Shown here one piece after another: positions 1-64,000 of a stretch of DNA of 64,000 bases. Each line of letters opens with the position of its first letter. Position 1 is the first letter of the stretch. Location: contig NZ_CP022098.1 of assembly GCF_002305875.1 (NCBI RefSeq), forward strand, positions 11,718,001-11,782,000, in the 5' to 3' direction. Origin of the DNA: Cystobacter fuscus (GTDB lineage: Bacteria; Myxococcota; Myxococcia; Myxococcales; Myxococcaceae). Under the pieces are notes generated by a model. It made no database searches. It saw nothing but the letters and a program-made list of their open reading frames with translations, and was not told the DNA's origin. Both the position numbers and the translations under genes were made by a program.

Positions 1-918
1 CTCTACATCCCCGGCCTCTACAAGCCGGAGCAGGTGGCCGGCTGGCGCAAGGTGACGACCGCCGTGCATGAGGCGGGTGGCACCCTCTTCACCCAGCTCT
101 GGCATGTCGGCCGGGTGAGCCATGTGTCCATCCAGCCCGGTGGCGTCTCGCCCGTGAGCTCCACCACGCGGACCGCGCACAACTCCCAGGCCTGGGGCCT
201 GCGCGCGGACGGTACGCCCGGCCCCGTCGATGTCTCTCCGCCCCGCGCCCTGACCACCCAGCAGGTGCGCGAGACGAGCCAGGACTTCGTGAAGGCCGCC
301 GGGAACGCGATCGCCGCCGGCTTCGATGGCGTCGAGCTGCACGGCGCCAATGGCTATCTCTTCGAGCAGTTCCTCAACCCGTGGGTCAACGACCGCGGCG
401 ATGAGTACGGCGCGCAGCGGCTGGAGAACCGCGTCCGCTTCCTCCTGGAGACGGTCGATGCCGTGGTGGCGCGCATCGGTGCGTCCCGCACGGCGATCCG
501 CCTGTCGCCCTATGGCGGCCTGTTCGACATGCCGGCTTATGCGGAGGTCGAGGAGACCTACCTGCACATCGCGCGCGAGCTGTCGGCGCGTGGCATCGCC
601 TACGTGCACCTGATGGACCAGAAATCGCGAGGCAGCGCGGCGATTCCGGCGGGGTTCCTCCAGAAGTTCCGCGAGGCCTACTCCGGCACGCTCATCCTGG
701 CGGGAGGCATGACCCGCGAGCGCGCGGAGGAGATGATCCACGCGGGGCTGATCGACATCGCCGCCTTTGGCGAGCCCTTCATCTCCAATCCCGATCTGGT
801 CGAGCGCCTGCGCCAGGGCTGGCCGCTCAGGCCCGCGGACCGCTCGCTCCACTACGGGGGCGACGCGCACGGCTACACGGACTACCTCACCTACGCGGAA
901 GAAAGGAGCGCGGCATGA
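1..918 (+). CDS. Old Yellow Enzyme-family alkene reductase (5' partial)
   Basis: This is the C-terminal part of an FMN-dependent NAD(P)H ene-reductase of the Old Yellow Enzyme (NemA/xenobiotic reductase) family; the frame is open from base 1, so the N-terminus lies outside the window. Visible family marks are 'FTQLWHVGRVSH' (the conserved Q-x-W-H-x-G-R strand), 'AGFDGVELHGANGYL' with the substrate-binding H-x-A-N segment, 'FLNPWVNDRGDEYG' and the C-terminal phosphate-binding 'AFGEPFISNPDLVERL'. Family members reduce activated C=C bonds in enones or nitro compounds; the substrate here is unknown. The stop overlaps the start of the next gene (ATGA), so the two are probably translationally coupled. 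Confidence 0.93.
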   Translation, partial: LYIPGLYKPEQVAGWRKVTTAVHEAGGTLFTQLWHVGRVSHVSIQPGGVSPVSSTTRTAHNSQAWGLRADGTPGPVDVSPPRALTTQQVRETSQDFVKAAGNAIAAGFDGVELHGANGYLFEQFLNPWVNDRGDEYGAQRLENRVRFLLETVDAVVARIGASRTAIRLSPYGGLFDMPAYAEVEETYLHIARELSARGIAYVHLMDQKSRGSAAIPAGFLQKFREAYSGTLILAGGMTRERAEEMIHAGLIDIAAFGEPFISNPDLVERLRQGWPLRPADRSLHYGGDAHGYTDYLTYAEERSAA

Positions 919-1808
919 AGATCTTCGTGACGGGAGCAAGCGGCTATATCGGCGGTTCCGTTGCCGCCTTGCTGGTGAAGAAGGGCCATCAGGTGCGCGG
1001 CCTCGTGCGCAACCCGGACAAGGCCGAGGGCGTGCGCGCCCAGGGCATCGAGCCGGTGATGGGCTCACTGGACGACGCGGCGCTGCTGGAGGCGGAGGCG
1101 CGGGCGGCCGACGCGGTGATCAACGCCGCCGACAGCGATCATCTGGGCGCGGTGCAGGCACTGCTCGCCGGGCTCGCGGGCTCGGGCAAGCGCTTCCTCC
1201 ACACGAGTGGCTCCAGCATCGTCGGTGACGAGGCGATGGGTGAGCCCTCCGAGCGCACCTTCACCGAGGAGACGCCCGTGAAGCCCGAGCCGGACAAGGA
1301 GCACCGCGTCGCCCTCAACAAGCGGATCCTCGAGGCCGCACCCGGCGTCCACACAGTCATCCTCTGCAACAGCCTCATCTACGGCCACACGCTGGGCCCG
1401 CCCGCCCAGAGCGTCCAGCTTCCCCCACTCGTGCGCGAGGCGAAGGAGACGCGGATCGCCCGCTACATCGGGCGTGGGCTGAACATCTGGTCCAACGTCC
1501 ACATCGCCGACATGGCGGAGCTGTACCTGCTCGCGCTGGAGAAGGCGCCCGCCGGCAGCTTCTACTACGTCGAGAATGGCGAGGCCTCGTTCGAAGACAT
1601 CGCCCGCGCGATCGCCCGCCGTCTCGGTCTTGGACCGGCGCAAGCCCTGCCGGCCAGCGAGGCGATAGCGAAGTGGGGCCGAGAGCTGGCGGTGTTCGCG
1701 CTCGGCTCCAACAGCCGCGTCCGCGCGGACAAGGCGAGGGCCGAGCTCGGCTGGAAGCCCACGCATGGCTCGGTCACCGAGTGGATCGAGCGGGAGCTGG
1801 CCGCCTGA
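915..1808 (+). CDS. NAD(P)-dependent epimerase/dehydratase (extended SDR)
   Basis: A 297-residue extended or atypical short-chain dehydrogenase/reductase. The N-terminus 'MKIFVTGASGYIGGSVA' is the Rossmann G-x-x-G-x-x-G nucleotide-binding motif. The usual Y-x-x-x-K is not obvious in the middle region ('HTSGSSIVGDEAMG', 'KEHRVALNKRILEA'), which fits the NmrA-like/atypical SDR side of the family. The ATG overlaps the stop of the upstream ene-reductase, so they form a two-gene redox operon that probably acts on one small molecule. Substrate not predictable. Confidence 0.88.
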   Translation: MKIFVTGASGYIGGSVAALLVKKGHQVRGLVRNPDKAEGVRAQGIEPVMGSLDDAALLEAEARAADAVINAADSDHLGAVQALLAGLAGSGKRFLHTSGSSIVGDEAMGEPSERTFTEETPVKPEPDKEHRVALNKRILEAAPGVHTVILCNSLIYGHTLGPPAQSVQLPPLVREAKETRIARYIGRGLNIWSNVHIADMAELYLLALEKAPAGSFYYVENGEASFEDIARAIARRLGLGPAQALPASEAIAKWGRELAVFALGSNSRVRADKARAELGWKPTHGSVTEWIERELAA

Positions 1809-1927
1809 GCAGACCCCTGGACATGGTCCAGGGCTTAGCCGTCGTCCGCCCTGCGGCTTGTTCAGCCAGAGAAGCCTCGCCCAACCCGGACATCACCGCT
1901 ATCGTCTCGTCCCATCTGGCGGGGTCG

Positions 1928-2688
1928 ATGAGCGAGCCGAAAGAACTACTCGATGACCTGGACATTGAACCGTGCATCGAGACGGTCACCGGCGGTATGC
2001 ACGTCGCTGATGTCGAGGTGGAGCACACCAGCGCCGCCGACTACTTCAAGGACTTGCTCGGCCGCCCTTGGGTCCGGAAGGTCAATTTGGGCTGGCAGGA
2101 GCTGCTCGCCGAACTTATCGGCTGGCTCCTTGGAAAGGAGCTCGGGGTGCCTCAGCCAGAGGGCGCGTTCTTCAAGGGCGATGGGGCAGAGGTGGGCTGG
2201 CTCAGCGCGGCGATTGAGTCACCAGTCCACTGGCACGGGTCGCACGCCCACTTCGTCCAGAACATCGATGGGCTTGGCGCCATGCTCACGCTCGACGCGC
2301 TCATCCACACAACCACGACCGGCACGCGAAGAACATCCTCCTGACCTCGACGGGCGAAGAGCCAGATGTGCTTGCCTGGGCCATCGACAACGGTGCTGCC
2401 CTCGTTGGCTTTCCAGGAGACTTCATCGATGCCGGTCTCGCCATCCCAGAAAAGCCGAACCTGGCGCGCGGGTTGCCTGTAGGGCTGATGGAGGCGGGCG
2501 CCTACAAGGCAGCCAAGCGGGCCACCGAGCTCGCGGGTTCCGCGCTCCTACAGCATTACGTCAAACAGAGCTGCATGCTTGTCGGGGAGGAGGGAAGCGA
2601 CCTACTGTTCTCGGCTCTGTCCAACCGCATGGAGCAAGCAACCGACCTGGTCGACCGCTACATCAAGGTCGTTGGAGCAATCAAGTGA
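1928..2688 (+). pseudogene. HipA-like kinase gene, frameshifted
   Basis: A HipA-type Ser/Thr kinase-like gene split between two frames. The first part (from ATG 1928, 'MSEPKELLDDL') contains 'ELIGWLLGKELGVPQPEGAF', typical of the HipA N-lobe region. The frame breaks in a CACAC run at 2306-2310. If the extra 'AC' is ignored, the reading continues as 'NHDRHAKNILL', the HipA catalytic-loop pattern N-x-D-R-H-x-x-N, then 'AIDNGAALVGF' (DFG-like metal-binding segment) to the stop at 2686-2688. The small dinucleotide slip could be a real inactivating mutation, phase variation or a sequencing error. The stop overlaps the GTG of the next gene. An alternative start lies at ATG 1823. G/C bias at third positions is weaker than in neighbouring genes, suggesting acquisition. 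Confidence 0.6.
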
Positions 2689-3500
2689 CCGCCCGGTTCC
2701 GCCTCGTACAATACGTGCCGGACCCCTTCGCAGGGTCGAAGGTCACTATTGGTGCGCTCGTGGAGAGCGGCGGCCACGTGGAGTTCGCGCGCGCCTCCTG
2801 GCTTCCTGGGCCTGGGTGTATTGGGGGCCGCAAATCTTACTTCGCCATGCACGCCATCCTGGATGCCCTGGCCAGCCCGTCGCGCTTTGACATGCCCTCG
2901 GGTGAGGTGAGCCCCTTGGCGCGACTAGGCGACGAACTCCGCGTCCCCGCCGAGGTGACGAATCCTCGGGTGTGGCTGGAGAAGTACTTGCTGCCGCAGA
3001 AGCCCTCAAGTGACCAGGACGCTAAAGAGGTCGCGCCCCGTGGTCCGCATCGGGACACGGTCGGGCAGCGCTTCTTCGAGCAGTGGCAGGTAGACCAGTT
3101 CGTCCAGCGACGGTACGCACCGAGCTTCCTTCCACGCACCCATCCGAAGGCAGCCGCGAAGGTCTCGCAGTTCGTCGACGGACGGCAGGAACTCTTACTG
3201 ATGGAGCCGATCGTCGGCACTCGCGTGCACCTGGAAGATGACCTCCAAGCTATCAGCCAGGAGTTCCTCGCGTTCCGCGAACTCTTCCGCACCGCGAACA
3301 TGAACAAGCAGCCCATCTTCATCGCCTACGTGATGACACGCGGGCATATGGCTGCCGTCGGCGCAGCTCACCAAGTTCTCTCGAAGGCCGCGGACCTGGT
3401 CATCAACGTGGATGACCCAACCCAGCGCGAGTCGTTCCTTAAGCGGATCATCGAGGTGGGCAGTTCGGCAACGCCTCAGGGGAAACTGCCTCTACAGTAA
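2685..3500 (+). CDS. DUF3037-like protein paired with HipA-like kinase
   Basis: Starts at GTG 2685, overlapping the stop of the HipA-like frame (GTGA), and encodes 271 residues. The N-terminus 'TARFRLVQYVPDPFAGSKV' followed by 'TIGALVESGGHVEF' resembles DUF3037 proteins, which from memory are often encoded next to stand-alone HipA-like kinases. DUF3037 proteins are usually clearly shorter, so the region after about residue 130 ('VGQRFFEQWQVDQFVQRRY' onward) is an extension I do not recognise. Function unknown. The overlap implies a two-component module, possibly toxin-antitoxin-like, but nothing in the sequence proves that. Confidence 0.62.
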   Translation: MTARFRLVQYVPDPFAGSKVTIGALVESGGHVEFARASWLPGPGCIGGRKSYFAMHAILDALASPSRFDMPSGEVSPLARLGDELRVPAEVTNPRVWLEKYLLPQKPSSDQDAKEVAPRGPHRDTVGQRFFEQWQVDQFVQRRYAPSFLPRTHPKAAAKVSQFVDGRQELLLMEPIVGTRVHLEDDLQAISQEFLAFRELFRTANMNKQPIFIAYVMTRGHMAAVGAAHQVLSKAADLVINVDDPTQRESFLKRIIEVGSSATPQGKLPLQ

Positions 3501-3543
3501 CAGTAGGAGAGCGCTCCCAAGCCTCCGTGTACCAAGAGTCTGT

Positions 3544-3574
3544 CCACCCCCGTCATGATACCGCTGGGGGGTGG
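3544..3574. terminator. Intergenic hairpin between convergent genes
   Basis: An 8-bp perfect inverted repeat (CCACCCCC at 3544-3551 and GGGGGTGG at 3567-3574) with a 15-nt loop lies between the stop of the DUF3037-like gene (+) and the stop of the small lipoprotein gene (-). No T-run follows on either strand, so termination is inferred from position and the stem only. Confidence 0.4.
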
Positions 3575-3605
3575 AGCTATGTGGATAGAGACCAGTCCCG
3601 GGGAC

Positions 3606-3923
3606 TCAGGGAGCATGAACATCGTTCGCGTTCAGGCAGGCGTCCCCCTCGCGCTCCTGCTCGAAGGGGGTGAGCTGGCCGCAGGGGACCCGCTCCACCT
3701 CGAGCGCTGAACAACCCAGGAACGCGCTCGATCTCCGATGTGCGACGACGTGCTCCTGCCCGACGCACTTCCAGACGGCGATGTCCATGCCATCCTCCAC
3801 GCCTGTCTGGCACTCACGATCAGGGGCGGTGGACAAGGCATCTCGGGGTTCCTGGGAGCAACAGCCCTGGAGCGCGGGGCTCACCCACAAGAGCAGGAGA
3901 GCGACAAAGTATTGCTTTCGCAT
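3606..3923 (-). CDS. Small cysteine-containing lipoprotein, hypothetical
   Basis: A 105-residue predicted lipoprotein. 'MRKQYFVALLLLWVSPALQ' is a signal peptide leading to lipobox L-Q-G-C, and the mature part has several further cysteines ('CCSQ', 'ECQTG', 'WKCVGQ', 'FLGCSALE', 'VPCGQL', 'DACLNAN') that could form disulfides outside the cytoplasm. The start at 3923 is preferred because GAGGTG lies 7 nt upstream; an ATG two codons earlier would sit on top of that site. It follows the Thg1-like gene on the same strand by 20 nt and may be co-transcribed. No family recognised. Confidence 0.7.
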   Translation of the reverse strand: MRKQYFVALLLLWVSPALQGCCSQEPRDALSTAPDRECQTGVEDGMDIAVWKCVGQEHVVAHRRSSAFLGCSALEVERVPCGQLTPFEQEREGDACLNANDVHAP

Positions 3924-3943
3924 GGTCATCACCTCGGAAGGGG

Positions 3944-4699
3944 TCAGGGCCCGGAGCGCATCCGCTCGCGGACATAGGCATCGTAAGCCTCTTTCATCGG
4001 AAGATCCTGGTCCACGCGCAGCCTGCGGCGCGTGGAGCGCACCGTCTGGCCGGTGACGGGATTCACCCCTTCCTTCTCGTACTGCTCCCACACCACGCCC
4101 GAGCCACGCCGCTGCCAGAGCGGCAGCTCGTTGAAGTTGATGCCGCGCTGGAAGAGCAGCTCGTTCTTGAAGCCCACGGACTGGCCGTGCAGGACCCGCG
4201 AGGCCTGTGCCGCGCTCTGGCCCTCCTTGCGCAGCGTCCAGTAGCACCAGCCATTGAGCGCGCACCGGGTCGCATCCGACTGACGCCAGCGGAAGTAGTC
4301 CAGCACCGCGTCCTCGTTCACGCCCAGCCACACCCGGCTGTCGAACACGGCCGGCACCCCCGCCGCGTGCGTGAAGGTGGCGCTGGCCAGGCCCGCGCTG
4401 AGCGACACCAGCTTCTCCACCTCCCGGTCGTAGAGCGACCACTCCGGCCGGAAGAGGATGGAGATCTCATCGCTCTCCGTATAGGCGTAGAGGCCCTGCA
4501 ACTCCTCCATCAACGCCGAGGCCGTGCGCACCATCTGCTCGTGCATCCGGACGTCGAAGGGCTTGTCGTAGTGCGTCTCCGTGAAGCGCGAGAACCCCCG
4601 GCCATCCACTCGCAGCACGCACCACGCCCCACGCAACAGCCGCAGGGAGTGGAAGAACTCGCCCTCACGCATCCGGGATTCGAAGTCGCTCGGGTCCAT
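3944..4699 (-). CDS. Thg1-like protein (3'-5' RNA polymerase, tRNA(His) guanylyltransferase family)
   Basis: A 251-residue protein of the tRNA(His) guanylyltransferase/Thg1-like family, enzymes that add nucleotides in the 3'-to-5' direction. It has the palm-domain signature 'LRVDGRGFSRFT' (first metal-binding Asp), 'YTESDEISILF' (second carboxylate motif) and the family's downstream 'ALNGWCYWTLR' and 'GINFNELPLWQRRG'. Bacterial Thg1-like proteins are sporadic; as far as I recall, a Myxococcus xanthus homologue has been studied and repairs truncated tRNA 5' ends rather than strictly adding G-1. The ATG at 4699 has a GGAGG 7 nt upstream. The small lipoprotein gene follows on the same strand. 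Confidence 0.93.
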   Translation of the reverse strand: MDPSDFESRMREGEFFHSLRLLRGAWCVLRVDGRGFSRFTETHYDKPFDVRMHEQMVRTASALMEELQGLYAYTESDEISILFRPEWSLYDREVEKLVSLSAGLASATFTHAAGVPAVFDSRVWLGVNEDAVLDYFRWRQSDATRCALNGWCYWTLRKEGQSAAQASRVLHGQSVGFKNELLFQRGINFNELPLWQRRGSGVVWEQYEKEGVNPVTGQTVRSTRRRLRVDQDLPMKEAYDAYVRERMRSGP

Positions 4700-4738
4700 C
4701 TTCCACCCTCCATGGACTGACGAGAAAGTCCCGCGACT

Positions 4739-6520
4739 CTACGGGACGAACTGGCGCACGTAGAAGCCTTCCCGCCAGGGCGACCAGGTGCTGATCGGCG
4801 ACATCAACAGGGGCTGGTTGCTGGCATCCAGGGCGAGCGCGGAGTCCACGTAGTAGTTGCTCGACATCATGGCGTGGGGATTCGAGGCGATGGCCGACCA
4901 CTGCCCCCCACTCCACTTGCGGAGGAAATGCGGGGTACTGGTAAGGTATCGCGCGCGCTCATTCCAGGTTGCCACGAGGCTCCCGTCCCGCCCCGCCGCG
5001 AGTGCCGGTCCGTACGCCTCCGTCGAGGAGCGTGACCAACCATCGAGCCCATTGTCCGTGAGCTGACTCCATGCCCCGTTGGCGGCGGACCAGCGGGCCA
5101 CGAAGATCCTGCGTTCGACGCTCACCCGCGACTCATCGATCCAGGCCACGGATGGAGTGCCCTCGATAGGGTCGACCACCAGCGAGGGGTTCTCGGCGAC
5201 CGCGTATTCGTTCTCCGGGGTGTGGTTCAAGACGCCGCCCAGACGCACCCACTGGCCGGCCTCGTAGCGGAAGACATGGACGGTGCCGCGCGAGAGGTAG
5301 GGATTGGAATCATCGTACGCGTCCCACGCGACGACGGCACGGCCGTACCGGTCGATGGCCAGAGAGGGATTGCGCGCGGCTCCCAACCCGGTCCCGGACT
5401 CCATGGCGGCTCCCAGCTGTGTCCAGGCCAACCCGTTCCATTGGTAGACGTAGACGCGGGGCTGGGTGTCGTAGCTCGACCAACTGAAGTAGCTCTTCAT
5501 CGCGATGGCCACCACGGGGTAGCCGGAGGGGGTGAGGGCCAGCGAGACGCCCTGGGGCACCTCCCTGTCCGGCACGATCACAGGGGGCATCTCCTGCCAG
5601 AGCGTGCCATTCCACCGGACAACGGAGATGGAGTCCGCGTACGACTGCATGAAGGCCACCAGGGGCCTTCCACTCGCATCCAGCACCAGCGAGGGCGATG
5701 TCACGTCTCCGGCCTCCGGCGAGCCGAGCCCTCCCCCCACCGGGAGCCACTGGCTGCCGCTCCAACGCCGCACGAGGAGCTGGGTGGTGACGAAACCCGA
5801 CCCGCTCTCCGGGTAGACATTCTCGACCCAGGCGACCGTGGGACGGCTCAGGGAGTCCACGGCCATCACGGGCTCCCGAGGCGAGGAGGGGCGCGTGCCG
5901 CCCGCCAGCAGTCCCCCCAGGGCCTGCCAGGACGAGCGCTTCACCTCGAGGGCGGAGAGGGTGGCGTACCCGTCGGGATAGCCGAACCCCAGGACCAGCT
6001 GATCGTCATCGACCATCACATCGAGGCTGACCGTGTACGCGTTGAAGGTCCCCGCCTCCTTTCCGAGGTCGAAGCCTTCGACGTACATGCCTTCCTCGGC
6101 GGAGATGTCGAAAGTGTGGAAGCCGGGCCCCAGCTCGTCGGCGAAGTGGAGGTCGACGCGGTAGACGCCGGGCCCGGGCACCGGAAGGGTGTAGCTGAAC
6201 TGGCCGTTCGTCCGCGCGCTCTGGTAGAGCGGATCCTCCTCGGTGCCGGAGATGGGCTGGGTCATCACCACGGGGCTGCCGCCACTGAAGCCCCAATCGG
6301 CGTCCCATACCTTGCCGGTGGAGTCCGTGTAGGCCTCCCCGCCCACGTTGATGCGGATGGGCAGGGTGACGACGGATTGTTCAACCTGCTGGAGTCGTGG
6401 CGACTCGACGGACTCCGGAGCGCAGCCCGGAGCCAGCAGCAACGCCCCGAGCAGGGGCAACGCGCCCAGGCGGCGACCAGAGAAGAGGGAGGGGTTGGAA
6501 ACCAGGGGAAGGGGGGGCAT
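4739..6520 (-). CDS. Malectin-domain lipoprotein with repeat (propeller-like) region
   Basis: About 593 residues from ATG 6520, chosen because GAGAGAG lies just upstream and the N-terminus 'MPPLPLVSNPSLFSGRR' runs into 'LLGALLLAPGC', a lipobox with Cys at about residue 33. Residues ~54-180 form a malectin-like carbohydrate-binding domain: 'LPIRINVGGEAYTDSTGKVW', 'DWGFSGG', 'VYRVDLHFADE', 'FDISAEE'. The remaining ~400 residues are repeats of the type 'PSLVLDASGRPLVAF', 'PSLAIDRYGRAVVAW' and 'PSLVVDPIEGTPSVAW', each followed by a W-rich strand, suggesting a beta-propeller. Likely outer-membrane anchored and surface facing, with a sugar- or matrix-binding role by inference. Confidence 0.8.
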   Translation of the reverse strand: MPPLPLVSNPSLFSGRRLGALPLLGALLLAPGCAPESVESPRLQQVEQSVVTLPIRINVGGEAYTDSTGKVWDADWGFSGGSPVVMTQPISGTEEDPLYQSARTNGQFSYTLPVPGPGVYRVDLHFADELGPGFHTFDISAEEGMYVEGFDLGKEAGTFNAYTVSLDVMVDDDQLVLGFGYPDGYATLSALEVKRSSWQALGGLLAGGTRPSSPREPVMAVDSLSRPTVAWVENVYPESGSGFVTTQLLVRRWSGSQWLPVGGGLGSPEAGDVTSPSLVLDASGRPLVAFMQSYADSISVVRWNGTLWQEMPPVIVPDREVPQGVSLALTPSGYPVVAIAMKSYFSWSSYDTQPRVYVYQWNGLAWTQLGAAMESGTGLGAARNPSLAIDRYGRAVVAWDAYDDSNPYLSRGTVHVFRYEAGQWVRLGGVLNHTPENEYAVAENPSLVVDPIEGTPSVAWIDESRVSVERRIFVARWSAANGAWSQLTDNGLDGWSRSSTEAYGPALAAGRDGSLVATWNERARYLTSTPHFLRKWSGGQWSAIASNPHAMMSSNYYVDSALALDASNQPLLMSPISTWSPWREGFYVRQFVP

Positions 6521-6693
6521 GAGGCTCTCTCGAGGAACGCGACTCCACCCCGTCGGGGTGGCGCGCCCCTGACGTCCGTCCTTCCCGTTTATTCTGTCTA
6601 AACGTTCTTGATGGGTCTGACCCAATTCAATGCGGCCGGCATCCTCGGTAAGAGTCGCGCGGAGCCTGGAAATCGGCTAGAGCGCCACTCGCC

Positions 6694-7413
6694 ATGCTCG
6701 TCTCCGTCGTCATCCCGGTCTACAACGAGATCTCCACGCTCGCCGAAATCATCCGCCGTATCACCGCGGTGGACTTCCCGAAGGAACTCGTCCTCGTGGA
6801 CGACTGCTCGCGCGACGGCAGCCGCGAGCTGCTCCAGCGCCTGACCACCGAGGGCCTCTCGGTCGTGGGCGGCACCCCGAAGAACCGCAACGAAGTGCGC
6901 GTGTTCCTGCAGGAGAAGAACCAGGGCAAGGGCGCGGCCCTGCGGCGCGGCTTCGCCGAGTCCACCGGGGACATCATCATCGTGCAGGACGCGGACCTCG
7001 AGTACGACCCGCGCGACATCCCCCGCGTGCTCCAGCCCATCATCGATGGCGAGGCGGACGTCGTCTTCGGCAGCCGCTTCACCGGCACGCCCCGGCGCGT
7101 CCTCTACTTCTGGCACTCGGTGCTCAACAACATGCTCACCACGTTGAGCAACATGACGAGCAACCTCAACCTCACCGACATGGAGACCTGCTACAAGGCC
7201 TTCCGCACCGAGGTCATCCGCTCCGTCACCGTGGAGGAGGACCGCTTCGGTTTCGAGCCGGAGATCACCGCCAAGGTGGCTCGCGGCGGCTGGCGCGTCT
7301 TCGAGGTGCCCATCAGCTACCACGGGCGCACCTACGAGGAGGGCAAGAAGATCGGCTGGAAGGATGGCGTGCGGGCGCTCTACGTCATCGGGAAGTACGC
7401 CCTCAAGCGCTGA
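6694..7413 (+). CDS. Family 2 glycosyltransferase (dolichol-phosphate mannosyltransferase-like)
   Basis: A 239-residue GT-A fold glycosyltransferase without a membrane domain. Marks are 'VSVVIPVYNE' at the N-terminus, 'LVLVDDCSRDGS' (nucleotide-sugar binding Asp), 'KGAALRRGF' and the metal-binding D-A-D around residues 99-101 in 'IIVQDADLEYDP'. The C-terminal 'DRFGFEPEITAKVARGG' and 'VFEVPISYHGRTYEEGKKI' are typical of the DPM1/polyprenyl-phosphate glycosyltransferase group, so the acceptor is probably a lipid phosphate at the inner membrane. No linked polysaccharide genes are visible, so the pathway is unassigned. Confidence 0.92.
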   Translation: MLVSVVIPVYNEISTLAEIIRRITAVDFPKELVLVDDCSRDGSRELLQRLTTEGLSVVGGTPKNRNEVRVFLQEKNQGKGAALRRGFAESTGDIIIVQDADLEYDPRDIPRVLQPIIDGEADVVFGSRFTGTPRRVLYFWHSVLNNMLTTLSNMTSNLNLTDMETCYKAFRTEVIRSVTVEEDRFGFEPEITAKVARGGWRVFEVPISYHGRTYEEGKKIGWKDGVRALYVIGKYALKR

Positions 7414-7498
7414 GCCACCCCCTGGAGCCACGGGCTTCACGGCGGCCCGTTCCGCCGGTCCCAGTGCCCGGCACGACGCGCATCCCCAACTTCGGGGC

Positions 7499-7966
7499 GT
7501 GTTACCTCGATACGTCCTCTATGGCTGCGCGGGTTGGGTGCTGGAGGTGTGCTTCACCGGCATGGAGAACGCCCTGAAGGGGGACCGGACCGGCACGGCG
7601 AAGACCTACCTGTGGATGCACCCCATCTACGGCTCAACGGCCCTGAGCCTGGAGTCCCTCCAGGAGCGGCTGCGCTTCCTGCCCCGGCCCCTGCGGGCGC
7701 TCGCCTACACCGTCGTCATCTTCGGCGCGGAGTTCCTCAGTGGCTGGCTCCTGCGCAAGGCGCTCGGCCGCTGCCCCTGGGACTACGACGACAAGGGATG
7801 GAGCGTGAAGGGACTCATCCGCCTGGACTACGCCCCCTTCTGGTACGCCACCGCCCTGCTCTTCGAGCCCATGCACGAGGCCTTCCTGCTCGTCACCCGC
7901 GAGGCCCTGCGCCACGCGCCCGGCGCCCCTCCCGCACTCGAGGCCCCTGCCTGCGTGAATCCGTAA
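7499..7966 (+). CDS. CmpB-like putative ABC transporter permease (membrane protein)
   Basis: About 155 residues from GTG 7499. 'RYVLYGCAGWVLEVCFTGME' at the N-terminus, 'TYLWMHPIYGSTALSLE' and 'AEFLSGWLLRKALGRCPWDY' match the pattern of the PF06541 (ABC_trans_CmpB) family of small polytopic proteins named putative ABC permeases; the transport role in that family is by annotation only. Four hydrophobic segments are visible. The start is uncertain: the frame is open upstream to 7364 but that part overlaps the glycosyltransferase gene and looks non-coding. No ATPase partner is nearby. Confidence 0.7.
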   Translation: MLPRYVLYGCAGWVLEVCFTGMENALKGDRTGTAKTYLWMHPIYGSTALSLESLQERLRFLPRPLRALAYTVVIFGAEFLSGWLLRKALGRCPWDYDDKGWSVKGLIRLDYAPFWYATALLFEPMHEAFLLVTREALRHAPGAPPALEAPACVNP

Positions 7967-8091
7967 AAAAACCGACAGATAAGGAAAACTTGGGTAAAAG
8001 GTTCCGGGGTTGGACGCTCTGCGGCCGGGCCCCGGGCTTGACGTTGCCTTTTCTTTCTGCAACGGGGGCTGCGTAGTAGGTTGCCGCGCGA

Positions 8092-8109
8092 TCCCACTGT
8101 TCCGTGGGA
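8092..8109 (+). promoter_or_regulatory. Small inverted repeat upstream of mreB
   Basis: TCCCAC (8092-8097) and GTGGGA (8104-8109) form a 6-bp inverted repeat with a 6-nt loop about 35 nt before the mreB start. It may be a leader hairpin or an operator. The upstream region has a TTGACG at 8038-8043 but no convincing -10 at the right distance, so no promoter is called. Nothing else was seen in 7967-8144. Confidence 0.3.
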
Positions 8110-8114
8110 ATTGA

Positions 8115-9179
<1,065 letters not shown>

Positions 9180-9292
9180 GCCGCTCCCCCTGCCCTCCAG
9201 CACCAGGCGGACGGGCAGGCGCCATGGGTGGGTGGACTCCGCGGTGTTCATCTCATTGGGCAATGCCACACAACCCAAGAGAGGAGCGGAGG

Positions 9293-9532
9293 ATGATCGA
9301 CCCTGGAGAAATCCACGAGGGAATGACGGTGCGCGACGGGACCGGGCGCAAGCTCGGGACGGTGGAGAACGTGGGGACCACCCACTTCGAGCTCGGACAG
9401 GGCTCGCCCGCCCGCCGGGAATACGCGGTGCAGTTCCACCGTGTCGCGCGAGTCCAGGGCGCGGACATCTACCTCACGCCGACGCATCCCCCGCTGCCCC
9501 CCGAGGAAGAGCCTCCGCCCCGCCGGGCGTGA
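9293..9532 (+). CDS. DUF2171-like small protein
   Basis: A 79-residue protein starting at ATG 9293 behind GAGGAG with 6-nt spacing. 'IHEGMTVRDGTGRKLGTVEN' and 'QFHRVARVQGADIYLT' fit the DUF2171/PRC-barrel-like pattern 'I..GM.V....G..IGtV' of small beta-barrel proteins seen in stress-related contexts. The tail is Pro/Glu-rich ('PPLPPEEEPPPRRA'). Convergent with the downstream DUF2156 gene, with only 6 nt between the stops. Function unknown. Confidence 0.75.
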   Translation: MIDPGEIHEGMTVRDGTGRKLGTVENVGTTHFELGQGSPARREYAVQFHRVARVQGADIYLTPTHPPLPPEEEPPPRRA

Positions 9533-9538
9533 GACCCC

Positions 9539-10906
9539 TCACGGAGCCTGAAGTGTCCGGTGTCCGCGCGCCCAGAAGAGCAGGGCCGCCGCCAGCGACG
9601 GAGCCAACACCGCCACGATCATGACCAGCCAGTCGCCCCAGCCCTCGGCGCGCGGCAGGTTGTAGAGCAGGGCCTCGAGCAGGGTGAGGCTCGCGTCGCC
9701 GGTGATGACCCAGGCCAGCAGGGTGGCGAGCCCCCGGCGCCAGCGCCGCACGAGCGAGAAGAGCGCCACCGTGAGCCCCACGTCGAAGAGCACCCAGGCG
9801 GCCTGGATGTGCCAGGAGGGGAAGTGGCTGGTGGTGATGGGCAGCGCGAGCAGCACCGTCCACGGCACCAGCAGCACCGCGGTCAGCCAGATGAGCAGCA
9901 GGGGATGCTCCAGCAGGCTCCTCGCGCCGAAGCGCAGCAGGCTGCCCTGGGCGAAGGCCTTGAGGGAGTCGTACACCGCGAGCACGGGACCCCGCGTCCG
10001 GGGCCATGCCAGGAAGACGGGATCCCACGAATGGGGGCGCAACCGGGCCTTGAAGGCCCGCAGGCCCTCGAAGTCATAGAGGGGCTTGCCCAGCCGGCGT
10101 GCCAGCCTCAGCACCCCGGCCACCTCACCCGACAGCGGCGCCAGGCCCAGCGTCAGGAAGCTCCGGTCCTCGGCCGCCGCGGCGCGCATCAGCCCATCCA
10201 CCAACAACTCCACGGTGCCATTGGGCGCCCGCTTGTCGCGCAGCAGGTGCTGCACGAACCAGCCCTCGCGCGCGTACACGGGGATGGCCGACAGGAAGGC
10301 CACCACCTCCCCGTCCCGCTCCGCCACGAAGCAGCGCCGCGCCTCGGGCCGATCGAAGGGCGACAGCTGCACCAGGAAGCCCATGGGAGCCATCCGCCGC
10401 GACTCCAGCCAGCGAGCCATCAACCGCTCCATCCCCTCGCGCACCGGGCTCGTGGGCTCACGCACCTCCGCCACGTCCACCGCCCGTACGCGCACGCCCT
10501 TGGCCCTCGCGCGGCGCAGCTGCTCGCGCAGGTGGCGGCTGTCGCGCAGGCACTCCTCCCACCGCCGCGGGTCCCACACCGGCTGCTCGCCGATGAGCAG
10601 GGACTCCAGCGGCGTGGCGTGTAACAGCCGTGTCTCGATGGCGAAGAAACACACCCGCCGGCCCTGTGTGGCCGCATGCGCCGCGAAGCGCTCGGCCACC
10701 TCGGCGAGCCGCTCCGTCGAGGCGATGGGCGCCCCCGCCACCACCCACGCGCTTCCCGTGTCCACGTAGGCCACGCACGCGTCGTCCCCGTCGAACCAGT
10801 ACGCGTACCCGGGCTCCAGCACCTGGAAGGACGTGGTGTTCCAACCGTGACGCCGCAACAGCTCCAGGACTCGCGACTTCTCCGCACCATCCCCGTTCAT
10901 GGCCAT
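9539..10906 (-). CDS. DUF2156 / LPG-synthase-C-like protein with C-terminal membrane domain
   Basis: 455 residues from ATG 10906 (a second ATG lies 6 nt inside). Residues ~1-320 form a GNAT-like double domain of the phosphatidylglycerol lysyltransferase C-terminal (DUF2156) family: 'GYAYWFDGDDACVAYVDTG', 'WVVAGAPIAS', 'RRVCFFAIETRLL', 'FDRPEARRCFVAERDGEVVA', and 'YDFEGLRAFKARLRPHSWDP' near the end, the typical closing motif. About four transmembrane segments follow (residues ~325-450). In MprF the order is reversed, with the membrane flippase first. Role by family: transfer of aminoacyl groups to a lipid or other acceptor; substrate unknown. Confidence 0.82.
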   Translation of the reverse strand: MAMNGDGAEKSRVLELLRRHGWNTTSFQVLEPGYAYWFDGDDACVAYVDTGSAWVVAGAPIASTERLAEVAERFAAHAATQGRRVCFFAIETRLLHATPLESLLIGEQPVWDPRRWEECLRDSRHLREQLRRARAKGVRVRAVDVAEVREPTSPVREGMERLMARWLESRRMAPMGFLVQLSPFDRPEARRCFVAERDGEVVAFLSAIPVYAREGWFVQHLLRDKRAPNGTVELLVDGLMRAAAAEDRSFLTLGLAPLSGEVAGVLRLARRLGKPLYDFEGLRAFKARLRPHSWDPVFLAWPRTRGPVLAVYDSLKAFAQGSLLRFGARSLLEHPLLLIWLTAVLLVPWTVLLALPITTSHFPSWHIQAAWVLFDVGLTVALFSLVRRWRRGLATLLAWVITGDASLTLLEALLYNLPRAEGWGDWLVMIVAVLAPSLAAALLFWARGHRTLQAP

Positions 10907-11041
10907 GCCGTGCTCGCGTGTGGGTCCAGGTCCGAGCGCGCCCCTGTCGGCGAACACCCACTCGGCTCCACCTGGAAGTGACACGGCGAGGAGCGGCGCG
11001 GTAGATAAATCCCCTCCCATCCCTGCAAGGAGTGAGTTGGG

Positions 11042-11797
11042 TTGACACCTCGACATGTATTCTCCGCCCCGCACCGCCCGCTGGCAGCCGGGCTCGCGCT
11101 CTGGGCGCTCACCGCGCTCATTCCCCTGAGCGCGGCCCGCGCCGATGAGGTGGAGGAGGACACGCGCCTCTTCCCCCACGCCGGCAACGCGCGCCTGTTG
11201 TCCAGCGATGAGGCCGCGCCCATCAAGCATCTGACCATCGGCCTGCAGCGCACCGCGATCCCCCTGGCCCTGGGCATCGCCGTGGACACCTCGCTGCTGG
11301 CGGACATCGCCACCGCCGCCAACGTGGGCGTGCGCTGGGGCGCCGAGTGGGGCATCCACCGCTTCGTCATCGGCGGGCGCTACACGTGGTTCCTCGGCGG
11401 GGAGACGCTGTCCAACGCCCTCAGCGAGCAGGTGCCCGAAATCCAGCGCGTCGACGTGAACTTCAGCGGGCCCAGCGTCTATGCGCTCTACGGCATCGTG
11501 CTCGGGCGCTTCCTGGTGCAGGGCGAGGTGCGCCACTACATCTACCAGAACACCGTCACCACGGCGACCGGCGCGGTGGTGTTCAACATCATCGGCAACC
11601 TGTCCGCCGTCGGCGAGCTCGGGGTGCGCTTCTCCGAGGGCATGCCCCTGCGCGGCGCGTTCGGTCTGCGCTACGGCGGCCCGACGCTCGGTGTGTCCCT
11701 CGGCCTCGCGTACGTCGACGTCACCGAGCCCCTGCTGCCCTACAACGAGGGCCGCGTTCCCTTCCTCCCCGCCTTCGACCTGTCCCTGACCTTCTAA
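11042..11797 (+). CDS. Predicted outer-membrane beta-barrel protein
   Basis: 251 residues starting at TTG 11042; AAGGAG lies 9 nt upstream and no ATG or GTG is available in frame before the signal peptide. The N-terminus is a signal sequence ('GLALWALTALIPLSAARA' then 'DEVEED'). The mature part alternates hydrophobic and polar residues in strand-like stretches ending in 'FLPAFDLSLTF', a terminal Phe typical of outer-membrane barrels. The stop overlaps the start of the next lipoprotein gene (TAATG), so the two form an envelope pair. No named family recognised. Confidence 0.68.
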   Translation: MTPRHVFSAPHRPLAAGLALWALTALIPLSAARADEVEEDTRLFPHAGNARLLSSDEAAPIKHLTIGLQRTAIPLALGIAVDTSLLADIATAANVGVRWGAEWGIHRFVIGGRYTWFLGGETLSNALSEQVPEIQRVDVNFSGPSVYALYGIVLGRFLVQGEVRHYIYQNTVTTATGAVVFNIIGNLSAVGELGVRFSEGMPLRGAFGLRYGGPTLGVSLGLAYVDVTEPLLPYNEGRVPFLPAFDLSLTF

Positions 11798-12375
11798 TGA
11801 ACCGCCTCGCTCCCGCCCTGCTCTGCTCCCTGCTGGTCACCGCGTGCTCCGCCGAGGTGGCCATCGACTCGGATCCCATCTCCACGACGGTTCCGGTCAC
11901 CTCCATCTTCGAGCCCACCTATGCCGAGGTGGCCATCGACCTGCCCGCGGACACGCAGGACCTCGCGGTCCTCGTGAAGGAAGTGACCGCCACCCTGACC
12001 GTGGTCAACCCCTCGACCGTCTTCACGCTGAACGCGTCCGCGCGCCTGTCCCTCGAGGGCACCGCCACGCCGGATCAGCCCATCATCTACACCCCGCGCA
12101 ACCTGCCCCCGTACTACGCCAAATCCCAGGAGCTGCTGTCGGCCAACTTCGGACCCGCCTCGCGCACGGAAGCCACCATCCCCAGCTCGGAGACGTTCCT
12201 CAAGGCCGTGCGCCAGCCGCGCATCTGGTTCATCGTGGCCAACACCATCTCCAATGCGACTCCCGGCACCGGCGGCCTGCCCGTGGAGATCCGCCTGGAG
12301 AACGCCATCCTCCACGTCGTCGTGGAGAAGAACTTCAGCGGCCTCGAGGGCGCGCTGGGCATCACCGGTCTCTAG
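11797..12375 (+). CDS. Hypothetical lipoprotein coupled to barrel protein
   Basis: 192 residues from ATG 11797, overlapping the upstream stop by one base. 'MNRLAPALLCSLLVTAC' is a lipoprotein signal with lipobox V-T-A-C. The mature region ('AEVAIDLPADTQDLAVLVKE', 'TATLTVVNPSTVF') is rich in beta-strand patterns like an immunoglobulin-type fold. Translational coupling suggests it works with the barrel protein in the outer membrane. No family recognised. Confidence 0.7.
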   Translation: MNRLAPALLCSLLVTACSAEVAIDSDPISTTVPVTSIFEPTYAEVAIDLPADTQDLAVLVKEVTATLTVVNPSTVFTLNASARLSLEGTATPDQPIIYTPRNLPPYYAKSQELLSANFGPASRTEATIPSSETFLKAVRQPRIWFIVANTISNATPGTGGLPVEIRLENAILHVVVEKNFSGLEGALGITGL

Positions 12376-12385
12376 AACCCGGCTC

Positions 12386-13057
12386 TCACCGCGCTCCCGC
12401 CGGACGCCTGGCGGGCAGCGCGAGCGAGCGGTACGCACGCGACTCGGCGAAGGTCGGCAAGTCCGTGGGACGCTGGTGCCACCAGTTCATCACCAGCGTC
12501 ACCCGCAGGCGCGACGTCCCCGGCAGCTTCCCGTCGGGAATCTGGTTGCGGGCGTCCAGCACGCCATGGGTGAGATTGCCCCGGAAGCAGGAGAAGCGGT
12601 TGGGCCGGGGCATCACCAGATCGAACTCGTCCGTGTCGGGCGCGAGCGACGGGTTGTCCTCGCACGGAAGCGCCCGCGTCACCGCGAGCGCCCCACCCCG
12701 CACCCGGTTCATGAAGAGCAGCGAGGTGAAGCGCGGATGCACGAGCGGCCCTCCCTTCAAGGCGAGCTTCTCGTCGCGGTCCTGATGGAAGTCCACCTGC
12801 ACGTCCGTGGTGTACATGCGCGACAACCACCACTCCACCCCCGCGATCCCCCGGCGCACCGGCACGCGCGGGCGCAGCGCGAGGATGGCCTCCTCCACGA
12901 GGTTGGTGGGCTCGCCCAGGTCGAACCAGAAGGTCGTCTGGTAGGTCTGACGTAGCCGCTCGCGGCCCAACGCGCGCACCCGCCGCCACAGGCGCTGGAA
13001 GTGGGCCTCGGGAAGGGCGGAGTCCTGGAGGAAGACGAGCGGCGCGGGGGGCGGCAT
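12386..13057 (-). CDS. 2OG-Fe(II) oxygenase-like protein
   Basis: 223 residues with the facial-triad pattern of Fe(II)/2-oxoglutarate dioxygenases: 'VDFHQDRDEK' (H-x-D), a later His in 'FRGNLTHGVLDA', and an Arg in 'RLRVTLVMNWW' placed to bind 2-oxoglutarate. 'SLLFMNRVRGGALAVTRA' fits the jelly-roll strand between them. Length is normal for a single prolyl-hydroxylase-like domain. Substrate unknown. It is convergent with the upstream lipoprotein gene (10 nt apart) and divergent from the trehalase. Confidence 0.72.
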   Translation of the reverse strand: MPPPAPLVFLQDSALPEAHFQRLWRRVRALGRERLRQTYQTTFWFDLGEPTNLVEEAILALRPRVPVRRGIAGVEWWLSRMYTTDVQVDFHQDRDEKLALKGGPLVHPRFTSLLFMNRVRGGALAVTRALPCEDNPSLAPDTDEFDLVMPRPNRFSCFRGNLTHGVLDARNQIPDGKLPGTSRLRVTLVMNWWHQRPTDLPTFAESRAYRSLALPARRPAGAR

Positions 13058-13153
13058 GGACGTTCTTCTATCACCGTCCCGTTGCGCGCCCGCGCGGGGA
13101 TGACGAGCTTTGCCCCCTTGGCCAGCCCGTCATGCATGGGCCCGGGAGGACCG

Positions 13154-14866
13154 ATGGCAGCCGCTCGACGCTCCAGGAGCGCTCCGTGGATGACGGGGCT
13201 GCTCGTCACGCTGGCCCTCACCGCGAGCGCGGCACCCGCTCCCGCTCCAGCGCCCTCCGCCAATCATGCCGACGTGCGCGGCTACATCGCGCGCACCTGG
13301 GACGCACTCACGCGCTCACTCGAGTCCTGTGAGGTGTTCGAGGACCCCAAGGTCGCGGGCCGCGCCGTGCTCTACCTGCCCCGGGAGCTGCCCGAGCCCG
13401 CCATCGTCCAGCGGCTGCGCCAGAAGTGTCCGAAGGTGGAGCTCCACCGCCTGCCCAGGGAGCTCACCGGGGCGGGACAGGTGGACGTGCGCGCGTTGGA
13501 GACCCAGGGACTGCTCTACCTCGAGCACCCCTACGTGGTGCCCGGCGGCATGTTCAACGAGATGTATGGCTGGGACAGCTACTTCATCATCCGGGGGCTG
13601 TTGCGCGACGGACGGCGGGAGCTGGCCCAGGGCATGGTGCGCAACTTCTTCTTCGAGATCCAACACTACGGCGCGCTGCTCAACGCCAACCGCACCTACT
13701 ACCTGTCCCGCTCCCAGCCGCCCTTCCTCACCTCCATGGTGATGGAGATCCACCGGGCGCTGCCGGAGGACGAGGGCCGCGCCTGGCTCACCGAGGCCTG
13801 GCCCTTCCTCGTGCGCGACCATGGTCTGTGGGTGCGGGAGGAGCACCTGGCGGGCGACACGGGCCTGTCGCGCTACTTCGACTTCAACGAGGGGCCGGTG
13901 CCCGAACTGGCGGTGGACCAGGCCCGCTACTACCGCGACGTGGTGAGCTACTTCACGCGCCACTCCGAGGAGGGCCGGCCCTTCCTGCGCGAGGTGGACC
14001 GGGACGCCATCTCCCCGAGCGCCACGGCCCCCGTGTTCCTCACCCAGGTGTGCCAGCGCGACCCCGGCACCACGACCTGCACCACCCAGGGCGCCGTCAC
14101 CCTCACCGAGGACTTCTACCGGGGCGATCGCGCCATGCGCGAGTCCGGCTTCGACATCTCCTTCCGCTTCGGGCCCTTCAGCGCGCGCACGCACCACTTC
14201 GCCGCGGTGGACCTCAACAGCCTGCTGTACAAGGCGGAGACGGACCTGGAGCGCATCAGCACGCTGCTCGGCCGCGACGCCGAGGCCCGTGCCTGGCGCG
14301 AGCGCGCCACGAAGCGCCGGGCCCTGGTGGACCGCTACCTGTGGGACGCCGAGCGGGGCATGTACTTCGACTACGACGTCGAGAAGCGACAGCGCTCCAC
14401 CTACGAGTACGCGACGACCTTCTACCCGCTCTGGGCGGGACTGGCCTCGCCCGAGCAGGCGCGCGCCGTGGCCGCCCACCTCCCGGACTTCGAGCGGGCC
14501 GGGGGACTCGCGATGAGCCGCCAGGAGACGTCCGCCCAGTGGGATCTGCCCTACGGCTGGGCACCCCTCCAGCTCCTCGCCGTCGAGGGCCTGCGCCGCC
14601 ATGGCCATGACGCCGACGCGGACCGCCTGTCCCGGAAGTTCCTCGACATGGTCGCCGACAACTTCCACCGCGAGGGCAACCTGCGCGAGAAGTACAACGT
14701 GGTGAAGCGCACCACCGAGGTGCAGGTCACCGCGGGCTACGCGCACAACGTCATCGGCTTCGGCTGGACCAACGGCGTCTTCCTGGAGCTGTGGCACGGC
14801 CTGCGCCGCGAGCCCACGAAGCAGCCCGCTTCACCCTCCCAGACGCCGCGGCCTCCGGCTCAGTGA
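13154..14866 (+). CDS. treA: Periplasmic trehalase-family glycosidase (GH37)
   Basis: About 570 residues from ATG 13154 (GGGAGGA just upstream), with an N-terminal signal ('WMTGLLVTLALTASAAPAPA'), so it acts outside the cytoplasm. GH37 signatures are 'PGGMFNEMYGWDSYF' (residues ~129-143) and 'QWDLPYGWAP' (from residue 462). The catalytic acid region reads 'ESGFDISFRFG' and the base region 'LREKYNV'. Signature 1 has Met where trehalases normally carry Arg, and the acid region is 'GFDIS' rather than the usual 'GWDFS', so substrate range may differ from trehalose. The 3' end overlaps the convergent MFS gene by 7 nt. Confidence 0.88.
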   Translation: MAAARRSRSAPWMTGLLVTLALTASAAPAPAPAPSANHADVRGYIARTWDALTRSLESCEVFEDPKVAGRAVLYLPRELPEPAIVQRLRQKCPKVELHRLPRELTGAGQVDVRALETQGLLYLEHPYVVPGGMFNEMYGWDSYFIIRGLLRDGRRELAQGMVRNFFFEIQHYGALLNANRTYYLSRSQPPFLTSMVMEIHRALPEDEGRAWLTEAWPFLVRDHGLWVREEHLAGDTGLSRYFDFNEGPVPELAVDQARYYRDVVSYFTRHSEEGRPFLREVDRDAISPSATAPVFLTQVCQRDPGTTTCTTQGAVTLTEDFYRGDRAMRESGFDISFRFGPFSARTHHFAAVDLNSLLYKAETDLERISTLLGRDAEARAWRERATKRRALVDRYLWDAERGMYFDYDVEKRQRSTYEYATTFYPLWAGLASPEQARAVAAHLPDFERAGGLAMSRQETSAQWDLPYGWAPLQLLAVEGLRRHGHDADADRLSRKFLDMVADNFHREGNLREKYNVVKRTTEVQVTAGYAHNVIGFGWTNGVFLELWHGLRREPTKQPASPSQTPRPPAQ

Positions 14867-16149
14867 GCCGACTGCGCCGCCAGGGGCTCGGGCTCGGGCG
14901 GCAGGGGCTCGCGCGCCGCCGTCTCCAGGTGGTCCACCCGCCGTAGCTCGGGGAAGCCCCAGGCCCACAGCACCACCACCACCAGCGTGCCCACCGCTCC
15001 GGAGATCACCGCCTTCTCCGCGCCCATGTGCTCGGCGAAGGAGCCGGCGCGGAACTCGCCCAGCTCGTTGGAGGCGCCGATGCAGATCATGTTCACCGCG
15101 CCCACGCGTCCGCGCATCTCGTCCGGCGTGGCCAGCATCTCGACCGTGCCGCGCACCACCACGCTCACCATGTCCGCCGCCCCCGCCACCGCCAGGGCCA
15201 CCACGGACAGGGGCAGCGAGCGGCTCACGCCGAAGACGAGCGTCGCCACGCCGAAGATGGCCACCGCGATGAACATCTTCCATCCCGCCCGGCCGCCCAG
15301 CGGACGCGAGGCCAGCAGGAGCGCCACCACCGCCGCGCCCACCGCGGGCGCGCTGCGCAACAACCCCAGGCCCCAGGGCCCCGTGTGCAGCACGTCCTGA
15401 GCGTAGATGGGCAGCAGGGCCACCGCGCCGCCCAGCAACACCGCGAACAGGTCCAGGGTGATGCTGCCGAGCAGCAGCCGCTGACGGCGCACGAAGTGGA
15501 AGCCCGCCAGCAGCGTCTTCATCGAGAAGGGCTCGCTCGAGGAGCGGCCCGTGCGGACCTTCAACAGGAGCATCCACACCACGGTGAGCGCGCACAGCGA
15601 GGCGGAGCCCACGTAGGCCCCCATGGCGCCCGCCCAGCCGTAGAGGACGCCGCCCACGGCGGGACCCGCGATGGTGGCCACCTGCCACGTCGTCGAGTTG
15701 ATGGCCACCGCGCGGGGGAGATCCTCGGCGGGAACCATGCGGGGCACGAGTGCCGCGCTCGCGGGCGAGTAGAAGGCCCGCGCCGTCCCGAAGAGCACCA
15801 GCACGCCGTAGACGAAGCGCACGTCCCGGATGTGGCCCAACGTGAAGGACAGGAGCAGCAGGCTGCACAGCAACATGACGCTCTGGCACACCACGAGGAT
15901 GGCGCGCCGGTCCACGCGGTCCGCCACCTGTCCGCCCACCAGCGCGAAGGCCACGAAGGGCAGGAACTGCGCGAGGCCCGTGTAGCCCAACGCCAGCGCG
16001 CTGCCCGTCAGCTCGTACACCTGCCACCCGATGGCCACCGACTCGACCTGCATCGCCAGCACCGCGCACAGGCGGGCCAGTTGGAACAGGCGGAAGTCAC
16101 GATGACGGAAGACGGAGGGTCTGGGCTCGGGAGTGTCGGACGAAGGCAT
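14860..16149 (-). CDS. MFS transporter (EntS/MFS_3-like)
   Basis: About 429 residues from ATG 16149. 'FRHRDFRLFQLARLCAVLAM' is the usual start of MFS_3/enterobactin exporter-like proteins, and 'LVGGQVADRVDRRAILVVCQ' is the MFS motif A (G-x-x-x-D-R-x-x-R-R) after helix 2. Around ten to twelve hydrophobic helices span the protein. 'FYSPASAALVPRMVPAEDLP' and 'EMRGRVGAVNMICIGASNEL' are further family marks. Likely a proton-driven inner-membrane exporter; substrate unknown. Confidence 0.9.
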   Translation of the reverse strand: MPSSDTPEPRPSVFRHRDFRLFQLARLCAVLAMQVESVAIGWQVYELTGSALALGYTGLAQFLPFVAFALVGGQVADRVDRRAILVVCQSVMLLCSLLLLSFTLGHIRDVRFVYGVLVLFGTARAFYSPASAALVPRMVPAEDLPRAVAINSTTWQVATIAGPAVGGVLYGWAGAMGAYVGSASLCALTVVWMLLLKVRTGRSSSEPFSMKTLLAGFHFVRRQRLLLGSITLDLFAVLLGGAVALLPIYAQDVLHTGPWGLGLLRSAPAVGAAVVALLLASRPLGGRAGWKMFIAVAIFGVATLVFGVSRSLPLSVVALAVAGAADMVSVVVRGTVEMLATPDEMRGRVGAVNMICIGASNELGEFRAGSFAEHMGAEKAVISGAVGTLVVVVLWAWGFPELRRVDHLETAAREPLPPEPEPLAAQSAH

Positions 16150-16228
16150 GAGGTCCGAGGGCTCTAACGCAATCCCGCCCCTCCTCGCCAGCCATCCCCA
16201 GCCGGGCGGGCAGGGCCCCGCTCGCGGC

Positions 16229-16801
16229 TCACCCTCCTCGCGAGGTAAGATGAACGACCACCACGCGGGCTTCTCCCACCCCACGCACCCGGAGACTCCC
16301 AGGAGCCTCCCAGCCGAGCAGCTCCTGCTCGGCCAGTGGCTCGCCCGACACCTCCGCCCGTCCCGCCAGCCCGTACAGCCACACGCTCCCCGCCCCCTCG
16401 ATGGGGTGCTCGCCGCCCGCCGCCAGCTCCACCACGTCGAGCCGGGCCTCGGCGAGCTCCCGGTCCACCATGAGGTTGAAGTCGCGCACCGGCCCTCCGA
16501 GCAGCCGGCTCTCGAAGGGCACCTCGCCCGGAAAGCGGAACGGCGCACTGCCCCGCTCGAGGACCACCTCGGGGGCTCCCTCCCGGCGCAGCGCCATGCC
16601 CTCGCCCTCGAGGAAGAGCAGCGTCCGATCCACCCCCGGGAACAGGGAGAACGGCCCCGACGAGGCCACCGTGGCGATCGACAGGCGCATGAGGAAGCGC
16701 TCCGGCGCCCTCGGGTGCGGCAGCTTCAGCAGCTCCCGGGTGACGCCGCCCCCGTTCTTCCAGGGCATGTCGCGGTAGTCCGTGGGTCCCCATCGTCTCA
16801 T
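16229..16801 (-). CDS. HutD/Ves family cupin
   Basis: 190 residues from ATG 16801, chosen because GAGGGA lies 5 nt upstream. 'YRDMPWKNGGGVTRELLKLP' is the diagnostic HutD/Ves N-terminus, followed by 'RLSIATVASSGPFSLFPGVD', 'RTLLFLEGEGMAL' and 'GPVRDFNLMVDRE', all family-typical. HutD proteins are bicupin folds often encoded near histidine-utilisation genes, with an unsettled biochemical role; no hut genes are visible here. Confidence 0.88.
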   Translation of the reverse strand: MRRWGPTDYRDMPWKNGGGVTRELLKLPHPRAPERFLMRLSIATVASSGPFSLFPGVDRTLLFLEGEGMALRREGAPEVVLERGSAPFRFPGEVPFESRLLGGPVRDFNLMVDRELAEARLDVVELAAGGEHPIEGAGSVWLYGLAGRAEVSGEPLAEQELLGWEAPGSLRVRGVGEARVVVVHLTSRGG

Positions 16802-17009
16802 CGTCGTCCCTCGCGCGCCGCGGCCGATGACCTCACGCCGCCCCGGCTCGAACAATGTAGTCCCTTAGCATACACCCCCCTGGCGGGAGGGGAAACGAAG
16901 GGCCGGGAGGCAGTGGCGCGGGGAGCCGTTACCCGGTGGACGCCCGAGGGAAAAGGCATGCGTGTCCGGCCCGGCAAGCGCTCGCGCTCCCGGTAGAGTG
17001 CCGGCGCCT

Positions 17010-19565
17010 ATGGCTCACCTGACCGAAGACAAGAACTTCCGGCTTCCCCTCTCCGTTCGCCCGCACCGGTACGCGGCGACCCTGACGCTCGACCTGGATG
17101 CCCGCGCGTTCACGGGCGTGCAGACGATCGAACTGGAGCTGGAGAAGCCCACGGACGAAATCATCCTGCACGCCATCGCGCTGAAGATTGGCGAGGTGCT
17201 GTTCCGCACACAGGATGGCCGCATCTGCGTGTGCAACGACGTGCGCGTGGTGCCGGAGAGCGAGACGGTGGTGCTGCGCTTCCCCGAGCAACTGCCCGCG
17301 GGAGCCGGAGCGCTGGACGTGGCGTGGACGGGCCGCTTCACCGAGGGCCTGCGGGGCCTGTACATGGCGGGCAAGGTGGCGGCCACGCAGTTCGAGGCGG
17401 CGGATGCGCGGCGGCTCTTCCCGTGCTTCGACGAGCCGGCCTTCAAGGCGCGCTGGGCGCTCACGGTGCAGGTGCCCACGGGGCTCACGGCGCTGAGCAA
17501 CGGCCGGCTCGAGCGCGAGGAGTCCGACGGCCACGTGCGCAAGCTGTACTTCCAGGAGACGGAGGTGCTCAGCTCGTACCTGGTGGCGCTCGTGGTGGGC
17601 CCGCTGGTGGGCACCATCGAGGAGACGGTGGAGGGGATTCCGGTGCGCACCTGGGCGCTGCCGGAGAAGGCGCACCTCACGCGCTTCGGCCAGGACGCGG
17701 CGCTCGCGGCCCTGCCCCGGCTCCAGGCGTACTTCGGCCTGCCCTACGCCTTCGGCAAGGTGGACCAGGTCGGCATCCCCGACTTCGAGGCCGGCGCCAT
17801 GGAGAACGCGGGCCTCATCACCTACCGGGAGATCGCCCTCCTGCTCGACCCGGCCACCGCGCCCCTGTCGGTGCAGAAGCGCGTGGCCGAGGTGGTGACG
17901 CACGAGCTGGCGCACCAGTGGTTCGGCAACTGGGTGACGATGGTGTGGTGGGACGACCTCTGGCTCAACGAGGCCTTCGCCACGTGGATGGCGTACAAGA
18001 TCGTCGACTCGTGGAAGCCCGAGTGGCGGGTGTGGCTGGACTTCGACGCGGGCAAGGCGGCGGCGCTGCACCTGGACGCGCTGCGCTCCACGCACCCCAT
18101 CCGCGGGGAGGTGCGCAACGCGCACGAGGCCGGTGAGAGCTTCGACCTCATCACCTACGAGAAGGGCGGCGCGGTGCTGCGGATGATCGAGGGCTTCCTC
18201 GGCGAGGACGCCTTCCGCGAGGGCATGCGCCAGTACATGCGCAAGCACGCGCGCTCCAACGCGGTGGCGGATGACCTGTGGCGGGCGCTCGCCAACGCCT
18301 CGTCGCAGCCGGTGCTGGAGCTGGCCAACGCGTGGATTGGACAGAACGGCTACCCGCTGGTGAGCGTGTCGCTGGAGGGCCGCACGGTGAAGCTGGCCCA
18401 GCAGCGCTACTACTCGGAGCCCGGGGTGAAGAGCAACGAGCACTGGCCGGTGCCCATGGTGCTGCGCTACGCGGACGCGGGCGGGGTGCGCGAGCAGCGG
18501 GTGCTGCTGCGCGAGTCCCACGCCGAGGTGAAGCTGGAGGGCACGGGCGAGGTGAAGTGGCTCGTCGCCAACGCGAGCTCCACGGGCTTCTACCGGGTGC
18601 AGTACGACGCGCGGGCGCTGGAGCGGCTGTCGGCGAGCGTGGACGCGCTGGAGCCCAGCGAGCGCATCTCGTTGCTCGCGGACCAGTGGGCGCTGGCGCG
18701 CAGCGGCCAGGCGACGCTGGCGGCGTTCCTGGACCTGGCGGGCCGCTTCGGCCACGAGGAGGACGACGCGGTGCTGGACGAGCTGGTGGGCCGGCTCGCG
18801 TACGTGGAGAACCGGCTGGTGGACGGCGAGGACCAGGAGCGCTTCCGCCGCTGGGTGGAGAAGCTGCTCGGCGCGGGGCTCGAGAAGCTCGGGTGGGAGC
18901 CGGCGCCGGGAGAGACGGACCAGGTGAAGCTGCGGCGCGCGGCGCTGGTGCGGGCCATTGGCGGCGTGGCGCGCAGCCGCAAGGCGCTCGCCGAGGCGCG
19001 GCCCCGGGTGGAGCGGGCGCTCAACGGGGACACGAGCGCGCTGGAGCCCAACCTGCTCGACGTGGCGGTGGGCATGGTGGCGCGCGAGGGCGACAAGGCA
19101 CTGTACGAGAAGCTGCTCGAGAAGATGCCGGTGGAGCCGGATCCGGCGACGCAGCGGCGCTACCTCATGGCCATCACCTCCTTCGAGGATCCGCAGTTGG
19201 CGGCCGCCGCGCAGCAGCTCTTCTTCGGCGAGAAGGTGAAGATGCAGGACGTGGCGAGCTTCCTCACGGGGCTGATGGCCAACCGCACGGGCCGCGACGC
19301 GTGGTGGGCGGAGAAGCAGAAGCGCTGGAAGGACGTGCTGGCGCGCACGGGCGCGGCGCCCATGCTGCTGCGGCGGGTGGTGGAGTCGCTGGGCGCGCTG
19401 CGCGAGCGCAAGCAGCTCGACGAGGTGCGCAAGCTGCTGACGGCGCACCCGGTGGAGGAGGCCAGGCAGGCCATGAGCCAGACGATCGAGAAGCTGGAGC
19501 AGGACGTGATGCTGCGCGAGCGCGCCCTGCCCGAGGTGCGCGCCTGGCTCCAGAAGCAGGCTTGA
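17010..19565 (+). CDS. M1 family metallo-aminopeptidase
   Basis: 851 residues. It carries the exopeptidase motif 'GAMENAGLITYRE' (residues ~260), the zinc motif 'HELAHQWFGNWVTM' (H-E-x-x-H, residues ~297) and the third ligand Glu in 'WLNEAFATWMAYK'. 'FPCFDEPAFKARWAL' is also conserved. The C-terminal half is the ERAP1-like helical domain, so this is the ERAP/PSA type rather than the E. coli PepN subgroup. No signal peptide; probably cytoplasmic peptide turnover. A strong intrinsic terminator follows at 19592. Confidence 0.95.
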   Translation: MAHLTEDKNFRLPLSVRPHRYAATLTLDLDARAFTGVQTIELELEKPTDEIILHAIALKIGEVLFRTQDGRICVCNDVRVVPESETVVLRFPEQLPAGAGALDVAWTGRFTEGLRGLYMAGKVAATQFEAADARRLFPCFDEPAFKARWALTVQVPTGLTALSNGRLEREESDGHVRKLYFQETEVLSSYLVALVVGPLVGTIEETVEGIPVRTWALPEKAHLTRFGQDAALAALPRLQAYFGLPYAFGKVDQVGIPDFEAGAMENAGLITYREIALLLDPATAPLSVQKRVAEVVTHELAHQWFGNWVTMVWWDDLWLNEAFATWMAYKIVDSWKPEWRVWLDFDAGKAAALHLDALRSTHPIRGEVRNAHEAGESFDLITYEKGGAVLRMIEGFLGEDAFREGMRQYMRKHARSNAVADDLWRALANASSQPVLELANAWIGQNGYPLVSVSLEGRTVKLAQQRYYSEPGVKSNEHWPVPMVLRYADAGGVREQRVLLRESHAEVKLEGTGEVKWLVANASSTGFYRVQYDARALERLSASVDALEPSERISLLADQWALARSGQATLAAFLDLAGRFGHEEDDAVLDELVGRLAYVENRLVDGEDQERFRRWVEKLLGAGLEKLGWEPAPGETDQVKLRRAALVRAIGGVARSRKALAEARPRVERALNGDTSALEPNLLDVAVGMVAREGDKALYEKLLEKMPVEPDPATQRRYLMAITSFEDPQLAAAAQQLFFGEKVKMQDVASFLTGLMANRTGRDAWWAEKQKRWKDVLARTGAAPMLLRRVVESLGALRERKQLDEVRKLLTAHPVEEARQAMSQTIEKLEQDVMLRERALPEVRAWLQKQA

Positions 19566-19591
19566 CGGGTTGTTTTCCCTGATGTTTCCCT

Positions 19592-19635
19592 GAGCGCCCC
19601 GTGAGGCCCCGGCTTCACGGGGCGCTCTTCTCTTT
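19592..19635 (+). terminator. Strong intrinsic terminator after the M1 aminopeptidase
   Basis: A perfect 13-bp stem (GAGCGCCCCGTGA at 19592-19604 and TCACGGGGCGCTC at 19615-19627), a 10-nt loop, then TTCTCTTT. It ends only 15 nt before the GTG of the downstream ATPase gene, so that gene either uses a promoter inside this segment or depends on read-through. Confidence 0.88.
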
Positions 19636-19650
19636 CGTGCGGAACGGTCC

Positions 19651-20736
19651 GTGAACACAGAATCCACATCGACGCAGCCTGGCGGGAGTGCCTATCCGCT
19701 GCCGTCCCTGCATATCCAAGGCTTCAGGGCCTTCAAGGACCTGCGGCTGGACAACCTCGGCCGCGTCAACCTGATCGTCGGCAAGAACAACGTGGGCAAG
19801 AGCACGCTCCTGGAGGCCATCGCGTTGTACGCCTCGGGACCAGAGGTGATCCGCGAACTCCGCAACCTGCTCAAAGCACGTCAGGAATTTCGAAGACCAC
19901 TCCTCAAGGACGAACGCGACCCTTCCGTGGACATCTACCGCGCATTTCACACGAACACGTCCACAGGGTTCGACTTCGAACCGACTCTTCGCATCGCTCC
20001 GTCAGGATCTGGAGAGAAATCACTCCAGATCAAACTCCAAAGAAAATCCGGGCCATTTGCCAGACATGCCGAGCCCGACATATCAGCTCAATATGGGGCT
20101 GAAAAGAAAGGCAATCCCGTCTCTGAGCCCGGTCTCGACAAGAACCAGACTCCAGCAGCGGAAAGATTGTTCACGTGCCACTCCATACCTGCCCGTGGAT
20201 TGGAAGGAAGACAGTTGGATTGGCTATGGGACAACATCGTCCTCACTGATCAAGAGCAAGACGTCCTGCGCTCGCTCCAGATCATCGCGCCCGGGATTGA
20301 ACGCATCTCTCTTGCTGAAGGAACCAGGATATCGACTCAAGGCCGCATCCCTTTGATCCGCCAAAAAGGCAGCCACGACCCAGAACCCTTGCGAAGCATG
20401 GGCGACGGAATGAACCGCGTGTTCGAACTGGCGCTCGGGCTCGCCAACTCGAAAGACGGGCTCTTCCTCGTGGACGAACTGGAAAACGGCGTGCACTACA
20501 GCGCCCAGGAACAACTCTGGCGGCTCATCTTCGAGACCGCCAGCCAGCTCAACGTCCAGGTCTTCGCCACCACCCACAGCTGGGACTGCATCGAGGCCTT
20601 CCAGCGCGCCGCGAGCGCCCACCCATCGAACGGTGCGCTCATCAGCCTCGCGCGCCAGGAAGACGGGGTGAAAGGCACCGTCTTCAACGAGCGGGATCTC
20701 GAGATCATCACCCGCGAATCCATCGAGGTTCGCTGA
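19651..20736 (+). CDS. OLD-like AAA ATPase of a two-gene ATPase/TOPRIM module
   Basis: 361 residues from GTG 19651 (weak GGAAC 5 nt upstream). It is an SMC/RecF-type ABC ATPase: 'LHIQGFRAFKDLRLDNLGRV' leads to Walker A 'GKNNVGKSTLLEAIAL' (residues ~44-59); the Walker B 'GLFLVDELENGVHY' lies near residue 275, and the H-switch 'VQVFATTHSWDCIEAFQ' near 308. The insert between them is short. Class-1 OLD proteins fuse such an ATPase to a TOPRIM nuclease; here the TOPRIM is a separate protein encoded immediately downstream with a 1-nt overlap, as in Gabija- or PARIS-like defence systems. Third-position G/C bias is weaker around 19980-20350, suggesting horizontal origin. Confidence 0.88.
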   Translation: MNTESTSTQPGGSAYPLPSLHIQGFRAFKDLRLDNLGRVNLIVGKNNVGKSTLLEAIALYASGPEVIRELRNLLKARQEFRRPLLKDERDPSVDIYRAFHTNTSTGFDFEPTLRIAPSGSGEKSLQIKLQRKSGPFARHAEPDISAQYGAEKKGNPVSEPGLDKNQTPAAERLFTCHSIPARGLEGRQLDWLWDNIVLTDQEQDVLRSLQIIAPGIERISLAEGTRISTQGRIPLIRQKGSHDPEPLRSMGDGMNRVFELALGLANSKDGLFLVDELENGVHYSAQEQLWRLIFETASQLNVQVFATTHSWDCIEAFQRAASAHPSNGALISLARQEDGVKGTVFNERDLEIITRESIEVR

Positions 20737-21371
20737 TGCCTCCGCCCCGAGAGCATGTCCTGTTGGTCGAGGGCAAGGACGACCGCGAGGTCGTCTACCA
20801 GTTGTGCAACCACCACCAACTGGACAACCAGAACCTGTTCACGGTGGAAGCGAAGGATGGATACGAGCGGCTCCGGGACGATTTGAGTGTCCGTCTCCGG
20901 GTCCCGGCGCTGCGCACCATCGGGACCATCATCGACGCCGACACGAACCTCGCGGACCGGTGGCACTCGGTGTGCGACGTGCTGGCGAGAAGCGGCTACA
21001 CGGAGCTTCCCGCCGCTCCAGCGGAAGACGGAACGATCCTCGCGGCCCAGGGTCGCCTGCCCCGCTTCGGCATCTGGGTCATGCCCGACAACCGGCTGTC
21101 CGGAATGTTGGAGGACTTCATCCAACACCTCGTTCATCAAGGTGACCCCCTGATCCCCCGAGCGCAGACGTCCGTCGACGGGATTCCGCCCGCCGAGCGC
21201 CGGTTCCAGGACGTCCATCGCTCCAAAGCGCTCATCCACACGTGGCTGGCCTGGCAGCAGGAACCCGGGACACCCCTCGGGCTGGCGGTGACCAGGCGCT
21301 ACCTGGACGCCAACCACTCACTGGCCCAGCGCTTCCTCACGTGGCTGCGGAACCTGTTCTCCACCCCCTGA
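20736..21371 (+). CDS. TOPRIM-fold protein (DUF3226-like), partner of ATPase
   Basis: 211 residues; its ATG overlaps the TGA of the ATPase gene (TGATG). The N-terminus 'HVLLVEGKDDREVVYQL' holds the TOPRIM catalytic Glu (residue 12), and 'TIGTIIDADTNLADRW' holds the D-x-D metal pair (residues ~67-69). 'WVMPDNRLSGMLEDFI' is a typical DUF3226/DUF4435 feature. TOPRIM proteins of this sort are nucleases or tRNA/DNA-directed effectors controlled by an OLD-like ATPase; the actual target here is unknown. The strict coupling suggests fixed stoichiometry. Confidence 0.85.
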   Translation: MPPPREHVLLVEGKDDREVVYQLCNHHQLDNQNLFTVEAKDGYERLRDDLSVRLRVPALRTIGTIIDADTNLADRWHSVCDVLARSGYTELPAAPAEDGTILAAQGRLPRFGIWVMPDNRLSGMLEDFIQHLVHQGDPLIPRAQTSVDGIPPAERRFQDVHRSKALIHTWLAWQQEPGTPLGLAVTRRYLDANHSLAQRFLTWLRNLFSTP

Positions 21372-21381
21372 GACGAACCAC

Positions 21382-22512
21382 TCAGCCCTGGAAGTCCAGG
21401 TCCGAGGCCGACTCCTTGGCCTCCGGGGCACGCCTCGGAATCAGGTGGCGCGCGACGACGATGACGAGCGTCAACACGCCCGGCAGGAAGACCCACGGAC
21501 CCGGGCTGTGGGAGTTCTTCATCACGAAGAACCACAGCATGAGCCACACGGTCATGAGGGTGAGGAAGAGCGGGTGCATGCCCCCGAGCCCCCGGTGTTT
21601 CACCGCCGTGCACGCGAGGAACAGCAGCGTGAACTGGGTGAGCGCCGCCAGCGGCAACTCGCCTCCCCGCATGCCCGACCACCACGTGCTCCCCCGCGTC
21701 CACGGCAGCAGGAGCGAGACGCTGCACAGCACCACGCCCGCCAACACCCACGGGTGCGACGCGGACCCCGACTCCCCCTCGGGCAAGCCATCCCCGGGCG
21801 GGACGAAGTACCTCCGGCCCTGGTCGTAGCCGAGCAGCCCCCCGGCGAGCATCCACACCCACGAGATGGGCCCGTAGCCCAGCATCAACACGGCATACGT
21901 GCAGACGAGCAGCGCGAACGTCTGGCCGATCACCGGATGCTCCGTCTCCCGGGGCAGGTTCGCGAGCGCTGGAGGCAGGGGTGGCACGGGCCGGCCCTGG
22001 TACTCGGGCGCCTCGTGCACCTGGCGCCACTCGTTCACCGCCGCGAGCGCTCCCCACAGGAGCACCACCCCCGAGCCCATCGGCCCGATGCCCGGAATGG
22101 GAGGCGCCACCGAGAGCACCACCCCCGACCCCACGAGCCCCACGCCCACCAACGTCAGCGAGCCGCCCGGCAGGTGTGCCCGGAAGCGGGGATCATCCAA
22201 CAGCCCCTGGAACGTGCCGCCCACCTGCGTCACGGCGACGAACAGCGCGCCCGCGGCCTGGGACAGCCGGTCCCCCCAGGAGTCCGCGGGAGCGGGCCGG
22301 GCCCCCTCCTCATAATCCGCTGCGGAGCCGTCCGGATTGTCGTCCTCGGTGTCGGTGACGGCGGTCGCCTCGTCCTCGGCGGCGTACCGCGACTGGGAGA
22401 CCTCGGTCCGCTCGTCGTCCTCGTCCGCCTGGACGCGCAGGGGCTCACCGCACTCGGCACAGTAGTCCAACGACTCATCGTCAATGACGTGACCGCATTT
22501 CGAGCAACGCAT
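21382..22512 (-). CDS. Zinc-ribbon membrane protein, hypothetical
   Basis: About 376 residues. The N-terminus 'MRCSKCGHVIDDESLDYCAE' followed by 'CGEPL' is a zinc ribbon with Cys at 3, 6, 18 and 21. An acidic low-complexity linker (residues ~30-75) and then about eight hydrophobic segments follow. No enzymatic motif seen. It lies 73 nt downstream of the DUF2804 gene on the same strand and ends 10 nt from the convergent TOPRIM gene. Function unknown. Confidence 0.8.
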   Translation of the reverse strand: MRCSKCGHVIDDESLDYCAECGEPLRVQADEDDERTEVSQSRYAAEDEATAVTDTEDDNPDGSAADYEEGARPAPADSWGDRLSQAAGALFVAVTQVGGTFQGLLDDPRFRAHLPGGSLTLVGVGLVGSGVVLSVAPPIPGIGPMGSGVVLLWGALAAVNEWRQVHEAPEYQGRPVPPLPPALANLPRETEHPVIGQTFALLVCTYAVLMLGYGPISWVWMLAGGLLGYDQGRRYFVPPGDGLPEGESGSASHPWVLAGVVLCSVSLLLPWTRGSTWWSGMRGGELPLAALTQFTLLFLACTAVKHRGLGGMHPLFLTLMTVWLMLWFFVMKNSHSPGPWVFLPGVLTLVIVVARHLIPRRAPEAKESASDLDFQG

Positions 22513-22585
22513 GAAGCCCCCGAGCGCGGCCCGAGCATAGGCCAGTCCCATGCCCACCGCAGCCACCCGCCCCCGCCGGGGCTGT

Positions 22586-23653
22586 TCACCAGAGCATGTC
22601 CTGGTCCTCGGTGACGCCGGGCACCGCGGACAGCACATGCGTGTGGCCGTCCACGCGCACCGTGCCCTCGAAGAGCCCCAGGGGCTGGGCGAAGTGGCTC
22701 ACCACCACCTTGAAGTCATGGTCCTCGCGGTGGACGTGCAGGGGTTGGAAGCTCAGGTCCACCACCCCGTCGTCCGTGCGCAACCGCCAGGGCTTCATCA
22801 ACTCCTGACGGTCGTACTCGAAGCTCGCGCGGCCCAGGGGGATGAGCCGGTTGCCGAGCCACAAGGCGTTCTCGTTGGTGTGGGAGCTCACGTTGAAGCC
22901 CTCGACGAGGTTGAGGCCCACGGGCGTGCCATCCGCGAGCCGTCCCGCCAGGAAGGCCCAGCGCCACGCGGTATGCCGCGCGAGATAGCCCTGGGTGTAG
23001 TCCGTGCCCCCCACGCCCCCGTCGAGCTGGAAGCGCTTGCCCCCCGCCTCGAGCGTGCCGAAGGCCAGCATCCCGCCTCGCTTCTGGGTGACGTTGACGA
23101 AGCCGTCCCCCTCCACGGGAGCGATGACCGACATCGCCGGGGCGCCCCCGGCCACCAACAGGCTCCCATCCCACTGGAAGGTCTGGAGGCTGCCGGTGCG
23201 CAAGCGGCTCACGTCCACGCGCAGCCGGTAGCGCTCGTCCTCCGCGCCGCGCTGCGCCGTCATCCGTCCACCCAGCGTGCGGAACGACACGGACAGCCCC
23301 GCCCCGGGCCGATTGCCCACCTCGGCCAGCGGACCCGGTGCTCCCAGGAAGCTCACGTCGCAGAGCACCCGCCGCTCCTTCAAGTCCAACGCCACCGCGA
23401 AGGCATTGGCCGAGTAGCCCACGTCCACCACCGCGAAGAGCGCCAGCACCTCGCGCGTGGCCGCCAGGGTGTAGTGCCAGCGCTTGCGCTTGAGCAGGCG
23501 ATCCTTCGCCGCCGACGGGGCCCACCGGCCAGTGAGCTTCTGCAAGTCCACCTCGGGCAGTTCACCCTGGTAGGTGCCGAATCGGGGCTCGCCCGACGCC
23601 GTGGCCACGGAGGCCGGCGCCAACATCAGCGTGAGTTCTCTCTCCGGGGTCAT
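22586..23653 (-). CDS. DUF2804 family protein
   Basis: About 355 residues from ATG 23653. 'RFGTYQGELPEVDLQKL', 'RLLKRKRWHYTLAATREVLA', 'DVGYSANAFAVALDLKERRV', 'FQLDGGVGGTDYTQGYLARH' and 'WRWAFLAGRLADGTPVGLNL' match the DUF2804 pattern, a beta-rich family of unknown function related in fold to lipid-binding or hydroxyneurosporene-synthase-like proteins. No signal peptide. Possibly transcribed with the downstream zinc-ribbon membrane protein gene. Confidence 0.85.
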   Translation of the reverse strand: MTPERELTLMLAPASVATASGEPRFGTYQGELPEVDLQKLTGRWAPSAAKDRLLKRKRWHYTLAATREVLALFAVVDVGYSANAFAVALDLKERRVLCDVSFLGAPGPLAEVGNRPGAGLSVSFRTLGGRMTAQRGAEDERYRLRVDVSRLRTGSLQTFQWDGSLLVAGGAPAMSVIAPVEGDGFVNVTQKRGGMLAFGTLEAGGKRFQLDGGVGGTDYTQGYLARHTAWRWAFLAGRLADGTPVGLNLVEGFNVSSHTNENALWLGNRLIPLGRASFEYDRQELMKPWRLRTDDGVVDLSFQPLHVHREDHDFKVVVSHFAQPLGLFEGTVRVDGHTHVLSAVPGVTEDQDMLW

Positions 23654-23964
23654 ATCGGCTCCAAGTCGGCTCCAAAGTGGGTCAGTACCCGCCCACCGTC
23701 TGTTGTCCGTGGGTACGGCCGGAGCGTCGCGCACGGAAGATCCGACCCCAGTGTGAACAAGTGGTTGAAGCCCACTCCTGCTGGCCAGGGGAAGTGATTG
23801 TACCTGAATGAACGGCAAGCGGCTGCCCGCTCTCCTGCCGTGGGGGCACGAGGCCGCGATGACGCGGCGCACCTTCCTTGCTGACTTTTCCAGTAGATGT
23901 GTCAGACGCTGTTCGTAAGGTAGTGCGCGTGGGGAACAACGGCGGGTACGGGGAGAGAGGGGCC
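23654..23964. other. Intergenic region between DUF2804 and SIR2-GAF genes
   Basis: About 310 nt separating divergent genes. It includes, at about 23748-23797 on the + strand, a short open stretch reading 'SVNKWLKPTPAGQGK', a peptide that resembles the scattered 'LKPTP' intergenic element tails I remember from other genomes. The region near the SIR2 gene carries a long purine run just before ATG 23965. No convincing sigma-70 or sigma-54 promoter was identified. Confidence 0.35.
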
Positions 23965-25506
23965 ATGAGCATGAGCAGGCTGTCGGCGGGTGATTTCGTT
24001 GCCAACCTCCAGCGGAGTTTCCAGGAGGGCTCCTTGGAGTTCCTCGTGGGCGCGGGCGCATCCATCGCGTCGGGCCTGCCGTCCTGGAACGAGCTGAACC
24101 GCCGGCTGTTGAGTTCCTTCCTGGCCCAGGAGCACAGCGACCTCGAGTTCCAATCGGGCGACCTCGATGTAGCCGCCCGGATCTTCGTGGACAACTTCGG
24201 CCGGGAAGCCGTGGTGGACGTCGTGCGCGACAAGCTGCCCGCGGAGCGCTACCTCGACATGCTCCGCGACGCGCTGTACCGGGGCGTCCCCAAGGACGTG
24301 AGCAGCATCCACCTGGAACTGGCCGCCATCCTGGCCGCATCGATGGACACGCCCCGGAGGCGACTGCACGGCCTCTACACCTTCAACTTCGATGATCTGC
24401 TGGAGCGCGCGGCGGAGCGCCTGCTGGGAAAGGCGCCCGAGGTCATCGTGACCGGGGAGCGGCCCGCGGAGCCACACGTCGTGCACCTTCACGGCTACCT
24501 GCCACCGACTCCGGGGAAGACACCGTCGGGCACGGTGGTCCTCTCGGAGAAGGACTACCACGAGGCGCGGGGCGACTGGGCGAGCCGCAAGCTCGACGAT
24601 CTCTTCACGGAAGAGAAGAAGACCGTGTTGATGGTGGGTTTGAGCCTGGCCGACCCCCGGCTGCGTGGGTTGTTGCTGGAGCGCGTGAAGAGGGCTCAAC
24701 GCCACCAGTCCGTGGCCCGCGTCTACGCGCTGCTGTCGAACAATCCGCCCTCGCCCGGTGCGGAACTCATGGATCGGCTGGCGCGCAACTTCGTGCGGCG
24801 GCACCAGGAAGACTTCTGGGCGTCCTGGCGAATGCACGTGCTCGACGTCGAGAGCCACGACCTGGTGCCCTTCTACCTGCGGCAGATCCGGCTGGGTTCC
24901 AACGGAGGGACCTGGGCGGAGAAGGGGGAAGCGTTCCTGCGAGCCACTTCTCCGGTGTTCAAGGATCTCTACCGCGAGGAGGTCCAACGCAGTGCCATCA
25001 ACGTGCTCAAGGGAATGCACTCCTTCTTGAAGCGGCGGTTCGCGGTCCTGCAGGAGGAGGAACTCCACATTGGGGGCTTCATCCCGGCGGCGGGTGCGCT
25101 CATCCAGCTGGGTTTCCGTTATCGCGGTGGAGACGGCACGGGAGACATCATCAACGAACCCTATGCGCGAACGCGGCAACTGAGCGTCGCCTCGATGGAG
25201 AAAGCGCAAGGAGCCTCCGGTTTCACTTTTCTCCGCGGAGTAACGCTCGAAGCGTCCCGGGACCCGCGGCTGCATGCCAACTTCACGGCACCCATGCTGG
25301 AGTCATGGACTCACGATCAAATCTTCTCCTCCATGGTCTGTGTGCCCATCTATGACTCGGCCAACTGGATCCCCATCGGGGTCATCTACCTCACATCGAA
25401 TCGACTCAAACCCTTTTGGGCAGGACTCGACACCGAGGACTACGAGCAACTGGAGACATTGCTCCGCAACACCTTCACCGAGGTCTTGAAATATGCCCCC
25501 ATCTAG
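23965..25506 (+). CDS. SIR2-like protein with C-terminal GAF-like domain
   Basis: 513 residues from ATG 23965 (GGGGAGAGAGGGG upstream). The N-terminal ~290 residues are a SIR2-like domain: 'LEFLVGAGASIASGLPSW' (NAD-binding G-A-G-x-S, residues ~29-33), 'LYTFNFDDLLERA' (catalytic Asn ~141) and 'VVHLHGYLP' (catalytic His ~174-176). Such SIR2_2-type domains in ThsA, DSR and short-Ago systems are NAD-hydrolysing effectors of abortive infection. Residues ~345-510 look GAF-like: 'RGVTLEASRDPRLHANFTA', 'FSSMVCVPIYDSANWIPIGV', 'IYLTSNRLKPFW', then 'EQLETLLRNTFTEVL'. This suggests a ligand- or stress-sensing NADase. Followed by a small gene and a coupled MBL gene. Confidence 0.82.
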   Translation: MSMSRLSAGDFVANLQRSFQEGSLEFLVGAGASIASGLPSWNELNRRLLSSFLAQEHSDLEFQSGDLDVAARIFVDNFGREAVVDVVRDKLPAERYLDMLRDALYRGVPKDVSSIHLELAAILAASMDTPRRRLHGLYTFNFDDLLERAAERLLGKAPEVIVTGERPAEPHVVHLHGYLPPTPGKTPSGTVVLSEKDYHEARGDWASRKLDDLFTEEKKTVLMVGLSLADPRLRGLLLERVKRAQRHQSVARVYALLSNNPPSPGAELMDRLARNFVRRHQEDFWASWRMHVLDVESHDLVPFYLRQIRLGSNGGTWAEKGEAFLRATSPVFKDLYREEVQRSAINVLKGMHSFLKRRFAVLQEEELHIGGFIPAAGALIQLGFRYRGGDGTGDIINEPYARTRQLSVASMEKAQGASGFTFLRGVTLEASRDPRLHANFTAPMLESWTHDQIFSSMVCVPIYDSANWIPIGVIYLTSNRLKPFWAGLDTEDYEQLETLLRNTFTEVLKYAPI

Positions 25507-25587
25507 AGGGAGTCCTTCGCTCTGAGGGAGGAGGTGGACGATGGACAGGCCCATGCGAAGATGCACCCAGGTGATGGAGAGGTGGCC

Positions 25588-25788
25588 ATGAAGAAGGTCC
25601 AACGGGTCGAAGTGGATGGGTTCACGGTGGTGACGGTGGGCGACTCCTCGCTGCACGGACGAGCGAAGGCCCGAGCCCAGGTCAAGGCGATTGCCCAGAA
25701 GGCCCGCGAAGAGGAGAGGTTGAGTCGACAGGCGAGGCAGTCGTCGACCCAGGAAACATTGACCCCGCCTGGAGCCCAGAAGGAGTGA
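25588..25788 (+). CDS. Small basic protein downstream of SIR2-GAF
   Basis: 66 residues from ATG 25588, preferred because GGAGAGG lies 5 nt upstream (an ATG at 25561 is possible). 'MKKVQRVEVDGFTVVTVGD' forms a short beta-type start, then a charged helix ('HGRAKARAQVKAIAQKAREE'). The gene starts 81 nt after the SIR2 stop, and its own stop overlaps the start of the MBL gene. No family recognised. It could be a regulator or antitoxin of the SIR2 protein, but only position supports this. Confidence 0.55.
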   Translation: MKKVQRVEVDGFTVVTVGDSSLHGRAKARAQVKAIAQKAREEERLSRQARQSSTQETLTPPGAQKE

Positions 25789-26852
25789 TGACCGCGTTCG
25801 CTCCGACCCACCTCCTGTCACGCATTGGCCTCGGAGTGCTCACCCTGGGGATGGCGATGGGCGCGGGTGGCTGCGTCTTCGCCGCGCCCACCTGGAAGGG
25901 CCCCCCGAGCGACCACTTCGATGGCCGGCGCTTCTTCAACCTGGAGCCCCGCGAGCAGCGGATGGGCTTCCTGGACTGGATGCGAACCCGCCGGCCCGGT
26001 CCGTGGAAGGACTGGCACGACGTGCCACACGGCCCACCTCCGCCCGAGCGTGTGGGCCGCGGCGCCCTGCGCGTGACGTTCATCAACCACGCCACGGTGC
26101 TCTTGCAGCTCGATGGGCTCAACATCCTCACGGATCCCATCTACAGCGAGCGGTGCAGCCCGGTGTCCTTCACGGGACCCAAGCGCGTGCGTCCGCCGGG
26201 CATCCGCTTCGAGGACCTGCCGCCCATCGACGCGGTGGTGCTCAGCCACAACCACTATGACCACATGGACGTGGCCACGCTGCTGCGGCTCCAGGAGAAG
26301 TTCCCCGCGATGCGCCTGTTCGCGGGACTCGGCAACGGGGCGTTCCTCGAGGGCCGGGGTCTGCGCCAGGTGACCGAGGTGGACTGGTGGCGGGAGTTCC
26401 CGCTCACCCCCGAGGTGACGCTGGTGAGCGCGCGCACCCAGCACTTCTCCAACCGGGGAATGACCGACAGCGGGGGCACGCTGTGGACGGGCTACGTCTT
26501 CCGGGGGCCGCACGGCGCGACGTACTTCGCGGGGGACACGGGCTGGGGCCGGCAGTTCGCCGAGGCCCGGGAGCGCTACGGGCCCATGCGGCTGGCGGTG
26601 CTGCCCATCGGGGCCTACAAGCCCGAGGGTTTCATGTCACCGGTGCACATCTCGCCGCGCGAGGCCGTGCAGGCCAGCGTGGACCTGGGCGCGCGCCACA
26701 GCGTGCCCATGCACTACGGGACGTTCCGGCTCGCGGACGATGGAGAGACGGAGCCCCTGTGGGACCTGGCGGGGGCGCTGGCGGAGCGGGGCGCGGACGC
26801 CCCCAAGTGGTGGGTGCTCGGCTTCGGAGAGGGCCGGGACGTGCCGCCCTGA
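25788..26852 (+). CDS. MBL-fold metallohydrolase lipoprotein (NAPE-PLD-like)
   Basis: About 354 residues from ATG 25788 (GTG 25785 also possible; AGGAG just upstream). The N-terminus runs into 'LGMAMGAGGC', a lipobox, so it is probably a lipoprotein. The metallo-beta-lactamase motif is 'LSHNHYDHMD' (H-x-H-x-D-H), with 'FINHATVLLQLDGLNILTDP' before it and 'GATYFAGDTGWG' and 'VPMHYGTF' after it. 'GPKRVRPPGIRFEDLPPID' is typical of the N-acyl-phosphatidylethanolamine phospholipase D-like/UlaG group. The reaction may be phosphodiester or lactone hydrolysis outside the cytoplasm. Start and stop overlap with the upstream small gene. Confidence 0.88.
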   Translation: MTAFAPTHLLSRIGLGVLTLGMAMGAGGCVFAAPTWKGPPSDHFDGRRFFNLEPREQRMGFLDWMRTRRPGPWKDWHDVPHGPPPPERVGRGALRVTFINHATVLLQLDGLNILTDPIYSERCSPVSFTGPKRVRPPGIRFEDLPPIDAVVLSHNHYDHMDVATLLRLQEKFPAMRLFAGLGNGAFLEGRGLRQVTEVDWWREFPLTPEVTLVSARTQHFSNRGMTDSGGTLWTGYVFRGPHGATYFAGDTGWGRQFAEARERYGPMRLAVLPIGAYKPEGFMSPVHISPREAVQASVDLGARHSVPMHYGTFRLADDGETEPLWDLAGALAERGADAPKWWVLGFGEGRDVPP

Positions 26853-26918
26853 CCTCCAACGTCTGTACAGGTGCCCGACATTCCAGGTAGGATGGCCCCG
26901 ACAACGGGAGACACGGAC

Positions 26919-27653
26919 ATGAGCGGCACCCCAGGCAAGAAGGGCGACAGGATCGGGCCGTATCGGCTGGGCAGACGCTACCGGGGCACCGACCCGGGCG
27001 AGGGCTCCATCCACGAAGCGCACCATGTCGAGACGGGCGCCCCGGCGCTGGTGATCCTCCCGGGCACGAACGAGGACGGACGCCCGCGAAGCGCCTGGAG
27101 CGTCCGGGCCGAGGGCTCGCTCCATCCGCCCTACCAGGCCGTGCACGTCGAGCAGCCGCCCCAGGGACGCGCCTCCCTGCATGACTTGACGCTGCTGCTC
27201 ATCCGGCTCGCGGGCGCCACCGCGCACATCGAGAACCGCAAGGACGCGCACGGGCATTTCTCCCGCGTGCCCGCACACGCCCGCATCCGGCGATGGGTGC
27301 TCCACTGGGGACTCTCGGGGGCCGCGGCGGCCATGGCGACTGGACTCGTCCTCTTCCTCTGGCCTCACGCTCGCGAAGCAACGAGGGTGCGGACCACGAG
27401 CGAGGACCCCGTCTTCTTCGCCGACAGACAGAACCTCGTGTTTCCCATTGCCTCCTACCCGATGCCGGAAAAGCCCTTCAAGGAACAGCAAAAGCCTCCA
27501 TGCCTCGAAGAAACGGAGGTGGAAGTCCGGGGCGGCTGCTGGATTGAGCACACGAAGAAGGCGCCCTGCCCGCGCAGCACGGCCGAGTACCAGGGCAAGT
27601 GCTACATCCCCGTGAAGAAGCAGCCCCCCCCTCCGAGTTCCCTCCAGCCCTGA
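26919..27653 (+). CDS. Membrane pseudokinase-like protein
   Basis: About 244 residues from ATG 26919 (GGGAG 8 nt upstream). The start 'KGDRIGPYRLGRRYRGTDPG' followed by 'HHVETGAPALVILPG' copies the N-lobe of bacterial Ser/Thr kinases, but the glycine loop is degraded, the usual Lys is absent and there is no catalytic loop or DFG. A single transmembrane segment ('GAAAAMATGLVLFLW') precedes a C-terminal tail with 'EVRGGCWIEHTKKAPCP' and 'YQGKCYIPVKKQPPPP', a Cys/Pro tail I recall from membrane Ser/Thr kinases of myxobacteria. So this is a shortened kinase with no predicted activity, perhaps a scaffold or sensor. An alternative start lies at 26892. Confidence 0.62.
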   Translation: MSGTPGKKGDRIGPYRLGRRYRGTDPGEGSIHEAHHVETGAPALVILPGTNEDGRPRSAWSVRAEGSLHPPYQAVHVEQPPQGRASLHDLTLLLIRLAGATAHIENRKDAHGHFSRVPAHARIRRWVLHWGLSGAAAAMATGLVLFLWPHAREATRVRTTSEDPVFFADRQNLVFPIASYPMPEKPFKEQQKPPCLEETEVEVRGGCWIEHTKKAPCPRSTAEYQGKCYIPVKKQPPPPSSLQP

Positions 27654-27766
27654 TGCGCGGGGAGCGGCAGCCGAGCAGGCAACCCCTGTGTGGGGAATGG
27701 TCGCTCCTCGTTGGCATCCCCATCCTCGCTGACAGGCGAAGTGGTCGCAGCCACGAGGGTGGACAC

Positions 27767-28246
27767 ATGAATCGAAGCGACATGATGACCGCGGCGGGGA
27801 TGGGGGCGATGGCGGGAATGAGGGCGCTGGGTGCTCCGGCCTTCCTCAGCCAGCACCTGGCCGAAGAGGGAGCGAGCGCGAAGGCGAATCCCGTGGAGCA
27901 GTTCCTCGCGTCGTCGACGACGGCCCGTGTCCTGCCAGTGCTCGCGCTGGGCGAGCTGGTGCTGGACAAGCTGCCCGGGATGCCCTCGCGCGTCGTGCCG
28001 CCGGTGCTCCTCATGCGGCTCGCCTCCGGGGCCCTGGTGGGAGCGGCCGTGGCCCGGCAGAAGGAGCGGTCCGTGCTGGGGTTCGCCGTGGTGGGCGCGG
28101 CGACCGCGTTGGTCACCTCGTTCGCGCTCTACACGGTCCGCCAGTTCGCGCTCCGCAAGCTGCACATCCCCAACATCGTCGCGGGCTTCCTGGAGGACGC
28201 GCTCGTCGCGTCGGTGGGCCACCGGCTGACGGCGGTGATGGGATAG
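27767..28246 (+). CDS. DUF4126-like membrane protein
   Basis: 159 residues from ATG 27767 (GAGG 8 nt upstream). Hydrophobic and glycine/alanine-rich, with 'AGMGAMAGMRALGAPAFLSQ', 'GELVLDKLPGMPSRVVPPVL', 'ASGALVGAAVARQ' and 'FLEDALVASVGHRL'. The 'GELVLDKLP.MPSRV..P.L..R..SGAL.G' pattern resembles DUF4126 proteins. Function unknown. It may be transcribed with the two membrane-protein genes that follow. Confidence 0.75.
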   Translation: MNRSDMMTAAGMGAMAGMRALGAPAFLSQHLAEEGASAKANPVEQFLASSTTARVLPVLALGELVLDKLPGMPSRVVPPVLLMRLASGALVGAAVARQKERSVLGFAVVGAATALVTSFALYTVRQFALRKLHIPNIVAGFLEDALVASVGHRLTAVMG

Positions 28247-28276
28247 GCGCGGGGAGCTGAATGCATTGGCGGCGCG

Positions 28277-29176
28277 ATGGATGACGCGCGACACGAGCCG
28301 GAGGGAAACGCTTCGCCCGGGAGGCTCCGACGTCCCATCATGGAGTCCCTGCGCGAGTACGGCCGGGGCATCGCGGGCGGGCTGCTCTTCAGCCTGCCGC
28401 TGCTCTACACGATGGAGGTGTGGTGGGCGGGCTTCATCGCCCGGCCCGTCCACCTGCTGTTCTATCTGCTGGGCACCTTCGTGCTGCTGCTCGGCTACAA
28501 CCGCTATGGCGGCTTCCGGCGGGACGTGAACTGGAGCGAGGTGTTCGCGGACTCGGTGGAGGAGCTGGGGCTGGGACTGCTGGTGTCCACGGCGGTGCTC
28601 TTCCTGATTGGCCGCCTCACCGCGGACAGCTCGTGGCCGGAGGTGGTGGGGATGGTGACGGTGGAGGCGGGCACCGTGGCCATCGGCATCTCGGTGGGCA
28701 GCGCGCAGTTCGGCGGAGGGGGCGGAGGCGGGGACGAGGGCGGCAAGGAAGGAGACGAGGCGAAGGAGCGTGACGCGGCGGATCACGTGCCCGGCCAGCT
28801 CGTCATCGGCTTCTGCGGAGCGGTGCTCTTCGCGGCCAACGTGGCGCCCACGGAGGAGATCGTGATGATCGCCGTGGAGCTGACCCCCGTGCGGCTGCTG
28901 GGCACGGCGCTGCTGTCGCTGCTGCTCGGAGGGCTCATCCTGTACCAGCTCGACTTCACGGGAGCACACCGCTTCACGAGGCATCGCCGGCTCGGTGACG
29001 TGCTCATGGGCACGGTCATCACCTACGCGCTGGCGCTCGCTTCCGGGGCGCTGGTGCTGTGGTTCTTCGGCCGCTTCGACGGCAATGGGTTGTCCATCTG
29101 CGTGGCGCAGGTGGTGGTGCTGGGATTCGCGGGGACGCTCGGCGCCTCCGCGGGAAGGCTGCTCATCCAATCATGA
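28277..29176 (+). CDS. TIGR02587-like integral membrane protein
   Basis: 299 residues, with about seven hydrophobic segments and a charged Gly/Asp/Lys-rich loop around residues 150-170 ('GGGGGGGDEGGKEGDEAKER'). 'YGRGIAGGLLFSLPLLYTME', 'VWWAGF', 'GYNRYGGFRRDVNWSEVFAD' and 'ANVAPTEEIVMIAVELTPVR' match the TIGR02587/DUF2391 family of bacterial membrane proteins. Its last codons overlap the next start (ATGA), and members of this family are typically encoded with a TIGR02588 partner. Function unknown. Confidence 0.85.
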   Translation: MDDARHEPEGNASPGRLRRPIMESLREYGRGIAGGLLFSLPLLYTMEVWWAGFIARPVHLLFYLLGTFVLLLGYNRYGGFRRDVNWSEVFADSVEELGLGLLVSTAVLFLIGRLTADSSWPEVVGMVTVEAGTVAIGISVGSAQFGGGGGGGDEGGKEGDEAKERDAADHVPGQLVIGFCGAVLFAANVAPTEEIVMIAVELTPVRLLGTALLSLLLGGLILYQLDFTGAHRFTRHRRLGDVLMGTVITYALALASGALVLWFFGRFDGNGLSICVAQVVVLGFAGTLGASAGRLLIQS

Positions 29177-29553
29177 CGGCGAAGTGGAACTGGCTGGAGC
29201 GGATCGTCTTCGCGGTGAGCTGCGTGCTCGTGGCGGCGGTGCTGGGCTTCATCGCGGTGGACGCATGGACGATGGGCGACACGCCGCCGGACCTGGTGGT
29301 CACCGTGGGCACGCCCCTCCAGGGGAGTGGACACTGGCGGGTGCCCATCACGGTGGAGAACCGCGGCGAGGAGACGGCGGAGGAGGTGCGGGTGGGGGTG
29401 GACCTGCGCCAGGGGAGCGAGGTGCTCGAGCGCTCCGAGCTCTTCATCTCCTACGTGCCCCGGCACTCCCGGCGGGAGGGCTGGGTGACCTTCCTCCACG
29501 AGCCCTCTCCCGCCGACCTGGAAGCGCGGCCGCTCGGTTACGCGAAGCCCTGA
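29173..29553 (+). CDS. TIGR02588-like partner protein
   Basis: 126 residues, overlapping the upstream gene by 4 nt. One N-terminal membrane anchor ('IVFAVSCVLVAAVLGFIAVD') is followed by a periplasmic beta-rich domain ('HWRVPITVENRGEETAEEVR', 'SELFISYVPRHSRREGWVTF'). This is the small TIGR02588 partner expected beside TIGR02587. Function unknown; the coupling implies a complex. Confidence 0.85.
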   Translation: MTAKWNWLERIVFAVSCVLVAAVLGFIAVDAWTMGDTPPDLVVTVGTPLQGSGHWRVPITVENRGEETAEEVRVGVDLRQGSEVLERSELFISYVPRHSRREGWVTFLHEPSPADLEARPLGYAKP

Positions 29554-29632
29554 CCGGGTCGCTCGAGAACAGCCGGACCGGTAGCTCGATTGGACGCGGC
29601 AGCGGGTTGCAGGTCGGCTCGCGGCACGGGCC

Positions 29633-30436
29633 TCACGCGCGCGGAAGCGCGGAGACAAACCTCTCGATGATCGCGGTGACGGCCTCTGGCGCATCCTGAC
29701 TGACGAGGTGCCCCGCCTCGGGGACGACGTGTTCGGTGATTCCTTCCGCCGCGGCCCACCGCGGCATCGCGGTGGCGATGTTTCCCGTCTCGTCGGCGGA
29801 ACCCCTGATCAAACAGAGGGGGATTGGAGTCCGGTACGAGGGCTCGGGCGTGACGAATCCGACCGTCGCCTTCAAGACCTCGATGAACTGCGACTTGCTC
29901 ATCTGCGCGAACGCGCGAATCGCGTCTTCCCGAGCGGCGGACGTCACCGCCGACGCGCGCGCCATGAGAAGCAGAAGTCTCGACTCTGGAACCAACGCGA
30001 GTAACGGGGCCGCCAGCTTGAGCAGGAAGCGCTCGGTGGTGGTGAGCGGCCCCGTGTTCCAGGTGGAGTCCATCACGATGAGGGCCCTGTAGGCTCCGGG
30101 GCTCCGCCGAACGGCCGCCTGGGAGAGATTGCCACCGAGCGAGAGCCCAGCCAGCACCGGCTTGAACAGTCGCAGGTGCTCGATGAGCGCAAGGAGATCC
30201 TGGTGCGCGCGCTCGCCGGTGAAGGGTTCACCGTTCGGCCTGGAGGCCCCGTGTCCGCGCATGTCCCAAACCACCACCCGGTGCCCCGACATCGCGAGCC
30301 GATCGTATTGCGCGTCGAACATGTGATGGTCGGCGCCCGCTCCATGAGTGAACACGATCGGTGTTCCGTCTCCTCCGCTGTCCGCATAGCGGAGAAGGCA
30401 CCCTTCGACACGAAGCCCCTGGCTCAGCATCACCAT
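29633..30436 (-). CDS. Alpha/beta hydrolase
   Basis: 267 residues. 'TPIVFTHGAGADHHMFDAQY' is the oxyanion-hole strand, 'VLAGLSLGGNLSQAA' the nucleophile elbow (G-x-S-x-G), 'IRGSADETGNIATAMP' carries the acid and 'VPEAGHLVSQDAPEAV' the His. Resembles soluble 3-oxoadipate enol-lactonase- or haloperoxidase-like hydrolases; substrate unknown. It lies 9 nt after the ABC permease gene on the same strand, so it is the last gene of a four-gene operon. Confidence 0.88.
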   Translation of the reverse strand: MVMLSQGLRVEGCLLRYADSGGDGTPIVFTHGAGADHHMFDAQYDRLAMSGHRVVVWDMRGHGASRPNGEPFTGERAHQDLLALIEHLRLFKPVLAGLSLGGNLSQAAVRRSPGAYRALIVMDSTWNTGPLTTTERFLLKLAAPLLALVPESRLLLLMARASAVTSAAREDAIRAFAQMSKSQFIEVLKATVGFVTPEPSYRTPIPLCLIRGSADETGNIATAMPRWAAAEGITEHVVPEAGHLVSQDAPEAVTAIIERFVSALPRA

Positions 30437-30445
30437 GGGAGCGGC

Positions 30446-31618
30446 TCAAGAGCGGCCGAAGATGATGCGCTCGTCGCGCAGCAGGCGGGCCGTCCACCCG
30501 AGGAACACCCCGGCGAACGCCATACAGCTCACGAGCCCCAGCACGAAGGGCAGCGGACCCAGGGGCTCACCGCGCATCAGCTCCTGCACCAGCATCTCCT
30601 GACCCAGCACCGGCACGGCGAACATCCAGGTCTGGCTCTGCACGGGCGAGAGCACCAGCACCATGCCGGGCAGCGTGGGCAGGAGCGACAACATCTGCAT
30701 GTACGTCTGCGCTTCCTTGAAGGAGCGCGCGAAGGTGGACAGGAGCATCTGCCCCGCCGAGGCCATCAGCGCCAGGGGCAGCACGCCCGCCCACAGGCCC
30801 AGCACCGCGAGCGGATCCAACCGCACCTTCACGCCCAGGTCCTGCAGGGGCACCCGGTTCATCACCAGCAGGAAGGCCACGAGGCACAGCGTCGTCGCCG
30901 CGACGGCGAACACCACGGCGGCGAGCCACTTGCCCAACACCAGCGCCTCGCGCCGCACGGGGTTGAGCAGCAGGGACTCCAGCGAGCCGCGCTCGCGCTC
31001 GCCGGCCATGGCGTCGATGGCCACGTTCATCCCGCCCGAGAAGGCGGCGAACACGAGGAAGATGGGGATGATGGACAGCAGGCTCGCCGCCAGCCGCTCC
31101 GGAGTGGACAGGTCCACCTCCTCCACCTTGAGGGGCGAGGCGAGCTCCGGCGCCACCCCGCGCGCGAGCAGCCGCTGCGCGCCGAGCAATCCCGAGTACC
31201 CGTTGAGCAACTGCTGCACCCGGCGGATGGTGGTGCGCGCCTGGTTGCGCGAGTTGTCCATGACGAGGTGCACCTTGGCGGTGCGGCCCGCGGCGAAGTC
31301 CTCGCCGTAGCCCTCGGGGATGATGAGCACGGTGTCCAGCTTGCCCGCCTGGATGCGCGCCTCGTAGTCCGCGGGGGGCTCGGTGAGCGTGGCGCCGGAG
31401 CGCTCCAGGTAGGCGACGAGGCTCGGGGCATGGGAGCGGCCCAGCACGGGCAGCTCCAGGGGCTTGTCCTTGTTAAGCCAGGAGGCCATCACCGTGAACA
31501 TGACCCCGAAGAGGATGGGCCCCAGGAGGGTCATGCCCACCGCGCTCCACACCGAGCGGTGGTCGCGCAGGTGGTCGCGCATCTCCTTGCGAAACACCGT
31601 GGAGAGCAGCGACTTCAT
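30446..31618 (-). CDS. ABC-2 type transporter permease (NatB-like)
   Basis: 390 residues. An N-terminal helix ('MTLLGPILFGVMFTVMASWL') precedes a large extracytoplasmic domain (residues ~45-180) with 'DTVLIIPEGYGEDFAAGRTA', then five or so transmembrane helices after 'IDAMAGERERGSLESLLLNP', the conserved cytoplasmic 'GERERGT' motif of NatB/ABC-2 permeases. With the ATPase encoded directly upstream (4-nt overlap) it forms an exporter. NatAB exports Na+ in Bacillus; the substrate here is unknown. Confidence 0.92.
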   Translation of the reverse strand: MKSLLSTVFRKEMRDHLRDHRSVWSAVGMTLLGPILFGVMFTVMASWLNKDKPLELPVLGRSHAPSLVAYLERSGATLTEPPADYEARIQAGKLDTVLIIPEGYGEDFAAGRTAKVHLVMDNSRNQARTTIRRVQQLLNGYSGLLGAQRLLARGVAPELASPLKVEEVDLSTPERLAASLLSIIPIFLVFAAFSGGMNVAIDAMAGERERGSLESLLLNPVRREALVLGKWLAAVVFAVAATTLCLVAFLLVMNRVPLQDLGVKVRLDPLAVLGLWAGVLPLALMASAGQMLLSTFARSFKEAQTYMQMLSLLPTLPGMVLVLSPVQSQTWMFAVPVLGQEMLVQELMRGEPLGPLPFVLGLVSCMAFAGVFLGWTARLLRDERIIFGRS

Positions 31619-32349
31619 AGCATCAACCCCTGGTCACTGCCGATGATCGCCACGAACGCCTCCTCGAGGTTCTCCTTGCCCGTGCGCGCGCGCAGCTCGT
31701 CCGGGGTGCCATCCGCCACCACGCGGCCCCGCGCCACCACCACGATGCGGTCGCACAGCGCTGCCACCTCCTGCATCACGTGGCTGGAGAACACGATGCA
31801 GTGGCCCTGCTCGCGCAGGCGGCGGATGAGCGTGCGCACCGCGCGCGTGCTCATCACGTCCAGGCCGTTGGTGGGCTCGTCCAGCAGCACGTTGCGCGGC
31901 CCGTGCACGAGAGCGCGCGCCAGCGCCACCTTCATGCGCTCGCCCTGGCTGAAGCCCTCGGTGCGCCGGTCGGCGATGTCCTTCATGTCGAGCAGCTCCA
32001 CCAGCTCGGCGATGCGCGTGTCGAGCGCCGCGCCGGACAGGCCGTGCAGCTCTCCGGCGTAGCGCACGTGCTCGCGCGCGGTGAGGCGCGGGTAGAGGCC
32101 GCGGGCGTCGGGCAGCACGCCCAGGACGCGGCGCACGTCCAGGGGGCGCTCGGCCACGTCCAGACCGTCCACCTTCACGCTGCCGCGGTCCGGGCGGATG
32201 AGCGAGTAGAGCATGCGCAGGGTGGTCGTCTTGCCCGCGCCGTTGGGCCCGAGCAATCCGGTCACCACGCCGTCCTCGGCGCGGAAGCTCACGTCCTCCA
32301 CGGCCGTCACCGCGCCGAAGCGCTTGTGCAGGTTCGTCACGTCGATCAT
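31615..32349 (-). CDS. ABC transporter ATP-binding protein (NatA-like)
   Basis: 244 residues from ATG 32349. Walker A is '[16 protein letters not shown]', the signature is '[17 protein letters not shown]' (the NatA-type variant of LSGGQ) and Walker B is '[16 protein letters not shown]', followed by the H-loop '[10 protein letters not shown]'. The start overlaps the end of the S33 hydrolase gene and the end overlaps the permease gene, so the order is tightly coupled. Provides energy for the NatB-like permease. Confidence 0.95.
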
Positions 32350-33833
32350 GGCACCGGCCCCGCGAAGGAGGTGAAGAAGGGAGGACGGGCCAGGCTCTCG
32401 CGGCACTTGGGCTCGAGTCCCTTCACGCTCCCGCGCGTCACGAAGTCCGACATCAGCGTGCGCGCACACCCGACGGTGTACGTTCCGTGGCCCACGCCGG
32501 GCAGCACCACGTGCAGGCTGTTGGACAACGTCTTCTTCGCGTCCTCGGCCCACTGGGGCGGCGTCACGGGATCCAGCTCGCCGGACATGAGCAGCACGGG
32601 CACGTCCGACGTCACCGGGTCGCGGTAGCCCGCGGGCACGCTGCCCCGAGGCCACAGCTCACAACTCCTGAGCGTGTCGCGCAGCTCGCGCTCACCCATC
32701 CAGGAGCCGCGCGCCTCGCGCACGATGGCCTCCTCGGTGATGAGGGGCGCGTCCTCGGAGCACACCACGGACAGGTGCATGCCCTGGCTCATGTTCTTCT
32801 CGAGGCTCCCGTGCATCGTGACGTAGAGGGCGACGAAGGGCCCCCAATCGCCCTGGGTGGCGCGGTCCACCACGAGCGGGAGCATGGCGGCCGTCTCGGG
32901 CTGGTAGAGCAGGGAGTGCAGCGCGCCCACGAAGGCCGTGCGGGTGAGGATCACCTCCTCGGGGGCGCCGGTGAGGGGGTGCTGCACGCGGGTCTTCAGG
33001 GGTTCGCGCGCGAGGCTCTCCAGGAGCGCGGTGAAGCGGCCACGCAGGTCCGGATAGCGATGCGAGCACGCCGCGTCCCGCTCGCAGCCCGTGAGCAGCA
33101 GATCCAACGAGCGCTGACCGTCGCGCGCGACGTAGAGGGGAAGCACGAGGGACATGGGCGCCACGCCATCGAGGATGACGGTGCGCACGTGCTCGGGGTG
33201 CTGGCGCAGGTACACGAGCGCGGCGCGCGTGCCATAGGACACGCCCCAGAGGTTGAGCTTGTCGTAGCCGAGCGCCGCACGCACCTCGTCCAGGTCATCC
33301 ATGGCGATGGGCGTGGTGTACAGGCGCACGTCCGCGTCGTAGCGGGCGAGGCACGCGCGGAGCTCCTTCTCGTGGAAGGTGTCGTCGAACTGCTCGGTGA
33401 GCGGCGCGGTGGGGGGGACGGGATCGCACTCGAGAGGCCCGGAGTCACCGGTGCCGCGCTGGTCCACGAAGACGAGATCCCTCTGGCGTTGGATGCGCTC
33501 GAGCAGCGGCATCACCTGCCCGGCCAGCTTCGCGGCGCCCTGTCCGGGGCCACCGGCCAGGAGCACCAGCGGATCCGACAGGGGCGAGGAGGCGAGCGCG
33601 GGCACCACCACGACCTTCAAGGGCACCTTGCGCCCCTGCTTCGCCGCGCGGTCCTCCCACACCTCCAGGGTGCCGCACAGGGCCTGCCTTCCCACGCCCT
33701 CCAGGCGGCACGGAGCGAGTGGCAGCGTACGGTTCGACTCCCCGCCCGAGCCCCGGGAGCAGGCGGAGAGCGACAACAAGGCGCCGAGCAGGACGGACAA
33801 CCAGCGGAATTCGCGCGGTCTCAAGGTGCTCAA
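32346..33833 (-). CDS. Secreted S33-type peptidase/hydrolase, lipoprotein
   Basis: 495 residues starting at TTG 33833 (a second TTG lies three codons in; no in-frame ATG before the signal). '[15 protein letters not shown]' is a lipoprotein signal with Cys ~25. The domain is an alpha/beta hydrolase of the tripeptidyl-aminopeptidase/proline-iminopeptidase type: '[12 protein letters not shown]', '[13 protein letters not shown]', nucleophile '[11 protein letters not shown]' (Ser ~199), acid '[17 protein letters not shown]' and His '[13 protein letters not shown]'. First gene of a minus-strand operon with the ABC exporter, so it may process exported peptides or degrade extracellular ones. Confidence 0.9.
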
Positions 33834-33933
33834 GACTTACCATCGCCCCCCACCCCGGTGCACTGTCCCGGTGACGGCCCGCGCGAGGGGCGATTGAATG
33901 GCCCCGGCGCTCTTCCCGTCCGCCTCCCCAACC

Positions 33934-34773
33934 ATGAAGACGAATCGAACCCTCCTCCTCCTCGCTGTCCTTGGCCTCTCGCTCGGCACCGGCTGCGCCG
34001 CGTTGCAGAAGATGGCCAAGAATGCCTTCAAGAAGCCCACCCTCACCTTCAAGACGGCGCGCCTGTCCCAGGCCTCGCTCTCCGACGCCACCGTCGACCT
34101 CGTCTACCAGCTCAACAACCCCAACCCGCTGGGCCTCAGCCTCGCGTCGATCAGCTACGCCTTCTTCGTCGAGGACAAGCAGGTGGTGGCGGGCACACCC
34201 GCCAAGGGCCTGAACATCGCGGCCAACGGCAAGTCGGAGCTCGTCTTCCCCGCCAACGTGCGCTTCGCGGACATCGCGCCGGTGGTGACGACGTTCCTCA
34301 CCAAGGACAGCGCCCGCTACAAGGCCCAGGGCAGCATCGGCGTGAAGACGCCGCTGGGCGTGCTGAGCTTCCCCCTGGAGCACGAGGGCACCTTCGAGGT
34401 CCCCAAGATTCCCCAGGTGCAGTTCCAGTCGCCGCGCATCACCAACGTCACCGTGCAGGGCGCCACGGTGGAGTTCCCCCTGGTGGTGAAGAACCGCAAC
34501 AGCTTCGCCCTGCCGGTGGCGGGCATCGGCGGCGCGCTCAAGGTGGCGGGCGCCAACGTGGGCAACCTCGCCACGGGCAACCTCGGCCTGCTGGAGCCCG
34601 GTGGCACCAAGGAGCTCACCCTGCCCCTGAAGATCAACTTCGCGAGCGCCCTGTCCGCGGCCAACGCCCTGCGCTCGGGGGGCAACGCCCAGGTGATGCT
34701 CGACGGCCAGTTGCAGTCCGGCTCCCAGAACGTGCCGATGGACATCTCCCAACTCCTGAATTTCCGGAAGTAG
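33934..34773 (+). CDS. LEA type 2 / WHy-domain lipoprotein
   Basis: 279 residues from ATG 33934, giving a clean lipoprotein signal '[20 protein letters not shown]' then Cys21. ATG 33898, which has a better ribosome site (GAGGGG), would add 12 residues. The mature protein contains two WHy/LEA14-like beta domains: the first with '[20 protein letters not shown]', the second with '[20 protein letters not shown]'. Such domains bind hydrophobic or membrane surfaces and are linked to desiccation or stress tolerance. Envelope location inferred from the lipobox. Confidence 0.85.
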
Positions 34774-34883
34774 TTCGCGGCGGCGAGCAGGGCAGGCGGG
34801 CGAACGAGGTCTTGTCGGTTGTTCCCCGGCGCATCCCCCGTTACGGTTGCGCCGGAAATTCCCAACGGACCCCGACATCCGCC

Positions 34884-35276
34884 ATGCGCCGAATCCTCTT
34901 CAAGTCCAAAATCCACCGCGCGACCGTGACCCAGGCCGATCTGGATTACGAGGGCTCGGTCACGATCGACCGGAATCTCCTGCGCGCCGCCGACATCCTT
35001 CCCTTCGAGAAGGTGGCGGTGTGGAACGTGACGCAGGGCACCCGCCTGGAGACGTACGCCCTGGAGGGTGAGGCGGGCAGCGGCGTCATCTGCATCAATG
35101 GCGCGGCGGCGCACCTGAACAAGCCGGGGGACCTGGTCATCATCGCCACGTTCGCCGAGGTGGAGGAGCACGAGGCGAGGAACTGGAAGCCGACGGTGGT
35201 GTTCGTGGACGCCGCCAACCGCATCGTGCCCGGGGTGACCGAGGAGATTCCGGGCCCGGCGCGGCGCATCGCCTGA
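34884..35276 (+). CDS. panD: Aspartate 1-decarboxylase
   Basis: 130 residues. PanD makes beta-alanine from L-aspartate for pantothenate and CoA synthesis and self-cleaves to form a pyruvoyl cofactor. The cleavage site Gly24-Ser25 is seen in '[11 protein letters not shown]', the N-terminus '[20 protein letters not shown]' is canonical, and '[15 protein letters not shown]' and '[20 protein letters not shown]' complete the fold. Length is normal. Stand-alone, with no other pantothenate gene nearby. Confidence 0.97.
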
Positions 35277-35375
35277 GGCCGTCCATCCGCCTCGCTCCGC
35301 TTTACGCTCCCGCGCGGGCTTGCCATGCTCGTGCGCGAGGGGCGCGCGGATGCGCTTCGAGAGGCGAGGGACGAG

Positions 35376-35819
35376 ATGAAGTGGACGTGGGCAGGCGCGG
35401 TCCTGGTGGGGATGCTCACCGGCTGCGGGACGAGCCGCGAGGCGTTCCGTCCCAACCCCAACGACGATGATCCGCTGGTGGGCTCGGTGAAGGTGGTGCG
35501 CGCGCCGCTGAAGGACCGCTGCGAGCAGCATGGACGCTCGTCGGTGCGCGGCCCATGTGACGAGGCCCGCTACCTGGCGACCGAGTACACGCGGCGGCTG
35601 TCCGTGGGCGACGAGGTGTGCCTGGAGGACGGCTATGGCGAGCCGCCGGGGCCGGTGTGCAAGGCCCGGGCGGTGGTCATCGACACGGCGCCCGACCAGG
35701 TGAAGCTCGAGGTGCGCTCGACGAAGCCGGACTCGCGCTGGTTCCAGGCGGAGATGCGACATGCCTGGTACGAGGAAGGGGCGCTGGTGGACCTGTACCT
35801 CGAGGAGCAGGGTTACTGA
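35376..35819 (+). CDS. Hypothetical lipoprotein
   Basis: 147 residues from ATG 35376 (GAGGG 5 nt upstream); signal 'MKWTWAGAVLVGMLTGC' with lipobox L-T-G-C (Cys17). The mature part is charged with three further Cys ('DRCEQHG', 'RGPCDEA', 'DEVCLEDG'; a fourth in 'GPVCKAR') that may pair as disulfides. Ends 15 nt before the EcsC-like gene on the same strand. No family recognised. Confidence 0.72.
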   Translation: MKWTWAGAVLVGMLTGCGTSREAFRPNPNDDDPLVGSVKVVRAPLKDRCEQHGRSSVRGPCDEARYLATEYTRRLSVGDEVCLEDGYGEPPGPVCKARAVVIDTAPDQVKLEVRSTKPDSRWFQAEMRHAWYEEGALVDLYLEEQGY

Positions 35820-35834
35820 GGGGAGGAGGGCAAC

Positions 35835-36446
35835 ATGGCGTTCTACGATCCCATCGCCGACAAGGTGAAGAAGCTCACCCCCGCGGAGCTGAAGAAGCTG
35901 GCGGACACGAAGCTCACGGACCTGGTGCAGCAGGAGATACCGCGCGCGCGCAAGCGGGTGCTGGAGCTGGAGCAGCGCTACCCCTCCGCGGGCGTACGCG
36001 AGCGGGCCCAACGGCTCATCGACGAGAAGAAGCACGTGGCGAGCATGACGGGGGGCATCTTCGGCGTCTTCGGGCTCGTGGGGCTGCCCATGGATCTCAC
36101 GGTGATGGCGTGGTTGCAGCTCACGCTGCTCGTGGACGTGGCCACGCTCTACAAGGTGAACATCAAGGGCACGCACGCGCTCAACGAGCTGTTGGAGCTG
36201 TACGGCTACACGACGGGCGTGGGGACGGTGCGGCGCTCGGGGCCACGGGTACTGGGCTCGGTGGCGGAGGTGCTGCTCAAGAAGGGGGGCATGCAGACGC
36301 TCGGAAAGGCGATGCCCCTGGTCGCCGTGCCGGTGACGGCGTATCTCAACCACAAGCACATCCAGATGGTGGGCGACAACGCGGTGCGCTTCTACGAGGG
36401 CTTCCACAAGGCGCACGCGAAGACGCGCGCCGCCTCGCACAAGTGA
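35835..36446 (+). CDS. EcsC-like family protein
   Basis: 203 residues with a strong ribosome site (GAGGGGAGGAGGG) before ATG 35835. The central glycine-rich hydrophobic part 'TGGIFGVFGLVGLPMDLTVM' and 'NHKHIQMVGDNAVRFYEGF' at the C-terminus resemble EcsC-family proteins. Family function is unclear; EcsC of Bacillus accompanies an ABC transporter. Operon with the upstream lipoprotein and the downstream GGDEF-like gene. Confidence 0.75.
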   Translation: MAFYDPIADKVKKLTPAELKKLADTKLTDLVQQEIPRARKRVLELEQRYPSAGVRERAQRLIDEKKHVASMTGGIFGVFGLVGLPMDLTVMAWLQLTLLVDVATLYKVNIKGTHALNELLELYGYTTGVGTVRRSGPRVLGSVAEVLLKKGGMQTLGKAMPLVAVPVTAYLNHKHIQMVGDNAVRFYEGFHKAHAKTRAASHK

Positions 36447-36455
36447 GAGCCGCCG

Positions 36456-36956
36456 ATGAGCGAACGCGCCCCCCAGGTATGTCCCCGGACGGGCGCCTAC
36501 CTGCGGCCCCACTTCGAGGAGCTGCTGGCACGCGCCGTGTCGGACGCGCACCTGACGCGGCTGCCACTCACGGTGCTGTGGGTGGACGTGGATGAGACCC
36601 AGGAGGGCAACGACACGCACGGCCGCGAGGCGATGGACGGCGCGTTGAGCGCGCTGGTGGACGAGTTCGCCGCGGAGCTGGACGGGCGCGGGCCCATCGG
36701 GCGCATGGAGGGGGACGCCTTCGCGGCATTGCTCTACGCGGTGACCCCGGACATGGGCGAGCGGCTCGCGGAGCGGATGCGCCACCGGTTCGCGGCGAGG
36801 CGGTTCGGCCCGGAGCCGGGCGGCTTCCACCTCACGGTGTCGGTGGGCGTCGCGGCGCTGCGACCCCAGGAGCCGTATGGCAACCTGCTGGACGCGGCCG
36901 AGGCGTCCTGTCTTCAGGCGAAGCAGGCGGGACGGGACCGGGTGGTGCGGCGCTAG
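36456..36956 (+). CDS. GGDEF-domain protein with degenerate active site
   Basis: 166 residues, almost only a GGDEF domain: 'LTVLWVDVDETQEGNDTHG' is the N-terminal Asp motif and 'GPIGRMEGDAFAALL' occupies the signature position, reading E-G-D-A-F instead of G-G-D-E-F. 'FHLTVSVGVAALRPQEP' and 'ASCLQAKQAGRDRV' are the usual C-terminal elements. Substitutions in the first and fourth signature residues predict loss of c-di-GMP synthesis, although some variant sites still work. It starts 9 nt after the EcsC-like gene. Probably a regulatory or nucleotide-binding domain. Confidence 0.85.
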   Translation: MSERAPQVCPRTGAYLRPHFEELLARAVSDAHLTRLPLTVLWVDVDETQEGNDTHGREAMDGALSALVDEFAAELDGRGPIGRMEGDAFAALLYAVTPDMGERLAERMRHRFAARRFGPEPGGFHLTVSVGVAALRPQEPYGNLLDAAEASCLQAKQAGRDRVVRR

Positions 36957-36968
36957 CCCCTCGCGCGC

Positions 36969-38459
36969 TCACGAGAGCCCCAGCGCCTTCATCCGGGCCT
37001 TGAGCGTGTTGAGCGCGATGCCCAGATCCGCCGCGGTCCGGGTCTTGTTGCCGCCCTGCCGGGCCAGGGCCTCCTGGATGTCCTGGGCGGTCAGGGCACT
37101 GGGTCGTTTGCGCACGGGCGCCAGGGTGTCCACCGGGGGAGAGCCCGTCCCTGGCAGGAGCAGCGGCACCGGCGCGCCTCCGAAGCCCAACGCGCGCTGC
37201 TCCAGATAGGAGCGCACCGCCTCGAGCGAGATGAGGGCCGGAGCGCGCGCGTTGCCCTCCAGGGACTGCTGGGCGGCCTCGCGCGCCACCACCGTGCGCA
37301 CGGTGGACTCCAGCTCGCGGATCTGCCCGGGCCAGTTCGCCCGCGCGAGGAAATCGAGCGCCTCGGGGGTGAGCTGGGCGTCGTACTGCTGCTCGACCTT
37401 GAGCCGGTGCAGGAAGGTGGCGACGAGGTGGGGGATGTCCTCGCGCCGCTCCTCGAGCGTGGGCAGGATGATGAAGTCGCCCGCGGCGAGCCGCTGCGCC
37501 AGGTCCGGCCGCAGGTCCGTCTGCCGCAGGGGCACCTTGGAAGCGGAGATGAGGCGGAAGCGGGGCGGGGGCTCGCGGAAGTCCGCCGGAGCGCCCAGCG
37601 GCGCGAGGCTCCCGGTGCCCTCCAACACGTCCACGAGGAAGTCCTGGGCGATGCGCGGCAGGAACTCCACCTCGTCCAGGAAGAGCGTGCCGCCGTTGGC
37701 GCCGTAGAGCTTGCCCACGCGCGCGAGCGAGGCGCCCGTGTACGCGCCCTTGAGGTGCCCGAGCAATTCACTCGTGAGCGAGGCGGGATCCTGCGGCAGC
37801 CGCCCACAGTTGAGGATGACGAAGCTGCCCTCCAGGCCGCCGCGGCGGTGGATTTCCCGCGCGATGAACGTCTTGCCCGTGCCCGAGTCGCCCCGGAGGA
37901 ACACCGGCAGCGGGTGGCGGGCGCACCGGTCGATGGAGCGCTCGAGTTGCACCGTGGCCGAGGAGGTGCGCGGCGCGGCGTGGGGACGCGCCCCGCCCTC
38001 CACGGGCATCTCGGCCAGCAGGGTGAGGCGGCTCCTGCCGTTGCCCAGCAGCACCATGTCCCCCGCCTCGAGCACCCGATCCTTCGAGGGAGTGAGGCGA
38101 TGGAAGCGCACCCGGGTCTCCTTGCCGGGCACGTCCGGGCGGCCCACGTAACTGCCATTCTTCGAGTCGAGGTCCCGGTACACCCAGCGGCGATCCTCGC
38201 GCAGCGACAGGCGCCCGTGCTGCCGGCTCACCGCCTCGTGGGAGAAGACCACGGTGGACTCCGGCGACCGCCCGAAGATGTAGGCCCGGTCCGGATACAG
38301 CGGGGACACCAGGTCCTCGATGCCCTCGCGCTGCACGCGCAGCGCCTTGGGCTCGCGGTAGGGCGGATTCCACCCCGAGGACGTGTCCGGCTCGTTCTCC
38401 CGCCCCACGGCGCCCCCCTTCCCCCCTGCTGCGTCCTTGGGCCCGCCTGCCATTCTCAC
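36969..38459 (-). CDS. Sigma-54-dependent activator with N-terminal FHA domain
   Basis: About 496 residues (ATG 38459; a second at 38453). N-terminal FHA domain, residues ~45-150: 'AYIFGRSPESTVVF', 'VSRQHGRLSL', 'YRDLDSKNGSYVG'. Then an AAA+ domain with Walker A 'GDSGTGKTFIAREIH', the sigma-54 contact loop as 'LKGAYTGASLARVG' (GAYTGA instead of GAFTGA), Walker B 'GGTLFLDEVEFLP' and a C-terminal Fis-type helix-turn-helix 'NKTRTAADLGIALNTLKARM'. FHA domains bind phospho-Thr, so Ser/Thr kinase signalling probably controls sigma-54 promoters, a scheme known in myxobacteria. Divergent from another FHA gene. Confidence 0.93.
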   Translation of the reverse strand: MRMAGGPKDAAGGKGGAVGRENEPDTSSGWNPPYREPKALRVQREGIEDLVSPLYPDRAYIFGRSPESTVVFSHEAVSRQHGRLSLREDRRWVYRDLDSKNGSYVGRPDVPGKETRVRFHRLTPSKDRVLEAGDMVLLGNGRSRLTLLAEMPVEGGARPHAAPRTSSATVQLERSIDRCARHPLPVFLRGDSGTGKTFIAREIHRRGGLEGSFVILNCGRLPQDPASLTSELLGHLKGAYTGASLARVGKLYGANGGTLFLDEVEFLPRIAQDFLVDVLEGTGSLAPLGAPADFREPPPRFRLISASKVPLRQTDLRPDLAQRLAAGDFIILPTLEERREDIPHLVATFLHRLKVEQQYDAQLTPEALDFLARANWPGQIRELESTVRTVVAREAAQQSLEGNARAPALISLEAVRSYLEQRALGFGGAPVPLLLPGTGSPPVDTLAPVRKRPSALTAQDIQEALARQGGNKTRTAADLGIALNTLKARMKALGLS

Positions 38460-38654
38460 TCCGGGTACGAGACTGCCGTCAGGATTGATAGCAGTTTTGA
38501 CGTCTGGCGGGCGCCCGGAACGGACTTCCCGGAAGCGATGGGATTAAAAGTCTCTGGTACCACGGTAATAAATGAGAGAGGGTGCGCTGGCATGCGACGT
38601 GCTTGGAACTGGTGCCGGCAACCGGGCGTACGGGCCCTCCTCCCAGGAGCACGC

Positions 38655-40049
38655 GTGTTCAACATCACTGTCGGGTTCATTGGTGAGAACAACACCCAGA
38701 CGGGGATCCTCAAGCGGCGGGAGATCGCCATCGGGAGGGATCCCGCGAACGATCTCGTCCTCGATAACGGCAGTGTCTCACGCACCCACTGTCGACTGGT
38801 TGCCATTGAAGGAGCCACCATCGTGTTGGACGAGAACTCGAAGAACGGAACCTGGCTCAACGGCAAGCCCGTGGACCACCCCTCCGTGCTCAAATTCGAG
38901 GACGAACTGGTCATCGGACCCTACTCCCTGCGCGTCCAGTCCCTCGTGGGACAAGGCATCGCCCAGGACATACCCGGGGGGGTCGTTTTGAACCCACGCC
39001 TTGGGAACACCCCATCCTCCACGCCGGGACAGACGGCGCTGATCCAAGGGCTGTCGTCCCTGGAGAAGCGGCGGCAGGAGCTGCGCTGGCTCATGCGCGA
39101 GCCGACCGCCCACCCGCGGGTGGATGGGCTGTTGCGCGCGGCGCTGAGGGATGCCGACCTGGAGGTGCGTCTGACGGGCGCCCTGACGGCGGCGCGGCTG
39201 CGCGCCCGCGAGATGCTGCCCCTGTTGCAGTCCTCGGACACGCCCACGCTGCTGCAGGAGGTGGACGAGCCGCGCGAGCGCCGCTTCCTCGAGCAGCTCT
39301 GGTACGGGGTCATCCGCTACCTCCAGGAGCGCCGCAACCCAGGGGACACGGTGCCCGGGAGGGATCCGCTCCGGCCCCTGTGGCAGCTGCTGGCGGGGGA
39401 TCTCGAGGTGACGGACTCGGCCTCGCTGCTGCTGCACTCGCTGAGCACCCCCCTGGAGACGGGGCCCGGGCCCACCGCCCTGCCCCCGGGCGTGGTGGAG
39501 GAAGGCGGCCTGTACTTCCTGCGCCGCTCGGGCGTGCCCCTGCAGTGGGTGGCCCCCATCGAACACTGGCTGGGCGCTCCCCCCGTGCGCCGCGTGCGCT
39601 CCGAGGGCTTCTTCGTGGCCCGCGTCCCCATGGATCGCCCTCTGGCCAAGTGGGTGGGTCAGCCACAACCCGTCCGTGTCGTCTCTGACCACGAGCAGGT
39701 GTGGCTGGGTTCGTGCAAGGAGGCGGAGCGGCTGTGTGCCCAGCTCTCGGAGATCGAGGGCGTCACGCTGCGCCTGCCCACGGCGGACGAGTGGGAGATG
39801 GCGGCGCGCGGCACGGATGGACGGCGCTACCCGTGGGGCAACATGCCCCAGGAGGACTGGGAGGAGTGCTCCTCGCCGTGGGGGGTGGACCACCTGGTGG
39901 GGGACGTGCCGGAGTGGACGTTCGAGCCGGACAGCGGCACCCAGTTGCTGCGCGGAGGCGTGGAGGCGCGCACGTGGGTGCGCCATCCCGTCTACGAAGG
40001 CGAGGAGGAGTTCGCCGCCGCGCTCCGGTTCGTCATCGCCGGCGGCTGA
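38655..40049 (+). CDS. FHA-domain protein with C-terminal FGE/SUMF1-like domain
   Basis: About 464 residues from GTG 38655 (AGGAG 5 nt upstream; ATG 38592 possible). Residues ~1-95 are an FHA domain: 'REIAIGRDPANDLVLDNGSV', 'SRTHCRLV', 'DENSKNGTWLNGKPV'. A helical middle region (~120-260: 'LLRAALRDADLEVRLTGALT') looks HEAT-like. The C-terminus resembles formylglycine-generating-enzyme-type domains: 'RLPTADEWEMAARGTDGRRY' then 'PWGN', and 'LLRGGVEARTWVRHPVY'. The catalytic Cys pair of true FGE is not evident, so a binding role is likely. Divergent from the FHA/sigma-54 activator. Confidence 0.85.
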   Translation: MFNITVGFIGENNTQTGILKRREIAIGRDPANDLVLDNGSVSRTHCRLVAIEGATIVLDENSKNGTWLNGKPVDHPSVLKFEDELVIGPYSLRVQSLVGQGIAQDIPGGVVLNPRLGNTPSSTPGQTALIQGLSSLEKRRQELRWLMREPTAHPRVDGLLRAALRDADLEVRLTGALTAARLRAREMLPLLQSSDTPTLLQEVDEPRERRFLEQLWYGVIRYLQERRNPGDTVPGRDPLRPLWQLLAGDLEVTDSASLLLHSLSTPLETGPGPTALPPGVVEEGGLYFLRRSGVPLQWVAPIEHWLGAPPVRRVRSEGFFVARVPMDRPLAKWVGQPQPVRVVSDHEQVWLGSCKEAERLCAQLSEIEGVTLRLPTADEWEMAARGTDGRRYPWGNMPQEDWEECSSPWGVDHLVGDVPEWTFEPDSGTQLLRGGVEARTWVRHPVYEGEEEFAAALRFVIAGG

Positions 40050-40060
40050 GGGGCCCCGAC

Positions 40061-42262
40061 TCACGGCGGCACGTCGCGTTGGCCCGGGCAGAGCAGAAGC
40101 TGCCGGGCACGCGCCTGGGCCTCGGGGCTCGCGGTGAGCCACTCGCGCACCGCGGCCACCTGGTAGGCCATCGTGGCGCTGTCCGCGGCGCGCTGTAGCT
40201 GCGCCACATCGTGCGCCGACAGCGCCCAGCTCAAGGGCGCCGTCTGATTGAACTCGAAGGGCTGGGTGGTGAAGAAGCACGGCTGTCCGGCGTTCAGCTC
40301 GTCCTGGACGAGGCTCAGCAGCTCGTCGTTGCGAAACGACATGCTCGACTCGCGCGCCTGGAGCACCGCCTCGATGGGGGACGTGAGCCCTCCCATCACC
40401 GCGCCCGCCCCGCTCTCGCGCAGCGTCGAGAGCCGGCCGTTGCGCAGGTGATCGCGAATCTGCAGCAGCACCACGCCCGAGGTGCACGCGCGGATCCACT
40501 CGCGATGCGCGTGCAACCACATGAGCGCCAGATCCACCCCGTAGTTGTCGTAGTAGCCGGCGTCCACCACCCGCACGCGCGGCGCGGTGGGCAGCGCGCT
40601 CGCCGGGCTCATGTAGGGAAACGAGGCGCTCATGCGCGCCGCCGTGGCCACCGCGAAGACGGATTGCTTGTGGGGGAAGAGCTGGAAGAGCTGCACGCCC
40701 GACAGCGAGAGCAGGGCCCGGGAGGCCTCCTCGCGCGAGTCTCCATTCGGGTCCGCCACCAGGATGCTCGACTCGGACCAGGTGAGCGCAGACAGGTCCA
40801 GGTTGCTCACCAGCAGCCGCCGCCCGTCCTCCACCAGCATGGGTGAATACACGAGCGAGGGCAGCCACCCGGAGGCCTCGCCCGGACGCAGCGCCTCGAA
40901 GGAGCGCCCCAGCAGGCCCTCCGTGTTGCGCACCCAGGTGTGCTCCAGCGAGCGTCCCCGGTCCTCGCCTCCGGGCAGCAGCAGCGAGATGGCCGGGGAG
41001 GAGAGGCTGTCCTGCTGCATCACGGACGTCAGGGAGAAGTCCCCGGGCAGGCCCTCGGCCCGCAGCGCCGTCACCCAGGTGCCCGCCGCCACCATGCCTC
41101 CCGAGGCGCCGGTGACCAGACGCACATAGCGGTGGAAACCCGGCACCCCCTCGGGCCCCTGGAGCTTGGAGAGCACGTGCGCCGTCCAGGCCGCCGCGCG
41201 GATGCCACCGCCGCTCGTCGCCACCAGCGCCATGCGGGGCTTGGGACCCGGCGCGCAGGGGCCCGGCGCCTCCTCGGCGACGGGCGGCGTGTCCCCGGGA
41301 GCGAGCCACAAGGCCCCGGGTGGTGGCTCCGCCCGCATCCGCGACAGCCACGCCTGGAGCGCCTGCTCGTCTCCGAGCAGGCCCGTGTCCCGGGGAGGAC
41401 CCGGGCTCGTGCCCGTGTACGCGGGAGGCTGGGACAGGGACAGCTCGGCATAGACGGAGTCGTCCGCGCACCCGCGCCCGCCGAACAACACCAGGGCTCC
41501 CGCGAGCAGGAAGGTGCCCATGTGACGCGAGGGGAAGAAGAAGCGGACCGCGCCATAGACGGCCCCGCTGAGGCCCACCGCCACGCAGATGACCACCGCG
41601 GGAGACACCCAGTTGTGCACCCCCGTGAGCGCCACGTTCGCGGCCACGACCAGGTAGCCCAGCCCGAAGAGCAACAACAACCAGGCCTGCATCACGTGCA
41701 GCACCAGCAGGTGGGTCGAGCGCCGGCGGAAGAACGTCGCCCCGATGCGCCGCAGCAGGCGGTGCCGGCGCCAGTCCGACTCGCTCCAGCGCCGCAACCA
41801 CTCGGTGACCCGGGTGAGCAGCACCATGACGCCCAGCGCGGCCAGCTCACCGAAGAGGAAGGCGAAGTACCGGCGGGTGAGGCACGGCACGCTGAGCACG
41901 CCCAACAGCAGCGGATAGGTGCCGGTGCGGAACAGGTACCAGCCGAGCGAAGGCGGCACCCCGCCGCGCTTGCCCGGCCGGGGCGCCAGGGCCCACCGCT
42001 CGTCCGCGTCCAACAGATAGCCGATGAAACACAACTGCCCGAGCAACATCGCCGCGATGAAGCCCGCGATGAACGTCACCCGGGGCACGTCATGGAAGAA
42101 GAGATTCGACAGCCCCAGCGCGTCGAAGGCCCCCCACACCATGGACACGACGAGTGCCTGGAGCACGAGCAGTACGGGGCTGCGGCTCCACCATTCCAGG
42201 AGGGGACGCAGCGGTTGCGCCGTCCTGCCCCGCCACCAGTTGCTCACCCACGCCCAGGACAT
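40061..42262 (-). CDS. Membrane-bound patatin-like phospholipase
   Basis: About 733 residues from ATG 42262. Residues ~1-270 contain six or so transmembrane helices. The C-terminal part is a patatin-like hydrolase: 'VATSGGGIRAAAWTAHVLSK' (oxyanion glycines), 'LVTGASGGMVAAGTW' with nucleophile Ser ~387 in G-A-S-G-G, and the catalytic Asp in 'VVDAGYYDNYGVDLALMWLH' (~566; the usual D-G is D-A here). Probably a lipid acyl hydrolase facing one side of the inner membrane. It lies 82 nt after the thioredoxin gene on the same strand. Confidence 0.88.
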   Translation of the reverse strand: MSWAWVSNWWRGRTAQPLRPLLEWWSRSPVLLVLQALVVSMVWGAFDALGLSNLFFHDVPRVTFIAGFIAAMLLGQLCFIGYLLDADERWALAPRPGKRGGVPPSLGWYLFRTGTYPLLLGVLSVPCLTRRYFAFLFGELAALGVMVLLTRVTEWLRRWSESDWRRHRLLRRIGATFFRRRSTHLLVLHVMQAWLLLLFGLGYLVVAANVALTGVHNWVSPAVVICVAVGLSGAVYGAVRFFFPSRHMGTFLLAGALVLFGGRGCADDSVYAELSLSQPPAYTGTSPGPPRDTGLLGDEQALQAWLSRMRAEPPPGALWLAPGDTPPVAEEAPGPCAPGPKPRMALVATSGGGIRAAAWTAHVLSKLQGPEGVPGFHRYVRLVTGASGGMVAAGTWVTALRAEGLPGDFSLTSVMQQDSLSSPAISLLLPGGEDRGRSLEHTWVRNTEGLLGRSFEALRPGEASGWLPSLVYSPMLVEDGRRLLVSNLDLSALTWSESSILVADPNGDSREEASRALLSLSGVQLFQLFPHKQSVFAVATAARMSASFPYMSPASALPTAPRVRVVDAGYYDNYGVDLALMWLHAHREWIRACTSGVVLLQIRDHLRNGRLSTLRESGAGAVMGGLTSPIEAVLQARESSMSFRNDELLSLVQDELNAGQPCFFTTQPFEFNQTAPLSWALSAHDVAQLQRAADSATMAYQVAAVREWLTASPEAQARARQLLLCPGQRDVPP

Positions 42263-42344
42263 AGGCCCCGAGCCTGCCCCAGAACGCCTCCCCCGGGAAC
42301 CCCCACCGCTCACGGGCCGCGGGATGCCCCCCGCGCCCGAGCAC

Positions 42345-42725
42345 TCAGGCTTGCGGCGCCTTGGCCTTCTTGCTCGCCTCGATCTGCCGGTGCACCTCGT
42401 CCATGTCGAGCGCGCGCACCTGCCGGATGAGATCCTCCAGGGCCGCCGCGGGCAGGGCACCGGGCTGCTCGAAGAGCAACACCCCATCCCGGAACACCAT
42501 CAGCGTGGGGATGGAGCGGATCTGGAAGCTGCCGGAGAGCTCCGGCTGCGCGTCCGTGTCGATCTTCCCGAAGATGATGTCCTCATGCTTCTCGGCGGTC
42601 TTGTCGTAGATGGGCGCGAAGGCGCGGCAGGGACCGCACCACGAGGCCCACCAGTCGAGCATGACGATGCCCGGCTTGGAGACCGTTTCCTTGAAATTGT
42701 CCTTGGTGATTTCGAGCGTGGCCAT
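42345..42725 (-). CDS. trxA: Thioredoxin
   Basis: 126 residues with the active site 'DWWASWCGPCRAFAPIYDKT' (W-C-G-P-C) and cis-Pro in 'QIRSIPTLMVFRDG'. Single thioredoxin domain with a ~20-residue charged C-terminal tail ('DMDEVHRQIEASKKAKAPQA') beyond the standard fold. No signal peptide, so a cytoplasmic disulfide reductase. 10 nt downstream of the FKBP gene, suggesting a two-gene protein-folding operon. Confidence 0.96.
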   Translation of the reverse strand: MATLEITKDNFKETVSKPGIVMLDWWASWCGPCRAFAPIYDKTAEKHEDIIFGKIDTDAQPELSGSFQIRSIPTLMVFRDGVLLFEQPGALPAAALEDLIRQVRALDMDEVHRQIEASKKAKAPQA

Positions 42726-42735
42726 GGGAAGGCTC

Positions 42736-43059
42736 CTAACGGACGTCCAGCAATTCCACCTCGAAAAGCAACGTGGAGTTGGGGGGAATGACGGGCGGGA
42801 AGCCCCGGGCGCCGTAGCCCAGGTCCGGCGGGATGGTGAGCTTGCGCACCCCTCCGATCTTCATGCCCGCCACCCCCTGGTCCCACCCCTTGATGACCTG
42901 ACCCGCGCCCAGACGGAAGGTGAAACCTTCCTTGCGGTCCCGGCTGCTGTCGAACTTCGAGCCATTGGTGAGCGTCCCCACGTAATGCACCGTCACCGTC
43001 TTGCCCGCCACGGCCTCGGTACCCGTGCCGACCTTCGTGTCCTCTACCTGCAAGCTCAT
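42736..43059 (-). CDS. FKBP-type peptidyl-prolyl cis-trans isomerase
   Basis: 107 residues, a minimal FKBP12-like domain: '[20 protein letters not shown]', '[20 protein letters not shown]', '[20 protein letters not shown]' and '[16 protein letters not shown]'. The aromatic pocket residues (Y, F, W, Y, F) are present, so isomerase activity is expected. No signal peptide. First gene of the unit with trxA. Confidence 0.97.
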
Positions 43060-43129
43060 GATTCACCTCCCATTTGGAAAGAATCCCACCTTAACGTCTC
43101 CCTTCCGTGCGCCGCATCCGGAAGGGTGG

Positions 43130-43172
43130 AAAAAGAGCGGCGCGGCACCCGGAATCGCAGGGTGCCGCGCCG
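43130..43172 (-). terminator. Intrinsic terminator of the barrel-protein gene
   Basis: A 13-bp perfect stem (CGGCGCGGCACCC at 43138-43150, GGGTGCCGCGCCG at 43160-43172) with a 9-nt loop. Read on the minus strand it is followed by CTCTTTTT (43137-43130). It lies 34 nt after the stop of the 43206-44162 gene and upstream of the FKBP gene. Confidence 0.9.
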
Positions 43173-43205
43173 TGACTGTCCTGCCTTTGTCACTCACCGG
43201 GGGAC

Positions 43206-44162
43206 CTAGAACGTGCCACCCAGGTTGATGGTGCCGGTGTAGCGGCCCGTCCAGGTGTCGGCCTCCACGCCCGGGGAGAAGTCGTTGTTGAGCAGGAAGT
43301 TGTAGTTGATGCGCGCGTCGGCGGTGAAATCACCGATGTGCGTGCGCAGACCCGCGCCCACCGGGACGTTGGCGTTGGTGTCGTCGCGGAAGCCGGTGTC
43401 CCCGCTATTGCGGACGTTGTAGCGGTTGAGACCGAAGCCGCCGAGCACGTAGGGCTGCACGGGCGTCGCCGCGAGGCCGAAGGTCAGGGCCGCCTGGCCG
43501 CCGTTGCGGATGATGTCCGGGCCACTGCCCGCGTTGTCCCGCAGGTCGTTCGCCGCGCCGGAGTAGGCCAGCTCCAAGCCAAACACCTTGCTGGGCTTGA
43601 TGGCCGCCGTCACCCCCACCGCCGCGCCGGGCCGCACCTCGGGAGCCAGTCCGCCCGTGTAGCCTTCCACACCGCCGCCGACCATCACCGTCAGGCCGCG
43701 CATGTTCGCTTCCTTCTTGGGCTTCTCGTCCAGCGCCCTCAGCGCCTCGGCCTCCTTCACGTCGTAGCCTGAGCCGCCAATGGCCTCGGAGTCATGCACG
43801 TCGTAGTCGCGCTGCAGCGACGAGGGCTGCTCTCCGGGGAGCAGACCCGCGTGCGGATCATGCATCGGCACTCCCGCGCCACCCGTGCCCTGCTGCAACG
43901 GCGTGCAGTAGAGCGTCACGCCCCCCTGACCCTGGATGATTTGCGAGTTCGGAGCCGAGGGTTGCACCGCGGGAGGCGTCAGCACCTGACCCGAGCCCCC
44001 GAACCCCTGCTGTTGGTTCACATCTCCGGCGCCGCCGATGCCCATGTTCTCCGGGGCTCCCTGCTCATGCCCCTGGTTCACATCCGTCTCGACCTCCTGG
44101 GCCATCGCGGCGCCGCTCGTGAGCACCGCCGTCACAAGACCCGCCAAAATCTTCGTGTTCAT
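43206..44162 (-). CDS. Outer-membrane beta-barrel protein with Gly-rich N-terminal repeats
   Basis: 318 residues from ATG 44162 (GGAGG 5 nt upstream). Signal peptide 'MNTKILAGLVTAVLTSGAAM' then 'AQ'. Residues ~22-150 are low complexity with a recurring glycine motif ('GIGGAGDVNQ', 'GFGGSGQV', 'GTGGAGVPM', 'AIGGSGYDV'). From ~155 the sequence is an OmpA/OprF-like eight-strand barrel: 'GLTVMVGGGVEGYTGGL', 'AAVGVTAAIKPSKVFGLELA', 'VQPYVLGGFGLNRYNV' and terminal 'GRYTGTINLGGTF' ending in Phe. Its own terminator lies at 43130-43172. Confidence 0.88.
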   Translation of the reverse strand: MNTKILAGLVTAVLTSGAAMAQEVETDVNQGHEQGAPENMGIGGAGDVNQQQGFGGSGQVLTPPAVQPSAPNSQIIQGQGGVTLYCTPLQQGTGGAGVPMHDPHAGLLPGEQPSSLQRDYDVHDSEAIGGSGYDVKEAEALRALDEKPKKEANMRGLTVMVGGGVEGYTGGLAPEVRPGAAVGVTAAIKPSKVFGLELAYSGAANDLRDNAGSGPDIIRNGGQAALTFGLAATPVQPYVLGGFGLNRYNVRNSGDTGFRDDTNANVPVGAGLRTHIGDFTADARINYNFLLNNDFSPGVEADTWTGRYTGTINLGGTF

Positions 44163-44293
44163 CCGAACCTCCAACCGTCGTGTGGGTGACAGGAAGTTCG
44201 TTACCGGTATGACGTTCGGCAAGGAGTGGCCCCCGGGGGAGGGCCGCCCCCCCGCCTCGGGGGCTCTCGAGCAGACGGCCCCGGACGACCCGG

Positions 44294-46183
44294 TCAGCCA
44301 CGCGTCCAATCACTGCTCGTCACGACGGGCAGTTGCAGGGCGCGCTCGCGATCCAGGTCCAGGTTGCCGATGTGCAGCGACAGCGGGGCCTGCACCCACT
44401 TGTAGATGGACTGGAGGAAGAGCCGGATGAACTTCTCCACGTAGCCGCGCAGCCGCTCCGCCTCGACCTCGGGGAACATCGCCTCGAGCGCATGGAGCAT
44501 CTCGGCGGGCACCAGCTTCTCTCCGGCGAACAGGTAGAAGCACGCATCGAGGATGGGAAAGGGCATCAGCTCCTCCTCGCCCACCTGGTTGTGCGCCAGC
44601 TCCGGTCCGGCCGGCTTGGACAACACCTTGCGGATGCCCTCGTAGTTCGTCTGCTCCAAGAGGTAGTCCAGCAGGTACATGACGACCGTCTTGGGCACGT
44701 TGGCGATGACGGCGAGCGCTCCCATGAGATCGCCGCCCACGGTGGTGTAGCCCACCGCGCGCTCGCTCATGTTGCCCGTCTGCAGGAACAGGCCCCCGCT
44801 GGAGTTGGACCAGTTCCACATGCGCTGGGCGCGCAGGCGCGCCTGGATGTTCTGCTCGGTGAGGGCCGTGGGCTGGGCGCCGCCGAGCATCGTGCGGGTG
44901 ACTTGCAGCTCCCGGTCGAACGCCTCCTCGATGGGGACGACCTCGAAGGGCACGCCCAGCTCGCGGGCGATCGTCTCCGCCGCGTCGCGCGTGGCGTCGC
45001 TCGAGTAGCGGCTGGGCATGTAGAAGGCGCGGATGAGGCTGCCCGGGTTGTCGGGCCGCACGCGCCTGGCATAACGGTGGGCGACGAGCAGGGTGAGCAG
45101 CGAGTCGCGCCCGCCGGACAGGGCGATGCCGAGCACCTTGAAGGCCCGCGTCTTCTCGAAGTAGTCGCCCACGCCGAGCGACAGCGCATCGAGGATGTCC
45201 TCGCACAGCGCCTCGCGTCCGGAGCGGCGGGTATCGGGCCCGGGCAGGAAGAAGCTGCGGTGGGCGGGCACGGGGTAGCGCAGCTTCTCGCGCCGGGTGG
45301 TGACGACCTGCGTGCAGTCGATGGTGGGCACCAGCTTGCCGCCCTCGCGCAGCCACGTCTCCCGGTCACTGCGCCAGGTGGTGTTCTCCGTGCGCAGGCG
45401 CAGCGTGCGATCCAGATCCACCACCGCCGAGGCGAAGCCCTGGCGGAAGCGGGGCTCCTCGGCCACGGGCTTGCCGTTCTGGTTGATGAAGCCGCCCCCA
45501 TCGAAGATGAGGCCGTCGTTGCTACCCAGCGCGTTGGAGTAGGCGATGGTGCACTGGAAGTCCGCGGCGCGCGTGGCGAGCTGCTCGCGCCGGGTGTCCA
45601 CGTGGCCCAGCCGGAAGGGCGAGGCGGACAGGTTCACCACCAGCTCGCCTCCCGAATAGGTGCGCCGACGGATGGGCCCCTCGGGGCTCCAGATGTCCTC
45701 GCACACCTCGGGGGAGATGATGCCGAAGTCGAAGTGGAAGAGGTAGTCGCCGAGCGGAATGCCCCGGAACTGCTCGTGCATGCCGGGCACGCCGCGGGCG
45801 AAGGTGCGGCCCTCGTAGAAGATGCTGTAGGTGGGCAGCTTCTCCTTGGGGACGAGACCCACCACCTTGCCGCCCGCCACGATGGCGGCGCAGTTGTAGC
45901 GCAGGCCCTGGTGCGCCACCGCCACACCGATGAGGAACACGCTCGGCAGCGAGGCCGTCTCCCGGGCGAAGCGCTCGAGCTGGGGCCACTGGTTGTCGAC
46001 GAACCCCTGCCACTGCACCAGGTCCTCGGGGGGATAGCCGCCGACGAGCGATTCCTGGAAGACGCCCACGGTGACGTCGTCGGCCGCCATCTGGCGTGCC
46101 AGCTCCAGCGCCGCGTCCACGTTGCGGGCGAAGGCACCCACGGTGACGTTGACGCTGGCGAGCCCAATCTTCACGAGCCGCAT
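44294..46183 (-). CDS. nadE: Glutamine-dependent NAD+ synthetase
   Basis: 629 residues: an N-terminal nitrilase-type glutaminase domain (~1-275) with Glu44 in 'VGVFQESLVGGYPPEDL', Lys in 'VPKEKLPTYSIFYEGR' and Cys in 'ISPEVCEDIWSPEG'; then an NH3-dependent synthetase domain with the PP-loop 'LGIALSGGRDSLLTLLVAHR' and 'LFLQTGNMSERAVGYTTVGG'. It amidates nicotinic acid adenine dinucleotide using glutamine, the last step of NAD synthesis. The glutaminase triad is complete. GAGGAGG lies 10 nt upstream of the ATG. Confidence 0.95.
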   Translation of the reverse strand: MRLVKIGLASVNVTVGAFARNVDAALELARQMAADDVTVGVFQESLVGGYPPEDLVQWQGFVDNQWPQLERFARETASLPSVFLIGVAVAHQGLRYNCAAIVAGGKVVGLVPKEKLPTYSIFYEGRTFARGVPGMHEQFRGIPLGDYLFHFDFGIISPEVCEDIWSPEGPIRRRTYSGGELVVNLSASPFRLGHVDTRREQLATRAADFQCTIAYSNALGSNDGLIFDGGGFINQNGKPVAEEPRFRQGFASAVVDLDRTLRLRTENTTWRSDRETWLREGGKLVPTIDCTQVVTTRREKLRYPVPAHRSFFLPGPDTRRSGREALCEDILDALSLGVGDYFEKTRAFKVLGIALSGGRDSLLTLLVAHRYARRVRPDNPGSLIRAFYMPSRYSSDATRDAAETIARELGVPFEVVPIEEAFDRELQVTRTMLGGAQPTALTEQNIQARLRAQRMWNWSNSSGGLFLQTGNMSERAVGYTTVGGDLMGALAVIANVPKTVVMYLLDYLLEQTNYEGIRKVLSKPAGPELAHNQVGEEELMPFPILDACFYLFAGEKLVPAEMLHALEAMFPEVEAERLRGYVEKFIRLFLQSIYKWVQAPLSLHIGNLDLDRERALQLPVVTSSDWTRG

Positions 46184-46259
46184 GGAAAGAGTGCCTCCTC
46201 GAACTCAGAACGGGATGAGGCGCGCGAGCAGACGCCCGGACGGCACGCCATGCAAGCGC

Positions 46260-46919
46260 CTAATTCAGCGGACCCGTCGGCTTGACCGGACTCAAACGCG
46301 CGACGAGCTCCGCCACCTCGTCCACCACCTCCAGGAGCCGCGTGCGCACGTCCAGCTCGCACAAGAGCTCCTGGCGCCGCTCGGGCTCCGGCACGATGGC
46401 GGCGGCCACCACGTCCGCCAACATGCCCCCCTGGGAGCGCGCCGCGAGCGGCAGGAGGTTCTCCGCGAAGGACACCGGCACGCGTCCGGCCAGGTCGAGC
46501 ACCGCCTGCCGCAGCCGCTCCTCCTCGGGGCCCTGGTAGACCGGATCCGGCAACGGGTGCACCCGCACCTCCCGGTAGGGTTTGTCCGCGGGAAGCTCCG
46601 CGAGCAGCCGGGCACGGCAGACGCCCTGCAGGAGGATGTTGTAGCGCCCGTCCGGCAGCTCCTCGTGCCAGATGATGAGCCCGGCGCACATCATGGGCTG
46701 CAGGGGGGGCCGCTCTCCGTACTGCCCTTCCCAGCCCGGCTCCAACTGGGCGAGCGCCATCACCTTGTCCCCGGCGAGCGCGTCGCGCACCAGGGCCCGG
46801 TAGCGCGGCTCGAAGATGTGCAGGGGCAGAACGGCGTGCGGAAAGAGGACCGCGGAAGGCAGCGGAAAGACCTTGAGTGCCTGGGTGGTTCGCTCGATGC
46901 GTTCGAGGGCCGTCGTCAT
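46260..46919 (-). CDS. LON peptidase substrate-binding domain protein
   Basis: 219 residues from ATG 46919. 'LKVFPLPSAVLFPHAVLPLH' and 'IFEPRYRALVRDAL' are the LON N-terminal (PUA-like) domain signature, followed by 'GRYNILLQGVCRARLL'. There is no ATPase or protease domain, so it is the stand-alone type of unknown function. It ends 76 nt before the nadE start on the same strand. Confidence 0.92.
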   Translation of the reverse strand: MTTALERIERTTQALKVFPLPSAVLFPHAVLPLHIFEPRYRALVRDALAGDKVMALAQLEPGWEGQYGERPPLQPMMCAGLIIWHEELPDGRYNILLQGVCRARLLAELPADKPYREVRVHPLPDPVYQGPEEERLRQAVLDLAGRVPVSFAENLLPLAARSQGGMLADVVAAAIVPEPERRQELLCELDVRTRLLEVVDEVAELVARLSPVKPTGPLN

Positions 46920-47045
46920 GGGGGCACCGTAGCCCGGTCCCCCGGCCCGGGTGAATGAGGGGGTGTTGCCAGCCGGCAGGCGGGCGTCTTCCGGGGGACG
47001 GAAGGCTGATAACGCGTCCACTTTCCGCTAGCGTGCGCGCCCTCG

Positions 47046-47612
47046 ATGACCGAACCCGCTCCCGTCGCCGCCCCTTCCGGGAAACCCTCCTGGTACCGCC
47101 GACTCTACCTGCGCGTGGAGTCCCTCTCGTCCACCCCCCATGCCCTGGGCGCCATGATGTTGGTGTCCGTCGTGGACGCCTCGGTGTTTCCCATTCCACC
47201 CTTCGCGCTGCTCGTGCCCATGGTGCTCGCCCAGCCGCGCAAGTGGGTGCGCTACGCGCTGCTCGGCACCGTGGCGAGCCTCCTCGGTGGTTTCATCGGC
47301 TACTACCTGGGGGTGCTCGTGCACCAGGGAGCCCTGAGCGCCCTGAACATCAACCTGGACGCACGCATCCAGCGCTTCGGCATCGATGCCACCGTGGGCG
47401 AGCTGCTCGGCCAGAACTTCTGGGTGTTGGCGCTCCTGTGCTCGGTGCTGCCCACGCCCTTCAAGATCGTCGCCATCGGCAGCGGCATGGTGAGCGTGCC
47501 GTTGGACCGCTTCTTCCTCGCGGCGCTCATCGGCCGCTCGGCGCGCTTCTTCGCGGTGTCCGGGGTGATGCGCTTCTTCGGACCCACGGCGCGCAAGTGG
47601 CTGCGCGTGTGA
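47046..47612 (+). CDS. YqaA/SNARE-associated (DedA-like) membrane protein
   Basis: 188 residues with four or five hydrophobic segments. 'SVVDASVFPIPPFALLVPMV', 'SLLGGFIGYYLGVLV' and 'LPTPFKIVAIGSGMVSVPLD' are typical of the YqaA branch of the VTT/DedA superfamily, in which re-entrant helices carry the F/P and G motifs. Members are thought to move or scramble lipids at the inner membrane; precise role unknown here. Confidence 0.9.
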   Translation: MTEPAPVAAPSGKPSWYRRLYLRVESLSSTPHALGAMMLVSVVDASVFPIPPFALLVPMVLAQPRKWVRYALLGTVASLLGGFIGYYLGVLVHQGALSALNINLDARIQRFGIDATVGELLGQNFWVLALLCSVLPTPFKIVAIGSGMVSVPLDRFFLAALIGRSARFFAVSGVMRFFGPTARKWLRV

Positions 47613-47622
47613 GCGCGCCGCG

Positions 47623-50055
47623 CTAGGCCGCGGACAAGGTGGCGAGCGCCTCGTCGATGGTGGCCAGCAACTCGTTGGGCCGCACGGGCTTCTCCAGGAC
47701 GCGGTTGCGCACCGTGCGCACGAAGTCGCGCATCGCCTGGGTGTAGGCCCCGCCGGAGATGAAGACGAGCCGCTCGAGCAGCTCCGGCGCGTGCGTGCGC
47801 AGGTGCGAGTAGACGTCCATCCCGGTCGTCCCCGGCATCTGCAAGTCACACAACACCAGATCGAAGCGCTGCCCCGCGCTCACCCACGCCAGGGCCTCGG
47901 CGCCACGCGTGGTGATGACCACGTCGTGCGAGGGCTCGATGAGCATGCGCATGGACTGGGCCAGGCGCGGCTCGTCGTCGATGATGAGGATGCGTCGGCG
48001 CGGAGCGGACTCGGCCACGGCACCTGCCGACTCGGGCTCGGCGGGCGAGGGGGACGTCTGCGCCGCGGCGGGCAACACGAGCGTGAAGACACTGCCCTTG
48101 CCCGGCTCGCTGCGCACCCGCAGCTCGCCGCCATGGGACTGGACGATCTGCTGACAGATGGCGAGCCCCAGGCCCGTGCCCTCGCCGGAGGGCTTGGTGG
48201 TGAAGAACGGCTCGAAGATGCGCGACAGCACGGCGGGAGACATCCCACAGCCCGTGTCGGACACCTCCACCAGGGCGCGGCCGAGGCCGTCACCCCCCGT
48301 GCGCACGCGCACCTCGTGCCGCTCGGGATTGCCCTCGGGGATGGCCTGCAGCGCATTGACGAGCAGGTTGAGCAACACCTGTCCGAGCCGGGCCTCGCTG
48401 CCGAGCACCGGAGGAGGTGAGCCGAAGTCTTCCACCAGCCGGGCCCGGGCACGCACCGCGTGAGCCGCCATGCGCATCGCGGGAACCACTACCGCGTTGA
48501 CGTCCAACATCTCCCGCTCCTCTCCTTCCTGCCGACTGAAGACCTTCAGGTCCCTCACGATGACGCGAATGCGCTCGGCGCCCTCGCGCACGGAGTCCAG
48601 CCGGGTGCGTGCCTCGGCGAGGTGCTCGGGCCCCTGCCGCAGGCTGCGCGCCACGCCTTCCAGGTTCAACAGAAGGTAAGCCAGTGGGTTGTTGATTTCA
48701 TGGCCCACACCCGCCGCCAGGGTGCCGACCGCGGCGATCCGCCCCGCGGAGACGAGCTTCTCCTGCAACTGCCGTTGCGCGGTGAGATCATGGTGGGTGC
48801 CCACGACGTACGAGACCTGTCCATCCCCTCCCGGGATGCGCGACAGGTGCATCTGGCTGAACAGCCGTGAGCCGTCCTTGTGCATCAGCACCACTTCACC
48901 ACGAAAGTCGCCCTTCTCACGCAAGGTCTCTTCCACCCGCTGTTGGATCTCCTGCGCCGCCGTGCAGAACTCCCACGGGGAGTGGCCCGCCAGTTCCTCC
49001 TGCGTCCAACCGCACATCTCCTGGAAGAAGGGGTTGAGGAAGACGATCCGGGGCCCCTCGCCCGGGCGCTTCTCGCAGATGACCACCCCCTCGCGCACGT
49101 TGCGCACGGCGGTGGTCAACGCCTCCAGTTGCGTCCTGGCCGCGCCCTGTTCGCGGCGCACCTCCCTCCACAACAGCCCGACGCCGGTGACGAGCGCCAG
49201 GAAGAGCTTGAACCCGAGCAGGTCCGCCGAGCGCGTGCCCTCCGCCGGCACGAAAACACCCGAGGCCACGAGCGCGTGGCCCATGGACACCGCCACGAGC
49301 AGTACCAGGCTGAGCGCCGCCCCCGGTGAGCCGAAGCGCAGGGCCGCCCATACCCCGAGCGGAAAGAGCACGAACACCTGCGCGTAGACGAGCGAGGAGC
49401 CCCGCAGGCCCACGCTGAAGGACCACAGACACACGCCCAGCAGCAGCCCCATGAGCGCCAGCCCCTCGCGCCAGAGCGTCTCCGGCCTGCGCCGCGCGAG
49501 CAGCATCAAGGCCACCCCGGCCCCCAGCATCCCCAGCATGCTCTCCACCCAACCCCGCCAGACGAGCCCTCCCACGGCTTCCCAGGCGAGGGAGGGCCGG
49601 GATGCGAGCGACAACACGCCCGACGGGAGGCCCACCAGGGTGCCCGCGGTCGCACAGCAAGCGAGCACCGCCACGTCCTGGAGGCGCGCCCGTCCGGCGG
49701 AGAAGCCGAGGCGCCGCAACAGCCACACCCCGAGCACCGCCTCCAGGGTGTGACCCATCGCGAGCGTCAGCGCCACCCCGGGGGAGGCGGAGCCCGAGAG
49801 CAGGTGGACGCCCAGCGAGGCCAGGAAGACGGCGGGCCAGCGTGAGCGGCCCAACAGATACAAGCCCGCGAGGGCCACGCCCAGGGAAGGCCACACCGGG
49901 TGGGTGATGCCCACGAGCGGCGCCTGGGTCATGCCGAGCCAGGAAGACGCGAGATGCACGACCGCCAGCGCGAGCGTTTCGGCGAATCCTCTCGAACCTT
50001 CCACACGGAAATGCTCGAGGCGCTGTGCTTGCGTCGGAATGGCGGTGCCCCCCAC
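47623..50055 (-). CDS. MASE1-PAS hybrid histidine kinase with C-terminal receiver
   Basis: 810 residues from GTG 50055. Residues ~20-300 are a MASE1-like membrane sensor with about eight helices ('HPVWPSLGVALAGLYLLGRS' is characteristic). Then PAS ('LTTAVRNVREGVVICEKRPG' to 'GTHHDLTAQRQ'), HisKA with the phosphorylated His in 'AAGVGHEINNPLAYLLLNLE', HATPase_c with N-box 'QVLLNLLVNALQAIPEG' and G-boxes 'EVSDTGCGM' and 'GEGTGLGLAI', and a receiver with 'ILIIDDEPRLAQ' and phospho-acceptor Asp in 'DLVLCDLQMPG'. All catalytic elements are intact. A membrane-sensed hybrid kinase of unknown signal. Confidence 0.93.
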   Translation of the reverse strand: MGGTAIPTQAQRLEHFRVEGSRGFAETLALAVVHLASSWLGMTQAPLVGITHPVWPSLGVALAGLYLLGRSRWPAVFLASLGVHLLSGSASPGVALTLAMGHTLEAVLGVWLLRRLGFSAGRARLQDVAVLACCATAGTLVGLPSGVLSLASRPSLAWEAVGGLVWRGWVESMLGMLGAGVALMLLARRRPETLWREGLALMGLLLGVCLWSFSVGLRGSSLVYAQVFVLFPLGVWAALRFGSPGAALSLVLLVAVSMGHALVASGVFVPAEGTRSADLLGFKLFLALVTGVGLLWREVRREQGAARTQLEALTTAVRNVREGVVICEKRPGEGPRIVFLNPFFQEMCGWTQEELAGHSPWEFCTAAQEIQQRVEETLREKGDFRGEVVLMHKDGSRLFSQMHLSRIPGGDGQVSYVVGTHHDLTAQRQLQEKLVSAGRIAAVGTLAAGVGHEINNPLAYLLLNLEGVARSLRQGPEHLAEARTRLDSVREGAERIRVIVRDLKVFSRQEGEEREMLDVNAVVVPAMRMAAHAVRARARLVEDFGSPPPVLGSEARLGQVLLNLLVNALQAIPEGNPERHEVRVRTGGDGLGRALVEVSDTGCGMSPAVLSRIFEPFFTTKPSGEGTGLGLAICQQIVQSHGGELRVRSEPGKGSVFTLVLPAAAQTSPSPAEPESAGAVAESAPRRRILIIDDEPRLAQSMRMLIEPSHDVVITTRGAEALAWVSAGQRFDLVLCDLQMPGTTGMDVYSHLRTHAPELLERLVFISGGAYTQAMRDFVRTVRNRVLEKPVRPNELLATIDEALATLSAA

Positions 50056-50171
50056 ACACGTCCCAGCTCTCAGCGGCGTGGATGAGTCATGTTAACCGGC
50101 CCGCCGGGGGCCGAAAACGTCCACCGTCCTGGCTGTTCTCCTACCGAACAGACATCCTCGGGCGTGCGCGC

Positions 50172-50849
50172 TCAGGAAGCGAGGGCGCGAGGCAGGGCCA
50201 GCAGGTGCTGGAGCAACTCCTCCACCGAGCGGGCGATCACCCGGGCCCGATGGGTCCGCAACTCCTGCTCATCGCGGAAACCCCACGTCACGCCCACGCC
50301 GTACATGCCCGCGGCCCGGGCGGTGTCCATGTCCACGGACGTGTCGCCGATGAAGGCGCATCCACTCGGGTCCACGCCCAGCTCCGCCGCCATGCCGAGC
50401 GCGGCCGTGGGGTCCGGCTTGCGAGGCACCCCGACGCGCTCGCCGTAGACGGCCGCGAAGCGCACGCCGGGCAGGAGCTCGGCCACCAGCCGGCGGGTGG
50501 CCGCGTCGGGCTTGTTGCTGAGCACCGCCAGCTTCACGCCCTCGTCCGCGAGGCGCTCGAGCAGGGGGAGGATGCCCGGGAACGGCCGGGTCTGATCCAG
50601 CATGTGCTCGGCGTAGAAGGCGCGGTAGGTGGCGAGCACGGCCTCCCGCGCGTGCGCGTGTGCCTCGGGGACGGCCCGGGCCACGAGCACCTGGGCCCCC
50701 TCGCCCACGAAGTGCCGGTAGGCCGCCAGGGGATGGGGAGGCAGGCCGTGGGTGCTCAGGGCATGGTTCATCGCCGCGCCAATGCCGTGCAGCGAGTCCA
50801 GCAGGGTTCCGTCCAGATCGAAGAGCGCGGCGCGAAGGGAGTGGGACAT
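50172..50849 (-). CDS. HAD-family phosphatase (phosphoglycolate phosphatase-like)
   Basis: 225 residues from ATG 50849. HAD motif I 'ALFDLDGTLLDSLHGI' (nucleophile Asp), motif II in 'LAVLSNKPDAATRRL', Lys in 'VPRKPDPTAALGM', and motif IV 'CAFIGDTSVDMDTARAAGM'. The order and cap size match Gph, which removes 2-phosphoglycolate, but other PGP/PpaX-type roles are equally possible. Confidence 0.88.
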   Translation of the reverse strand: MSHSLRAALFDLDGTLLDSLHGIGAAMNHALSTHGLPPHPLAAYRHFVGEGAQVLVARAVPEAHAHAREAVLATYRAFYAEHMLDQTRPFPGILPLLERLADEGVKLAVLSNKPDAATRRLVAELLPGVRFAAVYGERVGVPRKPDPTAALGMAAELGVDPSGCAFIGDTSVDMDTARAAGMYGVGVTWGFRDEQELRTHRARVIARSVEELLQHLLALPRALAS

Positions 50850-50942
50850 GGCTTCCCGCAAACACCAACGCCCCGGTCCGGACAAGTCCGAGACGCGGGG
50901 CGCGGGTGGTTTCCAGGCCCGGGGGCCCGGAAGGGACGACGA

Positions 50943-51527
50943 TTACGGCGTGGCGGCGGCGGTGGTCTCGCCCGCGGCGCCCGCCTCGCCCTTCTGGAGG
51001 GTGGCGAAGTTGATGTTGTTGTAGCCCGCGCTGGCGCAGCTGAACATCACCCGCTTGATGATGGCGAACTCCACTTCCTTGTGGGCCTGGATGTTCACGT
51101 CACCCTTGAAGGCGTTGGTGTTGCCCTCGGCCATGGCGTGGAGATCCTCGAACTGCTTCTTCATGTCCCGCAGCTTCTCCTCCAGGGCGGGAATGTTGAG
51201 GTACTCCTCCTTGACCAGGTCCTGAACGCGGCCGACGACGTTGCCGGAGATGGTGACTTCCTCCCCGGACACCATCACCACCGGGTTCATCTCGATTTCC
51301 TTGACGTTGACCGCCTCGGGCAGCTGGATGTCCTTGGTCATCATCAGCACCTCGCCCGTCGCCGAGAAGTTGGCGATGAGGAAGAGCACGATGATCACGA
51401 ACATGTCGACCAGGGGCGTGATGAGCACGTCCGCGTTGCCACTCTTGTGGCCGTGCGTGCCGTGGCCGAACACCTTGGAGTGTTGCAGCCGTTTGCAGTA
51501 GCGCTTGCCGGGAGCCTTGATGGCCAT
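50943..51527 (-). CDS. ExbD/TolR-family protein, second of the pair
   Basis: 194 residues. A single membrane helix near the N-terminus with the essential Asp: 'NADVLITPLVDMFVIIVLFL'. The periplasmic part has 'ATGEVLMMTKDIQLPEAVNV' and ends in an Ala/Thr-rich tail. Its unusual feature is a longer basic N-terminus ('KRYCKRLQHSKVFGHGTHGH'). It is encoded 15 nt after the other ExbD-like gene and probably forms the stator with it and the ExbB-like protein. Confidence 0.88.
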   Translation of the reverse strand: MAIKAPGKRYCKRLQHSKVFGHGTHGHKSGNADVLITPLVDMFVIIVLFLIANFSATGEVLMMTKDIQLPEAVNVKEIEMNPVVMVSGEEVTISGNVVGRVQDLVKEEYLNIPALEEKLRDMKKQFEDLHAMAEGNTNAFKGDVNIQAHKEVEFAIIKRVMFSCASAGYNNINFATLQKGEAGAAGETTAAATP

Positions 51528-51542
51528 GGTGTGGATGCCTTC

Positions 51543-52028
51543 CTAACCCATGATGGCGGACACCGAGACCTGGGGCAGGCCGGCGCCGATGCACTGGTCG
51601 ATGATCCGCACCAGGTCTTCGTAGTGGACCTTGTCCTCGGTCTGCAGCGTGATGGAGGACTGATCCGGGAACTGCGCCTTGAGCTCCTTGAAGCGCGCGA
51701 GCAGCGGCGCCAGGTCCAACTTGCCGTTGGCCCCGCGCTTGGCCTCGATGGACGGGAACTCACTCTGGTCCGCCACCAGCTTCAGCTCGGTGGGCGTGAC
51801 GAACAGCGTGAGCTGGACCGTCTTGGTCTGCTCTTCTTGTTTCTGTTCCTCGTCGGTGGAAGGCCCTCCGGCCTGCGCCACCTGGAGACGGCCGATCTGC
51901 GTCCAGACCGCCGTCATGATGAGGAAGCTGATGGTCACCGCCATCAGGTCGATAAAGGGGGTGAGGTTGATGGCAACGTCGAGCGACTTCTTGCCTTTGC
52001 CTCCCCCCAGGTCCATTCCGCCGGCCAT
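51543..52028 (-). CDS. ExbD/TolR-family protein, first of the pair
   Basis: 161 residues. 'SLDVAINLTPFIDLMAVTIS' with the conserved Asp in the single transmembrane helix defines the ExbD/TolR family; 'SSITLQTEDKVHYEDLVRII' and 'DQCIGAGLPQVSVSAI' form the periplasmic domain. Residues ~55-70 are acidic/Gln-rich. Paired with a second ExbD-like protein downstream and an ExbB/TolQ-like protein upstream. Confidence 0.9.
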   Translation of the reverse strand: MAGGMDLGGGKGKKSLDVAINLTPFIDLMAVTISFLIMTAVWTQIGRLQVAQAGGPSTDEEQKQEEQTKTVQLTLFVTPTELKLVADQSEFPSIEAKRGANGKLDLAPLLARFKELKAQFPDQSSITLQTEDKVHYEDLVRIIDQCIGAGLPQVSVSAIMG

Positions 52029-52111
52029 GGGGCTCTCCTTTCCTTTCCGGAGCGCGTCGCAAAGCTACCGACAACGCGCCCGGAGTTCAGGTTTCGTCAA
52101 AGGACGAGGAA

Positions 52112-52855
52112 TTACTCCTCGTCGTGGCCCGCGGACGCCGAGACGGTGGCGTTCTTGAACTTGTCACGGTTGTTGACGATCAGGTTGAGCACCGCGACGC
52201 TCGTCTCGTTGATGTCGTTGACGATCGACGTGGCGCGGCCCGAGAGGATGGAGAAGGCGACGACGGCGGGGATGGCCGTGAGCAGTCCGAAGCCCGTGCA
52301 GTTCATGGCTTCCGAGATGCCGTTGGCGAGAATGGTCGCCTTGTCGGCCGGATTCACGTTGGCCACCGCCTCGAAGCAGGCGATCAGACCCGACACCGTT
52401 CCGAGCAGACCGGCGAGCATCGCCGCGTTGCCGAGCATGGCCAGGTAGCCGGTACGCGCCTCGATGCGGGGCGTCTCGCGCAGGCTGGCCTCGTCGAGCG
52501 CCGCCTGGACCTCCTCCTCACCCTTGGGCACGTTCATCAGACCGGCCTTGATGACCTGCGTGAGCGGCGTCTGCTTCTGGCCGGACACGTAGTTGATGGC
52601 CTTGTCCAGGTCACCCGCGTAGATGTGCTTCTTGAGGCCGCGCAGGAAGGCCTCCTTGTTGATGGACGCCTTGCCGAACAGCACAATGCTGCGCTCGACC
52701 ATGATGGCCAGGGCGAACACCAGGCAGACAGCGATGGGGTACATACCCCACTGACCGGCCTCCCAGCGCTTGGCGACTTCCTCGAAGAACGAGCGCTCAG
52801 CGCCATGGCCGGCGTTGGCAAGAATGGTCAGGTTCGTCACAAAGCCCAGGTTCAT
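52112..52855 (-). CDS. MotA/TolQ/ExbB-family proton channel protein
   Basis: 247 residues from ATG 52855 (GGAGG 12 nt upstream). 'WGMYPIAVCLVFALAIMVER' is the first transmembrane helix. 'AMLGNAAMLAGLLGTVSGLI' with 'ACFEAV' and 'GISEAMNCTGFGLLTAIPAV' are the paired channel helices of TolQ/ExbB. With two ExbD-type proteins it forms a proton-driven motor; in myxobacteria such B-D-D sets include Tol, Ton and the AglRQS gliding motor. The sequence does not allow me to choose between them. Confidence 0.92.
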   Translation of the reverse strand: MNLGFVTNLTILANAGHGAERSFFEEVAKRWEAGQWGMYPIAVCLVFALAIMVERSIVLFGKASINKEAFLRGLKKHIYAGDLDKAINYVSGQKQTPLTQVIKAGLMNVPKGEEEVQAALDEASLRETPRIEARTGYLAMLGNAAMLAGLLGTVSGLIACFEAVANVNPADKATILANGISEAMNCTGFGLLTAIPAVVAFSILSGRATSIVNDINETSVAVLNLIVNNRDKFKNATVSASAGHDEE

Positions 52856-52978
52856 AATTACGTGTTGCCTCCAAAAAACATGCGGACCCGGCGTGACGGG
52901 CCTTCGCCATCCCGGACCCCTGACCCCGCGATCTTCCGCGAGAATCATTGGCCCGCCATTGGCATCAATTGGGGCCCG

Positions 52979-53008
52979 ACTTTAAGAACGCCTCTTCAAG
53001 TGTGTCAA
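52979..53008 (-). promoter_or_regulatory. Sigma-70-type promoter for the ExbB-ExbD-ExbD operon
   Basis: On the minus strand a perfect -35 TTGACA (53008-53003) is followed after 18 nt by a -10 TAAAGT (52984-52979, four of six matches to TATAAT). It lies about 125 nt upstream of the ExbB-like start and points at it, so it is the likely operon promoter. No clear promoter was seen for the divergent MshEN gene; the rest of 52856-53158 shows nothing else convincing. Confidence 0.6.
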
Positions 53009-53158
53009 GACACGGCCTGCTCCCTTAGTTGCTGAAATCTCACGGGAATTTTGAGAGGGAACTTCGCCCGGACGGCTGGTCACATGCCAGACGGACAGCA
53101 CTTGATGCACCGCGTCATCCCCTTGACGGACAGGGGCGGTGAGGCTAAGGCGCCGCAC

Positions 53159-54010
53159 ATGGCCCGAAAGCGGATCGGTGAGTTGCTCCTGGAGAGGGGG
53201 GCGATCAGCACGGCCCAACTGGACACGGCGCTCCTGGCGCAACAGCGCACCCGGCAGCGGCTGGGCGCCACGTTGGTGGCCCAGGGCGCGATCACCGAGA
53301 AGACCCTGGCGCACGCGCTGAGCGAGGCGCTGGGCGTTCCGGTGATGGATCTGACGGGCCGCGCCCCGGACTGGAGCGCCATCCACCTGCTGCGGGCGCG
53401 CTTCTGCGAGCAGCACGACTTGTTTCCCATCTCCCTGGAAAACGTGGGCGGGCGGCGCGTGCTGGTGGTGGCCATGGCGGATCCGCTCGACTCCGCGGCC
53501 CTGCAGGAAATGGAGTTCACCACGGGGATGAAGGTGAGCCCGCGCGTGGCGCCCCTGTCGGCCGTGCGCGCCTCCATCCAGCGCTACTACCACCCGGACT
53601 CCCCCGCTCGCACCACGTCCACCACCGGTCTGCCCGTGGCGAACGAGGACGACGTGGAGGAGATCATCCTCGGCCAGGAGGAGCTCGAGGGGGAGGGCGG
53701 CGAGATCATCCTCGGCGAGGAGCTGCCCCCCGGGGAGATGACGCGCCGCGTCTCGCTCGAGCAGCTCATCCAGGAGCGAGAGCAGAAGCGGCGCGGCACC
53801 CGGCGCGGCGCGGCCCGGCGCGCGCCCTCGGGAGACGTCAGCGCCGCGCTGGACTCGCTCTTCGGCGAGCCCCAGTCGCAGGCCTCGGCGGTGGATCCGG
53901 TGGAGGAGCTGGAACGCAAGTTCTGGGCCCTCATGCGCATCATGGCGCGCAAGGGGCTGCTCACGAACGAGGAGTTCACCCGCGAGCTGGACGACGAGCC
54001 CGAGGGCTGA
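53159..54010 (+). CDS. Stand-alone MshEN (GspE N-terminal type) domain protein
   Basis: 283 residues from ATG 53159. The N-terminus carries two tandem MshEN motifs: 'RIGELLLERGAISTAQLDTA' then 'LLAQ', and 'RLGATLVAQGAITEKTLAHA' then 'LSEALG', matching the R-L-G-x-x-L-x-x-x-G-x-I pattern that binds c-di-GMP in MshE and other GspE ATPases. No ATPase domain follows. Instead there is an acidic stretch with a repeated 'EIILGQEEL' / 'EIILGEEL' and a basic segment ('EQKRRGTRRGAARRA'). It is a candidate c-di-GMP receptor protein. Divergent from the ExbB operon, convergent with the kinase genes. Confidence 0.83.
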   Translation: MARKRIGELLLERGAISTAQLDTALLAQQRTRQRLGATLVAQGAITEKTLAHALSEALGVPVMDLTGRAPDWSAIHLLRARFCEQHDLFPISLENVGGRRVLVVAMADPLDSAALQEMEFTTGMKVSPRVAPLSAVRASIQRYYHPDSPARTTSTTGLPVANEDDVEEIILGQEELEGEGGEIILGEELPPGEMTRRVSLEQLIQEREQKRRGTRRGAARRAPSGDVSAALDSLFGEPQSQASAVDPVEELERKFWALMRIMARKGLLTNEEFTRELDDEPEG

Positions 54011-54019
54011 AACAGGCGT

Positions 54020-55922
<1,903 letters not shown>

Positions 55923-55933
<11 letters not shown>

Positions 55934-57899
55934 TGGAGCTGGCCTTGTCGAGGTCCAGGATCTGCTGCGACCCCATGTAGGCTTTCGTCTCGAAGCGGGT
56001 GATGCGGCCTATCTTGCGGACGATCTCCGCCATGCGTTCCGCCTCGCGATAGATGATGTCCACCGGCTTGTACGCGGCGTCCTCCTCCTTGAGCTTGCGC
56101 TTGAGCAGCTCCGCGTAGCCCATCACCGAGGTGAGGGGTTGGTTGAGCTCGTGCGCGGTGGTGCCCGCCAGCGCGACGATGACGGCGTTCTTCTCACTCT
56201 CCTCCAGGCGCGTCTCCACGTCCGACAGCTTGCGCTCGAGCGCCATGCGGTCGCGCAGGTCCGTGAAGATGCCCACGCTGGCCACCTCGCGGCCGCCCTC
56301 GTGGACGATGGAGGCCGTCATGTTCACCGGCACGAGCTGCCCGGTCCGGCTGATGACCTCCTGGCGACATACCTCCAGCCGACCCCGCCCGCCGAAGTCC
56401 GGGCCGCGCAACTGGCGCATGATGCGCCGCGACACCCCCTGCGGGTAGAGCTGGTCCACGTGCAGTCCCCCCAGCGCCTGCGCGGCGGTGTAACCGAAGA
56501 TGGCCTCGGCCCCCTTGTTGAAGAGGATGATGCGGCCCTGCATGTCCGCGGCGACGATGGCGTCCACTGAAGAGTCGATGAGCCGCTCCAGGAAGTCCTT
56601 GGTGTGGTGCAGCTCGTCGGCCAGCAGGCGCGCCTGGGTGACGTCCCGGAAGGAGAGGATGATGGCTCGCCGCCCATCCTCCAGGGGCCCCGCGGAGAAG
56701 CACAGGGTGAGGCGGCGGCCCCCGGGCAGGCGCACCATCATGTCCACATCCGAGCGGGACTCACCGCGCCGGGCCGCCGTCACCAGCTCCATCAGCACCG
56801 TCTCGTCCAATGGCTGGGTGATGTCCACCAGGTGACGGCCCATGGCGGCCTCCGAGGACGTCTCCAGGATGGCCTCGCCCGCGGGGTTGAGGCTGAGCAC
56901 GCACGCCCGATCATCGAGGATGGCCACGCCCTCGCGCACGTTGGCGAAGAAGAGGTGGTAGGTCTCCAGCGAGGCGGCCTTGGCCTCGGCGGCGATGCGC
57001 GCGGACATCTCGCGCTCGGTCTTCCCGCGCACCGACAGGAGCAGCGAGGCGTTGCGCAGGGCGACCGCCGTGGAGTGGGCCACCGTGTTGAGGAAGTCCA
57101 TGTCGTGGGGAGCGAAGGTGCGCCGGTCGCTCCCCCTGGCGCGCAGGAGCAACACCCCGCGCACCTCGCCCGTGATGATCAGGGGCAGCGCCACGAGCGT
57201 GTGGATGTCGCGCACGGCCAGCTCCTCCTGCACGCCCTCGAACAGCGGATGGTGCGGCGCGTCCTCCACGACGACGGGCTCGCCCGTGCGTGCCGCCTCG
57301 CGCACCTCGGGGTAGCGCTCCAGATCGATGGGAACGTCCTGGGGGCCCGAGGCATCGCTGGCGGCCACCACGCGCGCGCCCTCGCCCTCCCGGTCCAACA
57401 TCACCAGCGTGGCCCGCCCCACGCCGAGCCGCTCCGCGATCCGGCGGGTGACGTCGTGCAGCAGGGCCTCCACATCGAGGCTCTCGGCGTAGTCCGCGGT
57501 GAGCTCCACCAGGAGCGCCAGGTCCTGCTGCCTTCGCCGCACCTCCTCGCGCTTGTATTGGTGCTTCATCGCGCGCCGCAGCCGCCAGGCGACCTCATGG
57601 CAGCCCGCCCCGGAGGTCATCACTTCCTCGGGATGGAACGAATCCACGGTGGAGAAGGACTCCTCGCCCGGCGCCACCCACACCACGACGGAGAGCGCCG
57701 CCCCCACGGGCGTGGCGATCAGCGCGGTGAGGGCGGCGTGCGCCTCGGGCAGGGTGAGATCCGCCAGGACAAGGGAGGCCTGCTCGGGTGCCTCCACGCA
57801 CTGGAAACCCGCCCGGGCCACCGCTTGCCTCAGCGGCTCGCGCGTGGCCAGGACCGCGGGCACCAGGATGACGCCAGGAGAGGACTCGGAGACGGACAC
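55923..57899 (-). CDS. Kinase-like protein with receiver-like, GAF, two PAS and a DHp domain but no ATPase
   Basis: 658 residues from GTG 57899. Residues ~1-115 are a degraded receiver-like domain ('ASLVLADLTLPEAHAALTAL'). GAF at ~140-290 ('RLGVGRATLVMLDREGEG', 'VAHSTAVALRNASLLL'), PAS ~320-420 ('FANVREGVAILDDRACVLSL'), PAS ~440-560 ('VDAIVAADMQGRIILFNKGA'), then HisKA with its His in 'LAGTTAHELNQPLTSVMGYA'. The protein stops after the dimerisation helices ('KASSNDD'), so it has no ATP-binding domain. It may form mixed dimers with, or be phosphorylated by, the overlapping downstream kinase. The gene is intact, so this is not a truncation by mutation. Confidence 0.88.
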
Positions 57900-57926
57900 G
57901 CCCCCGACTCTACTCCGGCTCCCGGC

Positions 57927-59564
57927 TCAGGGGCAGTCAGACTCCCGCGCCCCCATGTCCGGAGCCCGGCCACACCAGTCCTCCCCCACCGCCAGGCCGG
58001 CGTCGCGGGCGGGCGAGGAGGAAGCCAACCAGAAGTCCCCCGCCTCGGCGTCCACGAATCCCGGAGCCTTCTCCACGGAATGGGCGTCCCAGCCCGTGCT
58101 CTCCTGCCAGGTGGCGAGATCCTGGTCGCGGGAGTCCTTGCGGAAGGTGGGCGCGTCCCCGAGTGGGGAGTAGAGGTTGCCGTCGAAGGACAGGCCGTTC
58201 CATTCCGTGCCGACCCGCACCGCCAGGGCCGCGCAGGCCCCGAGGATGTTGTTGCGCACCTCCACGTCCTCGCTCGCGCCCGACTCCCCCTTGCCCACGA
58301 CCAGTCCATAGGTGGGCATGTTCCACACGGTGTTGTGCAGCACCTTCACGTCGCTGGCGGTGTCGATGCGAATGCCCGAGCCCTCGCTGCCGTCCGAGTT
58401 GACTCCGTCGAACACGCGGTTGCGCCGCAGGACGATGTGGGTGGGCGGAGCGCCCTGTCGGACGCCGCCAATCTGGATGCCCCGGCCGTTGTCGCGCACC
58501 TCGTTGTCCTCGATCGTGACGTCGCGCGCGGACATGTGCACCACCACGCCCTCCCCGCCCGAGGTGGAGGAGCGGCGATGGCCCCAGATGCGGTTGCCCC
58601 GGAGCGTCACGCGGGTGCACGTCTTGATGTCCGCGCCATTCTCCCGGTTCTCGTGAAGATCATTGTCCTCGACGAGCAGGTTGTCGAACGGGGTGCCCTC
58701 CTCGGTGGAACCGCCCTCGGAACTCAGGCACTGCACACCATCGCCGGAGTTGTGGTGGATGTCGTTGGCGCGCACGGTCACGTTCTTGGAGTTGGTCTGC
58801 ACGCACACGCCGTGGCTGTCCGCTCCGGAGCGCTGGAAGTTCGAGATGGTATTGCCCTCGATGAGCACGTCCCGGGCCTTGCCGGCGACGAAGACGCCCG
58901 CCCCATCCGTCCCGTTCTTGAGCGTGCAGCCACGAAGAATGCCGTGATGCGCGCCCTCGCCGCGCCAGTACGCCGCGAAGGCCTTGTCCCCCGCCGCGTC
59001 GAAGGTAATGCCCTCGACGCGCCAGTAGGCCCGGCTCACCTCCAACATCGGCGTGCGGCTCCCCGTGCCCCCCTTGAAGACAGGCTTCGCGCCGGGCGCG
59101 GCCTTGACCGTGAGATAGCGCCCGGAGGAACCATCCCGGGCATCGAGCAGCAGCCGCTCCGTGTACGTGCCGGATTTGAGGAAGATGGCCTCACCCGGCT
59201 GGAGCAGCGATTGTGCCTTCTCCACCGTGCGCAAGGGCGCCGACTCCGTGCCCGCGGCGGAATCCTTGCCACTGGGGGACACCCACAGGATGCGGGAGAA
59301 CTCCGGGGGAGAAGGCGGCGGGGATGAGGCCGAATCCGTCGTGGGCGCGGGAGGAGCGGAGGGAGATGCCGGCGCGCCAGGCGTTGCCGGAGCGGTGGGA
59401 GCCGGCGCGGAGACGTCCCCGGAGGGGGATGGAGAGGACGTCGTCGAGGAGGGCAGCTCCGGAGCGGAAGGTTCCGTGACCGGAGCGGGTTCTCGAGAGC
59501 CACAAGCGACAACCCCTACCAGCACCACGGAAGAGACGACGGACTGCAGCCAGCGGACGCGCAT
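57927..59564 (-). CDS. Right-handed beta-helix lipoprotein
   Basis: 545 residues from ATG 59564 (AAGGAG 5 nt upstream). Signal 'MRVRWLQSVVSSVVLVGVVA' then Cys21 (lipobox), a ~65-residue Pro/Ser/Ala-rich linker (residues ~25-90), and a parallel beta-helix domain. 'ILWVSPSGKDSAAGTESAPL' begins it and the coils recur as 'NVTVRANDIHHNSGDGVQ', 'DVTIEDNEVRDNGRGIQI', 'HIVLRRNRVFDGVN'. This resembles the PelL/DUF1565-type polysaccharide-lyase-like folds, but no catalytic set is clear. Probably surface exposed and carbohydrate-active or binding. Confidence 0.87.
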   Translation of the reverse strand: MRVRWLQSVVSSVVLVGVVACGSREPAPVTEPSAPELPSSTTSSPSPSGDVSAPAPTAPATPGAPASPSAPPAPTTDSASSPPPSPPEFSRILWVSPSGKDSAAGTESAPLRTVEKAQSLLQPGEAIFLKSGTYTERLLLDARDGSSGRYLTVKAAPGAKPVFKGGTGSRTPMLEVSRAYWRVEGITFDAAGDKAFAAYWRGEGAHHGILRGCTLKNGTDGAGVFVAGKARDVLIEGNTISNFQRSGADSHGVCVQTNSKNVTVRANDIHHNSGDGVQCLSSEGGSTEEGTPFDNLLVEDNDLHENRENGADIKTCTRVTLRGNRIWGHRRSSTSGGEGVVVHMSARDVTIEDNEVRDNGRGIQIGGVRQGAPPTHIVLRRNRVFDGVNSDGSEGSGIRIDTASDVKVLHNTVWNMPTYGLVVGKGESGASEDVEVRNNILGACAALAVRVGTEWNGLSFDGNLYSPLGDAPTFRKDSRDQDLATWQESTGWDAHSVEKAPGFVDAEAGDFWLASSSPARDAGLAVGEDWCGRAPDMGARESDCP

Positions 59565-59840
59565 CCACACTCCTTGTGTGAGCCGCGATCCCAATGGGGA
59601 CCCGGAAGACCCGCGCCGGACAGGTCGCCACTTCCCGGTATTCCCCCGCTGCTCCTTCCACTGCTCGTCCGTTCGCGGAGCAGCAGGGCAAGGGACATGA
59701 TTTCAAGGGGTTGATGACCTGCCAGGAAAGGCGCTCCCCACCTACCCCAACCATCCAGGTCGCAGGTGGGCGCACACGAGTAGAGGGCGAGCCCCCACTC
59801 CTGGTGGAACTCCCTCACGGGAGTGGGGAAGCACTCTGGA
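59565..59840. other. Intergenic region between beta-helix and GMC genes
   Basis: About 275 nt downstream of the GMC oxidoreductase and upstream of the beta-helix lipoprotein (both on the minus strand). I see the AAGGAG ribosome site of the lipoprotein at its edge but no convincing hairpin, promoter or repeat in the rest. Confidence 0.5.
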
Positions 59841-61382
59841 TCAGCCGCCCACCAGCAGTCGAGACGCGAACTCGCCGATCATCACGGACGGCGCGTGAGT
59901 CCCCGCCGAGGGAATCGTCGGCATGATCGACGCGTCCGAGATCCGCAGCCCCTCGATGCCGTGGACGCGCAGTCGAGCATCCACCACCGCGTCCTCGCCC
60001 GAGCCCATGGCGCAGGTGCCCACGGGATGGAAATAGGGAGAGCACGCCTGACGAAGGAAGGCCACCGACTCCTCCCGGCTCATGCGCTTCGTCGGGGCGA
60101 CCCAGCTCCTGGTCAACTCACGGAACGCCGGCTGCGACGCGATGTCGAGCCCGAGCTCGAGCCCCGTCAACAAGGCATCGACATCGGCCTGTTCCGACAG
60201 GAGGTTGGGTTGGATCTCGAGCGGGCCATCGTGCCGTGCGGTCTTCATGCGCAGGTAGCCCCGGCTCTGGACCCGGACCAGGCCCGGCGCGATGCAGAAG
60301 GTGTTCGCGGGAATCGGGTACCGGGCGCCGATCTCGGCCGAGACATAGGGGATTTGAACGGACACGAACATCAGGTCCGGCACGCGCAGCTCGGAGCGGC
60401 TCTTCCAATGGAAGGTGCTGCCCACGAGGTTGTTGTTCAGCGGCATCAGCGAGTGCTTCGCCTCGAAGCAGAGCCCGGCCACGATGACGTGTTCCTGGAG
60501 GTTCCGCCCCACTCCCGGCAGCGCGGCCACGACCGGGATGCCGAGCCGCTCGAGTTCCTCCGACGGGCCGATTCCCGACAGCATGAGGAGGCGTGGGGTG
60601 TCGATCGCTCCAGCACAGAGGATCACCTCCTGGGAGGCACCGATGGACCGCCGCTCGCCCTCCCGCAGGAACTCGAGCCCGGTGCAGCGCGTGCCGGAGA
60701 AGGTCAACGAGAGCACCTGCGCCCCGGTCAGCACCGTCAGCTTCGCGTCGTGCATCACCGGCCGCAGATAGGCGCGCGACGTGCCGCAGCGCTCCCCCCC
60801 GCGAACGTTCATGTTGATGGGTCCCACCCCCTCGGGGTGGGGCACGTTCACGTCGTCGAGGTACGGCATCCCGTAGGAGCCACCGGCGTCGATGAGCGCG
60901 GCGGCCACCGGGTGGAGATTCCTGGCGCGCTCGACCCGAATCGGACCGCCCGCGCCACGCAGGTCGCTGGCCCCGTCCTCCCAGTCCTCCGACTTCTTGA
61001 ACAGGGGCAGCACGGAGTCGTAGTCCCAGCCGACATTCCCGGCCTCCGCCCAGCCATCGTAGTCGGCCCTGTTCCCACGGGCCCAGATCAACGCATTGGT
61101 GCTGCCCGAACCGCCCAGCACCCTGCCGCGCGACAAGAGGATGGAGCGGTGAGCGACATGCGGGCTCGGCTCGTAGAAGTAGTTCTGGGCGTGGGACGAG
61201 CCGATGTTCTCGATCCACCGCAGGGGATCCGAGAGGCTCGCGATACCTTCGTCCGACCCACCCGCCTCGAGCAGGAGCACGGTCGCGTCGGTGCCTTCCA
61301 CCAGGCGGCGCGCGAGGACACAGCCCGCCGTTCCCCCACCCACGATCACATAATCGAAACTCCTGGCGAGCGTGACCGACAT
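59841..61382 (-). CDS. GMC-family FAD oxidoreductase
   Basis: 513 residues from ATG 61382 (GGAGG 7 nt upstream). 'DYVIVGGGTAGCVLARRLVE' is the FAD-binding G-x-G-x-x-G and 'GRVLGGSGSTNALIWARGN' the GMC signature 1. The C-terminal 'CSPYFHPVGTCAMGSG' and 'PSAGTHAPSVMIGEFASRLL' hold the two active-site histidines. Family members include choline and alcohol dehydrogenases; the substrate cannot be told. No transmembrane or signal segment. Confidence 0.94.
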   Translation of the reverse strand: MSVTLARSFDYVIVGGGTAGCVLARRLVEGTDATVLLLEAGGSDEGIASLSDPLRWIENIGSSHAQNYFYEPSPHVAHRSILLSRGRVLGGSGSTNALIWARGNRADYDGWAEAGNVGWDYDSVLPLFKKSEDWEDGASDLRGAGGPIRVERARNLHPVAAALIDAGGSYGMPYLDDVNVPHPEGVGPINMNVRGGERCGTSRAYLRPVMHDAKLTVLTGAQVLSLTFSGTRCTGLEFLREGERRSIGASQEVILCAGAIDTPRLLMLSGIGPSEELERLGIPVVAALPGVGRNLQEHVIVAGLCFEAKHSLMPLNNNLVGSTFHWKSRSELRVPDLMFVSVQIPYVSAEIGARYPIPANTFCIAPGLVRVQSRGYLRMKTARHDGPLEIQPNLLSEQADVDALLTGLELGLDIASQPAFRELTRSWVAPTKRMSREESVAFLRQACSPYFHPVGTCAMGSGEDAVVDARLRVHGIEGLRISDASIMPTIPSAGTHAPSVMIGEFASRLLVGG

Positions 61383-61461
61383 GACCTTCCTCCTCTGGCT
61401 CGAACGCCAATACCGGTCACGCACCGTGCCCCTTCGCGACGAAGAAGTCTCCGGAAACACG

Positions 61462-61489
61462 AACGCCCCGGCCCGAAGGCCGAGGCGTT
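61462..61489 (-). terminator. Hairpin terminator after the 61520-61903 gene
   Basis: AACGCC (61462-61467) pairs with GGCGTT (61484-61489), and the inner C-G-G-C-C (61469-61473) pairs with GGCCG (61478-61482), leaving a CGAA loop and one mismatch. On the minus strand a short T-rich stretch follows. It lies 31 nt past the stop of the small secreted protein gene and before the GMC start. Confidence 0.7.
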
Positions 61490-61519
61490 CCCGGTGAAGC
61501 GTGATGATGAGAGGTAAGG

Positions 61520-61903
61520 CTACCCGCGGCCGTAGGGGCCCCGGCCGCGGGGGACCCAGACCCACTGCTGCGAGGTCTGGGTGTAACCCGGCACCCAGCG
61601 CTGCTCGTAATGGCCCGGCTCGCACGAGCGCACATAGCGGCGGGTCCTCACGCACTGCTCCTCGACCCAGACGCGCTCGTAGTGACCCGGCACCTCCGTG
61701 CGCACCGTCTGCAGCTCGTAGCGGCCGTCACGGCCCCGCGAGGGAGGAGGGGGCGGAGGAGCCCGGTGTGAATCGCGGCCGGGAGCCCAGTTGCTGGCCA
61801 CGGGAGACGCCGCGTGCTGGATGTTGTCGGCGGCCGTGGCGGCCATGGGGGTGAACAGGAGAGCGGAGAGAGCCAGGGTGAAGAGTCCGTGCTGAAGAGC
61901 CAT
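61520..61903 (-). CDS. Small secreted protein, hypothetical
   Basis: 127 residues from ATG 61903 (GGGAGGA 7 nt upstream). 'MALQHGLFTLALSALLFTPM' with 'AATA' forms a signal peptide. After a Pro-rich stretch ('HRAPPPPPPSRG') there are two copies of a 'PGHYE-x-x-W-V' unit: 'EVPGHYERVWVEEQC' and 'CEPGHYEQRWVPGY', then 'QQWVWVPRGRGPYGRG'. Two Cys flank the region between the copies. This resembles the small periplasmic proteins with PGHYE/W-rich repeats found widely in Proteobacteria; function unknown. Confidence 0.78.
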   Translation of the reverse strand: MALQHGLFTLALSALLFTPMAATAADNIQHAASPVASNWAPGRDSHRAPPPPPPSRGRDGRYELQTVRTEVPGHYERVWVEEQCVRTRRYVRSCEPGHYEQRWVPGYTQTSQQWVWVPRGRGPYGRG

Positions 61904-62110
61904 CGTCGTGTCCTCCCAAATCGTTCTTGCTCCTTCTGACGGGGACCCCGTGCGTTGATTCAAAGCCAGTGTGTTTTCCCCTCGGGCCCTCTTGTCGCCG
62001 TCCCCCCGGTTCGCCCGTTGACAGTCCCGAGCGGTGCCCGCTCACGCGCCGGGCGGGCGTGCGCGCCGGCTTTATTCTCCGCCTCCTCCACGGACCACAG
62101 GAGCGGACAC

Positions 62111-62785
62111 ATGGCGAAGCAAGCGAAGCTGACCACGGCGGATGGCGCGGAAGTCGCGGGCTACTTGAAGGCGGCCGAGGAAAGTACCAGCCGGGGAGCG
62201 GTCATCCTCATCCATGAGTTCTGGGGCCTCACGGACCAGGTGCGCGGCATGGCGGATCGTCTGGCGCGCGAGGGCTTCACCGTGTTTGCGCAGGATCTCT
62301 ACGGCGGCAAGGTGACGAAGGATCCCGCCGAGGCCACCAGGCTGATGAACGCCCTGGACATGAAGCGGGCCGCCCAGGAGATCTCCCACGCGGCGGAGGC
62401 CCTGCGCCATCGTGCTCCCGGAACCAAGGTGGCGGTGCTCGGCTTCTGCATGGGCGGCGCCCTGACGCTCGCGGCCGCGGCGACGGATGGGCAGCTCGCC
62501 GCCGCCATCCCCTTCTATGGGATTCCCCCCGAGTCGGTCGCCGACGTGAAGAAGATCCGCTGCCCGGTGCAGGGGCACTTCGCCAACCACGATGACTGGT
62601 GCTCGCCAGACCGGGTGAACGCGCTGGAGAAGACGTTGAAGGGCGCGGGCATCCCCGCCGAGCTCCACCGCTACGACGCGAGCCACGCCTTCTGCAACGA
62701 GCAGCGGCCCGAGGTCTACTCGCCCAAGAACGCCGAGCTGGCCTGGAAACGGTCCGTGGAATTCCTCCGCGCCCACCTGGGCTGA
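62111..62785 (+). CDS. Dienelactone hydrolase family protein
   Basis: 224 residues from ATG 62111 (GGAG 7 nt upstream). Catalytic triad: Cys113 in 'VAVLGFCMGGALTLAAA', Asp in 'GHFANHDDWCSPDRV', His in 'YDASHAFCNEQRPEVY'. 'AVILIHEFWGLTDQVRGMAD' is the oxyanion-hole region with the typical H-E-x-x-G. Family enzymes hydrolyse dienelactones in chlorocatechol breakdown; a broader esterase role is more likely here because no ring-cleavage genes are near. Confidence 0.92.
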   Translation: MAKQAKLTTADGAEVAGYLKAAEESTSRGAVILIHEFWGLTDQVRGMADRLAREGFTVFAQDLYGGKVTKDPAEATRLMNALDMKRAAQEISHAAEALRHRAPGTKVAVLGFCMGGALTLAAAATDGQLAAAIPFYGIPPESVADVKKIRCPVQGHFANHDDWCSPDRVNALEKTLKGAGIPAELHRYDASHAFCNEQRPEVYSPKNAELAWKRSVEFLRAHLG

Positions 62786-62802
62786 GCGGCTCATGGCCCA
62801 CA

Positions 62803-62935
62803 GGCTCCAGCCAGGCGGACATGGGCCGGCTGGAGCGCACGCAGGGCCTCCAACACGGCTCCAGCCGCTGTGCCCTTCCCGGGATGCTGTCCCATCTTCA
62901 ACTGGGCAGGTCGCACGTCGGGGGACTCCGCCCCC
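62803..62935 (+). promoter_or_regulatory. Three-arm alternating hairpin leader upstream of membrane-protein gene
   Basis: GCTCCAGCC at 62804-62812 and its direct repeat at 62858-62866 are both complementary to GGCTGGAGC at 62828-62836 (the second pairing extends to 10 bp with CGGCTGGAGC at 62827-62836). Arms 1:2 and 2:3 therefore exclude each other. A further GGGGG/CCCCC hairpin (62920-62924 with 62931-62935) sits about 10 nt before the GGGAGGA ribosome site of the 62957 gene. This layout resembles attenuators; function inferred. Confidence 0.5.
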
Positions 62936-62956
62936 AACGGCCTCGGGAGGAAACGC

Positions 62957-63472
62957 ATGTCCGACATCATCGATCCCAAGGGCTCCGTCCCCGTGAATCC
63001 ACGCTCCGACGTCTTCGTGGACCAGACGCGCGGGCAAGAGTTGGAAGGAAGCCAGGTGCGTGCCGCCGCCTTCTCCCTCGACGATGGACCCGTGCTGGTG
63101 CGCTCCGGCGATCTCACGCTCAAGAACCGGGGCCTCATCATCGGCACGCTCACCATGGTGACCGTCAGCCTCATCACCTTCTGGATGCCCGGACTCGGCT
63201 CCCTCATGGCCGGCTTCTTCGGAGGCTTCTTCGCCAAGCGCTGGAAGCGCTCCTTCATCGCGGCCGCCCTCGCCTCGGTGGCGGTCCCCCTGATCCTCCG
63301 CTTCCTCGACCTCATGAGGCCCGTGCAGGGGCTCCACGACCTGTATGGCATTGGAATGGTGAACTGGACGATCCTGCACATCGTCAGCCTGTTCATCGGC
63401 ACGGCCATCGGCGTGTACTCGTGCCCCCTGGTGGAGCGCAGCGGCGGTCTGCGGCAGGAACTCCCCGAATAG
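62957..63472 (+). CDS. Small membrane protein, hypothetical
   Basis: 171 residues from ATG 62957 (GGGAGGA 6 nt upstream). The first ~60 residues are polar and acidic ('DVFVDQTRGQELEGSQVR'). About three hydrophobic segments follow ('LIIGTLTMVTVSLITFWMPG', 'SFIAAALASVAVPLILRFLD', 'TILHIVSLFIGTAIGVY'), and 'GSLMAGFFGGFFAKRWKRSF' is a glycine-rich loop. No family recognised. The leader contains alternating hairpins, so its expression may be regulated post-initiation. A terminator-like hairpin follows at 63480. Confidence 0.78.
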   Translation: MSDIIDPKGSVPVNPRSDVFVDQTRGQELEGSQVRAAAFSLDDGPVLVRSGDLTLKNRGLIIGTLTMVTVSLITFWMPGLGSLMAGFFGGFFAKRWKRSFIAAALASVAVPLILRFLDLMRPVQGLHDLYGIGMVNWTILHIVSLFIGTAIGVYSCPLVERSGGLRQELPE

Positions 63473-63479
63473 CCTCCAT

Positions 63480-63509
63480 GCGGCACCCGCGCCCGGCCGT
63501 GGGTGCCGC
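63480..63509 (+). terminator. Hairpin after membrane-protein gene
   Basis: GCGGCACCC (63480-63488) and GGGTGCCGC (63501-63509) form a perfect 9-bp stem with a 12-nt loop, 7 nt past the stop of the 62957-63472 gene. It is followed by only a short pyrimidine stretch (TCCTC), so termination efficiency is uncertain. Confidence 0.6.
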
Positions 63510-63583
63510 TCCTCGGGTGGCGAATCACATCTGGCCCGGAATCGCCGCAGCACCCGCCCCCGCGCGGGTTCTAGGATGCGCCT

Positions 63584-64000
63584 GTGAGCACACCCCGCCT
63601 CGAGGCCGCCCTCGCCCTCGCCACTTCCGTCGCCCAGCAGGGCCCCCATTCGACGCCGCCCGACGGGAAACCCCGCCTCCACCACTTCGCCATCGGCGAT
63701 CCCCAGGCGGACATCACCCGCTTCCTCGCCGTGCTGGATCGGCATGGGTTGCTCGGCATGGACGGCCGCCTGCTCCCTGAAGTCCAGCTCATCTCGGTGG
63801 GAGATCACTTCGACTGGGGCAAGTCCACCGAGCGCGACGCCGTGGCCACGAGCGCCCTCCGGCTGATCGCGTGGATGGCCGCGCACCCGGCGGATCAAGC
63901 GGTGCTTCTGCTGGGCAACCACGACCTGGGCCGAGTGGGCGAGCTGGCCGGCTTCACCGACGCGCGCTTCGCCGCCGCCCAGGAGGAAGCGGACGGCATC
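63584..64000 (+). CDS. Metallophosphoesterase (3' partial)
   Basis: The frame opens at GTG 63584 (AGGA 7 nt upstream) and runs past the window end; 139 codons are visible. Calcineurin-like phosphoesterase motifs are 'HHFAIGDPQADITRFLAVLD' (G-D-x-x-x-D, where G-D-x-H is usual), 'VQLISVGDHFDWGKST' (G-D-x-x-D) and 'VLLLGNHDLGRVGEL' (G-N-H-D). These are the metal-binding blocks of a dinuclear phosphatase. The C-terminal histidine motifs lie beyond the window. Substrate unknown. Confidence 0.85.
   Translation, partial: MSTPRLEAALALATSVAQQGPHSTPPDGKPRLHHFAIGDPQADITRFLAVLDRHGLLGMDGRLLPEVQLISVGDHFDWGKSTERDAVATSALRLIAWMAAHPADQAVLLLGNHDLGRVGELAGFTDARFAAAQEEADGI

Follow-up and report, generated by a model that had tools for sequence, protein, structure and literature searches.

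In a 64,000-nucleotide stretch of the Cystobacter fuscus genome (hereafter the window), a gene for a free-standing MshEN protein was found head-to-head with an operon that is, judged by its sequence, the aglRQS gliding motor operon, and this divergent pairing recurs in most orthologue-bearing genomes of the order among the matches listed. The protein has the MshEN fold, nearly all of the side chains that contact c-di-GMP in Vibrio cholerae MshE (VcMshE), and a conserved C-terminal tail. The reading that we favour, tentatively, is that of a lineage-specific cytoplasmic adaptor, responsive to c-di-GMP and acting on the Agl gliding motor, its assembly or its control. The features discussed below are the following (coordinates in the window):

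50943..51527, minus strand: aglS (ExbD/TolR), 194 aa
51543..52028, minus strand: aglQ (ExbD/TolR), 161 aa; its Asp27 is the equivalent of Asp28 in M. xanthus AglQ
52112..52855, minus strand: aglR (MotA/TolQ/ExbB; Pfam), 247 aa from the MNLG start
52979..53008, minus strand: sigma-70-like, promoter-like site towards aglR, TTGACA-18-TAAAGT
53025..53053, no strand assigned: conserved 29-nt block between the divergent genes, seen by eye in 17/19 regions
53159..54010, plus strand: MshEN protein gene, 283 aa, orthologue of the aglR-adjoining gene in Myxococcus xanthus
53171..53329, plus strand: MshEN_N, residues 5-57 (motif I 5-28, motif II 34-57; NF053729, 5htl alignment, 59 orthologues)
53330..53599, plus strand: MshEN_C subdomain, residues 58-147, with D108 (Pfam PF05157, 74.4 bits)
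53660..53725, plus strand: acidic linker with two imperfect copies, EIILGQEEL and EIILGEEL
53714..53749, plus strand: conserved linker motif GEELPPGExTxR, residues 186-197, of low model confidence and followed by a predicted helix (200-217)
53906..53989, plus strand: C-terminal helical hairpin ELERKFWALMRIMARKGLLTNEEFTREL, residues 250-277, near-invariant, SHOCT-like but below the SHOCT cut-off
54020..55933, minus strand: HKd1 sensor kinase (GAF-PAS-HisKA-HATPase), convergent with the MshEN gene
55923..57899, minus strand: HKd2 (GAF-PAS-PAS-HisKA), overlapping HKd1 by 11 nt

The initial annotation had named a membrane motor and sensor kinases as neighbours; both were confirmed, and the motor can be given a name. 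One MotA/TolQ gene and two ExbD/TolR genes (Pfam) stand head-to-head with the MshEN gene. At the corresponding locus of M. xanthus AM003 (L051), the open reading frames beside the orthologue are 245, 162 and 194 aa long, the last counted from an internal ATG of a 220-aa frame, and residue 28 of its AglQ is Asp. The same lengths were given by Luciano et al. 2011 for aglR, aglQ and aglS (MXAN_6862-6860; PMC3169522), and the AglQ D28N mutant is described as lacking proton conductance and as failing to sporulate too (PMC3858216). A paralogous set, MXAN_3003-3005, exists in M. xanthus (PMC3169522). The identity of aglRQS rests on the lengths, residue 28 and gene order. By number order, the M. xanthus orthologue of the MshEN gene would be MXAN_6863.

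The gene itself had been placed correctly (coordinates, strand and length of 53159-54010). An alternative longer frame opens at TTG 53051. However, conservation in a 28-row alignment (A1) starts at MARKRIGE, with M1 invariant, and ATG 53159 is thus the likely start. The NCBIfam model NF053729 (c-di-GMP_motif) matched residues 5-56 with 64.1 bits, above its cut-off of 38, and it was reached at E<=1e-5 by 28/28 aligned orthologues, all of which also carry Pfam MshEN. D108 aligns with D108 of VcMshE and is the same in all 28 rows of A1. In the AlphaFold2 model, built on a 28-row alignment, pLDDT block means were 94-98 over residues 11-140; the linker (about 148-199) was of low confidence and overall pTM was 0.54. 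The model also has a helix (200-217) and, with moderate confidence, a helical hairpin at the C-terminus (247-264 and 270-278). The best PDB match by Foldseek was 5htl_B, the c-di-GMP-bound MshE structure (E 8.8e-12; TM 0.83, scaled to target length), followed by the GSPII domains of T. thermophilus PilF and by Xanthomonas PilB and XpsE. Pfam, Foldseek and the model thus concur on an MshEN_N/MshEN_C fold, and the original MshEN assignment held, with a nearly complete c-di-GMP motif. It had also been remarked that no ATPase follows, and indeed no Pfam traffic-ATPase domain was found in the 283 aa. Only profile positions 2-161 of 564 of TIGR02538 (PilB) were matched, at 59.6 bits vs a cut-off of 675.65, and the protein accordingly falls outside the type II secretion/type IV pilus ATPases (GspE/PilB). 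No enzymatic or DNA-binding output domain appeared above Pfam cut-offs, and a phage-family search returned no match.

As for the predicted ligand site, the consensus of Wang et al. 2016 is a tandem RLGxx(L/V/I)2xxG(L/V/I)2xxxxLxxxLxxQ with a 5-residue spacer (PMC5013675), and motifs I and II of the window protein are separated by this canonical spacer. In alignment with VcMshE, side-chain contacts are kept at R5, I6 (for Leu), G7, L21, L25 and Q28 of motif I, at R34, L35, G36, L50 and L54 of motif II, and at D108 of MshEN_C. The sole contact lost among those named in the available text of that paper is the terminal phosphate-binding Gln of motif II, replaced by Ala57. The initial view that both motifs fit the binding pattern was therefore right for motif I, which is complete with Ile for the second-position Leu, and for motif II except its terminal Gln.

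Conservation of these positions was followed in 59 distinct full-length orthologues (duplicates, fragments <230 aa, stop-less frames, own-genome paralogues and loci from L087 up were excluded). R5, G7, L10, L21, L25, G36, G43 and L54 are identical in 59/59, I6, R34 and L50 in 58/59, and L35 in 57/59. The terminal position of motif II is Ala in 51/59, Ser in 8/59 and Gln in 0/59. In motif I, Gln is replaced by His in 22/59 orthologues and Gly14 by Arg or Lys in 22/59. The His form occurs in Myxococcus/Pyxidicoccus and also in L068-L070, three MAG loci that lie apart in the tree.

A comparison is offered by T. thermophilus PilF GSPII-B (8pdk), which has the same fold as the window protein but, unlike it, belongs to a hexameric pilus ATPase. 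The wild-type domain binds c-di-GMP with a KD of 6 nM; Gln->Glu gave 950 nM in motif I and 460 nM in motif II (Q218E), and abolished binding when made in both (PMC11731258). Loss of the motif II Gln can thus be tolerated, and the Q218E mutant, again of the same fold, was crystallised with ligand (PDB 9glg). The PilF changes behind our estimate are Gln->Glu, and Ala at the motif II Gln site is absent from those in the text available. Given the Gln pattern and these values, binding of c-di-GMP by the window protein appears plausible and would be expected to be weak to moderate, and binding by the Myxococcus form appears doubtful, with poor or no affinity expected.

The same positions bear on an alternative that we consider somewhat unlikely, namely that the protein is a degenerate, c-di-GMP-blind MshEN, like XpsE and PilF GSPII-A, serving near the motor as a protein-binding scaffold with docking surfaces. 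The motif II Gln is gone from every orthologue of the set, and both Gln are gone in 22/59, in Myxococcus/Pyxidicoccus and separately in L068-L070. PilF GSPII-A, in which both Gln positions and other residues are altered, fails to bind (PMC12002112). However, the other ligand-contact residues are almost fixed, unlike those of XpsE, for which eight altered key positions are given (PMC5013675). In favour of the c-di-GMP-responsive adaptor, PilF GSPII-B without its motif II Gln still binds (PMC11731258).

Downstream of the domain, the initial annotation had read E-I-I-L-G-x-E-E-L twice and proposed the repeat as a docking site. Two similar copies are present, EIILGQEEL (residues 168-176, 53660-53686) and EIILGEEL (182-189, 53702-53725), but they are not the same nonamer. 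An exact 5-mer repeat arose in 224/20000 residue shuffles of the linker, and TRF at score 30 found no tandem array in 53600-53800. By regular-expression count, two copies occur in 3/59 orthologues, one in 45/59 and none in 11/59; the two-copy proteins come from the window and from two congeneric genomes, which makes three of the four genomes searched for that genus. The duplication is thus recent and local to the window's genus, and with the second copy absent in 56/59 orthologues, the docking proposal was not supported and the duplication was rejected as functional core. What is conserved is a single repeat copy leading into GEELPPGExTxR, and the C-terminal hairpin, whose consensus across orthologues is ELERKFWALMRIMARKGLLTxEEFxREL. 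The window protein scored 15.4 bits with the SHOCT model against a Pfam cut-off of 27 and is not counted as a member, while weak SHOCT matches were found in 16/28 orthologues at E<=0.1 (best E 0.0012).

With hmmsearch, a profile built from the tail was compared with the 14 paralogues and the 318 reading frames of the window, which include the MshEN gene itself. The best non-self matches were two other MshEN proteins of the genome, L010 (E 0.00011) and L009 (E 0.0067); the best other window frame reached E 0.11. The arrangement of MshEN, linker and helical tail therefore occurs at least three times in this genome. L009 and L010 share with the window protein MshEN, a variable linker and the related hairpin; unlike it, they are not beside aglRQS, keep the motif II Gln (by eye) and fall outside the orthologue group in the tree. 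They are encoded close together, at about 7.600 Mb of this same genome. L011, which resembled the tail by eye, was rejected at E 18 with the tail profile. A direct search of the genome with linker plus tail returned the gene itself and, beyond it, only five matches at E 0.35-0.84. Further weak matches among the 28 orthologues, given without cut-offs or positions, were to ribbon-helix-helix (9/28, best E 0.0052) and DUF4388 (18/28, best E 0.00072) models. GltJ was matched by 1/28 (2.6e-06), and our guess is that this arises through the Pro/Ala-rich linker of that orthologue. A c-di-GMP-controlled transcription factor was dismissed, as Pfam showed no DNA-binding domain in the window protein.

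We next turn to the pairing with aglR, which was surveyed in 145 genomes of the order, with up to 17 first-look candidates scored per genome. Orthologues were accepted at >=136.8 bits; the next score among the matches listed, 98.8, belongs to a second gene in an orthologue-bearing genome. Among the matches listed, the orthologue occurs in 91/145 genomes and is divergent from aglR in 86/91, at a gap, measured between match ends, of 133-550 nt (median 314). The best aglR match was used in 85/86; in G068, aglR is split over two contigs, and the second-listed fragment, on the gene's contig, was therefore used. In the remaining 5/91 (G128, G039, G040, G139 and G138), gene and aglR lie on different contigs. 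For G128 this is a contig break: at the end of the aglR contig stand residues 1-67 of the MshEN protein (L112). At least three genomes are unlinked: G039, G040 and G139 have aglR loci with no MshEN-gene neighbour (L106, L105 and L104, respectively), and unlinked orthologues stand at L082 (G039 by its coordinates), L115 and L114. In the named loci L046-L084, the gene adjoins aglR in 38/39, L082 being the exception; in L085, L086 and L088 the gene is cut to a fragment by the contig end, and aglR is missing. In a tree, 29/31 orthologue rows, all but L082 and L115, fell on one supported branch (95/91); many paralogue branches were long. In both L115 and L082, the unlinked orthologue adjoins a small DUF3467-like gene (named by eye).

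The opposite case was also observed. At E 1e-4, the MshEN gene was absent from 13 examined aglRQS loci, namely L098-L103 (G121, G122, G092, G123, G124 and G130) and, in other groups, L107-L111, L116 and L117. Some genomes of other families, e.g. G004 and G027, lack a strong aglR match. Thirteen gene-less aglRQS loci and at least three unlinked orthologues indicate that the gene is an accessory and not a motor part, and a required motor subunit was rejected on the former count.

In the intergenic region, the site at 53008 to 52979 was the only promoter-like match of a sigma-70 scan of 52800-54100, with 0.0 expected, and one regular expression of the TTGACA-18-TAAAGT type matched 19/19 regions compared (18 hand-chosen orthologues, several of them close relatives, and the window). 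Neither the scan of 52800-54100 nor the regular expression revealed a forward promoter for the MshEN gene. As for the 29-nt block, it may serve as that gene's promoter or as a site for a regulator. Such constraints might by themselves hold an ordinary MshEN paralogue beside aglRQS with no functional tie to it, which we regard as unlikely. The conserved aglR promoter-like site and the 29-nt block in the shared region would discourage rearrangement, and unlinked orthologues exist. Against this, linkage holds in 86/91 genomes (among the matches listed), down to about 40% protein identity in named loci, and it persists while the kinases on the gene's other side move. Moreover, G121 keeps aglR and HKd1 without the gene (L098; genome 86% complete), which argues that the arrangement is breakable.

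The kinases were examined as partners in their own right. No HATPase domain was found in HKd2 at E<=0.1. HKd1/HKd2 relatives of similar matched length keep the same order in many orthologue loci, and related kinases adjoin aglRQS without the MshEN gene in L098, L099, L101, L102, L110 and L117. From these gene-less loci, the linkage of kinases and motor may be older than that of the MshEN gene; it is also independent of the latter, as HKd1 directly adjoins aglR in G121. In M. xanthus, the kinases are separated from the MshEN gene by a methionine sulfoxide reductase-like gene (by eye; L051 6968-8191). That the protein is a true c-di-GMP receptor partnering HKd1/HKd2 in signal transduction, with the motor linkage secondary, seems distinctly unlikely. 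In its favour, relatives of the pair lie downstream in 29/39 loci L046-L084, and in Archangium and Corallococcus they converge directly on the gene. Against it, the kinases stand 1.3-3.9 kb away from the gene, beyond other DNA, in L051, L050, L053 and L079, none occurs within about 6 kb in L057, L064, L065, L069, L081 and L083 where aglR is still adjacent, and four of the above gene-less loci (L098, L099, L101 and L102) join kinases to aglRQS.

The free-standing state itself was dropped as a novelty, since the same genome (12.35 Mb, one contig) encodes several other MshEN proteins without an ATPase (three by Pfam, others by eye). It gave 15 MshEN matches, which were read by eye: three are traffic-ATPase proteins (L001, L004 and L007), L008 has a Ser/Thr kinase-like part and L015 an HD-GYP-like part, and the remaining ones are free-standing or fused to other parts. 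Three of the remaining proteins were checked with Pfam and hold MshEN alone. For M. xanthus, 17 MshEN proteins (PMC8844925) or 22 MshEN-encoding genes (PMC5013675) have been counted, and the one MshEN protein of Leptospira is GspE (PMC12943098). What stands out is the aglRQS neighbour, and the interest of the gene, which we consider moderate, is owed to its position.

How the preferred c-di-GMP-responsive adaptor might work can be outlined by comparison with V. cholerae MshE (5htl). Both proteins have two 24-residue motifs with a 5-residue spacer, MshEN_N and MshEN_C, and an aligned Asp108; unlike MshE, the window protein has no ATPase, has Ala for the last Gln of motif II and adds the conserved C-terminal hairpin. 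The MshEN_N bundle would take one c-di-GMP, with less than ideal affinity because Gln57 is lost. The ligand would then shift the seating of MshEN_N on MshEN_C, as is supposed for pilus ATPases, and the disordered acidic linker and C-terminal hairpin would relay the change to a partner. Most simply, this would be the AglRQS/Glt complex or its assembly factors, so that motor assembly or activity would be tuned. What we infer is ligand binding, the partner, the direction of the effect, and a part played in gliding or else in the spore-coat machine that AglRQS drives. The Gln losses, the unlinked orthologues and the gene-less aglRQS loci count against the adaptor, and neighbourhood is not interaction.

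In M. xanthus, the PilZ receptors PixA and PixB have been reported, and loss of either leads to gliding defects (PMC8316039). They are not MshEN proteins, and their mutants alter reversal frequency, not speed (PMC8316039). Deletion of dmxA also causes a gliding defect, and the effectors of DmxA-made c-di-GMP are stated, in the text available, as still to be identified (PMC11255338). A search of openly accessible main texts for the presumed tag MXAN_6863 found no mention of it. This conserved receptor-like gene, which keeps its place next to the motor operon, is a direct candidate for that part of the DmxA c-di-GMP response which concerns gliding. The Gln pattern makes for a sharp prediction, namely that window-type proteins would bind c-di-GMP and Myxococcus-type proteins poorly or not at all. 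It is conceivable, if rather unlikely, that the Agl motor, in gliding and in spore-coat work, is a direct target of c-di-GMP through this protein. The protein would then be a second-messenger clutch for a TolQR-type motor, with low receptor affinity in the forms found in Archangium, Corallococcus and the window, and with a c-di-GMP-blind version in Myxococcus. In that case the chief model species would retain the adaptor but no longer have the switch operated by the ligand. The MshEN gene is a candidate, open to experimental test, for a chemical input that controls the gliding motor.
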